This document shows, one piece after another, positions 1 through 45,243 of a stretch of DNA of 45,243 nucleotides. Position 1 is the first letter of the stretch. Each line of letters opens with the position of its first letter. The position numbers were made by a program, and so were the translations under genes. The DNA comes from Gammaproteobacteria bacterium (GTDB taxonomy: Bacteria; Pseudomonadota; Gammaproteobacteria; Arenicellales; UBA868), in NCBI GenBank assembly GCA_022450155.1, contig JAKUQR010000023.1, positions 1 to 45,243 on the forward strand. Reading direction: 5' to 3'. Below the pieces are notes generated by a model, which did not search any database, was not told the origin of the DNA, and saw only the letters and a program-made list of their open reading frames with translations.

Positions 1-102
1 ACTTTATGGAGTTAACTAGTTAACTACTAATGAACCGGTGACCAACAACATATAGACTTGCATTTCCACGCTGTAATCATACTGATCAACTGGAGGATAA
101 CC

Positions 103-372
103 ATGAATGTCTTAGTCATTGCACACCTTAAAGCAAGCTACGAAGACTGGAAATCACTCTTTGATGCTGACGAAGAACGCGCCGATTTTTGTGACGAGAG
201 TCAGACTAAAGTAGGCCGAGTGGATGAACATACTGGCCTAATTACACTATTTGACGTGGACATGGAGGCTATGGGGAAACGTCTAAGCAGCCCTGATTTT
301 CAGGCCATGATTGAAGACTACGTGGACCACCATGACGTATTCACTTTTGAACCTCTGGCTCCACCCGATTAA
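103..372 (+). CDS. small hypothetical protein (89 aa)
   Basis: I do not recognise a named family. The 89-residue product begins MNVLVIAHLKASYEDWKSLF and alternates short hydrophobic strands with amphipathic helices, the pattern of a small ferredoxin-like or dimeric alpha/beta-barrel fold such as the DUF3764 and antibiotic-biosynthesis-monooxygenase-like groups; that fold is an inference. It is acidic, ends in EPLAPPD, and has no signal peptide or membrane segment. I chose the ATG at 103 because TGGAGG sits 7-12 bases upstream; an in-frame ATG at 58 has no ribosome binding site and would add residues unlike the rest. It stands alone at the edge of a decayed region with no operon partner. Confidence 0.6.
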   Translation: MNVLVIAHLKASYEDWKSLFDADEERADFCDESQTKVGRVDEHTGLITLFDVDMEAMGKRLSSPDFQAMIEDYVDHHDVFTFEPLAPPD

Positions 373-494
373 ATCTCACCCATAATGAGGCGTTGGAGAA
401 GTGTCAGGTCCAGTTAGAGCCACTTTGCAGTTGAGACATAACGTACATAACGAATGTCTTGACTAGATAAGACATTTCATATCCACGCTATGCC

Positions 495-722
495 TCATCT
501 AGGCAGTCGCCACAACACTCTTGTGGGTGTTTCGTTAGTATTCTCTCTTTCAACATGCATCTCGTCGAAAGCAACTCGTTCTATCGTCTTGACACTGCAC
601 TCTACCTGTCGACCGACGGCATCTACCAATTCCTCCTTAAGATGCCAGTCACCATCTTCTAGCACACTCTCTAGAATATCTCTGACAGAAGCACCTGTCG
701 CACCTCTACCGGTTGAGACACT
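495..722 (-). pseudogene. C-terminal winged-helix remnant of a replication/primase-like protein
   Basis: Read on the minus strand, this stretch stays open for about 75 codons and gives coherent protein without a plausible start. It runs from a TAG at 723-725 to a TGA at 495-497. The product has VRDILESVLEDGDWHLKEEL, then a helix with CSVKTIERVAFDE and ends in VLWRLPR. This helix, helix, wing layout with a W-x-LP ending resembles the C-terminal winged helix of AAA/primase proteins of plasmids and phages (RepA-like, DUF3987-like). The assignment is by pattern only. The body of the gene is missing, so it is treated as a fragment of a mobile element. Confidence 0.4.
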
Positions 723-757
723 CTAGAACTCATCCAAACTCCTACCCAACATCGGGG

Positions 758-806
758 TTCGTTTTAATTGTTTTCTCTCAGCTCAGTGTGGCGTATTTGT
801 GGTAGG
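758..806 (-). repeat. dispersed repeat R1, copy 1
   Basis: About 49 bases that match a segment at 3592-3640 with nearly the same internal spacing. Both start with TTCGTTTT on the plus strand and end with TGTGGTAG about 40 bases later, with TGTGGC-TA just before the end. A weaker third copy lies at 6480-6528. The copies occur only in the decayed region at the left of the window, so they probably belong to the lost mobile elements. The strand is arbitrary. Confidence 0.5.
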
Positions 807-1222
807 AGCAGAGGATTTGGTGGGGAGATTGGGTTAGCAGTTCACACTTGCATCAGTGTTGAGGGTTCATCGAATTGAGCCGATAAATCTTGATAAATTC
901 AGATGGTCTGAAATGCAGCGATTCATGCATTCATAGTTCGTTGAATACAGGAATATATCTAGACAAACATAAATCAACAATATCTAAAATCCATATTTGT
1001 AAACCATTTTCATGCAGTCTGTACCAAATGGCGGTCCTTTATTGTCAACAGCCCACTAAAACTGTAAACCTTTCTGCCTTTTCGGCGATGTCTGGAAGTT
1101 CAAGCTTGTCGATCAACTCGCACAGTGAAATTGATTGCCATCTGCGCCGTACGTGTACTCGGCCAATCTTCTAGCCCACATTGCCTTACTTGACATAGAA
1201 ATCTATATGTTGGGATAGTTAT
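807..1222. other. gene-poor, decayed stretch
   Basis: I see no intact gene in this stretch. On the minus strand, 1045-1170 stays open and reads with protein-like composition, including CELIDKLELPDIAEKAERF and ending VLVGC before a TGA at 1045-1047. It has no start codon and I cannot assign a family. It lies directly downstream, on the same strand, of the truncated prepilin at 1223-1429, and may be another gene scrap. The base composition is AT-rich compared with the core genes further right. Confidence 0.35.
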
Positions 1223-1429
1223 TCAACTGATAACTGTGGATAGGTATCGACGATGGTTAACTACATGCTGACTATTCACGGGGTATAACTTACTTGCGTT
1301 CCGTCGGTGCATACCGCTCCTCCTACTGGACAGTGCATTGTTACAGTAGAAGGACAACCCGTACATGTGCATGATCGCTACCACGATCATCAGTTCTATC
1401 AATGTGAATCCGAAATTAATGCGTTTCAT
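1223..1429 (-). pseudogene. truncated type IV prepilin
   Basis: The first 19 codons encode a textbook class III prepilin leader: MKRINFG followed by FTLIELMIVVAI, with the PilD cleavage site after the glycine and the essential glutamate at mature position 5. A type IV pilin would continue with the rest of its N-terminal helix and 100 or more residues. Here the pilin sequence stops at once and runs into unrelated residues up to a stop at 1223-1225. In the neighbouring frame the tail reads as cysteine-rich protein (CTCTGCPSTV, then CPVGG), so this may be a pilin start and end joined by an internal deletion. An AGGAATAAG lies upstream of the ATG. It is not expected to make a pilus subunit. Confidence 0.65.
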
Positions 1430-1465
1430 ACCGCCATCTTATTCCTGTTCGGTTCTACCCCGTTT

Positions 1466-1481
1466 CCGTACACCTATACGC
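1466..1481 (+). promoter_or_regulatory. possible MerR-type operator dyad
   Basis: CCGTAC, four bases, then ATACGC has the same half-site length and spacing as the mer operator dyad (CCGTAC, four bases, GTACGG) and lies 65 bases before merT. The left half is exact and the right half matches four of six bases. The flanking -35 and -10 elements are poor and no merR gene is in the window. It may be a decayed operator or chance. Confidence 0.25.
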
Positions 1482-1546
1482 GTCTGTAAACAAATTAACA
1501 CCACTGTTATTTGAATCGTATATAGGGAGGGTTGAAATAACGCAAT

Positions 1547-1957
1547 ATGGAAATCAATGATGAAGGTGGTGATAATTGTCTTGATCTCGCTCAACAAAAG
1601 AGTACAGTGACTAGAGTGAAAGACTCTAATTTGCCAATTGCAGGCGGTATGTTGGTCGGACTGGCTGGTGGGTTGTGTTGTGCAGGGCCGCTGGTTCTGA
1701 TACTACTTGGGATCAGTGGCTCCTGGATCGCTACTTTGACTTTGCTAGAGCCATACCAGCCTCTTTTCATGATCGCGGTGGCAGGTGCTTTCGGTTATTC
1801 CGGCTGGCAGTTCTTTCGGCCCATAGAGCAGTGTGCGCCGGGCAGTGCTTGTGCCATTCCGCGTATTCGCCATCGCCGTCAGACAGTCTTCTGGATCAGT
1901 TTACCGGTAGCCGTCACCCTGGTCTCAAGTTCTTATTGGATTCCACTGGTGGCCTAG
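1547..1957 (+). CDS. merT: mercuric ion transport protein MerT
   Basis: MerT is the inner-membrane protein that takes Hg(II) from MerP and passes it into the cytoplasm, normally to mercuric reductase. The 136-residue product has the family layout: a first membrane helix at about residues 33-55 carrying the adjacent pair Cys44-Cys45 (GGLCCAGPLV), a second helix at about 62-88, the loop pair Cys96 and Cys102 (QCAPGSACAIP), and a third helix at about 115-134. The length is normal, with a somewhat long N-terminal tail. GGGAGGG precedes the ATG by about 14 bases. It is followed 12 bases later by merP. No merR or merA is in the window, so detoxification would depend on a reductase elsewhere, or the cassette is a remnant. 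Confidence 0.93.
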   Translation: MEINDEGGDNCLDLAQQKSTVTRVKDSNLPIAGGMLVGLAGGLCCAGPLVLILLGISGSWIATLTLLEPYQPLFMIAVAGAFGYSGWQFFRPIEQCAPGSACAIPRIRHRRQTVFWISLPVAVTLVSSSYWIPLVA

Positions 1958-1969
1958 GAGAGATACTTA

Positions 1970-2251
1970 ATGAGAACGCTGTTATTGCTTTTGTTCCTGG
2001 CGCTGCCTATCGGCGCCGTCGCCGGTGAGCAGACTGTGACCTTGTCGGTGCCAACCATGAGTTGTGCGGTGTGCCCGATCACCGTGAACAAGGCCCTTAT
2101 GCAAGTCGATGGCGTGGTCGAGGCGATTACCAATTATGAGACCAAGACCGCGCTGGTTATCTATGATGATGAGATCGCTGATGTTGAATTGCTTACCGAG
2201 GCGACCACCAACGCAGGCTATCCCTCGACGATAGTCACGCCTGATGTTTGA
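1970..2251 (+). CDS. merP: periplasmic mercury-binding protein MerP
   Basis: MerP binds Hg(II) in the periplasm and hands it to MerT. The 93-residue product has a signal peptide (MRTLLLLLFLALPIGAVAG, cleavage probably after AVA) and a single heavy-metal-associated domain. Its metal site is T-M-S-C-A-V-C with Cys32 and Cys35, followed by the usual NKALMQVDGV and the C-terminal NAGYPS stretch. GGAGAG lies just before the ATG. It follows merT closely and its TGA overlaps the ATG of the next gene (TGATG), so the three are translationally linked. Confidence 0.95.
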   Translation: MRTLLLLLFLALPIGAVAGEQTVTLSVPTMSCAVCPITVNKALMQVDGVVEAITNYETKTALVIYDDEIADVELLTEATTNAGYPSTIVTPDV

Positions 2252-2463
2252 TGGAGGTTATTTCAGACTCTGAGATCAGCTGCCCGACCTGTGGCCATAA
2301 AAAGGTCGAAACCATGCCGGTAGATGCCTGCCAGTGGTTTTATGAGTGCGAGCACTGCCATACGCTGATGAAGCCCAAGACCGGGGACTGCTGTGTTTTC
2401 TGCTCTTATGGCTCGGTGCCGTGTCCACCTAAACAGGAGAATCAATCCTGTTGTGGCCAGTGA
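2251..2463 (+). CDS. GDCCVxC-domain small cysteine-rich protein
   Basis: This 70-residue cytoplasmic protein is the family named for the motif GDCCVxC, which often travels with mer genes and in some organisms is a selenoprotein. Here all positions are cysteine: Cys11 and Cys14 (SCPTC), Cys33 and Cys36 (CEHC), Cys47, Cys48 and Cys51 (GDCCVFC), Cys58 (VPCPP) and a terminal pair Cys67-Cys68. The first two CxxC pairs look like a zinc knuckle or metal site. Function is not established; a role in binding or transferring Hg(II) after MerT is inference from linkage. I chose the ATG that overlaps the merP stop; a TTG one codon upstream is possible. Confidence 0.8.
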   Translation: MEVISDSEISCPTCGHKKVETMPVDACQWFYECEHCHTLMKPKTGDCCVFCSYGSVPCPPKQENQSCCGQ

Positions 2464-2648
2464 GGGCGCAGCTGGTGGTGGTTTGTCAGGCGACGACTCA
2501 GGTCGCTCTGCCTGAGGTGAAGGTGGGTAGAGCCAGCCGTGACAACTTAGGGAAGTGGCCGAAAAGGTAGGGAGGTTTACGGAATTAGTGGGGTGTTGGG
2601 AGTAGGATAGATGGTATGAAACCTCTGCCTACCCAATAGGAGGATCAG

Positions 2649-3251
2649 ATGAAACGATCACTCTCTGCGGTTGGTCTTTGCTTCGTTCTGATGCTGGGTT
2701 TGTCTCGGGAAGCTGGTGCCTTTGATGAGACACAACTCCAAGAACTACAATTACTTGGTGAAAACTGTCCTTCCTGTGACCTAAGTGGGGCAAAACTGAA
2801 TAGAGAAGATTTAAGCAAGAAAAATCTAACTGAGGCAGATCTGACACAAGCATATCTAAATGGGGTAAATCTGTCTGAAGCGAATCTTAGTTGGGCAAAC
2901 CTAACGGGTGCACATCTGGGCACTGCCAATTTGAGTAAGGCAAATCTGGAAGAGGCAAATTTGTCTTGGGCAGACCTAAGTGGAGCAGATCTAGTTTCAG
3001 CAGATTTGACTGGAGCAAATCTTAGTTGGGCAGAACTGACCGGGGCAAATCTGATGTGGGCAGTTCTAACTGAGGCAAATCTGACTGGAGCAGACCTGAC
3101 TAAGGCTAAATTGAATTGGGCAAATCTAACGGGGGCAGATCTGACTGAGGTAGAACTGACAGGGGCAAGTCTAACTGGGGCAAACCTGACCAGAACTATT
3201 TTCTGTGAAACTGAAATGACAGATGGGACAATGAACAACTCAGGTTGCTAG
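2649..3251 (+). CDS. secreted pentapeptide-repeat protein
   Basis: The 200-residue product has a signal peptide (to about AGAFD, residues 1-25), a short Cys pair region (ENCPSCDLSGA) and then about 25 tandem pentapeptides of the A(D/N)LxX type, such as ANLSWANLTGAHL and GADLTKAKLNWANL, to about residue 180. These repeats fold into a right-handed quadrilateral beta-helix. The ENCPxCDLSGAxL start of the coil is common in exported members from proteobacteria and cyanobacteria. No enzymatic motif is visible and the role is unknown. A strong AGGAGG lies six bases before the ATG. The DNA repeats with the protein, which makes the reverse strand look open as well. It sits between the mer cassette and an integrase remnant, so it may be island cargo. 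Confidence 0.85.
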   Translation: MKRSLSAVGLCFVLMLGLSREAGAFDETQLQELQLLGENCPSCDLSGAKLNREDLSKKNLTEADLTQAYLNGVNLSEANLSWANLTGAHLGTANLSKANLEEANLSWADLSGADLVSADLTGANLSWAELTGANLMWAVLTEANLTGADLTKAKLNWANLTGADLTEVELTGASLTGANLTRTIFCETEMTDGTMNNSGC

Positions 3252-3258
3252 AAGATAA

Positions 3259-3425
3259 TCAGCCCAATCTTTCCATCAACTCTTCTGCTATTAAGTGCGT
3301 ACAGCGCATCAGCAATTTGGTGTCTTTGTGTTCCGTAATGGTGGCCACCTGGGCGGGGTTGAGACTTTTTTCAAAAAGTCTCTATTTGCTTCGTGACGTA
3401 AGTCATGGAAGTGCAGATCAGCTAT
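3259..3425 (-). pseudogene. C-terminal remnant of a tyrosine recombinase (integrase)
   Basis: On the minus strand two overlapping frames give the end of a phage-type integrase. The first reads DLHFHDLRHEANR, the box with the catalytic H-x-x-R. After one frameshift near 3385 the second reads RLFEKSLNPAQVATITEHKD and then TKLLMRCTHLIAEELMERLG before a TGA at 3259-3261. In working enzymes the second part has GHKD and RYTHL. Here the glycine is glutamate and the nucleophilic tyrosine is cysteine, so catalysis is lost. The rest of the gene is missing: the fragment runs straight into the tRNA-like element at 3416-3491, the expected neighbour of an island integrase. A 22-base inverted repeat (3361-3382) falls inside this fragment. 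Confidence 0.75.
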
Positions 3426-3439
3426 TTAATGGTTGGTTT

Positions 3440-3491
3440 GCTCGCCCCCAGGAGGCAGAGGTCAGGGGTTCGAATCCCTTCGAGAGTGCCA
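3440..3491 (+). pseudogene. tRNA 3'-half remnant
   Basis: The T arm is intact: AGGGG, the loop TTCGAAT, then CCCTT at 3464-3480. It is preceded by a normal variable loop AGGTC and followed by CGAGAGTG and an encoded CCA at 3489-3491. The anticodon stem pairs only partly, the anticodon cannot be read safely, and the sequence upstream cannot pair with the acceptor strand, so this is not a working tRNA. The GGCAGAGGTC context resembles tRNA-Arg. A second tRNA-like piece of the opposite end lies at 3695-3737 on the other strand, and a sister of this element lies at 6560-6618. Confidence 0.5.
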
Positions 3492-3591
3492 GTATTCTAC
3501 TGTGTCCGCTGTACTGGCAACCTAAGTGCATCAATTACTTATGTCAATTCAGTTGTCGTTTTGTTCATCTCTAAATCTGCAACGCTCGAAG

Positions 3592-3640
3592 TTCGTTTTG
3601 ACTACTTTTGACACCTAAATGTGGCCTACGTGTGGTAGAA
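3592..3640 (-). repeat. dispersed repeat R1, copy 2
   Basis: Second copy of the element at 758-806: TTCGTTTT, then TGTGGCCTA and TGTGGTAG in the same order and nearly the same spacing. It lies about 100 bases beyond the tRNA-like CCA. The rest of 3492-3694 shows no gene. Confidence 0.5.
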
Positions 3641-3694
3641 GCAAAGGGCAGACATCATCTCAACTCTGACTAGTCCTCTGGGCTACGTGTCTTT

Positions 3695-3737
3695 GACCCG
3701 TGGCCGGCACCGCTCTATCCGGTTGAGCGACGGGCGC
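3695..3737 (-). pseudogene. tRNA-Arg-like 5'-half remnant
   Basis: Read from 3737 downwards this starts GCGCCCGT, then a D arm with GCTC and GAGC stems around AACCGGATA, which is close to the start of bacterial tRNA-Arg genes. It fails after the anticodon-stem region: the following bases do not pair and there is no T arm. It lies on the opposite strand to the 3' half at 3440-3491. The two halves could come from one gene split and inverted, or from two separate insertions. Confidence 0.4.
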
Positions 3738-3834
3738 ACTCTACACCGTGGGGCGAATTCGTTCTATAATTTTGGACGTAACCCAGACCACAGGATGCCA
3801 ATCCTCCACTTAACCTCTGCTCCATACCTAGATC

Positions 3835-5613
3835 GTGGAAACTACAAAACCGACCCGGAAACTCGCGACAATCATGGCAGCTGACTGTGTGGGTTTCAGC
3901 AAGCTGATGGACAGCAACGAAGAGCTGACTCTTCAGAATATCAAGATCTGCCGCAGCCTGATTGATCCGATCATCAAGGAACATGGTGGCCGGATTTTTC
4001 ATACCGCCGGCGATTCCATGATTGCTGAGTTCAACAGTGTGGTCGATTCTGTGAATACGGCCATTGAATTTCAAAAAGTACTCAGCGAACGAAACGCCAG
4101 CGTTGACGAAGAATCGCGGATGGAATTCAGGATCGGCATCCACCTAGACGACGTTATCATTGAAGGCGCCAATATCTATGGCAGTGGAGTCAATGTCGCA
4201 GCAAGACTAGAGGGTCTCTGCGAACCCGGTTGCATACTGCTATCCCGAACGGTGCATGAAAAGATCGTCAAGCGGATCAAAATTGCGATTGATAGTCTGG
4301 GTAACGCTAAACTGAAAAACATTGAAGGCGATTTTGAGATCTACCAGATCTCACCAACCCTGAAAGATCCAACCGGGTCGGCCGAACAAAATACTGCGAC
4401 TGGTCCTCCGACAGAAAACAGAGTCGCAAAGTCAAGGAAAGATGGCGAGGCCAAACCCCGCCTGATGCTGCTGCCTTTCAGAAACCTGAACAAAAGTGAA
4501 GCTAATGATTTTCTCGTCGATGGCATTGTGGACGACATCATCACTGAGCTTTCAATGATCAATTCGATTGAAATCATGTCGCGTAACACCACCTTTGATT
4601 ACAAAGATAACCCCATCGACGTAAAAGAAGCTGCCGAAAAGTACAAACTGGACTATGTGATCACTGGGAGTATCCGGTCAGCGGGAAATCGGGTACGCGT
4701 TTCTGCCGAACTGGGAGATCCCATTTCAGGCAATTCGATATGGAGCGCGCGCTACGACAAGACTATGGATGACGTTTTCGAGATTCAGGATGAGATCGTC
4801 AGCAAAATGGCGAATACGGTTCTGAGCGAAATCGAGGTCACCAGCCTGCAGCGAGCCAAACGCAAACCGACCGACAAAATGACCTCGTATGAGTATCTCC
4901 TCCAGGGCAAGTTCCACAAGCGAAAGTTAACCAAGGAGGACGCCAATATTGCGGTTGATATGTTCACCAACGCTATTGAGAGTGACCCGAGCAACGGAAG
5001 AGCATACGCCGAGCGTTGCTGTACCTGGGCCGATGGGCTCGGCCAGAGCTGGTTCGACGAATCAGACGACGATCTACACAACAAAATTCGGGTCACACTG
5101 GAAGACGCCTACGAACTGACCGGTCACGACTGGGACTGCCATCGGTTGCTGTGCAACATCTCCCTGTACCTTGATCTGAACTACGACAAAGCAGAAGAAC
5201 ATGGGAAGAAAGCGTATGAGCTGAATCCAAATAATCCGACCGTGCTGGCATCTTACGGGAAATCGCTTGTACAGAATGGAAAATGCGAAAAGGGAGTCGA
5301 ATTACTCCGCAAAGCCCAAGAGCTCGATCCTTTGAGCCAGCAACTGATCGACGACTTCATTTGGGGGTCCTATACCCTAGGTGACTACGACACCTGCATT
5401 GAATTCTCCGAAAAAATCAGAAAGATCAGACCCAATACGTGGCTGTTGAAAATAGCAAGCTTTGGAGCTCTCAAGCGGCAGGGAGAAAGAGATGAGGAGA
5501 TCAGTCAGTTCATCGAATCTCACGGGAAAGATGAACTGAGCGTTCAGCTGGAGAAGCTGAATTTCAACAGTCAAGAAATTGGTGAGGTCACAAGAAATTT
5601 TGTCTTGAACTAG
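3835..5613 (+). CDS. class III adenylate/guanylate cyclase with TolB/FlgO-like and TPR domains
   Basis: The 592-residue protein has three parts. Residues about 8-175 are a class III nucleotide cyclase domain with the metal aspartates Asp17 (MAADCVGFSKLM) and Asp60 (HTAGDSMIAEF) and the transition-state pair in VNVAAR (Asn120, Arg124). The substrate-selecting lysine expected just before GDS is histidine here (His56), so which nucleotide it uses, and whether it is active, is open. Residues about 207-335 are the periplasm-independent TolB/FlgO-like domain often fused to these cyclases (RLMLLPFRNL to the SIWSARYDKTMDDVFEIQDE helix). Residues about 365-560 are tetratricopeptide repeats. There is no membrane segment. 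The start is GTG with no clear Shine-Dalgarno sequence. It stands alone. Confidence 0.85.
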   Translation: METTKPTRKLATIMAADCVGFSKLMDSNEELTLQNIKICRSLIDPIIKEHGGRIFHTAGDSMIAEFNSVVDSVNTAIEFQKVLSERNASVDEESRMEFRIGIHLDDVIIEGANIYGSGVNVAARLEGLCEPGCILLSRTVHEKIVKRIKIAIDSLGNAKLKNIEGDFEIYQISPTLKDPTGSAEQNTATGPPTENRVAKSRKDGEAKPRLMLLPFRNLNKSEANDFLVDGIVDDIITELSMINSIEIMSRNTTFDYKDNPIDVKEAAEKYKLDYVITGSIRSAGNRVRVSAELGDPISGNSIWSARYDKTMDDVFEIQDEIVSKMANTVLSEIEVTSLQRAKRKPTDKMTSYEYLLQGKFHKRKLTKEDANIAVDMFTNAIESDPSNGRAYAERCCTWADGLGQSWFDESDDDLHNKIRVTLEDAYELTGHDWDCHRLLCNISLYLDLNYDKAEEHGKKAYELNPNNPTVLASYGKSLVQNGKCEKGVELLRKAQELDPLSQQLIDDFIWGSYTLGDYDTCIEFSEKIRKIRPNTWLLKIASFGALKRQGERDEEISQFIESHGKDELSVQLEKLNFNSQEIGEVTRNFVLN

Positions 5614-5677
5614 ATTGTGCCTTTTGCGACACTGGATAACCGGTGATTAGTTCGACCCTGCGTGATTAATTCAAAGA

Positions 5678-5703
5678 CTAAGGCGGTCCAAGGCCCGCCT
5701 TAG
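5678..5703. terminator. terminator-like hairpin
   Basis: CTAAGGCGG and its exact complement CCGCCTTAG enclose an eight-base loop, giving a nine-pair stem between the convergent cyclase and GFA genes. Neither side has a long T run (only TCTTT on the minus strand), so it would be a weak or Rho-aided terminator. It may serve both strands. Confidence 0.45.
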
Positions 5704-5814
5704 TAGAAGGTGAACAGAACCAACTTACGGGCACAGTTGTTTAAAAGTGGCCTGTGAGTGTTTCAGCCGCCATGTCTGGGATACCCGTGAATTGAATGTC
5801 TTACCCTGGTGATC

Positions 5815-6252
5815 TTAAGCGGGGTCAGGCCAAACGAAATCAGGATGTAGACCTTCGTGGACGGGTCGACCATCATCCGGGGTTGGTGCGCCACTGGAAG
5901 GATCAAAAAAAGCGTGGTACGTCGCTGGCATGCTTTCCGGATCGTATCCCATTAGATTGGGGACAATTATTCGGACTCTTCGCTGCTTGTCATCAAGCAT
6001 TATGGGTGTTCCACAGTCTGAGCACGTACACAATTCGAGTGGACCATCCGGATTTTGGTCGTTGAACGGCTGACGATTTAGTTTGCTGAGGTCGTCGATT
6101 TCGACGTCGGAGTGTTTGAAGAAAACGACATGAGTTGTGTCTTGACCAGTAACCCGTTTACAGACAGAACAATGACACGTGTGACTGTCGATGTTTCCGT
6201 CATTTGTGTGTGTGTGAATGTGATCACATCCTCCGGTTTGTTTTTCTGTCAT
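5815..6252 (-). CDS. GFA family zinc-binding protein
   Basis: This 145-residue protein matches the Mss4-like fold of the GFA family, named after glutathione-dependent formaldehyde-activating enzyme, though most members have no proven reaction. Zinc ligands are visible as CHCSVC (Cys26, Cys28, Cys31) and CTCSDCG (Cys75, Cys77, Cys80). The stretch LELCTCSDCGTPIMLDD is typical of the second zinc site. The N-terminus is rich in His and Asp (HIHTHTNDGN) and could bind metal. AAGGAGG lies well placed before the ATG. It is a single gene. Confidence 0.85.
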   Translation of the reverse strand: MTEKQTGGCDHIHTHTNDGNIDSHTCHCSVCKRVTGQDTTHVVFFKHSDVEIDDLSKLNRQPFNDQNPDGPLELCTCSDCGTPIMLDDKQRRVRIIVPNLMGYDPESMPATYHAFFDPSSGAPTPDDGRPVHEGLHPDFVWPDPA

Positions 6253-6479
6253 AGCTGGCTTCCTCCTTAACGTTGATTAATAATAATCGATAAATCTGAT
6301 TTTGTAGTTTGCTACAAACCAGACTATTACAGAATCATCAGAAATTTGCGAGAGCAAGAGGGCAAAATATCGAGATTGCTCCGGAAAACTGGATAATTCT
6401 GGAGAGGGTAAATCAGTCGCATAGAACACTGTCTGGGAAATGCCGTCTAGGACAGTCTTGGCCTCGCGCAAAGGCTGAG

Positions 6480-6528
6480 TATCTTTGAGTGGGCTTGTAT
6501 GCTCAAGTATGGCCTATGTGTAGTAGTA
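6480..6528 (-). repeat. dispersed repeat R1, degenerate copy 3
   Basis: ATGGCCTATGTGTAGTAG at the right end matches the TGTGGCCTACGTGTGGTAG end of the other copies; the left part is poorly kept. It lies 30 bases before the second tRNA-like element. The surrounding gap 6253-6646 holds no gene I can support. Confidence 0.3.
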
Positions 6529-6559
6529 CATATTCAGAAGGCAGTAATGGAGCTTTAAT

Positions 6560-6618
6560 CAGCTACTTAGACAATTGCGTGTTTGCACGCCGAAGGTAGA
6601 GATCAGGGGCTCGAATCC
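6560..6618 (+). repeat. second copy of the tRNA-like element
   Basis: CAGCTA at the left and CAGGGGCTCGAATCC at the right match the element at 3419-3477, and both copies have exactly 44 bases between the first base of CAGCTA and the first base of CAGGGG. The T-arm loop has one change (CTCGAAT for TTCGAAT), and the sequence after it (GTTTTAG) no longer makes an acceptor stem or CCA. ATGGA also precedes both copies. This is a decayed duplicate, perhaps the other attachment end of an element. Confidence 0.45.
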
Positions 6619-6646
6619 GTTTTAGTTTTTAGGCCATCGAGCCACT

Positions 6647-7257
6647 TTATTGTGCTGAGGGCACACCAGCCGCCTTTGCTTCGGCTACTAGATAGTCCCT
6701 GCCGCGGATCATATCGTCCAATGTTCGGAATCCATTGGTGTAGTGGCCTGTATACCCCATGCCTTCCAGACGCGAAAACAAAGCCTGGAAATCGATACTG
6801 CCCTTTCCTGGGAACATGTGCATTTCTTTGTCTCCTAAGTTGTCAGCGACGCGAACCTCACGCATCCGGTCGATTCCAAAGGTATCCAGAAATCCATCAA
6901 TCCCTTCCGGTACCAACGTCGCGTGGTTGATCGTGAAGGTTCAATGCAGATTGTCTGACCTCAGGTTTTCAAAATAGAACAAGCATTCCTCCAGTGTATA
7001 ACCGAGATAATTTACTTCCGCATCATCTGGCTCCCGGTTCATATTCTCCAGCAACAAATGAACGCCTCTATCTTCGGCATAGGACGAAGCCCGTTGCAGC
7101 CGTTCAAGGCTTGCTTGCGTTGCTCATAGTCGGCAGTGAAATGGAATCCGGCGTGAACGACGATCCATTCGGCGTCAAGACGGGTCGCCATGTCAATGTA
7201 GGCCTGGAGGTACTCGTCGGCAGCTTGCCGAAAGAAGTTGCTGAATTCCGAAGTCAT
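6647..7257 (-). pseudogene. sugar phosphate isomerase/epimerase-like (xylose-isomerase-type TIM barrel), broken
   Basis: Two frames join to give about 200 residues of an AP-endonuclease-2/xylose-isomerase-like barrel. The first part (from 7257) includes EWIVVHAGFHFTADYEQRKQ. A frameshift near 7100 is needed to continue into SYAEDRGVHLLLENMNREPD and YLGYTLEECLFYFENLR. An in-frame TGA at about 6942 then replaces what should be tryptophan (LH-stop-TFTINHATL), after which the frame continues through REVRVADNLGDKEMHMFPGK to the true end at 6647. The family's N-terminal third is missing. Three lesions make this a clear pseudogene; the original substrate cannot be told. Confidence 0.8.
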
Positions 7258-7507
7258 TGATGTCTCCTAGGGCTTATCTGTAGCCGATTCTTTAGCTCAT
7301 CGGGAGATGGCCGCGAAGTGTTTGGCAACCGCCAACCTTGTTCAACCGCCTGAATTCTCACGATACTCACGTTAGCATGTCGATCTTTTGTCTCCACCCA
7401 CTACGGGGAACGGATGGATAAAGATTAAGACTTGGACTAAGATCACATTGTTCGGATCAACTCAATAAGTCATCAGATTCGCTTTGACAGGGCAACAAAG
7501 GTAGTTT

Positions 7508-7768
7508 GTGGGTAAGGGCAATTTGTTAATGGACGCTCTGGCACTCTGCCGCGAAGGCAAGTGGGATGCGGCTCACAAAATTGTTCAGCAGGACAACAGT
7601 CGGCTGTCTGCGTGGCTCCATGGTGTGATTCACCAGGAAGAAGGTGATCTCTCGAATGCCCGCTACTGGTTCAATCGTGCAGGTCGGCATGAGCCCGATG
7701 CCACGATTGCCGATGAACTCAATCATTTCGAGCGCGAACTGATTGGCCCAAACGTGGACAAGCTATGA
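7508..7768 (+). CDS. small TPR/Sel1-like hypothetical protein
   Basis: The 86-residue product has two short helix pairs: ALALCREGKWDAAHKIVQQD and GVIHQEEGDLSNARYWFNRAG. The second matches the end of a Sel1/TPR-type repeat. Similar small proteins occur singly in many proteobacteria with no known role. I give the GTG at 7508, preceded by AAGG; the ATG at 7529 (MDALALCREG) is equally likely and would give 79 residues. It lies 83 bases upstream of the Rieske oxygenase gene on the same strand and may be cotranscribed. Confidence 0.7.
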   Translation: MGKGNLLMDALALCREGKWDAAHKIVQQDNSRLSAWLHGVIHQEEGDLSNARYWFNRAGRHEPDATIADELNHFERELIGPNVDKL

Positions 7769-7851
7769 TTTTAGATGGGTTTGGGACCTGTGCCTGGCAC
7801 ACTAATAACCTGGTATTTCGGTAAATTTGACTGAAATTGACGACCTCCGCC

Positions 7852-9108
7852 ATGTTTCAATCAGACATTGATGGGCTGATCAGGCGTCAGCAATCCGGCT
7901 GGACGCTGGAGCAGGCATTTTATCGCAGTCCAGAAATCTATCAATTGGAGTTCCAGCAGGTCTTGTCTCCTCAGTGGTTATACGTTGAACACGAGTCAGA
8001 ACTGCCGGAACCTGGTGACTTCCTCACTTATGAAATTGGTGAAGAGTCCATCATTATCGTTCGCGGGTTCGATCAACAATTGCGGGCATTTTTTAACGTC
8101 TGCCGTCACCGAGGATCCCAGATCTGTTTGAAAAAGAACGGTAATATCCGGCGTTTTGTCTGTCCTTATCATGCCTGGGCCTACGACCTTGATGGCAAAC
8201 TAATTTCGGCTCGGCATATGGCAGATGATTTTGATCATTCGCAACACGGGCTGCATCGCTGTCAGGTCGAAGTCCTGGAGGGTCTTATATTTATAAGTCT
8301 AGCGTCACAAGGCAACGCGGAGTTTGATCAGATCAGGCGCAACCTGTTGCCTTATCTCAAACCGCATGGTTTGGCACAGACCAAAGTTGCCCATCGGGAG
8401 GTTTATCCGACCAATGCGAACTGGAAGCTTGCAGTAGAAAATTTTCGTGAGTGCTACCACTGTCTGCCCTCTCATCCGCAATACAGCCAAGTTAACGACT
8501 ATGTCCGTGCGGGTGAACGTGGTTCCAAAGCCTATGAGGCAATGACCAAACAGTTCGCGGAAGTCGCAAGGAGTAAGGGTCGAAAGGCTGGTATGGAACA
8601 TTTCCCATTGCCTATTCAGCCCCACCAGGTCTGGCGGCTTCCCATACAGGAAGGTTATAGGACATTGACCCGTGATGGCAGCCCGGCAGGTCCATTACTG
8701 GGTGAGTTTGAGGAGTACGATGGCGCTGAAACCGCCACTTTTATTGGGGCACTCTCATATTTGTATGTCACAAATGATCATGCAACCACCTTTCGATTTA
8801 CACCGAAGACTCCCGAATTTACGGAAGTTATGGTGTCCTGGCTGGTACGTGAAGATGCGAAAGAAGGCGTTGACTACGATCTCGAGCATCTGAAATGGAT
8901 GTGGGACGTGACCACGATCCAAGATACAAAGATCATTAATGATAATCAGAAAGGTGTGAATTCAAGCCGCTATTCACCGGGGCGGTATAGTGAGCATGAA
9001 CTCTCGACGGCTAACTTTGTTGCCTGGTATTTGTGGCGGCTTTCTGGGCCTACAGACACCGAATGCCCGATTAGGGAAGCTAGGTTTTTTTACGAAAAAA
9101 TGTCTTAG
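7852..9108 (+). CDS. Rieske non-heme iron oxygenase, large subunit (GbcA-like)
   Basis: This 418-residue protein is an aromatic-ring-hydroxylating-dioxygenase-type alpha subunit. Residues about 40-150 form the Rieske domain with C-R-H (FFNVCRHRGSQ) and C-P-Y-H (CPYHAWAYDLDGKL) holding the 2Fe-2S cluster. The C-terminal domain starts with the catalytic iron site NFRECYHCLPSHP, which supplies the two histidines and the bridging acid. The motif arrangement and length are closest to the glycine betaine demethylase oxygenase GbcA and choline-monooxygenase group, so an N-methylated substrate is likely but not proven. No reductase partner (GbcB) lies nearby. The ATG at 7852 was chosen; a TTG 15 bases upstream is possible. 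Confidence 0.85.
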   Translation: MFQSDIDGLIRRQQSGWTLEQAFYRSPEIYQLEFQQVLSPQWLYVEHESELPEPGDFLTYEIGEESIIIVRGFDQQLRAFFNVCRHRGSQICLKKNGNIRRFVCPYHAWAYDLDGKLISARHMADDFDHSQHGLHRCQVEVLEGLIFISLASQGNAEFDQIRRNLLPYLKPHGLAQTKVAHREVYPTNANWKLAVENFRECYHCLPSHPQYSQVNDYVRAGERGSKAYEAMTKQFAEVARSKGRKAGMEHFPLPIQPHQVWRLPIQEGYRTLTRDGSPAGPLLGEFEEYDGAETATFIGALSYLYVTNDHATTFRFTPKTPEFTEVMVSWLVREDAKEGVDYDLEHLKWMWDVTTIQDTKIINDNQKGVNSSRYSPGRYSEHELSTANFVAWYLWRLSGPTDTECPIREARFFYEKMS

Positions 9109-9147
9109 TCTGATAATCCAGATCCTGTAACAAAATCGGAGCAACGA

Positions 9148-9420
9148 TCAGAGTTTCTTCTTGGGGATGGTGCGAATGTTCAGATCAGTGATCAGGGTTG
9201 AGACATAGCTCGATACTTCTTTCTTGGTGCCCTGGCGGTAGCCGGTTACTGTGGACACTGAATTAGCAACGACATACTTGTAGCAACGACCGTTGGAGCC
9301 ACCGCTGGGCAGGTCAGCTTTCTCGATTTCGAGCATACCATATTCGAGGTGGGCAAAATTTTCGAGATCTAGCACTATGGGTGCTTCGCCTTTTCTGTGT
9401 ATTGTCTTTATGTCCGCCAT
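9148..9420 (-). CDS. hypothetical protein (90 aa)
   Basis: I do not recognise this protein. It begins MADIKTIHRKGEAPIVLDLE, has a central RCYKYVVANSVSTVTGYRQG stretch and a lysine-rich end (IPKKKL). There is no signal peptide or membrane helix. AAGGTCAGGA precedes the ATG, a good ribosome binding site, and the codon use is like that of neighbouring genes, so it is probably real. It is transcribed towards the Rieske oxygenase gene and has no operon partner. Confidence 0.6.
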   Translation of the reverse strand: MADIKTIHRKGEAPIVLDLENFAHLEYGMLEIEKADLPSGGSNGRCYKYVVANSVSTVTGYRQGTKKEVSSYVSTLITDLNIRTIPKKKL

Positions 9421-9691
9421 TCCTGACCTTGAGTTGATTTAAGACTGTCTTTAAAGCCGGCCGGTTACTGAACAGAGATCTCTTTGTCAGCCGACAAGAA
9501 GTATTTGTTAACGCATGCATGTCACACACTACAACAAGTTGAGTATAACATTTTTGTGTAAATGAAGCCAGAATGCAGGATGAGGCGTCATAAGAAGTTA
9601 CTATCTAGGCTGAAAACAGATCGAGATTGATTGAATTACGTGGTTCGTTCTGTGATTCTTGGTGTCATTCAGGCGGTCGGCCAATTTCATT

Positions 9692-11293
9692 ATGATTATT
9701 GAACAAGGTTATTCAGGATTTGGCGGCGCAGTGACAGCGCCTCATCACCTGGCAGCACAGGCGGGCGGGCGAGTGCTGGCTGATGGCGGTAACGCAATCG
9801 AAGCGATGATTGCAGCGGCGGCTTGCATCGCAGTGGTTTACCCGCACATGAACGGGTTGGGGGGTGATAATTTTTGGCTTATACACCCGGGTCGAGGTAT
9901 CCAGCCAGTTGGGTTTGATGCCTGTGGTGCTGCTGCGAAGCTTGCCGATGTTGAGTGGTATCGGGCGTCAGGATATGAGCGCATGCCCGCTCGTGGACCC
10001 AAGGCTGCGTCGACAGTTGCCGGTGCCGTATCAGGCTGGGGAAAGGCCTATGAATGGAGTAGCAGGCACTGTGGTGGGGAACTGCCATTGACGCGCTTGT
10101 TTGAGGACGCCATTTACTATGCCAGAGCTGGATTTTCGGCAACGGATACGCTCGCGAGCAATGCGCGCCTTAAGCGGGATGAGTTGGAATCTGTTGAAGG
10201 TTTCAGCAATCTATTTATGGGTAATGGCTCGACCCTGAATCCTGGAGAAAGGTTTTGCCAGCCACAACTGGCACAAACACTTGAACGGCTTGCGACCAGG
10301 GGTTTCGATGATTTTTATACGGGCGAGCTGTCGCACGATATTGCCGAAGACCTGGAACGGGTGGGCAGTCCGCTTCGATGGGCAGATCTTAATCGGCATC
10401 AACCCATTCAAGTAGACCCTTTGCAGCTGAGACTGGGTGAGACAGTGTTGTTCAATATGCCGCCACCGACCCAAGGCATCTCATCGCTGATGCTGCTAGG
10501 AATATTTGCAAGGCTGAGAGTTGAGTATGCAGATTGTTTTGAATATATACACGGTTTGCTGGAGTCGACAAAAAGAGCGTTTATGTACCGGGATCGCTAT
10601 CTGACAGATCCTGAGCACATGACTGTCGACCCTTACCAATTGCTGTCTGATTCTTTGCTCGACCGTAACGCTGCAACAGTAAATTGGGACCAGGCAGCCC
10701 CATGGCCTGCCAAGGAGGACGGTGGCGATACTGTCTGGTTAGGGGCTGCCGATGCTGAGGGCCGGGTAGTCAGTTTCATACAGAGTCTTTATTGGGAATT
10801 TGGTTCCGGCGTTGTGCTGCCACAAACAGGCATCACCTGGCAAAACCGGGGGTCGAGTTTTTCATTGGATTCTGGGCACCACAACTGTTTGAAGCCCTTC
10901 CGGCGTCCGTTTCACACAATTCAACCGGCGCTTGCGCATCTGTCCGACGGCCGTGTTGTGGCCTATGGGAGCATGGGCGGGGACGGACAACCACAGACCC
11001 AGGCGATGATTCTTTCCCGTTATGAATGGTATGGGCAGGGTATTGGGCAGGCTATCAGCGCCCCGCGTTGGCTTCTGGGGAGGACCTGGGGTAGTGAGGT
11101 CACAAATGTCCGAATAGAAAACAGATTTCCAGCCGAGGTTCTTGATCGGCTGTTGTCTGTCGGTCACGAACTGGAGGTGATCGGTCCTTATGACGATACC
11201 ATGGGCCATGCGGGCGCAATTGTGTTACACCCCGACGGACTGATAGAAGGCGCCAGCGATCCGCGTTCAGACGGCTCGGTCGCGGTGGTGTGA
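9692..11293 (+). CDS. gamma-glutamyltransferase family protein
   Basis: The 533-residue protein belongs to the Ntn-hydrolase gamma-glutamyltranspeptidase superfamily. The N-terminal part has the family signature LAAQAGGRVLADGGNAIEAM and YPHMNGLGGDNFW. The expected autocleavage threonine lies in GGDTVWLG near residue 357, followed by the small-subunit pattern VVSFIQSLYWEFGSGVV and later YGSMGGDGQPQTQ, which lines the active site. The subgroup with GGDTVW is usually of unproven substrate, and there is no signal peptide, so it may act on a cytoplasmic gamma-glutamyl compound. The start at ATG 9692 fits the family; a TTG at 9659 would add 11 residues. It converges on lpdA with only ten bases between stops. 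Confidence 0.85.
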   Translation: MIIEQGYSGFGGAVTAPHHLAAQAGGRVLADGGNAIEAMIAAAACIAVVYPHMNGLGGDNFWLIHPGRGIQPVGFDACGAAAKLADVEWYRASGYERMPARGPKAASTVAGAVSGWGKAYEWSSRHCGGELPLTRLFEDAIYYARAGFSATDTLASNARLKRDELESVEGFSNLFMGNGSTLNPGERFCQPQLAQTLERLATRGFDDFYTGELSHDIAEDLERVGSPLRWADLNRHQPIQVDPLQLRLGETVLFNMPPPTQGISSLMLLGIFARLRVEYADCFEYIHGLLESTKRAFMYRDRYLTDPEHMTVDPYQLLSDSLLDRNAATVNWDQAAPWPAKEDGGDTVWLGAADAEGRVVSFIQSLYWEFGSGVVLPQTGITWQNRGSSFSLDSGHHNCLKPFRRPFHTIQPALAHLSDGRVVAYGSMGGDGQPQTQAMILSRYEWYGQGIGQAISAPRWLLGRTWGSEVTNVRIENRFPAEVLDRLLSVGHELEVIGPYDDTMGHAGAIVLHPDGLIEGASDPRSDGSVAVV

Positions 11294-11303
11294 ACCCATC
11301 AAT

Positions 11304-12740
11304 CTAACGATTGGTGATATGTATCGCGCGGCCGTGTGTTGCCAGGGCGGCTTCGTGGATTGCTTCTGACAGGGTTGGGTGCGCATGTATGGTTTTCGAC
11401 AGGTCAGTAGCTGTAATTTTCGCCTTCATCGCAAGCACTGCTTCCCCTATCAATTCAGAAATATGTGAACCAATCATATGTATTCCTAGAATCTGGTCAG
11501 TAGCGCTATCCGAGAGGATTTTAACGAAACCTTCGGTATTGCCTTGGGCTTTGGCGCGTCCGGTTGCCGCAAACGGGAACAATCCTTTCGAATAAGACCG
11601 TTCAGTTTGTTTGAGATTGGCCTCGGTTAAGCCCACCCAGGCTAATTCCGGGTCGGTGTAGATGATCCAAGGAATCACATTGAGGTCAACGTGGCCTTGA
11701 CCGGTCGCAATTTGCTCTGCCACAGCCACACCTTCTTCAGAGGCCTTGTGGGCGAGCATGGGGCCGCGGACTGAGTCGCCGATTGCCCAGACATTGTGTT
11801 CACCTGTCAGGCAGTTTTCATCGACTTCGATAAAACCGCGACTATCGAGTGTCAGGCCAGTCGCCGGATCGAAAAGGTCATCCGTGTTTGGCTGGCGGCC
11901 TATCGCGACAACCAGTTTGTCGACCGTAAGTTTCAGTTCATGTTCCCCCTGAATATAGACTACCTCACAACCATTATTCATTGCGGTCGCACCTGTTACT
12001 CGGCAATCCAGTTGAATATTTAGATTCTGTTTCTTGAACTGGCGCAGGGCTTCACGTGCGATCTGTAGGTCAGCTGCAGGTAATAAATTTTCTGTCGCTT
12101 CGAGGATCGTCACCTTCGCACCCAGTCGGCGCCAGACGCTACCGAGTTCAAGACCGACAACACCGGCACCGATAACGCCCAGTACCTTGGGAACTGAAGG
12201 AAGTGACAGTGCAGCAGAAGAATCAATGATGTGTTCACCGTCAAAGGGTAGGCCGGGCAGGGACATCGGCTCAGATCCTGTCGCGATGACCACATGTCTG
12301 CTGCTTAGAATGTCGGGTGTTTGCCCGCCTGCTACCAGTGTGACTTCGACGTGGTGCTCAGTTAGAAGCTTGCCATACCCGTGAATTGCAGTCACGCCGT
12401 TGGCCTTAAAGAGCATGCCGATCCCATCAGTCAGTTCAGCGACAATCCTGTCTTTGCGGTCCATCATCTGTGGAATGTCCAGTTCTACCGTGTCAACAAA
12501 AATACCGTGCTTGGTAAAATCCTGGTGCAGTTGTTCAACATGCAACGAGCTGTCCAGTAGTGCTTTGGATGGAATGCAACCCACATTGAGGCAAGTCCCG
12601 CCGGGTGCAGGTTCGCCCCCGTTGTTTACCCGTTGATCAACACACGCAGTACGCAAGCCGAGCTGGGCGCAGCGTATGGCGCAAATGTAGCCGGCCGGTC
12701 CGGCACCGATGACGACAACATCGAAAGTGGCTTCAGCCAT
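11304..12740 (-). CDS. lpdA: dihydrolipoyl dehydrogenase (E3)
   Basis: The E3 flavoprotein reoxidises dihydrolipoamide with NAD+ in 2-oxo-acid dehydrogenase and glycine-cleavage complexes. The 478 residues show the FAD Rossmann start VVVIGAGPAGYICAI, the redox disulfide in GGTCLNVGCIPSK (Cys50, Cys55), the NAD-binding GVIGAGVVGLELGSVW, the second FAD motif VWAIGD, and the C-terminal HAHPTLSEAIHEA with the catalytic His-Glu pair. The length is normal. No E1 or E2 gene is nearby, so it may serve complexes coded elsewhere. It is about 100 bases downstream of dut on the same strand. Confidence 0.95.
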   Translation of the reverse strand: MAEATFDVVVIGAGPAGYICAIRCAQLGLRTACVDQRVNNGGEPAPGGTCLNVGCIPSKALLDSSLHVEQLHQDFTKHGIFVDTVELDIPQMMDRKDRIVAELTDGIGMLFKANGVTAIHGYGKLLTEHHVEVTLVAGGQTPDILSSRHVVIATGSEPMSLPGLPFDGEHIIDSSAALSLPSVPKVLGVIGAGVVGLELGSVWRRLGAKVTILEATENLLPAADLQIAREALRQFKKQNLNIQLDCRVTGATAMNNGCEVVYIQGEHELKLTVDKLVVAIGRQPNTDDLFDPATGLTLDSRGFIEVDENCLTGEHNVWAIGDSVRGPMLAHKASEEGVAVAEQIATGQGHVDLNVIPWIIYTDPELAWVGLTEANLKQTERSYSKGLFPFAATGRAKAQGNTEGFVKILSDSATDQILGIHMIGSHISELIGEAVLAMKAKITATDLSKTIHAHPTLSEAIHEAALATHGRAIHITNR

Positions 12741-12838
12741 CTTCAGCTCTGTTCGACTGGTTTGACGGTCGGTTGGGTACGGTTACAGTGCCTGTACAGT
12801 CGAAGTCCGGACTGTCCGGCGTATCGCGAGATCTGTAA

Positions 12839-13294
12839 TCACGCAGTTCCGGTATGCCCGAAACCACCATCGTGCCGATCACTTTGTTCAAAGGAATCAA
12901 CGACTTCGAAAACAACTTTGACGACGGGTAGGAACGTCATCTGGGCAATTCGATCCCCCGGTTCGATCTGGAAATCCGATGAACCACGATTCCAGCAAGA
13001 CACTTTGACTTCACCCTGGTAATCGCTGTCGATCAATCCCACTAGATTACCCAGAACGATACCGTGTTTGTGACCCAGACCGGACCGCGGCAGTAGCACT
13101 GCACAGACATTGGGGTCAGCGATGTGAACGGCGAAGCCCGTTGGTATCAGTTCACAACCACCGGGTTTAATCGTCAGGGTTTTATCAAGACAGGCCCTGA
13201 TATCCATAGCAGCAGAGCCGTCTGTTGCGTAGGCGGGTAGCCCGAATGTCTCAGCAAGGCGAGGATCAAGTACTTTCAGCTGGATCTTTTGCAT
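12839..13294 (-). CDS. dut: deoxyuridine triphosphatase (dUTPase)
   Basis: The enzyme hydrolyses dUTP to dUMP and pyrophosphate, keeping uracil out of DNA and feeding dTMP synthesis. All five trimeric-dUTPase motifs are present in 151 residues: [32 protein letters not shown], the Arg-rich [17 protein letters not shown], and the C-terminal GGFGHTG arm. The ATG at 13294 gives the usual start [13 protein letters not shown] and lies inside the end of coaBC, overlapping it by 29 bases. That order, coaBC then dut, is common in gammaproteobacteria and suggests coupled translation. Confidence 0.95.
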
Positions 13295-14483
13295 AAAAAC
13301 GTTTTGCAATTTGGTCAATCAGATTTGCTGCCAGTTTGACCTTAGTGTCCTGGCCCAAGTCGGTTTCTGTATCCCGGTCAACGAGAATAAGGGCGTTTTG
13401 ATCGCTCCCGAATGGCTTGTCTTTGCCTTCTACAAGATTTGCAACCATTAGGTCGACGTTCTTACGTTTGAGTTTATCGCGAGCGTTGTCGATGGCTCGT
13501 TCCGTTTCAGCTGCGAAGCCGACGATGAAGGGAGGTGACGGTCGAGCGGCCATTGAAGCGAGTATATCGGGGTTGCGAACGAGCTTGATTGTCATCTCGT
13601 ACGCGTCCTTTTTTATTTTCTGGGGCATGCTTTCCGCGGGGCGGTAATCTGCAACGGCCGCAGCACAGATCAGGATATCAGTTGAATCAATTTTTAATTC
13701 AACGGCGACCAGCATTTCCTGTGCAGAAACAACATTTTCGACCTGAACACCCACTGGTGGTGTCAATGCAGTCGGACCGCTAATCAGTGTGACTGAAGCG
13801 CCTGCGATTCGAGCGGCAGTTGCCACTGCATAACCCATTTTTCCAGAACTGTGATTCGTCAAGGCCCGCACTGGGTCCAGAGCTTCCCAAGTGGGGCCGG
13901 CAGTCACCATAACTTGGACACCATCAAGGCTGCCGGGAGATCGACTCTGCTCCAGATGCTCGATGATCACTTCTGGCTCCTGCATACGGCCGGGGCCAAC
14001 TTCACCACAGGCCTGTGGGCCTGTTCCTGGATCAAGGACGGTGACGTTCCAGGTACGCAGGGTGTCCACATTCCGCTGGGTGGCCGTCTTTTCCCACATC
14101 ACATGATTCATTGCCGGCGCAATGGTAATCGGTGCTTCCGATGCCAAGCACAGAGTACTAAGCAGAGTATCGGCAAGGCCAGTCGCTAAGCGCGCGATGA
14201 AGTCAGCGCTTGCCGGCGCAACAATGATCTGATCCGCCCACCGGGCCAATTCGATGTGTCCCATCCCAGCTTCTGCACTGGCATCCAGCAGGGAATCGTG
14301 TACTGGATTTCCGCTGGTCGCCTGGAGAGTTAGAGGTGTGATAAACGCCTTGCCTGCGGGGGTTACAACGACGCGAACGTCGGCCCCGGCATCTCGCAGC
14401 CTGCGGGTCAGCTCCACGCTTTTATAGGCTGCGATCCCGCCGGTAATTCCAACTACAATGTTCGTGCCATCAATAGCGCTCAT
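13266..14483 (-). CDS. coaBC: bifunctional phosphopantothenoylcysteine decarboxylase/synthase
   Basis: CoaBC makes 4'-phosphopantetheine for coenzyme A. Residues about 5-180 are the FMN-dependent CoaC part, with [10 protein letters not shown] at the start, the [17 protein letters not shown] stretch, the PAMNHVMW motif and the substrate-closing CGEVGPGRM. Residues about 190-400 are CoaB, with [21 protein letters not shown] and the KIKK lysine loop. The product is 405 residues, a normal length. I chose the ATG at 14483; the open frame runs another 24 codons upstream but those are not typical of the family. It is divergent from rpmB. Confidence 0.95.
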
Positions 14484-14642
14484 AAGCGGAAGTCTAACGG
14501 TTGTAGATTGGTCGGGAAACAAGGTGTCTGCTGATAATGGCCTGTTGTGCCCCAATAGCCTGGTTTTTGGCCGGACTTTCAGGGAAAGCCGATTTCTGGT
14601 ATAAATCCCCCCCCTTGAATACCAGAAAAGAGCAACAGGTCA

Positions 14643-14879
14643 ATGGCTAGAGTGTGCCAGATTACGGGAAAGCGGACAGTGTCCGGCAACAATGTTTCCC
14701 ACGCAAACAACAGAACGAAGCGTACTTTTAAGCCGAATATTCATGATCGGCGATTTTGGGTCGAAAGTGAAAAGCGTTGGGTACGGCTTCGCGTGTCTCA
14801 CAAGGGACTGCGGATTATCGACAAGAAGGGCATTGATTCAGTGCTTAAAGACCTTCGCGCTCGCGGTGAACGAGTTTGA
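14643..14879 (+). CDS. rpmB: 50S ribosomal protein L28
   Basis: The 78-residue protein is a clear L28: [20 protein letters not shown], then [20 protein letters not shown] and the C-terminal [14 protein letters not shown]. It is a large-subunit protein. It begins the rpmB-rpmG pair, with rpmG 41 bases downstream. Upstream, GGTATAAAT about 30 bases before the ATG may be the -10 element, next to an eight-base C run. The pair is divergent from coaBC. Confidence 0.98.
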
Positions 14880-14920
14880 TAATAGTATACTGAGGGCATC
14901 AGGCTCAGGGAGAAACAGGC

Positions 14921-15076
14921 ATGAGAGACAAGATTCGACTGACATCATCAGCTGGCACGGGTCACTTTTACACGACGACCAAAAATAAGCGGACAACACC
15001 AGATAAGATGGAAATTAAGAAGTATGATCCGGTTGTGCGTAAACACGTGATCTACAAAGAAGGTAAGATCAAGTAG
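14921..15076 (+). CDS. rpmG: 50S ribosomal protein L33
   Basis: The 51-residue protein is L33 of the cysteine-free type: [20 protein letters not shown], then [17 protein letters not shown] and the end VIYKEGKIK. The absence of the CxxC pairs matches the zinc-independent form. GGGAG precedes the ATG. It forms an operon with rpmB and is followed 24 bases later by a strong terminator. Confidence 0.97.
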
Positions 15077-15100
15077 ATTTGTTGTTTTCGACTCGCGCCA

Positions 15101-15124
15101 AAGCCCTCCTCGCGAGGGCTTTTT
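15101..15124 (+). terminator. Rho-independent terminator of rpmB-rpmG
   Basis: AAGCCCTC, loop CTCGC, then GAGGGCTT followed by a run of T: an eight-pair GC-rich stem and short loop, placed 24 bases after the rpmG stop. It also separates rpmG from the convergent desaturase gene. Confidence 0.9.
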
Positions 15125-15146
15125 AAATCCGATCCCAAACGAAGGA

Positions 15147-16322
15147 TCAGTTGAGCAGTAGCCGGTATCCCTTGAGCTTTTCTGCAAATAGTTCGAGTGA
15201 GCGAATACCTGATGATTCAGCATGTCGGCACCAGTCGTTCAACTGCTGAATCAGTATCTCACTCGATGCTGAGGAACGTTGCCAGATTTCCTGGAGCCGA
15301 AGTTTTGCCTCGTACACAGTGCTGATTCGTGGCGACAGGGTCAGAGCATGAGTGAGTTTTTCCTGAGCGCGGGAGTTCAATCTGGTTTTTTCACGTAGAA
15401 TCAGTTTTGACGCTCTTCGGAAGAGCCTGAACTTGGACCGACTGATGTTTCGGATTGCATGGGCTTCGTCTTGGCACACGGTAGTCACGACCTCACGCGC
15501 GTAGTCAGCCATGATCTCGAATCGGTTACCGATCAACGCGCGAAGGGTTTCGATATCACAGTGAGTTGTCTCTGACCGTGTAATCAGCACCGGTGGTTGC
15601 TTGGGTGCTTTTGCGAGGCTGAGGTATTCAAGTATTCTGATGTAGAGCCACCCGAGATCTATTTCCCAGGGGTTTGCCGAAAAGCGAGCGGATCCCGCAA
15701 ATGCATGATGATTGTTATGCAGTTCCTCTCCGCCAATCAGAATGCCCCAGGGGACGATGTTTCGACTTGCATCCCCCAGTTCGTAGTTTCGATAACCCAG
15801 GAAGTGGCCGAGACCATTGATGACTCCGGCAGCCCAGAAAGGAATCCAGACCATCTGGGCCAGCCATACCAACGTTCCGGCAAGTGGCCCAAATGCAAGA
15901 AGTTCCAGGATCAGCAGCAGGGTGATACCGGTATTGGGGAAACGCGTATAGATATTTCTTTCGATCCAGTCATCCGGTGTACCGCTTCCGTATTTGTTCA
16001 GAGTTTCGCGGTCGGCTGCGGCCTTTCGGTAGAGAAATAGGCCAAGCCACAACACGCGGTGAACACCCAGTATCTGCGGACTGTGAGGATCATCGTTTGT
16101 TTCAACTGTAGCATGGTGTTTGCGATGAACCGCGACCCACTGTCGTGTGACAATACCTGCTGTTAGCCATAACCAGCCGCGGAAGAAATGACTGACCACC
16201 TTGTGGAGTGAAAACGCTCGATGTGCCTGGTTGCGGTGCAGGAACAGCGTTACCGAAATGATCGTCAGGTGGGTCGTTGCCAGCACGATCAGGATGTATC
16301 CCCACCACGGAAGTGTTGCCAT
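15147..16322 (-). CDS. acyl-CoA/fatty-acid desaturase with C-terminal extension
   Basis: This 391-residue membrane di-iron enzyme puts a double bond into saturated acyl chains. The three histidine boxes of the stearoyl-CoA (delta-9) class are complete: HRNQAH (29-34), HRKHH (66-70) and HNNHH (202-206), with hydrophobic segments at about 7-28, 45-60, 130-172 between them. After about residue 240 there is a soluble helical extension of 150 residues with no motif I recognise; similar tails occur in other proteobacterial members. It is not clustered with other lipid genes. Confidence 0.9.
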   Translation of the reverse strand: MATLPWWGYILIVLATTHLTIISVTLFLHRNQAHRAFSLHKVVSHFFRGWLWLTAGIVTRQWVAVHRKHHATVETNDDPHSPQILGVHRVLWLGLFLYRKAAADRETLNKYGSGTPDDWIERNIYTRFPNTGITLLLILELLAFGPLAGTLVWLAQMVWIPFWAAGVINGLGHFLGYRNYELGDASRNIVPWGILIGGEELHNNHHAFAGSARFSANPWEIDLGWLYIRILEYLSLAKAPKQPPVLITRSETTHCDIETLRALIGNRFEIMADYAREVVTTVCQDEAHAIRNISRSKFRLFRRASKLILREKTRLNSRAQEKLTHALTLSPRISTVYEAKLRLQEIWQRSSASSEILIQQLNDWCRHAESSGIRSLELFAEKLKGYRLLLN

Positions 16323-16404
16323 AGCTACAAAGGTAACGTATTGATGAATCGGTCAGTATGGAATCTGTAAATCAGTCCAGAGCCATCTGAGATTGCACTG
16401 TGCG

Positions 16405-16623
16405 TCAGCGGGCACGGTAGGTTATTCGACCTTTGGATAGATCATAAGGGGTGAGCTGGACAGTAACACGGTCCCCACGCAGGATTCGAATATAGTTTTT
16501 TCGCATTTTCCCGGAAATGTGGGCATGAACAACGTGCCCATTATCTAGTTCAACCCGAAACTGGGTGTTTGGCAGGGTTTCGAGCACCTTGCCTTCCATT
16601 TCAATATGTTCTTCTTTTGCCAC
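16405..16623 (-). CDS. infA: translation initiation factor IF-1
   Basis: The 72-residue OB-fold protein is nearly identical to the family pattern: [38 protein letters not shown] and [16 protein letters not shown]. The start must be the GTG at 16623, which gives exactly 72 residues and follows TAGGAGGAG; upstream ATG codons in the same frame would add residues unlike any IF-1, and the next in-frame ATG is inside the fold. IF-1 acts in the A site of the 30S subunit. It stands alone between the desaturase and GST genes. Confidence 0.97.
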
Positions 16624-16794
16624 TCGTAAGATTGCTCCTCCTACCGCACACATGTTTCCGGAGGAGAGTATAACGGACGAGTTCGTCTTCATCCACATTG
16701 TGCCGTATCGAGAAGATGACGGTCGATGATGAGTTGTGTCAAAGTGTGCCTTTGCGTACACAAATGTTTCACTTGATTTACGGGTGGGGATTAA

Positions 16795-17520
16795 ATGATT
16801 GATCTTTATTACTGGCCAACGCCTAATGGACTGAAGATAACTGTTCTGCTGCAGGAAATTGGACTGGAGTATCGATTGTTTCCAATCAACATTGGTAAGG
16901 GAGATCAGTTTGACCCGGAATTTTTATCTGTATCACCAAACAACCGTATACCTGCCATCGTTGATCATGAACCTGAAGGTGGTGGAGATTCGATCTCAGT
17001 GTTTGAATCTGGTGCGATCCTGTTGTACCTAGCGGAGAAATGCGGGCAGTTTCTGCCGGCAGACAAGCGATTGCGGGTACAGACTATTGAATGGTTAATG
17101 TGGCAGATGGGCGGTCTTGGGCCTATGCTCGGGCAGAACCACCACTTTAACCGGTATACCCCTGAAGACGTACCTTACGCGATAAAACGCTACAGTGACG
17201 AAACACTGAGGCTCTATGCAGTGCTGAACCGTCGACTGATCGATCGGGATTACATCGCCGGTTCATACTCTATTGCGGATATAGCAGTTTATCCGTGGGT
17301 GAATCGTTACGAGTGGCACAAAACTGATATTGATCGCTTTCCGGAAGTGAAACGTTGGTATCAAACCATCGGTAGACGACCTGGTGTTGTTCGTGCCTAT
17401 GATGAAGCAAAAACGATTAACCCTGGTAATGTCGCCTCCGACGAGTCACGTAAAGTACTTTTTGGACAAACAGATATAACGATACGGCAGGCTTATGCTG
17501 AAGTTAAAGGATCAGAGTGA
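16795..17520 (+). CDS. glutathione S-transferase family protein (YfcG/Ure2-like)
   Basis: The 241-residue protein has a thioredoxin-like N-terminal domain ([20 protein letters not shown], then the cis-proline NNRIPAIVD and the glutathione-binding [13 protein letters not shown]) and an all-helical C-terminal domain with [13 protein letters not shown]. The WPTPNGLK start matches the YfcG/nu group, members of which reduce disulfides or peroxides with glutathione. A C-terminal tail of about 30 residues is a little longer than usual. It is probably a single-gene unit; infA is divergent. Confidence 0.9.
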
Positions 17521-17528
17521 ACTGAAGT

Positions 17529-17874
17529 TTAATCTGGTGGCGTATTCGGTAGTGTGACTTGGATGTTGAGGCCAGGGTTGGAGTTGGTAAGCTCTATGTG
17601 AGCTGCATGCAGATCGGCTACTGCTCGTACCAGGCTAAGGCCCAGACCATTGCCAGGTAGGGAACGACTTAGTTCCTGACGGTAGAATCTTTTGAACACT
17701 CGATCCTGATTGCCGGGTCAATTCCAGGGCCACTGTCCGAGACAGAGAAGCACGTCTTGTCGTTTAACTGAGTGCATCGTGCCGAAATGATCCCGCCGAC
17801 GGGCGTGCACTTGATCGCGTTGGCCAACAAATTTGCGAAAGCCTGAAACAACCAGTCAGGGTCGCGAACGATAC
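17529..17874 (-). pseudogene. histidine kinase ATPase-domain remnant
   Basis: Immediately after the dapE stop the minus strand reads the end of a sensor histidine kinase. The first frame gives VRDPDWLFQAFANLLANAIK and SVSDSGPGIDPA, the N and G1 boxes. After a frameshift near 17690 a second frame gives VFKRFYRQELSRSLPGNGLG and LSLVRAVADLH, the F and G2 boxes, and ends in NTPPD with a stop at 17529. The sensor, HAMP and H-box parts are absent, and the fragment begins exactly where dapE ends, which suggests a deletion junction. Confidence 0.8.
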
Positions 17875-19002
17875 TCAGAGCAAAAGATTTTCCAGAAGTT
17901 TCTGGTAAATACTGGCAAGTTTATCCAGATCAGCGACAGCCACCTGCTCATCGATCTGGTGAATGGTCCGGTTCACGGGTCCCAGTTCAATGACTTGTGC
18001 CCCGGTGGTTGCGATGAAGCGACCATCCGAGGTGCCCCCTTCAGTTGACAGTTCAGTCGTGAGGCCAGTGACCGCATAAATTGCTGCAGATACGGCGTCT
18101 ACAAGTTCGCCCGACTGAGTTTGAAAAGGTAAGTTGGGCTTGGACCAGTCGATCTCATAGTTAGTCCATACCTGTTGGCAAAGTGCGTTAACACGCTTTT
18201 TAATGGACTCAACAGTTGACTCTGGTGAATACCGGAAATTGAAGTCTATTTCTGCCTGCCCAGGGATGACATTAGTGGCACCAGTGCCACTGTTCAGGTT
18301 AGAGACCTGAAAGGTCGTGGGCGGAAAGAATTCATTACCCTCATCCCATGTTTGTGTGGCGAGGCGGGTCACAATATCTGCGGCTCGATGAATCGGGTTG
18401 TCCGCCAGATGCGGATAAGCGACATGGCCTTGAACGCCGTGTATGGTCAGTTTCCCCCCAAGTGATCCGCGGCGGCCGTTCTTGATAACATCGCCGGTCT
18501 GTTCCCGGCTGGTTGGCTCACCCACAATACACCAGTCGATAATTTCTTTCCGATTACACAACACCTCGACAACCTTGACTGTGCCATTGACAGCAGGGCC
18601 CTCTTCGTCACTGGTTAGGAGTAGAGCGATCGAGCCTCGATGATCCGGGTGATTGGCTACAAATTGCAGGCAGCCTGTGACCATGGCTGCCAGGCTGCCT
18701 TTCATATCGGCAGCACCCCGACCATGCAGTATGTTGTCCTGGACGACCGCGTCAAAAGGCGGATGATGCCACTTTTCGATTGGTCCTGTGGGAACTACGT
18801 CGGTATGTCCGGCGAACACCAGCAACGGATGAACCTGGCCACGGCGGAGCCATACATTCCGCACCTCACCATAGGTTAGAAAATCAGGCTTGAAGCCTGC
18901 GGGCTGTAGTGCTTCGGCGATCAGATCCTGGCACCCCGCATCCTCAGGTGTAACAGACGCTTGTCGGATCAGAGTCCGGGCAAATTCCAAAGTGGAGGAC
19001 AT
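17875..19002 (-). CDS. dapE: succinyl-diaminopimelate desuccinylase
   Basis: DapE hydrolyses N-succinyl-L,L-diaminopimelate in the lysine and meso-DAP pathway that feeds peptidoglycan. The 375-residue M20 metallopeptidase has the zinc ligands in [12 protein letters not shown] (His66, Asp68), [21 protein letters not shown], the GEPTS motif and the C-terminal HQIDE. The lid domain with [23 protein letters not shown] matches DapE rather than ArgE. It ends directly before a histidine-kinase scrap, but its own C-terminus ([10 protein letters not shown]) looks complete. Confidence 0.95.
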
Positions 19003-19181
19003 GACGTTTAGAGACTCAAAGGTTACTTTAGCTGCATTTTAAGGGATCATATCCCTCAACGGGTCTGTGGATGGTGGGTACAACGTTGCTGAACAGTCCG
19101 ATCTGCTTGAAAATGGCTGACCCTATACTCCATGTTTCCTGACGACCGAATAATTTCACAAGCTGTTAGTTTTTGAATCAC

Positions 19182-20123
19182 ATGAATGAAACCGAGACAC
19201 TACTGCTACATATTGACTCCGAAAGAGCACCAACGTGGGCAGCAGCACTGAAGAGCGCCTTGTCTGATGTGCCAGTCAGGATCTGGCCCGAACTGGGTGA
19301 TCCCGATCAGATTCGTTATGCGCTGTTGTGGAAACCGCCATCTTGCCTGTTCGATGGTTTGCACAATCTACAGGTGATCTTCTCTGTGGGTGCGGGCATA
19401 GACCATCTACTGAGCTGTACGACACTACCAGCGGGTGTTCCAGTGGTCCGCATGGTTGAGCCTGTGTTGACAGCGGGGATGGTGGAGTATGTCGTCTACA
19501 ACGTAATACGGTTTCATCGGCGCATGCACGAATATGATGTACAGCAGCAAAAAACCCAGTGGCGGGTTTTGCCACAGATCACCGCTGGCGATGTGACAAT
19601 CGGGATAATGGGGTTGGGAGTTCTAGGTGAGGCCGCAGCAGCGGTGCTTACAAAGATGAACTACCGGGTAACTGGGTGGAGTCGATCTCGCAAAAACCTG
19701 CCTGGTGTACGAAGCTACGTTGGTGAGCTTGAGTTATCGGATTTTCTTAGTGATACACAGATTCTGGTTATGCTGCTGCCATTGGATGAGGCGACACGGC
19801 ATATTCTAAACCGTGGGACGCTTGCTCAGTTGCCCAGTGGTGCCTGTGTTATCAATGCCGGACGCGGAGGCCTTATCCGCGAGAAAGATTTGCTCAGTGC
19901 GCTCGATAAGGGGCATATCAGTGGTGCGGCACTTGACGTATTTGAAACCGAGCCATTGCCCAAGCCACACCCGTTCTGGAGGCATCCGAATGTGACTGTT
20001 ACGCCTCATGCGGCCAGTTTGACCAATCCAGCGACTGCGGTTCAGTTCGTGGCCGAAAACATCAGGCGTTACCGGAATGGAATGAGCCTCAAACATGTTG
20101 TTGTGCCGTCTGATTGGCGTTAA
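19182..20123 (+). CDS. glyoxylate/hydroxypyruvate reductase A-type D-2-hydroxyacid dehydrogenase
   Basis: The 313-residue protein is a D-isomer-specific 2-hydroxyacid dehydrogenase closest in pattern to GhrA: short N-terminal domain with SVGAGIDHLL, NAD(P)-binding IGIMGLGVLGEAAA, the WSRSRK stretch favouring NADPH, then LPLDEATRHILN, the catalytic arginine in INAGRGGLIRE, the glutamate in DVFETEPLP and the histidine in TVTPHAAS. It reduces glyoxylate or hydroxypyruvate in relatives; the true substrate here is inferred. The ATG at 19182 was preferred over a TTG nine bases upstream. dapE is divergent. Confidence 0.88.
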   Translation: MNETETLLLHIDSERAPTWAAALKSALSDVPVRIWPELGDPDQIRYALLWKPPSCLFDGLHNLQVIFSVGAGIDHLLSCTTLPAGVPVVRMVEPVLTAGMVEYVVYNVIRFHRRMHEYDVQQQKTQWRVLPQITAGDVTIGIMGLGVLGEAAAAVLTKMNYRVTGWSRSRKNLPGVRSYVGELELSDFLSDTQILVMLLPLDEATRHILNRGTLAQLPSGACVINAGRGGLIREKDLLSALDKGHISGAALDVFETEPLPKPHPFWRHPNVTVTPHAASLTNPATAVQFVAENIRRYRNGMSLKHVVVPSDWR

Positions 20124-20164
20124 AGCCTGTTGTTCTGACGGAAAGAGTCTTCTTAACGGTGTGA

Positions 20165-21361
20165 CTAAAGCGGATCGATCTGCGTTTCGAGAACGATCTT
20201 CCAGCTGTTGTTCTGGCGTTTCCAGTGTTGTTCGAGCGTCTGTGCCGGCCCGGTTGTCGTCTGAATTCTGAAAACCGCTAGCAAGTGATCGGTTTCACCA
20301 GGGTAACTGTAGAGCTCAGGTTGTGGATTGATCACTGAAGAACTGTCGATCAGTTTCTCAGATACGGAAGGAGAAGCCGAACTGGCATAGAATTCCAACA
20401 GTGCCTTTTTGTCTACGCGCTTCCACGCTGCTGTCCAATCAAGCAATTTGCCAAGCGGTTGTTCTCGCATACCGGCTAAATCTCCGAAAGGCATCCATGC
20501 GGGTTTATCGTCAATGATCACACGGGTCTGGCTATGTTTTCCCAGTTGCTTGTACAGTGATTCAAAATCCAGGTTTGACAACGACACACAGCCGTCGGTT
20601 GCCAGTGGTGAACGGTTAATCCAGCCAGGCTCAGTACCGTGCAGCCAAATGCCGTGGCCGCTTCTGGCGCGGGACTTATCAAGACTGTTGGGATAGTTGA
20701 TCGGCAATGCTCCATAACCGTAGCGCTCGTGAAGACTCTGGCCGGGTATGTAGCCGGTTGTATGATAGATCCCAATAGGAGTCCGTCGATCGCCTTCCTG
20801 TTCTTTTCCGGCTCCTTGATGACCGATGGATACATAGTAATCTTGCACCGCAACAGGTCTGTCATTGAGGTATTCGAAAAGGTATAACCTCGATGCGGGG
20901 ACATCGATATAAATCAGCTGATGGCCCGGATGACCTGCATACAGCAACCGGGCGGGCACTTGCCCTTCGCGATTTGGTCCCTGACTGTGGACGTAATCCC
21001 AGCGATTCTTTAGCTGTTCTCGGAGCTTGGCGATGATAGCCAGATCTTTTGCAGGCGCGTAATCGTCTATCTGTTTGGACAGACCCGCCTGTGCTGCGAG
21101 AACGTCAGCATGAACAAGACGCCCCAATCGGCTTTGCGGATACTTCTGGGTGAGCGTCGACAGGTGCCGTTGTGCCGCTACATGTTGACCCAATACAAGT
21201 TGACGGACGCTACTGATTAGCTCAGCCTCGTAGGCGCTTGTTGCCGGTTTTGCAGCCGACGCCATGCTTTGAATCAGCAGTGCTCCCATGATGCTGACCG
21301 TAAATATTCCGATCGTGAAACAACACTCACGTAGGCGGTGTTTTATCAAGGTAAAGGGCAC
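20165..21361 (-). CDS. L,D-transpeptidase (YkuD) family protein
   Basis: The 398-residue protein has an N-terminal signal or anchor (TIGIFTVSIMGALLIQSMASA), a helical region to about residue 140, then a YkuD domain at about 145-280. The active site is seen as GHGIWLHGT and, 13 residues later, TDGCVSLSN with the nucleophilic cysteine. Such enzymes crosslink meso-DAP residues or attach lipoprotein to peptidoglycan. A C-terminal domain of about 110 residues, ending WKIVLETQIDPL, looks like an NTF2/SnoaL-like fold and is found in a subset of these enzymes. The start is GTG, two bases after the stop of the TPR gene, so the two are coupled. Confidence 0.88.
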   Translation of the reverse strand: MPFTLIKHRLRECCFTIGIFTVSIMGALLIQSMASAAKPATSAYEAELISSVRQLVLGQHVAAQRHLSTLTQKYPQSRLGRLVHADVLAAQAGLSKQIDDYAPAKDLAIIAKLREQLKNRWDYVHSQGPNREGQVPARLLYAGHPGHQLIYIDVPASRLYLFEYLNDRPVAVQDYYVSIGHQGAGKEQEGDRRTPIGIYHTTGYIPGQSLHERYGYGALPINYPNSLDKSRARSGHGIWLHGTEPGWINRSPLATDGCVSLSNLDFESLYKQLGKHSQTRVIIDDKPAWMPFGDLAGMREQPLGKLLDWTAAWKRVDKKALLEFYASSASPSVSEKLIDSSSVINPQPELYSYPGETDHLLAVFRIQTTTGPAQTLEQHWKRQNNSWKIVLETQIDPL

Positions 21362-21363
21362 CG

Positions 21364-21954
21364 TTAGCGCTTGCGTAGTGTGTCAAGAGGCAACAGATCC
21401 GGTGTCCGGGAATCACCGGAGGACTTATCTGACTCTGTGCCCAGCAAAGCCTTGCGATATGCTGAGATGGCCCGGGCTGCGTAGAGAGTGCTTAGATTCT
21501 GGTACAGCGTTGCATAGACAGGGTCGGTTTGAAGTCCCAGTTGGAAATACTTTGTTGCTTTTTCAGGTTCACCCCCAGCGGCATAGATCAACCCAAGGTT
21601 GTTGTATGCCTCTGGTAGATCAGGTTCAACTTCAAGCAGTTTTTCGTAGACTGTAACAGCCTGATCGTTTTTTCCATCAGTTGTCAGGATGCGGGCTTTC
21701 AGGAACAGAGGTACGGTGGCATTGGGCTGGAGGCCGAGCCATTGATCAACTTTCTCGAGCGCAAGGCTTAGCTCACCGTTCTTAATGAGCAGGTTAATCG
21801 TCCCGACATCGAATGGGTCAGCAGCGTTCGAAGGCGAAAAAGAAATTCCCCAGAGCGCAACTAAGGCTAACATTCTCAAGGTCGGACAACAGTTAAGTGT
21901 GCGTCGAAACAATGAATCAGCCTCTCTACAGGAGTACAAAGGTATGCGCTGCAA
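21364..21954 (-). CDS. exported TPR protein
   Basis: The 196-residue protein has a signal sequence around residues 27-45 (MLALVALWGISFSPSNAAD) after a long basic leader, so the true start may be the internal ATG near 21873. TPR units follow at about 50-165: SLALEKVDQWLGLQPN, AVTVYEKLLEVEPDLPEAYN and ATKYFQLGLQTDPVYATLYQ. The tail is charged. It lies between the Sel1/SH3 gene and the L,D-transpeptidase gene, 22 bases from the former and two from the latter, so a role as an adaptor in wall synthesis is likely but inferred. Confidence 0.8.
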   Translation of the reverse strand: MQRIPLYSCREADSLFRRTLNCCPTLRMLALVALWGISFSPSNAADPFDVGTINLLIKNGELSLALEKVDQWLGLQPNATVPLFLKARILTTDGKNDQAVTVYEKLLEVEPDLPEAYNNLGLIYAAGGEPEKATKYFQLGLQTDPVYATLYQNLSTLYAARAISAYRKALLGTESDKSSGDSRTPDLLPLDTLRKR

Positions 21955-21976
21955 AAACAGGGGTCGAGCGGGTCTG

Positions 21977-23575
21977 TCAACGGGTTGAAAGGGCCTGAGC
22001 AGATGCCCATCGTGCTCGCCAGTCGTCGGAGACGGTCGGCAGGGTCATCACCTGGGCGCTGTCTATCCAGCCCGAGACGGCACCGAAGATACGAAGCCTG
22101 GCCCAGTCGCCTTTGCGTGAGACAACGGTAACTTTTGTGCCGCTATCCAGTACACCAAGTACGTCCGATTCTCCAGTCGTGCTGGGGCGGGATCGGATGC
22201 GTACGCGGTTGCGGTTAATTATTGCAGCAGCACCCCGCTCGTCAATAAACTTGCCCCAGACCCACACGTCGAGTCCATCGGGTGACTGAATCATCTTCCA
22301 GTTTCCCTTGCTGCCGATTATTTTGATCGGCGTATTGGGGTCGAGTAAGGCGATTACAGTGCCACTGGCGTCTGGTCGACTCAGAACATGGGCATTGGGC
22401 TGGGTGACCAGGGCGGCTCGGAAGAGTGCGCTGGTCTGGCTGCTGTCTGAAGAAGGTGAGATATCGATAGCGGTATTTTCAGTCGTTTCACCCGAATTAA
22501 GCCGGGCCGTAGCACTTTGCCACCGATCGAGCCATTTATCGGTAACAGACGGGTGAATCTCGAGTTTCTCTGACAGTATCCATGCACGCATCGTGCGGGG
22601 TGCTGTAACCCTTTTCCAGTCTCCGGAGGTGTTGAGTACACGCACGTACTCACCTTTTTCGAAGTTTCCAATAACGCTCGAACCGCTTTGGGTTGATGGT
22701 CGTGTCCGGGCTCGAACCCCTTCACCGAGAACCCGGGCTGTGTCGCCATTTTGGGCAATCAGTGCGCCGAAAACCCAGACATTGATAGCCACTGGAATTT
22801 TTACTTGGGACCACTTGGCGCGGGTACTGATCACCTTGATCGGTGTGCCGCTGGAAAGTTTTGTGATAGCGCTGGACGATGGTTTGGATAAGTGAACAAC
22901 AGCGCCACGAGTCCCGACCGTTGCCGCATTGAAGCCGGACTTGCTGGCTGGGTTGATTGAATCTGGTGCCGTCGAATCCTGGGCTGTAGTGTTCTTGGAC
23001 AACTCCGTCAGTGTAAGACCGGAGCGTTTGGCTTCCTGTTGGATGATCAAAACGTCTTTGTCAGCGCCCGGGTATTTCTGTGCGGCAGCCAGGTTGATCC
23101 AGTAATATGCTTCTCGTAAATCCCGTCCTGTGCCTTTGCCTGAAAGGTAGCAACGTGCCAGATTATACTGGGCTGCCGCTTCGCCTTTCTTTGCAGATTT
23201 CTTCCACCAGTCCACGGCCCGACCCAGGTTCTGCCGGACGCCTATTCCAAACCAGTGCGCATACCCCATATTGAACATGGCGGTAGGATGCCCGCCTTGC
23301 GCTGCTTTACGGAACCAGGCGATCGTCTGGTTGAGACTTTTTTTGACACCATGCCCTTTGTGATACGCGACACCTAGAAAATATTGAGCCTGAATGTCAC
23401 CTTTTGCAGCGTAGGATCGCCAGATTCGTACGGCGGTCTGGTAGTCGTGATTGTCGTAGGCTTTTACCGCATCCCGGAGTTCGTCACCCATGGCGCCATG
23501 GGGTCCAAGGAGCAAAAACATGATAACCAGAACCGAAAAGATTCTGGCACAGAGTATAGGTTCACAGGTTTTCAC
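21977..23575 (-). CDS. exported Sel1-repeat and SH3-domain protein
   Basis: With the GTG at 23575 the product is 532 residues and opens with a signal peptide (IFSVLVIMFLLLGPHGAMG). Residues about 35-165 carry four Sel1-like repeats, such as AQYFLGVAYHKGHGVKKSLN and AMFNMGYAHWFGIGVRQN. The rest holds four bacterial SH3-like segments, each ending in a W-containing strand (KWSQVKIPVAINVWVFG, DWKRVTAPRTMRAWIL, NWKMIQSPDGLDVWVWG, DWARLRIFGAVSGWI), which usually bind peptidoglycan. The start overlaps the end of the TerC gene by 14 bases. No catalytic motif is visible. Confidence 0.82.
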   Translation of the reverse strand: MKTCEPILCARIFSVLVIMFLLLGPHGAMGDELRDAVKAYDNHDYQTAVRIWRSYAAKGDIQAQYFLGVAYHKGHGVKKSLNQTIAWFRKAAQGGHPTAMFNMGYAHWFGIGVRQNLGRAVDWWKKSAKKGEAAAQYNLARCYLSGKGTGRDLREAYYWINLAAAQKYPGADKDVLIIQQEAKRSGLTLTELSKNTTAQDSTAPDSINPASKSGFNAATVGTRGAVVHLSKPSSSAITKLSSGTPIKVISTRAKWSQVKIPVAINVWVFGALIAQNGDTARVLGEGVRARTRPSTQSGSSVIGNFEKGEYVRVLNTSGDWKRVTAPRTMRAWILSEKLEIHPSVTDKWLDRWQSATARLNSGETTENTAIDISPSSDSSQTSALFRAALVTQPNAHVLSRPDASGTVIALLDPNTPIKIIGSKGNWKMIQSPDGLDVWVWGKFIDERGAAAIINRNRVRIRSRPSTTGESDVLGVLDSGTKVTVVSRKGDWARLRIFGAVSGWIDSAQVMTLPTVSDDWRARWASAQALSTR

Positions 23576-24185
23576 GGGAAAAATAGTGTGTGAAGATCTC
23601 CGGGATCTCGCCCACCTCACTCCAAATCATGGTTATTGCAACATAGAGTATTATCGCAAGCCCGGCATAAGCAATCCACCGCTGTTTCTGCAGAAGTCGC
23701 GCGATTACTGTTGCCGCGCACATCATCAGTGCCACCGACAAGGTAAGGCCGATAATCAGAACGACGGTGTTATCTCGAGCCACGCCGGCGACTGCCAGCA
23801 CGTTGTCCAGTGACATTGACACATCGGCTATGATGATCAGGATAATTGCCTGGCGCACCGACTTGGTCTCGCGCTTCACATTTTGATCATCTACACGCGA
23901 TCCACTGGTCCTAAGATCTTGCCACAAATTCCAGCATACCCAGAGCAGCAGCAAGCCACCGACAAGGAGTAGGCCAGGGAAGTGGAGAAGTTTTACTGTG
24001 ATCAGGGCGAACAGAATGCGGGTGATTGCGGCACCTGCTATTCCGATAAATATGACCCTCTGCCGCGCTGCAGCGGGTACTCCGGCAGCTGCGAGTGCCA
24101 CAACAATAGCGTTGTCACCGGCCAGAACCAGGTCTACCAGTACAACCTGAAATAAAGGCCAGATCTGATCAATAATAGTCTGCAT
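23562..24185 (-). CDS. TerC family integral membrane protein (YjbE-type)
   Basis: The 207-residue protein has about seven membrane segments and the two family signatures with buried acids: VDLVLAGDNAIVVALAA near the start and ADVSMSLDNVLAVAGVA in the middle. The YjbE-type members are linked to manganese export in some bacteria; tellurium resistance is only a historical name. It is the first gene of a minus-strand group with the Sel1/SH3, TPR and L,D-transpeptidase genes. I found no yybP-ykoY riboswitch in the 208 bases upstream, though TATAAT near 24242 on the minus strand could be a -10 element. Confidence 0.88.
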   Translation of the reverse strand: MQTIIDQIWPLFQVVLVDLVLAGDNAIVVALAAAGVPAAARQRVIFIGIAGAAITRILFALITVKLLHFPGLLLVGGLLLLWVCWNLWQDLRTSGSRVDDQNVKRETKSVRQAIILIIIADVSMSLDNVLAVAGVARDNTVVLIIGLTLSVALMMCAATVIARLLQKQRWIAYAGLAIILYVAITMIWSEVGEIPEIFTHYFSRENL

Positions 24186-24393
24186 GCTTACGAATAGATG
24201 GCGACGCTTGAAGTAATTGGAGATTGAATATCGAGATAACCGATTATACTGATCTTCGAGATAGGTCTGGATTACCTCTCAGCACAACACTGTAGTCGTA
24301 GTGATTGAGTTTGCCCGGTCGTCAGTTAAGGTGGCTAGAATACTAAGTGGCACCAGAGTGCCTGTTGCTCCAGCAGAGCAAGATGTGTAATCG

Positions 24394-25581
24394 ATGAAAG
24401 ATATACAAAAGGCCGAATTTCAGTGGATGGATCCGTTGCTGATCCAGGATTTACTCACTGATGATGAGCAGATGATCCAGGATACCGTGGCACGTTATTG
24501 CCAGGATCGACTACAACCTAGAATTCTTGAAGCGAATCGGCGAGAAACGGTAGATCGAGACATTTTTTATGAGATGGGTGGGCTGGGGATGCTCGGATCG
24601 ACCATACAGGGTTACGGCTGTGCTGGACTTAACTATGTCTGTTATGGCCTTATAGCCCGGGAAGTGGAACGCGTTGATTCGGGTTACCGGTCAATGATGA
24701 GTGTTCAGTCCAGCCTGGTCATGCACCCGATAAGCGCCTACGGATCAGATCAACAGAAGGAAAAATATCTTCCCCGTCTGGCTGCAGGAGACTGGGTAGG
24801 GTGCTTCGGGCTTACCGAACCCGACCACGGATCCGATCCTGGCGGCATGAGGACGCGAGCACACCACGTGGACAGCGGCTATCGTCTGGTCGGATCAAAA
24901 ATGTGGATCACGAACTCACCCATCGCAGACGTTTTTATTGTCTGGGCCAAAGACGATGAAGGCGCGATTCGGGGATTCATCCTTGATCGCGATATGGAAG
25001 GGCTGTCTACGCCTGCAATTGAAGGTAAATTTTCCCTGCGCGCATCGAGTACCGGGGAAATTGTGATGGACAATGTCTTCGTGCCCGAAGAAAACATTCT
25101 TCCCGGCGCAAGTGGACTCAGCGGACCATTTGGCTGCCTGAACAGGGCGAGATATGGTATCTCCTGGGGATCAATGGGAGCTGCGGAGTTCTGCTGGCAC
25201 TCAGCACGTAACTATGTACTGGAGCGCGAGCAATTTGGCCGGCCGCTGGCTGCAAATCAGTTGATTCAAAAGAAACTCGCGGACATGCAGACTGATATTG
25301 CTCTCGGGTTAAATGGTGCGCTGCGGGTAGGAAGACTGATTGACGAGGGTCGTATGCTGCCTGACGCAATTTCAATGCTTAAACGGAACAATTGTGGCAA
25401 AGCACTGGACATTGCGCGTGTTGCCCGGGATATGCACGGGGCGAACGGTGTGTCTGATGAATATCATGTCATCCGGCATGTCATGAACCTGGAAGCTGTG
25501 AACACCTATGAAGGTACTCACGATGTTCATGCGCTGATCCTGGGGCGGACGCAAACCGGGATTCAAGCATTTACCGGTTGA
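24394..25581 (+). CDS. gcdH: glutaryl-CoA dehydrogenase
   Basis: GcdH oxidises and decarboxylates glutaryl-CoA to crotonyl-CoA in lysine, tryptophan and glutarate breakdown, passing electrons to ETF. The 395-residue acyl-CoA dehydrogenase shows [56 protein letters not shown], the Arg that binds the glutaryl carboxylate region ([13 protein letters not shown]), and the catalytic glutamate in [16 protein letters not shown]. This set is specific for GcdH. The stop codon is directly followed by the ATG of a CoA-transferase gene, so the two form an operon. Confidence 0.95.
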
Positions 25582-26811
25582 ATGTCGGTGGCCGGTGCAC
25601 TTTCTCAGTTCAGGGTTCTGGATCTCAGTCGGGTTCTGGCCGGCCCATCCTGTACGCAGATCCTCGCTGATCTGGGTGCAGAGGTAATCAAGATTGAACG
25701 TCCCGGTGCCGGTGACGATACCCGTGGATGGGGGCCACCGTATCTGAAGGCGGCAGACGATAGTGATACCTCCGAGGCCGGCTACTATCTCTCGGCGAAT
25801 CGTGGTAAACGGTCAGTGTGTATCGATATCAGTCATCCATCAGGCCAGAGAGTGATACGGGACCTGGCTTTGAAATCAGACGTCCTGGTAGAGAACTTTA
25901 AAGTTGGCGGACTCAAAAAATACGAGCTGGACTACGAATCGCTGCGCCGGGTCAATGAACGACTGATCTACTGCTCTATCACAGGTTTTGGTCAGGATGG
26001 TCCCGATTCAGCACGGCCCGGTTATGACTTCATGATTCAGGGTACCGGGGGTCTCATGAGTATCACCGGTGAGCGCGATGGTGTACCCGGTGCCGGGCCG
26101 CAGAAGGTGGGTGTTGCGATTTCGGATCTGGTTACTGGCCTGTACTCGGTTTCAGCTATCCAGGCCGCGCTGCTCAGTCGGGAAGTTACCCATAAAGGTC
26201 AGTACATTGATATGGCGCTGCTCGACTGCCAAGTCGCGATGTTGGCCAATCAGGCGATGAACTGCATGATTTCGAACCAGGTCCCGATAAGAGCCGGTAA
26301 CGCACACGTCAATGTGGTGCCTTACCAGGTGTTCGAGTCGTCGGATGGGCACATTATTATTGCGATCGGGAACGATACACAGTTTGAACGCTTCTGCGAG
26401 TTAGCGGGCGTGCCGGAGTTGGCCAGGGACGCTCGCTTTTCCACTAATACGGGCCGTGTGCAACACCGTACAGAACTGCTACCCGAACTTGAGTGCATCA
26501 TAAAACAGCGTAGTTCGCAAGAGTGGGCAGCAGATCTTGATCGTCACCAGATTCCGTGGGGGCCGATCAACACCATCGATCAAGTGCTGGCTATGCCTCA
26601 GGTGAGGCATCGGAAAATGCGTGTGCCAATGGCACACCCACTGTCGGACCGGTTTGAGATTGTGGGGAGTCCACTGAAACTCGCAGATACACCTCCGGTC
26701 TATGAGCGCCCACCGCCACTGCTGGGTGAACACACTGAACAGGTGTTACGCGATCTTTTACACTACAGTGACGATCGTATTCAGGTCCTGCGTCAGGAAA
26801 ATGTGATCTGA
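25582..26811 (+). CDS. CaiB/BaiF family CoA-transferase (probable glutarate CoA-transferase)
   Basis: This 409-residue class III CoA-transferase has the usual start RVLDLSRVLAGPSCTQILAD, the VIKIERPGAGDDTRGWGPP loop, the catalytic aspartate in RPGYDFMIQG (Asp149), GGLMSITGERDG, and the C-terminal PWGPINTIDQVL. It starts directly at the gcdH stop. In bacteria and mammals the partner of GcdH is a succinyl-CoA:glutarate CoA-transferase of this family, so activating glutarate to glutaryl-CoA is the likely job; that is inference from linkage, since members differ widely in substrate. It converges on tonB with ten bases between. Confidence 0.88.
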   Translation: MSVAGALSQFRVLDLSRVLAGPSCTQILADLGAEVIKIERPGAGDDTRGWGPPYLKAADDSDTSEAGYYLSANRGKRSVCIDISHPSGQRVIRDLALKSDVLVENFKVGGLKKYELDYESLRRVNERLIYCSITGFGQDGPDSARPGYDFMIQGTGGLMSITGERDGVPGAGPQKVGVAISDLVTGLYSVSAIQAALLSREVTHKGQYIDMALLDCQVAMLANQAMNCMISNQVPIRAGNAHVNVVPYQVFESSDGHIIIAIGNDTQFERFCELAGVPELARDARFSTNTGRVQHRTELLPELECIIKQRSSQEWAADLDRHQIPWGPINTIDQVLAMPQVRHRKMRVPMAHPLSDRFEIVGSPLKLADTPPVYERPPPLLGEHTEQVLRDLLHYSDDRIQVLRQENVI

Positions 26812-26821
26812 CTTGCCGGCT

Positions 26822-27694
26822 TTAAGAGTCTTCTAATCTGAAAACTATCGGTACAGTTTCGGAAGACGGTATGGCTTTCCCATTGTGTAACACCGGGTGA
26901 AAGCGCCATTTCTTTACTGCCTTTACAGCCGCTTTATCCAGCAGGCGAGATCCGCTGCTTTGTCCGACACTGATGGTTTTGACTGTGCCCTGAGCAGAGA
27001 TTGAGACATTGACCACAACGCGACCCTCGATTCCCCGGTTACGGGCCAGAAGTGGATAGTGTGGTTTAGGGTTACCGGCAACGGGTCTGGGTTTGTGGTT
27101 AACCGCAGCATTTCCCGTATCCGGTGTGCTTCTGGAAGCTTGTTGTGTGGGCAAAGCCGGCGCTGCCTGTGAGTCAGATGGGGGTTGTAGTGTTCGGGCA
27201 TGTTGTTCCGCAATTACCCGATCCAATTCTTCATTGATAGACGTCAGTTTGCTTAACTGTTGTTTAAGAAGCAGGTTTTCAGTTCGAAGTTCAACGCGGT
27301 TTTCTGCCAGTGACCGATTGTCCTGCGTCGCATGTGCCAATGAGGTCTGCAGGGCTTTAGCGGCGATTTTGAGTTGGTCTCTTTCCTGGGTGACCGTGGT
27401 GATCGATTCGTGAACGTGCTTGTTCATCTTACTGGTTTTATCCATCTGCTCTGTTTCAACAGTCTCAATTGTTGCCTCTGATGGCTCGATGGTCTCGCCA
27501 GCATCTCGCGTTTGCTGAATCAGCGTTGCCTGCAGGGTCGAGGCAAAGACAATCTCTTCAGTCAACTCCGGAGGACGGTTTGTATGGGCAAATACAGCCA
27601 GGACGCCGACGTGAACAACACACGAGAAAACGGCGGCTGTGGCCATTGGAGACAGGGTCATCGGCCGGTGCCAGATGTCTGAATCTGTCGGCAC
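26822..27694 (-). CDS. tonB: TonB-family energy transducer
   Basis: The 290-residue protein has one N-terminal membrane helix (AAVFSCVVHVGVLAVFA, about 20-36) with the family histidine, a long charged coiled coil at about 85-165 in place of the usual Pro-rich spacer, and a C-terminal TonB domain at about 205-290 (PHYPLLARNRGIEGRVVVNV, AAVKAVKKWRFHP). It transmits proton-motive force to outer-membrane receptors, here probably BtuB. The start is GTG at 27694; an ATG 33 bases inside is possible. A cobalamin riboswitch lies upstream on the same strand, which ties it to B12 uptake. No exbB or exbD is in the window. Confidence 0.9.
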   Translation of the reverse strand: MPTDSDIWHRPMTLSPMATAAVFSCVVHVGVLAVFAHTNRPPELTEEIVFASTLQATLIQQTRDAGETIEPSEATIETVETEQMDKTSKMNKHVHESITTVTQERDQLKIAAKALQTSLAHATQDNRSLAENRVELRTENLLLKQQLSKLTSINEELDRVIAEQHARTLQPPSDSQAAPALPTQQASRSTPDTGNAAVNHKPRPVAGNPKPHYPLLARNRGIEGRVVVNVSISAQGTVKTISVGQSSGSRLLDKAAVKAVKKWRFHPVLHNGKAIPSSETVPIVFRLEDS

Positions 27695-27809
27695 ATTCCT
27701 GCGATGCGGATTGTCACGCTCATCAAAACGGCTTGCTCCGGTCTGTTCGGCGTCGCCGTTCCGGATTACCGCACCTCAAGCTTTTCCCGGCCACAAGGTG
27801 AGCGACGCG

Positions 27810-27985
27810 TGCTGCTGGCAGGTCTCCTGGCTTGCGGATCACGGCGGTAGATTCACCTTCCCGGTCAATGACCAGTGGCGTAAACAGTCTGCCGCTCGCC
27901 GCCTACAGTTGCGGGTACAGCCAAGGTTGACACGCTCTAGCGTGCGCCTTGTTCCCTTTTAACCCTGTTAGGACCAGCTCGCAGG
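27810..27985 (-). promoter_or_regulatory. cobalamin riboswitch upstream of tonB
   Basis: On the minus strand the order of conserved pieces is GGGAACAAGG, GCTGTACCCGCAACTGT (the B12-box core), and AAGCCAGGAGACCTGCC at 27818-27833, as in the adenosylcobalamin riboswitch class. It lies about 115 bases before the tonB start and should lower tonB expression when B12 is plentiful. The ends given are approximate. Confidence 0.92.
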
Positions 27986-28107
27986 GCGATATTCTCTTAC
28001 GGCACAGTCAAATTCAAGTCTGATCCTGACTAAAAGGGGTTCACAAGAGAGTGTGTTCAGAGTGGCTATACTAAGTGTCACCCCTGTTGCTTAATTCACC
28101 GCAACCC

Positions 28108-29118
28108 ATGCCTTCCTCGACCGTTAAACGCACAACCTCGGTTAATTCAAGGATCTTGCTTGTGCTTTTACTGTTAGCGATCGGTGCATTCGCGGTTGCA
28201 TTGTCAGCCGGCAGCGTGTCTATCGACTGGGCCAGTGTGGTGGAGGGTCTTAGGGGACGAGATTTGTCGGTCGACTACGCGGTCGTGTTTCAATTGCGGT
28301 TACCTCGTGCTGCTACCGCATTTGTTGTTGGCGGAATGCTGGGGCTGGCAGGTGTGCTCATGCAGATACTGCTGCGAAATCCACTGGCAGATCCGTATGT
28401 GTTGGGTGTTTCCGGTGGAGCGGCAGTCGCTGCTCTGCTCGCAATTTTACTCGGCTGGCACGTGGCCGGGATCTCAGGCGCTGCCGCAGTTGGAGCACTG
28501 GCTTCAATGTTTCTGGTATTTGTGCTTTCACGGGGGAGTGGAGACTGGTCGACGACCCGCCTTCTCCTGACCGGTGTTGTTCTGGCATCTGGCTGGGGTG
28601 CGGTCGTCAGTTTCATTCTTGCAGTCAGCCCAGACGCTCATGTTCGAGGGATGCTGTTTTGGTTGATGGGTGATATCAGTGAAACCTTTCCGGGTTGGAT
28701 CCGCTTGGGACTATTGATCGTCTCGCTTTTGGTTGCGTTTGGTTTTGCGCGCAGTTTGAATCTCCTGTCGCTGGGTGAGTTGCGCGCTGAATCTCTTGGA
28801 GTCAATACAACCCTTTTGAGGGTGGGATTATTTTTCATGGCGGGGTTGCTGACAGCATCAGCAGTTACACTCGCTGGAGCAATCGGTTTTGTGGGTCTTG
28901 TTGTGCCGCACATGGTGCGGCTCTGGGGAGGTTCAGATCACCGACTGGTTCTGCCCGGATCAGTATTGCTCGGTGGGGTGCTTCTGGTGTTGGCTGAAGC
29001 AGCAGCCCGAACAGTTCTGGCGCCAAATCAGCTACCCGTTGGTGTAATCACAGCATTCATCGGTGTCCCAGTATTTCTCTATTTACTGCAGCGTGACAGG
29101 GCAGGCGGTCGGGCATGA
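28108..29118 (+). CDS. btuC: vitamin B12 ABC transporter permease BtuC
   Basis: The 336-residue FecCD-family permease has about ten membrane helices. It shows the family runs RLPRAATAFVVGGMLGLAGV, QILLRNPLADPYVLGVSGGA, and the C-terminal GFVGLVVPHMVRLWGG with the coupling region. The iron-siderophore and B12 permeases are alike in sequence; the B12 assignment rests on the neighbours (btuD, btuB, btuF and two B12 riboswitches). The ATG at 28108 was chosen over a GTG 33 bases upstream. It overlaps btuD by four bases (ATGA). No riboswitch precedes it on this strand. Confidence 0.9.
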   Translation: MPSSTVKRTTSVNSRILLVLLLLAIGAFAVALSAGSVSIDWASVVEGLRGRDLSVDYAVVFQLRLPRAATAFVVGGMLGLAGVLMQILLRNPLADPYVLGVSGGAAVAALLAILLGWHVAGISGAAAVGALASMFLVFVLSRGSGDWSTTRLLLTGVVLASGWGAVVSFILAVSPDAHVRGMLFWLMGDISETFPGWIRLGLLIVSLLVAFGFARSLNLLSLGELRAESLGVNTTLLRVGLFFMAGLLTASAVTLAGAIGFVGLVVPHMVRLWGGSDHRLVLPGSVLLGGVLLVLAEAAARTVLAPNQLPVGVITAFIGVPVFLYLLQRDRAGGRA

Positions 29119-29882
29119 GTCTTCTGGCTCTGAAAAATCTGTCGATCGAGATCAGTAATACCTGTGTCTGTCGGAATCTATCGCTTGGGATCAATCCAGG
29201 TGAAGTCTGGTCCGTTCTTGGGCGCAACGGCGTAGGTAAGTCCACCCTGCTTAAGACCGTGGCTGGTTTGAGAACTCCGGTCAGTGGCCAGATAATCCTG
29301 GATGACCAGGAGGTCATGAATCTCAGTCGCCGTTCCCGGGCGCAACGACTGGGTATCCTGTTTCAGGAAAATGAGACCCTCTTTCCTGCATCGGTGCTTG
29401 ATACGGTGTTGACCGGGCGTCATCCCTGGTTGAATCCCCTTCAAGGAGAGTCCGTTGAGGACATTCAGAAGGCCCAGGAGGCACTTGAACTGGTCGACCT
29501 TGATCAAATGAGTGACCGCAGTATGACATCGCTTTCCGGCGGAGAGCGTCGCCGAGCGGATCTGGCCACCCTGGTGACGCAGGAGCCGCTTGTTCTTTTG
29601 TTGGATGAACCCAGTAATCACCTTGATATGCATTATCAAGTTGTTATGCTTGGGGATCTAATCGCCGACTGGCGCAGCCGTAACGGGGTGGTGATACTCG
29701 TGATGCACGATATCAATCTTGCATTGCGTTTCAGCGACCATTTGTTGTTGTTGTTCGGCGAAGGGCGGGCCGAATCAGGTCCAGTAGAAACACTGGCAAC
29801 TGAAGCCACGCTCTCACGGGTCTATAACCACACCATGCGAATGGTCAATACTGCCGACGGCATATGGTTCTACCCGGGGTGA
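29115..29882 (+). CDS. btuD: vitamin B12 ABC transporter ATPase BtuD
   Basis: This 255-residue ABC ATPase powers import through BtuC. It has Walker A GRNGVGKST, the Q loop in GILFQENE, the signature SLSGGERRRADLA, Walker B LLLLDEPSNHLD and the H-loop in ILVMHDINLAL. The layout is that of FepC/BtuD importers. It is translationally coupled to btuC and is followed by 348 bases that hold the second cobalamin riboswitch before btuB. Confidence 0.92.
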   Translation: MSLLALKNLSIEISNTCVCRNLSLGINPGEVWSVLGRNGVGKSTLLKTVAGLRTPVSGQIILDDQEVMNLSRRSRAQRLGILFQENETLFPASVLDTVLTGRHPWLNPLQGESVEDIQKAQEALELVDLDQMSDRSMTSLSGGERRRADLATLVTQEPLVLLLDEPSNHLDMHYQVVMLGDLIADWRSRNGVVILVMHDINLALRFSDHLLLLFGEGRAESGPVETLATEATLSRVYNHTMRMVNTADGIWFYPG

Positions 29883-29929
29883 GAGTGATTGACTTAAGCG
29901 TTTTTCCTATTTATCGTTCGTTACTCCTT

Positions 29930-30127
29930 GCAGGTTCTGTGCCGGCGGTTTGCCGCGCAGATAAATGGGAAGCCGGTAAGCATCATGTCAAGCAAATCCG
30001 GCACTGCCCCCGCAACGGTAGGTGAGTTATATCGAGCAGCACACGGCCACTGTGGTTTTAACCATGGGAAGGCGTTGTTCGAAGTGTCTTAAGACACTCG
30101 CTCACGAGTCCGGAGACCGGCCTGCAG
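29930..30127 (+). promoter_or_regulatory. cobalamin riboswitch upstream of btuB
   Basis: The conserved order is GGTTCTGTGCCGG, AATGGGAAGCCGGT, CCGGCACTGCCCCCGCAACGG (20 bases of the core begin at CCGGCACTG), and GAGTCCGGAGACCGGCCTGC at 30106-30125. Between this and the btuB start, a C-rich run and the sequence GTGGGGCGGTTGCGGG could form the expression platform that hides or frees the ribosome binding site. Ends are approximate. Confidence 0.93.
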
Positions 30128-30230
30128 AGGACCCTTTAATTAACCGCGTGGGGCGGTTGCGGGCCATCTGCTGAAGTCGGTCGGTTACCCCCCACCCAAC
30201 AGCATACGGGTGGTGTGCCGGAGACAAACA

Positions 30231-32033
30231 GTGATCCGTTTTTACCTTCTGAAGTTTGTAGTTGCAGTCCTATGTTTAACCGTAGTGAGAGGCGCCCTTG
30301 CGTTTGAGCCAGTTGTAGTCACAGCGACGCGAACCGCGCAAACAGCTGATCAGATACTGGCTCCAGTCACTGTCATCAGCAGTGAAGATATCCAGAATAG
30401 CGAAGCGCGGGATCTGGGAGAACTTTTATCCTCTGTGCCGGGTATAGAACTTACGCGCAATGGCGGTTATGGGAAGAATACCAGTATTTTCATGCGCGGA
30501 ACCAATTCCGGACATGTTCTGGTGCTGATAGATGGTGTCAAACTCTATTCGGCAACAGTTGGTACAACAGCGTTTCAACATTTGCCGCTGAATCAGATCG
30601 ATCGTATTGAGATTGTTCGGGGGCCGAGGTCCAGTCTGTACGGTTCCGAAGCGGTCGGCGGGGTAATCCAGATATTCACCAAGGATGGTGCCGGGAAGAC
30701 AAGTTCGCACGCTGAAGCGGGTTACGGGACTTACAACACGTTTACCGTAGGTGCGGGGTCAACAGGATTCAGTTCAGACTCCAGCTACAGTTTCAATGTG
30801 GGTTACTTAAATACCGATGGTATAGACAGTCAGACCGGTGCACAGCCGGATAAGGATGGCTACGACAATACCTCCCTGACAGTCCGCTGGACAAAGTATC
30901 TGGATGCTGAAAACGATCTGAATTTGTCGTTGCTGCATGCGAGCGGCAATACAGCATTTGATAATGCGTGGGCTGGAGAGTCAGTTGTCCACGACTCGGA
31001 CTATACCCTGCAGGTTCTGAATCTTCGGCTGGAACATGCCGATGAGGCAGGCTGGCTGGGTAGCATCCAGTTCGGGAGAAGCCTGGATGATTCGGAGACG
31101 TTTGCAGACGGTGTGTCAGACGGAAAGTTTGATACCACGCGGTATCAGCTAAATGGTCAATTAGACTGGCCTGTTGGCGGCCAGCACTTGCTCACCGTCG
31201 GTTCAGACTACTCTAATGAATCTGTTGACAGTTCGGTAACCTACGATGTCAGCGAGCGTTCAAATCTGGGCGTGTTCTTGCAATGGCAAGGTGCCTTTGG
31301 ATCTCAGAATGTAGTGGCCGGTACAAGAATTGACGATAACGAACAGTTTGGTACGCATACGACTGGAAATGTTGATTACGCGCTCGATCTGACAAGTGGG
31401 TATCGTCTCAACATCGGTTATGGGACCGCGTTCAAAGCGCCGAGTTTTAATGATCTTTACTATCCGGGGTTCGGTACCCCGACACTGGATGTCGAAACGT
31501 CATCATCGTTTGAAGTCGGGTTGAGTCGAGACACTGGATCGAGCCGGTGGGCGATACGTCGTTTCGAGACAAGAATTGACGATTTAATTGGTTATGACCC
31601 TGTGACCTTTGCGTCGGTCAATGTCGATGAAGCCAGAATAGACGGAGTTGAGATCGAATGGGCGGGCCAGTTACAGGATTGGCAGATAGTGACCAGCCTG
31701 ATGTTGTCTGATCCCATTGACAAAAGCACAAACAACAGGTTGCCCCGGCGTGCGAAGGAAGTGGTCCAGCTGGATTTAGATCGTCAGCATCAGACGTGGC
31801 GTTATGGACTGAGCCTGCAGTATCACGGAAGCCGTTACGACGATAAAGCCAACAGTTCCCAGCTCGATAGCTATGCCCTGGTTCACGGGCACTTTGTGTA
31901 CGAGTTGAACAGGTCCTGGGCCATCAGAACAGAGGTCAATAACCTTCTAGATGAAAAGTACGCCACTGCAACAAACTACCGTGAGCCGGGACGAGCTTGG
32001 TTTCTTCGTCTACATTACCAGGCAGAGAACTGA
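30231..32033 (+). CDS. btuB: TonB-dependent vitamin B12 receptor BtuB
   Basis: The outer-membrane receptor binds cobalamin and needs TonB for import. After a signal peptide (LLKFVVAVLCLTVVRGALAF) comes a TonB box (PVVVTATRT), the plug domain (residues about 30-155, with VPGIELTRNGGYGKNTSIFM and RGPRSSLYGSEAVGGVIQIF), and a 22-strand barrel ending in an aromatic residue region (RAWFLRLHYQAEN). The 600-residue size is that of BtuB. The GTG at 30231 with CCGGAG ahead of it gives the best signal peptide; a GTG at 30210 is possible. The upstream cobalamin riboswitch supports the substrate. Confidence 0.93.
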   Translation: MIRFYLLKFVVAVLCLTVVRGALAFEPVVVTATRTAQTADQILAPVTVISSEDIQNSEARDLGELLSSVPGIELTRNGGYGKNTSIFMRGTNSGHVLVLIDGVKLYSATVGTTAFQHLPLNQIDRIEIVRGPRSSLYGSEAVGGVIQIFTKDGAGKTSSHAEAGYGTYNTFTVGAGSTGFSSDSSYSFNVGYLNTDGIDSQTGAQPDKDGYDNTSLTVRWTKYLDAENDLNLSLLHASGNTAFDNAWAGESVVHDSDYTLQVLNLRLEHADEAGWLGSIQFGRSLDDSETFADGVSDGKFDTTRYQLNGQLDWPVGGQHLLTVGSDYSNESVDSSVTYDVSERSNLGVFLQWQGAFGSQNVVAGTRIDDNEQFGTHTTGNVDYALDLTSGYRLNIGYGTAFKAPSFNDLYYPGFGTPTLDVETSSSFEVGLSRDTGSSRWAIRRFETRIDDLIGYDPVTFASVNVDEARIDGVEIEWAGQLQDWQIVTSLMLSDPIDKSTNNRLPRRAKEVVQLDLDRQHQTWRYGLSLQYHGSRYDDKANSSQLDSYALVHGHFVYELNRSWAIRTEVNNLLDEKYATATNYREPGRAWFLRLHYQAEN

Positions 32034-32049
32034 TGGTCTCCGGTTAGTT

Positions 32050-32940
32050 TCACTGCCGCGCCTGCTCCAGAGTCTCACAAAGTTTCCTCAGTCCAAGGAT
32101 AATTCGTGGAGAGTGTCTGTGTAGCAGATCAGCACTCACAGAAAAAAGATGTCCGCGGGCGACTGCAGTGATATCACCCCAGGCCTCCCACTTTTTCAGC
32201 CACTCAGGCGCACCATCTGGTGTTCCGCCAACAACGATGACCTCCGGATTTCGTTTGATTACTGACTCCAGAGACACCACGGGGGCAATGTCCGGAAGGT
32301 CGGAAAACAGATTTGTTGCACCGCAACTACGGAGCAACTGACTGACGATGTGGTTGCCATTGAGGGTGATGATCGGTTCATGCCAGACCTGATAAAAAAC
32401 GGTGAGGTTTTTTCTATGGCCGAATTCTTGCTTAATCCCATTGGCCTCGATCAGTAGTTCCTGACTTCGCGCCAATCCCTCCTGAGCCCTTCCAACCACT
32501 TTGCCAATCTGCCGTATTGTGGTTGCCAGGCCTTCAAGTGTGCTGGGTTCTGCGCGATAAACAATCAGTCCGAGTTTCTCGAGGCGGTTCAGCTGATCTG
32601 ACGGATTGCCGCTTGCCCAGGCAAGTATGAGATCCGGCTGGAGTTTCAGTATGGTCTCAAAATCCAACCGGTCGTGTGCACCGATGCGCTGAATCTTGCG
32701 TGCGGCTGCGGGATAGTCGCTGTGCTCAACGGTACCGACCAGGCTATTACCGCCGCCAACGTGATAGACGATTTCCGTCAGTGCCGGAGCTAGACTGATT
32801 GCTCGATGGACAGGTCCTGACAGCGTGATGACGTTTCCAATGTCATCGGTTACTGAGATTGGTTCAGCCTTTAATTGGCTGGCGCAAACCAGAATCATCA
32901 CCACGAGTAATTTTACTGACCAGGACAGTATGGTAGACAT
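32050..32940 (-). CDS. btuF: periplasmic cobalamin-binding protein BtuF
   Basis: This 296-residue class III solute-binding protein carries B12 to BtuCD. It has a signal peptide (LLVVMILVCASQLKA), the N-lobe RAISLAPALTEIVYHVGGG and VGTVEHSDYP, the linking helix, and the C-lobe with FYQVWHEPIITLNGNHI and LESVIKRNPEVIVVGG. These motifs are typical of BtuF rather than of siderophore-binding proteins. It converges on btuB with 16 bases between stops and is itself not visibly behind a riboswitch; it may share a promoter with coq7 upstream on the same strand. Confidence 0.92.
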   Translation of the reverse strand: MSTILSWSVKLLVVMILVCASQLKAEPISVTDDIGNVITLSGPVHRAISLAPALTEIVYHVGGGNSLVGTVEHSDYPAAARKIQRIGAHDRLDFETILKLQPDLILAWASGNPSDQLNRLEKLGLIVYRAEPSTLEGLATTIRQIGKVVGRAQEGLARSQELLIEANGIKQEFGHRKNLTVFYQVWHEPIITLNGNHIVSQLLRSCGATNLFSDLPDIAPVVSLESVIKRNPEVIVVGGTPDGAPEWLKKWEAWGDITAVARGHLFSVSADLLHRHSPRIILGLRKLCETLEQARQ

Positions 32941-32965
32941 CAGATTGCGCTGTGTGTGGGAGCGA

Positions 32966-33610
32966 CTAGATCCAGTGCGCAGTACCTGTCATAACCCGAC
33001 TGGCTAGGCGCATCAGCGATTTTACGGGTATCGGTAGGTCGGCCGAACCGGCCTGATGTGCAGTTTCCCCATGTTGTTGCTCATCTTCTTTCATGGCGTC
33101 GACGACAGCTCGGCTAGCGAGATCTTTTTCTGGTAGGCGATCCAGATGGGAGCGAAGATGGCCTTCAACCTGTTTTTCAGTTTCTCTAAGAAATCCCAGG
33201 TTAATCCGGTCTCCAGCAAATCCGGCGGCAAGCCCGACCACAAATGAACCCAGATACCAGGCTGGGTTCAATAGGCTTTTCCGTCCGCCAAGGGAATTGA
33301 TGCGGTTCTCACACCAGCGCAAATGGTCTTGCTCCTCGAGCGCAGCCAGGCTCAAGGTTTTTCGCACCCTCTCTGAACGCGATGTCAGGGCTTGGCTCTG
33401 GTACAGAGCCTGGGCACAGATTTCGCCAACGTGGTTAACCCGCATGAGTCGTGCAGACAGATTTTTCTCTGTCGGGGTCAAGTCCCCTTCGACGATTCCT
33501 TCCGCGGGATCAGGTCGGTTCGTACCGGCTTGACGACCAAATAATACGGCTAGAGTGTCGTCAGCGGCACAGATCAGACGGTCTAGAGAAGAATAGGTGC
33601 GTTCAGCCAA
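32966..33610 (-). CDS. coq7: demethoxyubiquinone hydroxylase Coq7
   Basis: Coq7 adds the last ring hydroxyl in ubiquinone synthesis, using oxygen and a carboxylate-bridged di-iron centre. The 214 residues have the ferritin-like ligand set: Glu63 in VNHVGEICAQALY, Glu93 and His96 in EEQDHLRW, Glu145 region in ETEKQVEGHL, and the final E-x-x-H in KEDEQQHGETA. It replaces the flavin enzyme UbiF in many proteobacteria. This implies an aerobic, ubiquinone-based respiratory chain. It lies 25 bases upstream of btuF on the same strand. Confidence 0.95.
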   Translation of the reverse strand: MAERTYSSLDRLICAADDTLAVLFGRQAGTNRPDPAEGIVEGDLTPTEKNLSARLMRVNHVGEICAQALYQSQALTSRSERVRKTLSLAALEEQDHLRWCENRINSLGGRKSLLNPAWYLGSFVVGLAAGFAGDRINLGFLRETEKQVEGHLRSHLDRLPEKDLASRAVVDAMKEDEQQHGETAHQAGSADLPIPVKSLMRLASRVMTGTAHWI

Positions 33611-33680
33611 GGGCCTGGGCTCGGGTTGCTCAAGTCTAGTAGTGCTAGTTTAAAGGCTACGACCATTTTAGGGGGGCTGA

Positions 33681-34139
33681 TCATAAAACCAGACGCCGTC
33701 TGACCAGCGCTACGGCGACCCAGGTGCCAACGATACCAAAAACTGCCAGTACACCGATATGCAGCCACGCGTCTATTACGGGTCGGCCTACAACCAGCGG
33801 TCTGATCAAGGCCACCGCGTGCGTGAGCGGCAAAAACTGAACGAACGTCTGCATGGGAGCAGGAAGACTGGCCGTGGGATAGAAGACACCGCACAGGATG
33901 AACATGGGCGTCATGACCAATGTGAGATAGAACGTAAAGAACTCATATCCTTTCGCCAGTGCGGTCATAATGAGTGCAGGTGCTGCAAAGCAAAATCCGG
34001 TCAGAAAATGTTGCGGGCAAAGCCAGTACAGCCCTCCAGTCAGCAACGGCACCTAGAACAGCAGCCACGGCGAGGATCGCCGAGCCACTGACCAGGCTTT
34101 TGCTGGCGCACCAGAGCAGCTCCCCAATGACGATATCGT
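33681..34139 (-). pseudogene. ABC-2 permease remnant (NodJ-like)
   Basis: Two frames together give the second half of a NodJ/ABC-2-type permease: DDIVIGELLWCASKSLVSGS and AVAAVLGAVADW in one, then after a frameshift near 34020 FLTGFCFAAPALIMTALAKG, TPMFILCGVFYPTASLPAPM and a final membrane helix ending in VRRRLVL. The first half is missing: the reading frame enters directly from the ATPase remnant at TTHY. It cannot work as a permease. Confidence 0.8.
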
Positions 34140-34753
34140 CGTAATGGGTGGTCAGTAAAATGGTTTTACCATTGCGTTTTAGCCGATGGATCAGGGACCA
34201 AATCATGTGCCGGGCCTGAGGATCAAGGCCCGTTGTTGGTTCGTTAAAAACCAGTAGATCGGGGTCATTTATCAGCGCTCTGGTCAGGATCAGTCTGCGT
34301 TGCATGCCGCCAGACAGGGTTGAAATGCGATCCTTTGCCCGGTGATCAAGTTCAACCAGTTTAAGTAGCTTGGGAATGCGGTGTTCCAGTAACGAGGATC
34401 TGATCCGAAAGTGAAGACCATATATTCGCAGGTTTTCAAACACTGAAAATCTGGGTCGAGGTTGTCAGCCTGGGGAACGATACCTGTACGTTGTCGGATT
34501 TCACGCAGATTGCTGTCAATACTTTTACCGAAAATACTTAGAACTCCCGAAGTTCTCCGCGACTGTCCCAGGAGCATGCGCAAGGTAGTCGTTTTACCAG
34601 CACCATTGGGCCCTAGCAGGCCAAAACAGCAGCCGCGCTGGATGTCCAAGGTCGAGGCCCCGAGACAGCCTCCAGTTCGCCGTATGCTTTGTGCAGGGCC
34701 CTGCACATGATGATGGGGTCGGTCTGTATTTGGGTAGCCGCGGTTGAGTCCAC
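34140..34753 (-). pseudogene. ABC exporter ATPase remnant (NodI-like)
   Basis: Three frames are needed. The first reads CRALHKAYGELEAVSG, the second LDIQRGCCFGLLGPNGAGK with an intact Walker A and RTGIVPQADNLDPDF, the third from about 34443 FENLRIYGLHFRI, the signature STLSGGMQRRL and VFNEPTTGLDPQ, where the Walker B aspartate is asparagine. The last quarter, after the H-loop TTHY, is deleted and fused in frame to a NodJ-like permease fragment. NodI/NodJ-type pairs export lipid-linked or lipooligosaccharide-like compounds; the original substrate here is unknown. Confidence 0.82.
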
Positions 34754-34781
34754 TCGGTCTGGGAACGCGTTCAATTGTTCT

Positions 34782-35561
34782 TCAATTCTTGAAGTTGGAT
34801 CTGTACCACTGGGGCAACTCCGCTATGGAGTTCAATACCCAATCACAGCCCTTCGGGGAGGTGTCTGCCCCATTACCCGTGCGAACCTGAAGGGTCTTCA
34901 GGCCTGCACTAATCGCGCCAGCGATGTCTGTCTGAGGGCTGTCACCAATCATGATCGTGTTTGATCTCTGGTAGCCTGCCCGTGTGAGAGCCATTTCAAA
35001 AAAAGCCGTTTCAGGTTTGCCGATCAGTGTGATCTTTCCGGAGATTGCCGATTGGAGTGCGGCAACGATAGGTCCCAGCCCGATTCGAATGATGCCACCG
35101 TCTGGCCAGGTGGGATCCTTGTGCATCGCCACCGGTTCTGCACCGGCTTCGACCAGACGCCTGGCTATATCGATCTCTCCAAAATGGGCCCATTGCGCCT
35201 GCCCGATGACCACCGCATCAACGGGTTCTTCGTTTCGGGTGACTGTGTGACCATGGCTTCGAAAGAGCGAATCAAGATTTTCATCACCAATCAGGAAGCA
35301 GTGTGCATGACCGTACTTGGAGTTCACATATTCCACGGTGGCTTGAGAGACCGGGAAAATTTCTTCGCCAGTGATTTTGTAGCCGATGTCATTGAGTTTG
35401 TATTCAATATCTAAAGCAGACATTCTTGTGGTGTTGGTGACGAGCAAGAACCTGCTGCTTTGGGAACGAAGAAACGACAGCGATTGCGGTCCACCTTCAA
35501 TCAGGTTCGGCCCATCACAAAGCACACCGTCTATGTCGATAAAAAAATCAGGCTGCGGCAC
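34782..35561 (-). CDS. HAD-superfamily IIA phosphatase (NagD/LHPP-like)
   Basis: This 259-residue protein has the four HAD motifs: DIDGV with the nucleophile Asp9 and Asp11, TNTTR, the lysine in GKPETAFFEMA, and IGDSPQTDIAGA. The C2A cap between motifs II and III (VIGQAQWAHFGEIDIARRL) places it in subfamily IIA with NagD, phosphoglycolate phosphatases and mammalian LHPP. The substrate is a small phosphorylated metabolite that cannot be told from sequence. It stands alone between the ABC-exporter remnant and a divergent gene. Confidence 0.88.
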   Translation of the reverse strand: MPQPDFFIDIDGVLCDGPNLIEGGPQSLSFLRSQSSRFLLVTNTTRMSALDIEYKLNDIGYKITGEEIFPVSQATVEYVNSKYGHAHCFLIGDENLDSLFRSHGHTVTRNEEPVDAVVIGQAQWAHFGEIDIARRLVEAGAEPVAMHKDPTWPDGGIIRIGLGPIVAALQSAISGKITLIGKPETAFFEMALTRAGYQRSNTIMIGDSPQTDIAGAISAGLKTLQVRTGNGADTSPKGCDWVLNSIAELPQWYRSNFKN

Positions 35562-35703
35562 TATTCATCTACGGAGATGGGTTGAAGGTGGGCTAGTCTA
35601 ACCGCAGAACACGAGGAACAGAACGTCGGGGCAAGTTTCGAGACGGCGTTGCGGTTCCGGGATCTGTTGCCAATAACTGCGTATTGACGCACAGTTAGCT
35701 GGT

Positions 35704-36273
35704 ATGGACACTCAGGCCGAGGCTTTAGAGCAAAGCTTTTTGGGATGGCAATGCCGCTTACGTCAGATCGCCATGCGTCGGGGCGAAGGCCGGCCGAGCG
35801 ATGGTATGCAACCTCGTATCCTACTGAAAGAGGATGGCCTGAAAGAGGATGGCCGTTATTCCACCGCAATCACTGTACTTATCAACAGACAGTCGGCAGA
35901 AAGTGATGCAAGCCGGTTTCGATATTTGGTGCAGAAGACCCATGATCCAGCAGATCGATTCGCCAATGGTCTTAAGTTCCTCTCAGCGACGCATTATCAG
36001 AGGCCACACGAGTTCTCTGATGAGTTAACCGCGTTGTTTCAGCCCGGCGGTCTTTTGGTTCGAGCGTTGCTGGCCAAGCGGCTCTGCACCTTGGCGTTTT
36101 CTCAGTTCAGCGCAGCTTACACTTTACCTTGTACGGTACGGCAGCTGGCCGACGACACCCCTGCCTATCAGGCAACATACTGGCACAACCGGCTGTTCAA
36201 TTCCCGAATGCCCGAGGATGTAATCATTCTTGGGTTTAAACCAGACTGGAATAAAGCGAGCAGTACAATCTGA
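35704..36273 (+). CDS. conserved protein of unknown function (189 aa)
   Basis: I recognise this as the kind of conserved but unnamed protein found in alpha- and gammaproteobacteria, not as a characterised family. Features are an N-terminal FLGWQCRLRQIAMRRGEGRP, a middle RFRYLVQKTHDPADRFANGL and FSDELTALFQPG, and a C-terminal QATYWHNRLFNSRMPEDVII. There is no signal peptide or membrane helix. A nine-residue direct repeat (LKEDGLKEDG) near residue 41 is local. It is a single gene converging on the GntR regulator gene. Confidence 0.7.
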   Translation: MDTQAEALEQSFLGWQCRLRQIAMRRGEGRPSDGMQPRILLKEDGLKEDGRYSTAITVLINRQSAESDASRFRYLVQKTHDPADRFANGLKFLSATHYQRPHEFSDELTALFQPGGLLVRALLAKRLCTLAFSQFSAAYTLPCTVRQLADDTPAYQATYWHNRLFNSRMPEDVIILGFKPDWNKASSTI

Positions 36274-36305
36274 CCTACATCATCAAGATATTGTGGACCT
36301 GTACT

Positions 36306-37046
36306 TTATTTACGTATCGCGCCGATGAGATCGATGCGTGCGCGCTCGAGGTGTTCGTGAATCGTTGCAATTGCCGCGTCGATATTACGGCTTGCGATCG
36401 CGTTGTAGAGCTGTCGGTGTTGGGCATTGTATTTGGCGATACGCTCAGAAGTCAGAATTGTATCCTTCATTGAGGCCCATTGGGTGTGCGTACGGGTTTC
36501 ATTGATCAGCTGATAGAGCCAGACCATCAGTCGGTTGCGCGTGCATTCTGCCAGTGACAGGTGAAACTCGCTGTCAGCCAGCGTGAATTTTTCCGGGTCA
36601 GTCGGTGTTGATTCCACTCGAGCAAGTGCTTTGCGGAGTCGTTCGATATCAATCGCCGTGGCGTTGGCAATTGCTAGTCTTACCATCTGAGGCTCGATGC
36701 CAAAGCGTACATCGATCAGTTCGAGAGGGCTGGTGACGTCGGCGATGGCAGTCTGTTCGGCAAATTCTCTATAGGTAACAAAGGTGCCGCTGCCGATCTC
36801 TCGTGTGACCATCCCAAGTTCTTCGAGTCGACGGAGTGCTTCGCGAATCGTTCCTCTGGAAACGTCAAAGGTTTCGGCAAGATGCCGTTCCGCGGGTAGA
36901 CGGTCACTAAACCCATAAACACCCTCAACTATTGAGCGTCGTAACTGTGCTGCGATACCCGCGGAACCGCCGACATCGGCCGCATCAGGTATACGCGCGA
37001 CCGCGTGATCGGGATGACTGGATTGTATAAGAGTCTGATTAGCCAT
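36306..37046 (-). CDS. GntR/FadR-family transcriptional regulator (FCD domain)
   Basis: The 246-residue regulator has an N-terminal winged helix-turn-helix at about 30-95 (LRRSIVEGVYGFSDRLPAER, DVSRGTIREALRRLEELGMV) and a C-terminal FCD domain at about 105-235 with the metal ligands expected in ADSEFHLSLAE and HRQLYNAI plus a final HEHLERA. FCD regulators respond to small carboxylates. It is divergent from the glutamine-synthetase-like gene, with a 219-base shared region holding repeated GGTAT half-sites, so it probably controls the downstream operon and itself. Confidence 0.9.
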   Translation of the reverse strand: MANQTLIQSSHPDHAVARIPDAADVGGSAGIAAQLRRSIVEGVYGFSDRLPAERHLAETFDVSRGTIREALRRLEELGMVTREIGSGTFVTYREFAEQTAIADVTSPLELIDVRFGIEPQMVRLAIANATAIDIERLRKALARVESTPTDPEKFTLADSEFHLSLAECTRNRLMVWLYQLINETRTHTQWASMKDTILTSERIAKYNAQHRQLYNAIASRNIDAAIATIHEHLERARIDLIGAIRK

Positions 37047-37060
37047 CACTCGGTTTAAAT

Positions 37061-37222
37061 AGGTATTAAGTTGGTATAAATCGGTACTAGCTTATCTAGT
37101 ATTGGTCCGGTATACAAGAAATAAGATTTAAGTTTACTGTGTTGACATCGGCTTATTCCAAGAGTTAATGTTGACCGTTTCTGGTCTCCTCCACAATCTT
37201 TAAAGGTCTTATATTGGTATAA
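37061..37222. promoter_or_regulatory. divergent control region with repeated GGTAT half-sites
   Basis: GGTA-containing units occur at 37062 (GGTATTA), 37073 (GGTATAA), 37083 (GGTACTA), 37109 (GGTATACA) and 37216 (GGTATAATC). The first three are 10-11 bases apart, on one face of the helix. FCD-type GntR regulators often bind T-G-G-T and A-C-C-A halves. A TTGACA at 37142 with GTTAAT 16 bases on, and the TATAAT at 37217, are candidate promoter parts for the operon. Confidence 0.4.
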
Positions 37223-37265
37223 TCACAGAACACACCAGTCCAGCTGGACACTAAAGGAGAGAAAA

Positions 37266-38735
37266 ATGACCGACCTAGAAGCCCATGTAGCACAGCCAGG
37301 ACGCGACGATCTAGTCAAGCAGGTCAGCGAAAAAATTAAGGAAACCGGTGTCGACTATATGTATTACCAGTTTATTTCGGTCACTGGACGCATCGTCGGC
37401 AAGGGTATTCCGTCCGCGCATTGGGAGCGCCTCGCCGAAAAAGGTTTCCAGCTGGTTTATGGGTCAACCGCAAATCTATTTGTTGACCGCCATGGTAACT
37501 ATATTGGTTATGGCCCTGAATCCTCTGAGCTTGTTGGTATTCCGGACCCCGAAACTTTTTGTCAATTGCCCTGGGACAAACGGGTCGGCCGTGTATTTTG
37601 TACACTGTTTCGCAATCGCGAGGAGCGCGAGAATCCGGGTGGTGCATTAACTTCGGATTGCCGTGGTAATTTACGCCGTATTCACAATGCATTCCAGGAT
37701 AAGCATGGACTGGATATGCGCTGTGGCACTGAGCCTGAGATGATGTGGTTGAAGCGCGGTGATGATGGTAAGCCGAACGGTGGTGTGACCAAACCCAATT
37801 GCTATCATATCGACCAGTTCGAAGAACTTCGCCCCACTTTCATGAAGGTTATAGAGTATTCGCAACAAATGGGTCTCGATATTATCCAGGGCGATCACGA
37901 AGATGCACCCGGACAACTCGAGTTGAATACCCAGTTCGATGATGTGCTGCGTAATGCGGATCGGCTGACCACTTACCGCCAGATCTGTGCGCAGGTTGCT
38001 CGCGAGGATAACTTGATCGCCTGTTTCATGTCGAAACCATTCATGGGTGTATCGGCCTCGGGCTGTCACCATAATATGTCGCTATGGCGCGGCGGTGAAG
38101 ATGTGGTCAATACGCTCGGGTTTGATTCCTTACCCGGTATGGAAGGGGCTTTTACCTACCGGGTCGGTGGTGAGAATACCTTCATGCCCGATCCATCGGT
38201 TGACGAGCGTGCCCCCGGCCCGATTGGTTTGCAGTCTATCGGCGGTGTTATCAAACACCTCAGTGCGCTGACTTCGATCGGTTCTTCGACGGTTAATTCC
38301 TACCGCCGTCTCTGGGATACGGGTTTCTGGGCGCCGATCTTTGCTGACTGGGGTTATCAGAACCGTACCTGTGCATTGCGTGTATCTGCACCAGGCCGAT
38401 TCGAGTACCGTTCGGTTGATTCGATGGTGAATCCTTACCTGATGGGTTCCGCGCTGCTGAAAGCTTTCGACGACGGTATCGATAACGATCTGGATCCCGG
38501 TGAAGCGGAAGAACGCAATATCTATGAGGCGATTGACGCGGGTAAAGAAGTCAAGAAATTGCCGATGTCGCTGGGTGAGGCCCTGGAAGAATTGGGCAAT
38601 GACGAGGTCATTAAATCATCGATGCCTGGTGAAATGTACAGGGTATTCGAGCATTACAAACGCGACGAATGGGAACGCTTTATGCACACCACGACGGAGT
38701 GGGATATGGAAACGTATCTGGACTGTCTGCCTTAA
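37266..38735 (+). CDS. glutamine synthetase family protein (GlnT/gamma-glutamylmethylamide synthetase candidate)
   Basis: The 489-residue enzyme has the glutamine-synthetase catalytic set: Glu156 and Glu158 (GTEPEMMWL), Glu212 and Glu219 (GDHEDAPGQLELN), the ATP-site histidine in GCHHNMSLW, SYRRLWD, and the REFR-like RFEYRSVD. It lacks the adenylylation tyrosine region of GlnA. Length exceeds the 435-450 usual for GlnT and GMA synthetase, mostly in the N-terminal part. Neighbours of the mgs/glx type suggest it joins glutamate to methylamine or ammonia for the next enzymes; that is inference. AAGGAG precedes the ATG. Confidence 0.85.
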   Translation: MTDLEAHVAQPGRDDLVKQVSEKIKETGVDYMYYQFISVTGRIVGKGIPSAHWERLAEKGFQLVYGSTANLFVDRHGNYIGYGPESSELVGIPDPETFCQLPWDKRVGRVFCTLFRNREERENPGGALTSDCRGNLRRIHNAFQDKHGLDMRCGTEPEMMWLKRGDDGKPNGGVTKPNCYHIDQFEELRPTFMKVIEYSQQMGLDIIQGDHEDAPGQLELNTQFDDVLRNADRLTTYRQICAQVAREDNLIACFMSKPFMGVSASGCHHNMSLWRGGEDVVNTLGFDSLPGMEGAFTYRVGGENTFMPDPSVDERAPGPIGLQSIGGVIKHLSALTSIGSSTVNSYRRLWDTGFWAPIFADWGYQNRTCALRVSAPGRFEYRSVDSMVNPYLMGSALLKAFDDGIDNDLDPGEAEERNIYEAIDAGKEVKKLPMSLGEALEELGNDEVIKSSMPGEMYRVFEHYKRDEWERFMHTTTEWDMETYLDCLP

Positions 38736-38823
38736 TACCCGTTCATTGTGTATCGGGTTGCTGCCCAGGACAGCACTCACCCGACCAGTTTGACAGATCA
38801 ACCAATTTTCGGAGGGATTTTCT

Positions 38824-39759
38824 ATGTGTGGTATAGCCGGGCTGATTCACCGCGGTAAGAGTGCTGATGTCGGTAGCGAGCTGACTTCCATGTTGCAGGC
38901 ACTTAAGCACCGGGGCCCCGATTCAACTGGGTTTGCCCTCTATGGGAACCCTCGGGATAACGAGTATGTGATGCGGTTCAAAGTGGCAGAACAGGAAGAA
39001 ATGCGGCATGGGTTTCTTATTCACGACCAGGTCAAAGAAAGACGGGCAGAGGTAGACAGACGTCTTGAGGAATCCGGTGTGCGTAAAACAGCGGAGTTAG
39101 AAGCAACTGAATATGCATTCCGTTACCAATTCTCATTTGACGGAAACATGAAGCGCATCGCTGATTATGTCGAAGATATTGAGGGTGTCGAGATTCTATC
39201 CGTAGGAAATTCGCTGGAGTTGATCAAAGATCTTGGTGACGCAATGGTTGTGTCTGAGCAGTATTCGCTAAGCGGGTTTGAAGGTACTCATGCAATTGGA
39301 CACACCCGTATGGCAACGGAATCGGATGTGGATATTCGATCTGCTCATCCTTACTGGGCATATCCATATAACGATATCGCCGTCGTGCACAACGGACAAC
39401 TGACTAATTATTGGGGATTTCGTCGTGAGATGGAGCGGCGGAATCACCGGTTTATGTCCGACTGTGATTCCGAACTGATCGCGGTCTACATCGCAGACCG
39501 GCTGGATCGAGGGGATGATCTGGAAGAAGCGATGACACGATCTGTGGATGAGCTGGATGGTGTTTTTACCTATGTCGTTGCGACTGAAGACAAACTTGGT
39601 ATGGCAAAAGATGTGATGGCAGCCAAGCCGATGGTGCTTTATGAAAGTGATGATTTTGTGGCCCTGGCATCAGAGGAAGTGGCAATCCGAACCATATTTC
39701 CGCATGAAATCGATACTTATGATCCCTACGAGGGAGAGGTAAAGATATGGCAGAGCTAA
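38824..39759 (+). CDS. class II glutamine amidotransferase subunit (MgsA/GlxB-like)
   Basis: The 311-residue protein is an Ntn-type glutaminase domain, with the nucleophile Cys2 after Met (MCGIAGLIHRG), LKHRGPDSTGFAL, the arginine in GHTRMATES, and VVHNGQLTNY and SDCDSELIAVY. It corresponds to the first domain of glutamate synthase made as a separate chain. In the N-methylglutamate pathway MgsA/B/C transfer the methylamine of gamma-glutamylmethylamide, in the GlxBCD set ammonia. A 100-residue insert (about 55-155) is longer than in GltB. GGAGGG precedes the ATG, and mgsB starts 13 bases before its stop. Confidence 0.88.
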   Translation: MCGIAGLIHRGKSADVGSELTSMLQALKHRGPDSTGFALYGNPRDNEYVMRFKVAEQEEMRHGFLIHDQVKERRAEVDRRLEESGVRKTAELEATEYAFRYQFSFDGNMKRIADYVEDIEGVEILSVGNSLELIKDLGDAMVVSEQYSLSGFEGTHAIGHTRMATESDVDIRSAHPYWAYPYNDIAVVHNGQLTNYWGFRREMERRNHRFMSDCDSELIAVYIADRLDRGDDLEEAMTRSVDELDGVFTYVVATEDKLGMAKDVMAAKPMVLYESDDFVALASEEVAIRTIFPHEIDTYDPYEGEVKIWQS

Positions 39760-40592
39760 AAACCGTTGAGTCATCCCTGGAGATGGGGATGCACACTGAG
39801 CAGTTGTCGGGGCGCACACAGCAGGTCTTCTTCTCATCTGAAGAGAGTGATAACTATACCTATCCGTGGGCAGATGAGGTTGACTTCGCCAAGTCTACTG
39901 AGATTGATGCTGAAGGTGTCGAGAGTAAGGAAGTCAATAGCAAGATCCGAGAAGCGATGGAGCAGGGTTACGGGACGATCACTGTTTTGAATCCGGCTGC
40001 CAAGCACTCGTTGGGTGTTGGTATCCTGAACCGTCTAAATCTACGCTTCGAGGGCAGTCTGGGTTATTTTGGATGCGGTCTGATCGATGGGCCGAACATC
40101 GTGATCACAGGTCGGGTGGGCTGGTCCTGTGCCGAGAATATGATGGCGGGGACGATTATCGTCGAGAAGAATGCAGGTTCCACATTTGGCGCTGCCATTC
40201 GCGGCGGTGATCTGGTGTGTAAAGGCGACGTCGGCAGTCGTACCGGCATAGACCAGAAGGGCGGAACGATTATTGTCGGCGGTCGCACGGGGGCATTTTC
40301 TGGGTTCATGATGCAGCGGGGTCGCATGGTGATCCTGGGGGATGCAGGTAAGCACCTGGGTGATTCAATGTACGATGGCACGATCTATGTGGGGGGCACG
40401 ATTGAGAATCTCGGGGTAGATGCGGTTGAGGGCGAGATGTTGGATCTGGATGTCCAGTGGTTGACTCAGAAGTTTGGCCTGTACGGTTTAGAGGCACCAA
40501 ACGGCATTGAAAAAATGACCAAGATTGTCGCCGGAAAACAGTTGTGGAATTACGACAATCTCGAGCCTTCAGAAAAGAAACTCGTGCTTTAA
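39747..40592 (+). CDS. GXGXG-motif glutamate-synthase-like subunit (MgsB/GlxC-like)
   Basis: The 281-residue protein is the C-terminal beta-helix domain of glutamate synthase as a free chain. Repeating glycine turns are seen in GCGLIDGPNIVITGRVGWSC, GGDLVCKGDVGSRTGIDQKG, GGRTGAFSGFMMQRG and GDAGKHLGDSMYDGTIYVGG. In GltB this helix holds the other domains together. It overlaps the end of the amidotransferase gene and has GGGAGAGG just before its ATG. Confidence 0.88.
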   Translation: MAELKTVESSLEMGMHTEQLSGRTQQVFFSSEESDNYTYPWADEVDFAKSTEIDAEGVESKEVNSKIREAMEQGYGTITVLNPAAKHSLGVGILNRLNLRFEGSLGYFGCGLIDGPNIVITGRVGWSCAENMMAGTIIVEKNAGSTFGAAIRGGDLVCKGDVGSRTGIDQKGGTIIVGGRTGAFSGFMMQRGRMVILGDAGKHLGDSMYDGTIYVGGTIENLGVDAVEGEMLDLDVQWLTQKFGLYGLEAPNGIEKMTKIVAGKQLWNYDNLEPSEKKLVL

Positions 40593-40611
40593 CGAACTCA
40601 GGACAAAAATC

Positions 40612-41949
40612 ATGTCAACGAATAGAAATACAGATGTCATCGGGCACAGTTTTATTTTCCCGCCTGAGGTGATTGATGATATACACATCAAGTCCGAGCT
40701 CGGCCGTTACCGTATGCGGGGGTTTTCACTATTTAAGAAAATTCCAAGCTGGGATGACTTGACGTTTCTACCGGGCACGCTGACAAGATTTGTGATCGAG
40801 GGCTACCGGGAAAAATGTCTGACTAAGACGGTTATCGGGCCCCGGGCGAAACGTCCACTGGAGCTGGATATACCGATTTACATTACCGGAATGAGTTTCG
40901 GCGCACTATCGTACGAAGCAAAGACAGCGTTGGCACGTGGCGCGACAATGGCCGGCAGTGCGACGTGTTCCGGAGAGGGCGGAATGATACCGGACGAACG
41001 GCGGTATTCCGAAAAATGGTTCTATCAGCTTATTCAATCGCGTTACGGTTTCAATCCCCATCATTTACGCCTGGCCGACGGCTGTGAATTTTTTATTGGT
41101 CAGGGATGTAAGGTCGGCCTGGGCGGTCATTTGATGGGTCAGAAAGTCACTGATCAGGTGGCGGAAATGCGGTCCCTGCCCGCGGGTATCGACCAACGTT
41201 CTCCCGCTCGTCACCCCGATTGGCTGGGACCCGATGATCTTTCGCTAAAAATTCAGGAAATACGGGAAGCGACGAACGGCGAGATCCCCATTCAGCTCAA
41301 GCTGGGTGCCGCACGTGTTTATGATGATGTGCGAATGGCAGCTAAAACGGATCCAGATTCGATCTACATCGACGGGATGGAAGGTGGCACCGGTGCCGGC
41401 CCACACCTGGCAACCGAGGAGACGGGTATCCCTGGCATAGCAGCAATACGCCAGGCTCGGCGGGCGCTTGAGGACGTGGGTGTGTCCGGGGATATCACGC
41501 TGGTGTATGCCGGTGGTATCCGAAATGGTGGGGATGTCGCAAAAGCGCTGGCTTTGGGGGCTGATGCGGTCGCGATTGGCCACTCATCTTTAATGGCGCT
41601 TAACTGTAATAAGGATATTCCAGAAGCTGATTTTGAGAAAGAGATCGGGGTCGAGGCGGGCCATTGTTATCACTGTCACACGGGTCGGTGCCCGGTCGGC
41701 GTGGCGACCCAGGATCCAGAGCTTAGAAAGCGGCTCAATCCGGATGATGCAGCTGAACGTGTGTACAACTTTTTACACACGCTCACAATTGAGTGTCAGA
41801 TGCTGGCCAGGGCATGCGGCAAGACAAATGTACATTCGCTGGAACCTGAAGACCTGGCAGCATTGACAATGGAAGCATCGGCTCTGGCCCAGGTGCCACT
41901 AGCTGGCTCCCAGCATACGGTTGGCCGGCCTGACATGACCCGGTTCTGA
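40612..41949 (+). CDS. FMN-binding glutamate-synthase-like subunit (MgsC/GlxD-like)
   Basis: The 445-residue catalytic subunit has the FMN/2-oxoglutarate domain of glutamate synthase: GMSFGALSYEAKTALARGA, GEGGMIPDER, IQLKLGAARVYDDVRMA, IDGMEGGTGAGP, YAGGIRNGGDVAKALALGAD, and the 3Fe-4S cluster cysteines in CYHCHTGRCPVG. No GltD-like NADPH subunit is present, so reduction must come from another donor such as ferredoxin. The ATG at 40612 was chosen for the conserved start; upstream residues in the same frame lie within the end of the previous gene. Confidence 0.9.
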   Translation: MSTNRNTDVIGHSFIFPPEVIDDIHIKSELGRYRMRGFSLFKKIPSWDDLTFLPGTLTRFVIEGYREKCLTKTVIGPRAKRPLELDIPIYITGMSFGALSYEAKTALARGATMAGSATCSGEGGMIPDERRYSEKWFYQLIQSRYGFNPHHLRLADGCEFFIGQGCKVGLGGHLMGQKVTDQVAEMRSLPAGIDQRSPARHPDWLGPDDLSLKIQEIREATNGEIPIQLKLGAARVYDDVRMAAKTDPDSIYIDGMEGGTGAGPHLATEETGIPGIAAIRQARRALEDVGVSGDITLVYAGGIRNGGDVAKALALGADAVAIGHSSLMALNCNKDIPEADFEKEIGVEAGHCYHCHTGRCPVGVATQDPELRKRLNPDDAAERVYNFLHTLTIECQMLARACGKTNVHSLEPEDLAALTMEASALAQVPLAGSQHTVGRPDMTRF

Positions 41950-41962
41950 GGAGACGCTCATT

Positions 41963-42352
41963 ATGACAAATGAAAAAGATATTGATCATTTCATCAACAC
42001 GGATGGTCTAGATACAGAACGGGAGCAGACTATTGGCCAGCACATCGGCTATCGGTACGACGTTAACTTGGTACCAGACCCCCGCCGGGTAACACCATTT
42101 CTACAAAAGTACATCGATACCATGGGTTGGCGGGATTTAAACTGGCTCGAGGATGTGCATATGGGTTACGAGGATGGCCGACCGGCTGTTTTTGACCGTA
42201 ACATCAATGGCTGGGTCTCGATTCCAGAAGATATGAAACTGCCTGATAATCAGCAGGATCGTGACATGATTGCTCGCGAACTGCTCATACGGTTTCAGAT
42301 GTCACCCCGTCACCCGATGGTTGACTTGCGCAAGGCCTACGCAAAATTCTAG
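41963..42352 (+). CDS. unrecognised small protein of the mgs-like operon (129 aa)
   Basis: I do not recognise this protein. It is acidic, with IGQHIGYRYDVNLVPDPRRV, then YIDTMGWRDLNWLEDVHMGY, then AVFDRNINGWVSIPEDMKLP and a last helical part ending RKAYAKF. It has no cysteine, no signal peptide and no membrane helix. GAGGAG precedes the ATG and the gap to mgsC is 13 bases, so it is cotranscribed. Its position suggests a small subunit or assembly factor for the split enzyme, which is inference only. Confidence 0.75.
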   Translation: MTNEKDIDHFINTDGLDTEREQTIGQHIGYRYDVNLVPDPRRVTPFLQKYIDTMGWRDLNWLEDVHMGYEDGRPAVFDRNINGWVSIPEDMKLPDNQQDRDMIARELLIRFQMSPRHPMVDLRKAYAKF

Positions 42353-42594
42353 CTGTTAGTTGTAAAGGAGTAATGTAAGGGAGCCTTGGTTATTGTTGTT
42401 GGGGCAGTGTTGTTTGGTGCGCCTCAACCAAGTCACCAGAACAAGCCACAGTTCTTAACTGATGTGAGCTGGCAATCGTACAGTATACTCAGCTCTATTT
42501 TTACACTGTGGCATCCTATCAGAATCGGGTTCCTTCGGCTGTTCGGCAAATTGGCTAGATCTCTTGAAGGGCGATTTCCAAATTGGAGAACAAA

Positions 42595-44271
42595 ATGTCT
42601 ACACCTGACAGTGATATTGAAATCGCCCGAGCAGCGACTACTGAACCCATTCAGGTTATTGGCGAGAAGCTTGGCATTCCCGAAGAATCATTACAGCCCT
42701 ATGGACACACCAAAGCAAAGATCAGTTACGATTTTATAAAGTCGCTGGAGTCCAGACCCTATGGAAAACTGGTGTTGGTAACCGCTATTTCTCCAACACC
42801 CGCCGGCGAGGGCAAAACGACAACCAGCGTCGGCCTGGGTGATGGCTTAAACCGGATCGGCAAAACCGCCGCGATCTGCCTGCGTGAGCCCAGCCTGGGC
42901 CCATGTTTTGGGATGAAGGGCGGTGCGGCAGGCGGCGGCTATGCACAAGTGGTCCCGATGGAGGACATTAATCTCCACTTTACCGGTGATTTTCATGCGA
43001 TTGGTGCCGCGCACAATCTGTTGTCCGCATTGGTGGATAACCATATCTACTGGAGTAACGAGCTGGAGTTGGATTCGAGACGTGTCACCTGGCGTCGTGT
43101 AGTCGATATGAATGATCGGGCGTTGCGCCAGATCACGACTTCCTTGGGCGGTGTGGCCAATGGGTTTCCAAGAGAGAGCGGTTTTGATATTACGGTGGCG
43201 TCGGAAATTATGGCGATTTTTTGTCTGGCTGAAGATCTAGATGATCTGAAGCGTCGTCTAGGCAATATAATTGTCGGTTATACGCGAGACCGCAAGCCTG
43301 TCCATTCTCGAGATGTGCATGCGCCGGGTCCGATGACGGCGTTGCTCAAAGATGCGTTTATGCCCAATCTGGTCCAGACGCTGGAAAACAATCCGGCGCT
43401 GATCCATGGTGGGCCATTTGCGAATATTGCCCACGGTTGTAATTCTGTGGTGGCAACGAAGACAGCGCTCAAACTGGCTGATTACGTTGTGACCGAGGCT
43501 GGTTTCGGCGCTGATCTTGGTGCGGAGAAGTTCTTTGATATCAAGTGCCGCAAGGCAGGTTTGGCACCGGATGTGGTTGTACTGGTGGCCACTGCCAGAG
43601 CCCTGAAGATGCACGGGGGTGTGGCCAAGAGTGATCTTAGTTTAGAAAACGTGGCTGCAGTCGAAGCGGGCCTGGAGAATTTAGGACGCCATCTACGCAA
43701 CATCACCCAGTATGGTGTTCCGGTTGCTGTCGCGATCAATCGATTTACAGCCGATACTGACGCCGAGTTGGGTGCTATCAGCCGGTTCTGTTCAGAATTC
43801 GGTGTTGAGGTCTTTAGCTGCACACACTGGTCAGATGGTGGCGCCGGGACTGAAGCTCTGGCAACCCACGTTGCAAATCTTGCCGACAGTGGTCAGTCGC
43901 AATTCCGCACCCTGTATGACGACAAGCTCTCGCTTTGGGAAAAAGCCCGGTGTGTCGCCCGTAATGTATATGGTGCGGATGACATCATCGCAGACAAAAA
44001 GGTTCGTGCGCAATTTGATGAATACAACAAGGATTATGGGCATTTCCCAGTCTGCATGGCAAAGACCCAGTACAGTTTTTCAACCGATCCAAATCTGCTT
44101 GGGGCTCCCTCGGGACACATGGTGCCTGTTCGGGAGATTCGACTTTCGGCTGGCGCGGAATTCCTGGTGGTAATTTGCGGCGAGATCATGACCATGCCGG
44201 GTTTGCCGCGGGTACCCGCCGCAAACAGCATCTCGGTCAATGAGCAGGGTGAAATAGAAGGTTTGTTCTAG
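42595..44271 (+). CDS. fhs: formate--tetrahydrofolate ligase
   Basis: The enzyme joins formate to tetrahydrofolate with ATP, giving 10-formyl-THF, or runs in reverse to make ATP from C1 units. The 558-residue product shows the P-loop [79 protein letters not shown] and the C-terminal [15 protein letters not shown]. The ATG at 42595 follows TTGGAGAA. It lies 242 bases after the small mgs-operon gene; the gap has no gene I can see. Linkage to methylamine-type genes fits handling of one-carbon units. Confidence 0.95.
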
Positions 44272-44437
44272 TGCAGAAGGCTCTATTGGGGAACGAGAGA
44301 CCTGATAAACAAGCGCACCGGTGCTGGGATGCGGTAGCAGCCAGTATTGAAGCGTGAACTTAAGTTATGCCAGGTCGAGCTGCTGTTCGCGCCGTACAGT
44401 CCAAGCCTGGAGTAATTTGTCTATTAGGAGAGTAGTT

Positions 44438-45243
44438 TTAAGCTAATCCTAATACTTTCTTTCTGTCGTTGGCCCAAGTTCGTATCACTTGATCAGCGGC
44501 CAGACCAATAAAGGCAACACAAAGCCCTAGGGTCAGTCCATTGCCTGTTCCATTTTTATCGGATAAAGCTTTCAAAATAAATTGTCCAAGATCATCGGTA
44601 CCAATCATCGCGCCAATGATGATCATGGATAACGCAAACACGACGGTTTGATTAACGCCCAACGCCATGTGTGGAAAAGACATGGGCAATTCAATTTTGA
44701 TCCATCTTTGCAGTCGATTGACACCTGACATTGAGCCCGCATCATGCAAATCTGGCGACACACTGCGCAGTCCTTCCACGGTATAACGGGTAGCAGGAAC
44801 CGTGGCATAGACAATAACTGCGATTAATACGGAGGTATCGGTTACGCCAAAAAGCATAATCACGGGAATCAAATATATAAAGGATGGAAAAGTTTGAAAC
44901 GTATCACAAACCAATAAAATGAATTTTGCGGAATACGAATTTTGCGCACATAAAGTTCCCACCGTAACGCCAATAATGGATGACACAATGACTGCAAAGC
45001 TCATTAAGTACATCGTAATAAGGGCTCTATCCCACCATTCTGTCAAAGCGATAAACAAAATAAATCCGCCAACAATTGCTGCCGATCGTATTCCGCCGAT
45101 GATGTAACCAACGCCCATGGTTAAAGCAAGCGTTGCAACAACCGGCATACTGAGATACGCGGCTTTCATCGGCATCAGGATCTGCTGAATCAAAAATACA
45201 TTAAACCCTTTTAATGTGAAGAAGAAGGTATCCCATATCCAAT
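44438..45243 (-). CDS. ProW-like ABC transporter permease, partial
   Basis: The reading frame is still open at the right edge of the window, so the 5' end is missing. The visible part has five or more membrane helices and the permease coupling region (TVPATRYTVEGLRSVSPDLH, then GSMSGVNRLQRWIKIELPMS). It matches the ProW/OpuAB group, importers of glycine betaine, proline and related osmolytes. The gene's codons are AT-richer than those of fhs next door, and it lies on the opposite strand, so it may have a different origin. An ATPase and a binding protein would be expected beyond the window. Confidence 0.85.
   Translation of the reverse strand, partial: WIWDTFFFTLKGFNVFLIQQILMPMKAAYLSMPVVATLALTMGVGYIIGGIRSAAIVGGFILFIALTEWWDRALITMYLMSFAVIVSSIIGVTVGTLCAQNSYSAKFILLVCDTFQTFPSFIYLIPVIMLFGVTDTSVLIAVIVYATVPATRYTVEGLRSVSPDLHDAGSMSGVNRLQRWIKIELPMSFPHMALGVNQTVVFALSMIIIGAMIGTDDLGQFILKALSDKNGTGNGLTLGLCVAFIGLAADQVIRTWANDRKKVLGLA

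Follow-up and report, generated by a model that had tools for sequence, protein, structure and literature searches.

A conserved P129-marked gene module as a candidate glutamate route for dimethylamine in Proteobacteria

The window (the whole stretch of DNA analysed, 45,243 nucleotides) carries a five-gene core that codes for a glutamine synthetase-like ligase (GS489), three glutamate-synthase-like subunits (AT, GXG and FMN) and a small protein of a new family (P129). Judging from sequences and gene distribution, we lean modestly towards reading this module as a second N-methylglutamate-like pathway, which would serve dimethylamine (DMA) in place of the oxygen-dependent DmmDABC. The DMA assignment comes from co-occurrence, since a family of the Dmm enzyme is almost always absent from those genomes with TMAO demethylase (Tdm) that carry P129. 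If the module degrades DMA, surveys based only on dmm undercount DMA degraders, P129 would offer a simple marker for them, and a secondary amine would be attacked by capture on glutamate and not by an oxygenase. The module may be a hidden route for climate-relevant DMA.

Gene content and conservation of the module

The gene order given in the original prediction, from the regulator to fhs, was intact in an ORF check of the window sequence, where all the named genes were open (Table 1). Their products matched the expected Pfam and NCBIfam profiles, namely GntR with FCD, Gln-synt_C, GATase_6/7, GXGXG, Glu_synthase and FTHFS. The regulator has both the GntR and the FCD domain of the GntR/FadR-like group, and the AT, GXG and FMN subunits follow the MgsABC/GlxBCD-type order. 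The plasmid matches of the FMN subunit, annotated as FMN-binding glutamate synthase family, were at most 54.5% identical among the matches listed. The two copies of the candidate regulator repeat are 84% alike and 143 nt apart, and a similar pair occurs in one homologous locus (L003). The Rfam scan of 33000-45243 gave no match, and promoter and terminator scans gave signals no higher than in shuffled sequence.

Table 1. Features of the module and its surroundings in the window
Feature	Position	Strand	Remarks
c7	35704..36273	+	189 aa, no named family; predicted flavin-binding split-barrel fold
GntR/FadR-type regulator	36306..37049	-	PF00392 and PF07729 over cut-off
Candidate regulator site, repeat copy 1	37061..37079	.	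direct repeat with copy 2
Candidate regulator site, repeat copy 2	37204..37222	.	direct repeat with copy 1
GS489, GS-like amine ligase, 489 aa	37266..38735	+	PF00120; proposed gamma-glutamyldimethylamide synthetase
AT, class II glutamine amidotransferase subunit (GlxB/MgsA-like)	38824..39759	+	PF13522/PF13537; N-terminal MCGIAG
GXG, GXGXG subunit (GlxC/MgsB-like)	39747..40592	+	PF01493
FMN, glutamate-synthase-like FMN/Fe-S subunit (GlxD/MgsC-like), 445 aa	40612..41949	+	PF01645, 301 bits; likely start ATG at 40612
P129, 129 aa, new family, module marker	41963..42352	+	without Pfam/NCBIfam/PHROGs family
fhs, formate--tetrahydrofolate ligase, 558 aa	42595..44271	+	NF010030, 900.6 bits (cut-off 652); likely start ATG at 42595; loose neighbour
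ProW/TmoW-type ABC permease	44438..45193	-	frame continues to window edge; best NCBIfam is choline ABC permease, below cut-off

The core GS489-AT-GXG-FMN-P129 was intact in all 37 P129 loci with full flanks, which come from Alpha-, Beta- and Gammaproteobacteria, and in 30 of them a GntR gene lies upstream on the opposite strand; therefore, this order is not due to chance. The fhs gene, whose product is the sole PF01268 match found in the window's genome, was near the core in only 9/37 loci and follows a gap of 242 nt in the window, so that a single operon including fhs is not established. Thus, the coupling to fhs that was originally proposed proved loose.

Regarding the other neighbours, we took the counts from tblastn because the ORF caller misses genes. 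Homologues of c7 were present in 27/37 full-flank loci and those of the ABC permease in 8/37; for c7 the AlphaFold model (mean pLDDT 94) gave split-barrel matches in PDB with a best Z of 11.4. An FAD oxidase (DAO) was nearby in 24/37 loci and Tdm in 14/37, and at least one of DAO, SoxA and Tdm in 36/37, under the stricter neighbour limits that we adopted (a first count gave 18/37 for Tdm and 37/37 for any of the three). Often soxBDAG or another FAD oxidase adjoins the module in the homologous loci. DAO is missing from 13 full-flank loci, and in 12 of these Tdm adjoins the GntR gene. An MgsA match in 37/37 loci was discounted as a cross-match to AT.

Co-occurrence with the genes for TMAO and dimethylamine

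We examined an even draw of 397 Pseudomonadota genomes and used PF11927, to which a subunit of dimethylamine monooxygenase belongs, as the marker of Dmm. Tdm was present in 29 genomes (27 of them over the curated cut-off), and 27 of these 29 also had PF11927, 26 at 222 bits or more. The exception in score was G067, with PF11927 at only 172 bits and Tdm below the curated cut-off; in G269 Tdm was likewise below it. The two Tdm genomes without PF11927 were the only two P129 genomes among the 397. Among the 368 genomes without Tdm, PF11927 occurred in 12 at 215 bits or more and in 51 at any accepted score. With the window's genome left out, the exclusion within the even draw reaches a p of only 0.036.

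The same pattern was found in 50 further P129 genomes, which are the nearest P129 relatives and not a random sample; the genomes are related, and many of the 50 are MAGs by title, with completeness not given. PF11927 matched in 2/50. Of the 37 that have Tdm (E 1e-100), 36 lacked PF11927 and the remaining one (G426) has only a distant, lone paralogue, 28% identical. DAO was present in 36/51 P129 genomes (the window's excluded) and only in 1/27 Tdm genomes without P129, although it was missing in 15 of the 50 further genomes (E 1e-60). The PDB relatives of DAO include sarcosine oxidase beta, N,N-dimethylglycine oxidase and dimethylglycine dehydrogenase.

These data also bear on the possibility that the module acts on another amine, secondary or branched, such as one from the breakdown of choline, betaine or xenobiotics, and that the absence of Dmm is incidental. 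Tdm is absent from 13 of the 50 further genomes, so the module does not serve solely as a later step in TMAO use, and Methylohalomonas lacus (G436) has both P129 and a complete dmm cluster. Furthermore, the nearest kin of GS489 outside the module, found in the plasmid collection at 39-54% identity (Paracoccus sp. TOH and Ruegeria 54%, Rhodococcus 40%), are linked to gamma-glutamyl hydrolase-like, aldehyde dehydrogenase or P450 genes, sets that resemble amine glutamylation, and not to glutamate-synthase-like subunits. Nevertheless, we consider this reading unlikely, given the enrichment of Tdm (37/50 P129 genomes and 27/395 others in the even draw), its place beside the GntR gene in the loci without DAO, and the near-exclusion with PF11927 among Tdm genomes.

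The ligase and the methylamine system

The module shares with the gamma-glutamylmethylamide synthetase (GMAS)/N-methylglutamate pathway (gmaS-mgsABC-mgdABCD) a GS-like ligase, a class II amidotransferase and the GXGXG and FMN subunits, and soxBDAG-type, FolD and Fhs genes neighbour some of its loci. The catalytic Asp177, Glu186 and Arg312 of RhGmaS correspond to Asp210, Glu219 and Arg367 of GS489, kept in 50/50 homologues, as is the Trp at the glutamate-flap position (50/50). Residues and neighbours thus support the chemistry class originally proposed, in which a GS-like ligase places an amine on glutamate, a split glutamate-synthase-like enzyme transfers it and the C1 units go to THF.

However, the ligase differs from GMAS in several respects. 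As had been noticed, it is long, 489 aa against 434-435 aa for the genome's own GMAS, with the extra residues mainly at 1-15, 69-78, 118-124 and 277-299. The Gly231 column of GmaS has Ala in 50/50 homologues. With the type III GS profile TIGR03105, GS489 scored 288.8 and the GMAS of the genome 672.2, the cut-off being 469.6. In the GS tree GS489 formed its own clade (support 99/98) and, together with its kin, a clade (100/100, 18 rows) separate from that of GMAS (100/100, 10 rows), although the deep placement is unsure because several long branches meet. Thus, by sequence GS489 keeps the catalytic residues of GMAS and is not placed in its clade. The Rhizobium glxBCD-glnT locus (L114) also has a three-subunit glutamate-synthase-like set beside a GS; however, its GlnT (435 aa) falls in the GMAS clade, and a search of the plasmid collection at E 1e-3 found no P129.

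The module could instead be an isozyme set for methylamine, with another affinity or regulation, and this we regard as improbable. The shared architecture and catalytic residues would fit, as would an ammonium transporter in 16/37 loci and soxBDAG-type neighbours (SoxA in 5/37 by strict and 9/37 by loose limits), and in the 7 of 50 P129 genomes without a type III GS over the cut-off the module could serve methylamine. Yet a separate type III GS was over the cut-off in the other 43 (42 with at least 637 bits), and both sets lie side by side in two loci (L015 and L023). Such an isozyme would also leave unexplained why PF11927 is absent from genomes with both Tdm and P129, and the module adds P129 and often a separate DAO. 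In the window's genome a true GMAS (660 bits with the solved Rhodovulum GmaS, PDB 7cql) is on another contig, where an MgsABC-like set and TMA monooxygenase (Tmm) are its neighbours, and both Tmm and Tdm are over cut-off. Methylamine is less likely because of this second set and the position of GS489 outside the GMAS clade, and therefore the module is probably not the methylamine operon. The proposed fit to gamma-glutamylmethylamide chemistry thus held for the class but less so for methylamine itself, and the original suspicion of another amine gained support, with the co-occurrence pointing to DMA.

An ordinary ammonia-assimilating GS/GOGAT pair, which only the fold families would suggest, is very improbable: GS489 has no Asp at the ammonium-site Asp50' column (the Ala48 column is alignment-dependent, with Ala in 48/50 or Val in the window protein, and Asp in neither), has Trp at the flap, scores below cut-off for GlnA as well as for type III GS, and the genome has other GS genes, including a GlnA-like one (L082), and a glutamate synthase frame of full-length size (L090, 1539 aa) elsewhere.

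Proposed DMA pathway and the P129 family

In the DMA pathway that we favour, GS489 would use ATP to couple DMA with glutamate and so make gamma-glutamyldimethylamide. AT would then hydrolyse the amide, GXG and FMN would attach the freed DMA to 2-oxoglutarate, and their reduction of the iminium would yield N,N-dimethylglutamate. A flavin N-demethylase, which in most P129 genomes may be the sarcosine/dimethylglycine-oxidase-like DAO and/or a soxBDAG complex, would strip the methyls singly via N-methylglutamate with transfer to THF, and the C1 units would be passed on by FolD and Fhs. RhGmaS itself accepts DMA poorly, with a Km of 16 mM according to its description (PMC7948447).

The proposed role is that of DmmDABC, from DMA to the level of methylamine, and several module loci lie near Tdm, soxBDAG or FolD. 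In contrast to DmmDABC, the five core proteins include no PF11927 match and no member of an oxygenase family. The window's genome, which has no match to PF11927 (DUF3445), also lacks DAO at E 1e-60 and the P129-linked type of soxBDAG, and no dedicated demethylase for the proposed pathway was found in it. Actually, no N-methylglutamate dehydrogenase adjoins the module in the window, as had been stated, but three complete or near-complete soxBDAG-type sets are found elsewhere in the genome; their SoxA proteins are only 33-37% identical to the SoxA of a P129-linked locus (L035).

Lidbury et al. 2017 (PMC5520151) report that neither SAR11 nor abundant marine Gamma- and Deltaproteobacteria have dmmDABC, and they propose a bottleneck through which DMA escapes to the air. 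The same paper reports TMA/TMAO genes without dmm in SAR11 and CHAB-I-5, which we counted against the pathway reading. We found no report of a glutamate route for DMA in the open literature searched, which does not prove absence elsewhere. We are evenly divided on whether the module is an undescribed, oxygen-independent and P129-marked DMA route that takes the place of DmmDABC in many Proteobacteria and closes some of the reported genetic gap in how methylated amines are broken down in the ocean.

As for P129, searches gave nothing convincing in Pfam (43 members, E up to 10), NCBIfam or PHROGs, nor did PDB by sequence profile, Foldseek or VIA-align; the sole sequence lead was 9ya3_H (E 0.006, over 73 profile positions). 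As the constant partner, P129 probably serves the ligase/synthase as a subunit for specificity or assembly. At least 588 stretches of genome contigs encode P129 relatives, and the 43 sequences, taken from the best 80 of these, had a mean column identity of 82%.

Layout and conservation of the module

The original prediction placed a regulator, a GS-like enzyme, an amidotransferase, a GXGXG protein, an FMN subunit, a 129-residue protein and fhs in this order, and the reading frames together with the family matches confirmed it in the window.

Features of the module and its surroundings in the window
Feature	Position	Strand	Remarks
Module region	36306-44271		divergent regulator, then + strand genes (reading frames and family matches)
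GntR/FCD regulator	5' end of the module region	-	divergent from the core
GS489 (489-aa GS-like ligase), AT (class II amidotransferase), GXG (GXGXG protein), FMN (glutamate-synthase-like subunit), P129 (129-aa protein)		+	five genes tightly packed, in this order
fhs		+	242-nt gap from P129
ProW-type permease gene		-	downstream of fhs
c7 (189-aa protein)	35704-36273	+	upstream of the module; family unnamed
Apparent ABC transporter ATPase/permease pair (by eye)	33681-34706	-	broken across three overlapping frames
Rieske ring-hydroxylating-type oxygenase gene	7837-9105	+	no linkage to the module here

Relatives of P129 are encoded in at least 588 stretches of genome_contigs, and we analysed the best 80 of these, belonging by record title to Gamma-, Alpha- and Betaproteobacteria; 37 of them had about 8 kb on both sides. 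GS489, AT, GXG, FMN and P129 were found in unchanged order in all 37 loci, where P129, being the bait, is present by construction, which is not so for the other core genes. The GntR gene was present in 30 loci, c7, which travels with the module, in 27, and fhs in only 9. The predicted gene order is kept across the five-gene core, and the coupling of fhs to it is loose.

P129 is highly conserved among its nearest relatives (82% mean column identity, 43 sequences) and has no family in Pfam, NCBIfam or PHROGs. With a model of mean pLDDT 78, its fold had no match in the PDB (the top Foldseek hit had E 1.8, and no VIA-align hit reached Z 2); the fold may still be a known one despite the missing match. 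In locus L047 another P129 gene (14090-14470), whose product shares 75% identity with that of the window, sits around 6 kb from the first and outside the core module. Regarding c7, the motifs W15-Q16-C17 and H161-N162 are invariant, and a high-confidence model (mean pLDDT 94) predicts a flavin-binding split-barrel protein. The broken frames of the apparent ABC transporter pair would reflect decay or a sequencing error.

The ligase and the methylamine pathway

Other GS genes are present elsewhere in the window's genome. On contig C22, one of them reaches 660 bits against the solved Rhodovulum gamma-glutamylmethylamide synthetase (GMAS, GmaS). Within about 17 kb of it lie amidotransferase and GXG/FMN genes of its own, a homologue of ammonium transporters, and the genes for TMA monooxygenase (Tmm; 760 bits, cut-off 675) and TMAO demethylase (Tdm; 1264.7 bits, cut-off 1100). 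GS489 scored 288.8 against the type III GS cut-off of 469.6 in the profile search. In a 37-row tree, where several long branches meet and deep placement is unsure, the GS489 proteins formed one clade (14 rows, support 99/98), to which proteins from Paracoccus sp. TOH and Ruegeria plasmids attach (99/97), followed by Rhodococcus and Streptomyces (100/100); GMAS was a separate clade (100/100).

The catalytic residues Asp177, Glu186 and Arg312, as assigned for GmaS in PMC7948447, were kept in all 50 GS489 sequences, and so was a Trp at the glutamate-flap position. Where GmaS has the glutamate-binding Gly231, all 50 have Ala. On these grounds, GS489 looks like an amine ligase that is neither an ammonia ligase nor GMAS by descent. 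The class of chemistry first proposed, of the gamma-glutamylmethylamide/N-methylglutamate (NMG) type, keeps the support of residues and neighbouring genes, but the phylogeny put GS489 outside GMAS and the module is probably not the methylamine operon.

Near the GMAS/Tmm cluster of C22 we also saw a second type III GS (locus L098, 18551-19999; 549 bits), which PhyH-type dioxygenase and alpha/beta-hydrolase genes separate from Tmm. Contig C9 holds a third GS with amidotransferase, GXGXG and FMN genes (locus L100, 6325-11948), among which sits an N-methyltryptophan-oxidase-like FAD protein; this is possibly yet another amine pathway. The plasmid GS489 relatives of Paracoccus sp. TOH and Ruegeria adjoin a second GS gene, a divergent one, and a gene for a type 1 glutamine amidotransferase.

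A SAR11 glxBCD-glnT with a proposed methylamine role (PMC3160333) and dmmDABC with its patchy distribution (PMC5520151) are already published, and the regulation of the Ruegeria TMA cluster concerns dmm-type clusters (PMC13390433). No relevant literature on a glutamate route for dimethylamine (DMA) was found among the matches listed from the open literature (for one search, 10 of 5,312). We regard the module as a variant of the GMAS/NMG system that has gained a new protein family, P129.

Dimethylamine as the candidate substrate

The known DMA consumer is the monooxygenase DmmDABC, which includes the DUF3445 (PF11927) subunit. On a Paracoccus alcaliphilus plasmid the genes for DUF3445, reductase, DmmA-family protein and aminomethyltransferase are adjacent, and they adjoin glxC-type, FMN glutamate-synthase-type, glnT, soxBDAG-type, folD and purU genes. 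Tmm and Tdm together yield DMA (PMC13390433). PF11927 had no match in the window's genome.

In an even draw of 397 Pseudomonadota genomes, Tdm (called at E 1e-100 or better) was found in 29, 27 of these over the curated cut-off, and PF11927 in 78. PF11927 was present in 27 of the 29 Tdm-positive genomes (26 at 222 bits or more); among the 368 Tdm-negative ones 51 had any match and 12 reached at least 215 bits. The two Tdm-positive genomes lacking it, the window's and G008, were the only two of the 397 with P129. A further 50 P129-positive genomes, taken from the 80 best loci and not randomly chosen, had Tdm in 37 cases (36 over the cut-off) and PF11927 in 2, namely no more than an isolated paralogue in G426, sharing 28% identity with its P. 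alcaliphilus counterpart, and a real dmm cluster in Methylohalomonas lacus, which has no Tdm. Among Tdm-positive genomes other than the window's, PF11927 occurred in 27/27 without P129 versus 1/38 with it (Fisher p 1.9e-17, which overstates the case because the genomes are related and the P129-positive ones not random; p = 0.036 for the even draw only, again leaving out the window's genome).

In the route that we propose, GS489 would ligate DMA to glutamate, the amidotransferase would release it for reductive addition to 2-oxoglutarate, and the resulting N,N-dimethylglutamate would then be demethylated in a flavin- and THF-dependent manner. DMA is a poor substrate of the solved GmaS (Km 16 mM, kcat 2.57 per s; PMC7948447), so its ligation is feasible in this fold. 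Because there is no oxygenase in the module, we infer a route independent of oxygen.

Proposed demethylation of the product

In 24 of the 37 loci the module is accompanied by a 447-aa FAD oxidase (DAO), which was found in 36 of the 51 P129-positive genomes other than the window's, versus 1 of the 27 Tdm-positive genomes without P129. By sequence, its relatives in the PDB include sarcosine oxidase beta, N,N-dimethylglycine oxidase, dimethylglycine dehydrogenase and L-amino acid deaminases, the first three of which remove methyl groups from N-methyl and N,N-dimethyl amino acids. Where the locus lacked DAO, Tdm was nearby, adjoining the GntR gene, in 12 of 13 cases, the exception being L069.

The window's genome had no DAO at E 1e-60, and its three SoxA-type proteins resemble the SoxA of P. 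alcaliphilus (40-46%) more than the P129-linked one from L035 (33-37%). The Rieske-type oxygenase gene of the table belongs to a class that includes N-demethylases.

SoxA-type genes were near 9 of the 37 loci under loose limits and 5 under strict ones. The M. lacus cluster joins dmm, an MgsABC-like set and GMAS, and it holds the P129-linked soxBDAG type (SoxB 72%, SoxA 54%), whose position suggests an N-methylglutamate dehydrogenase.
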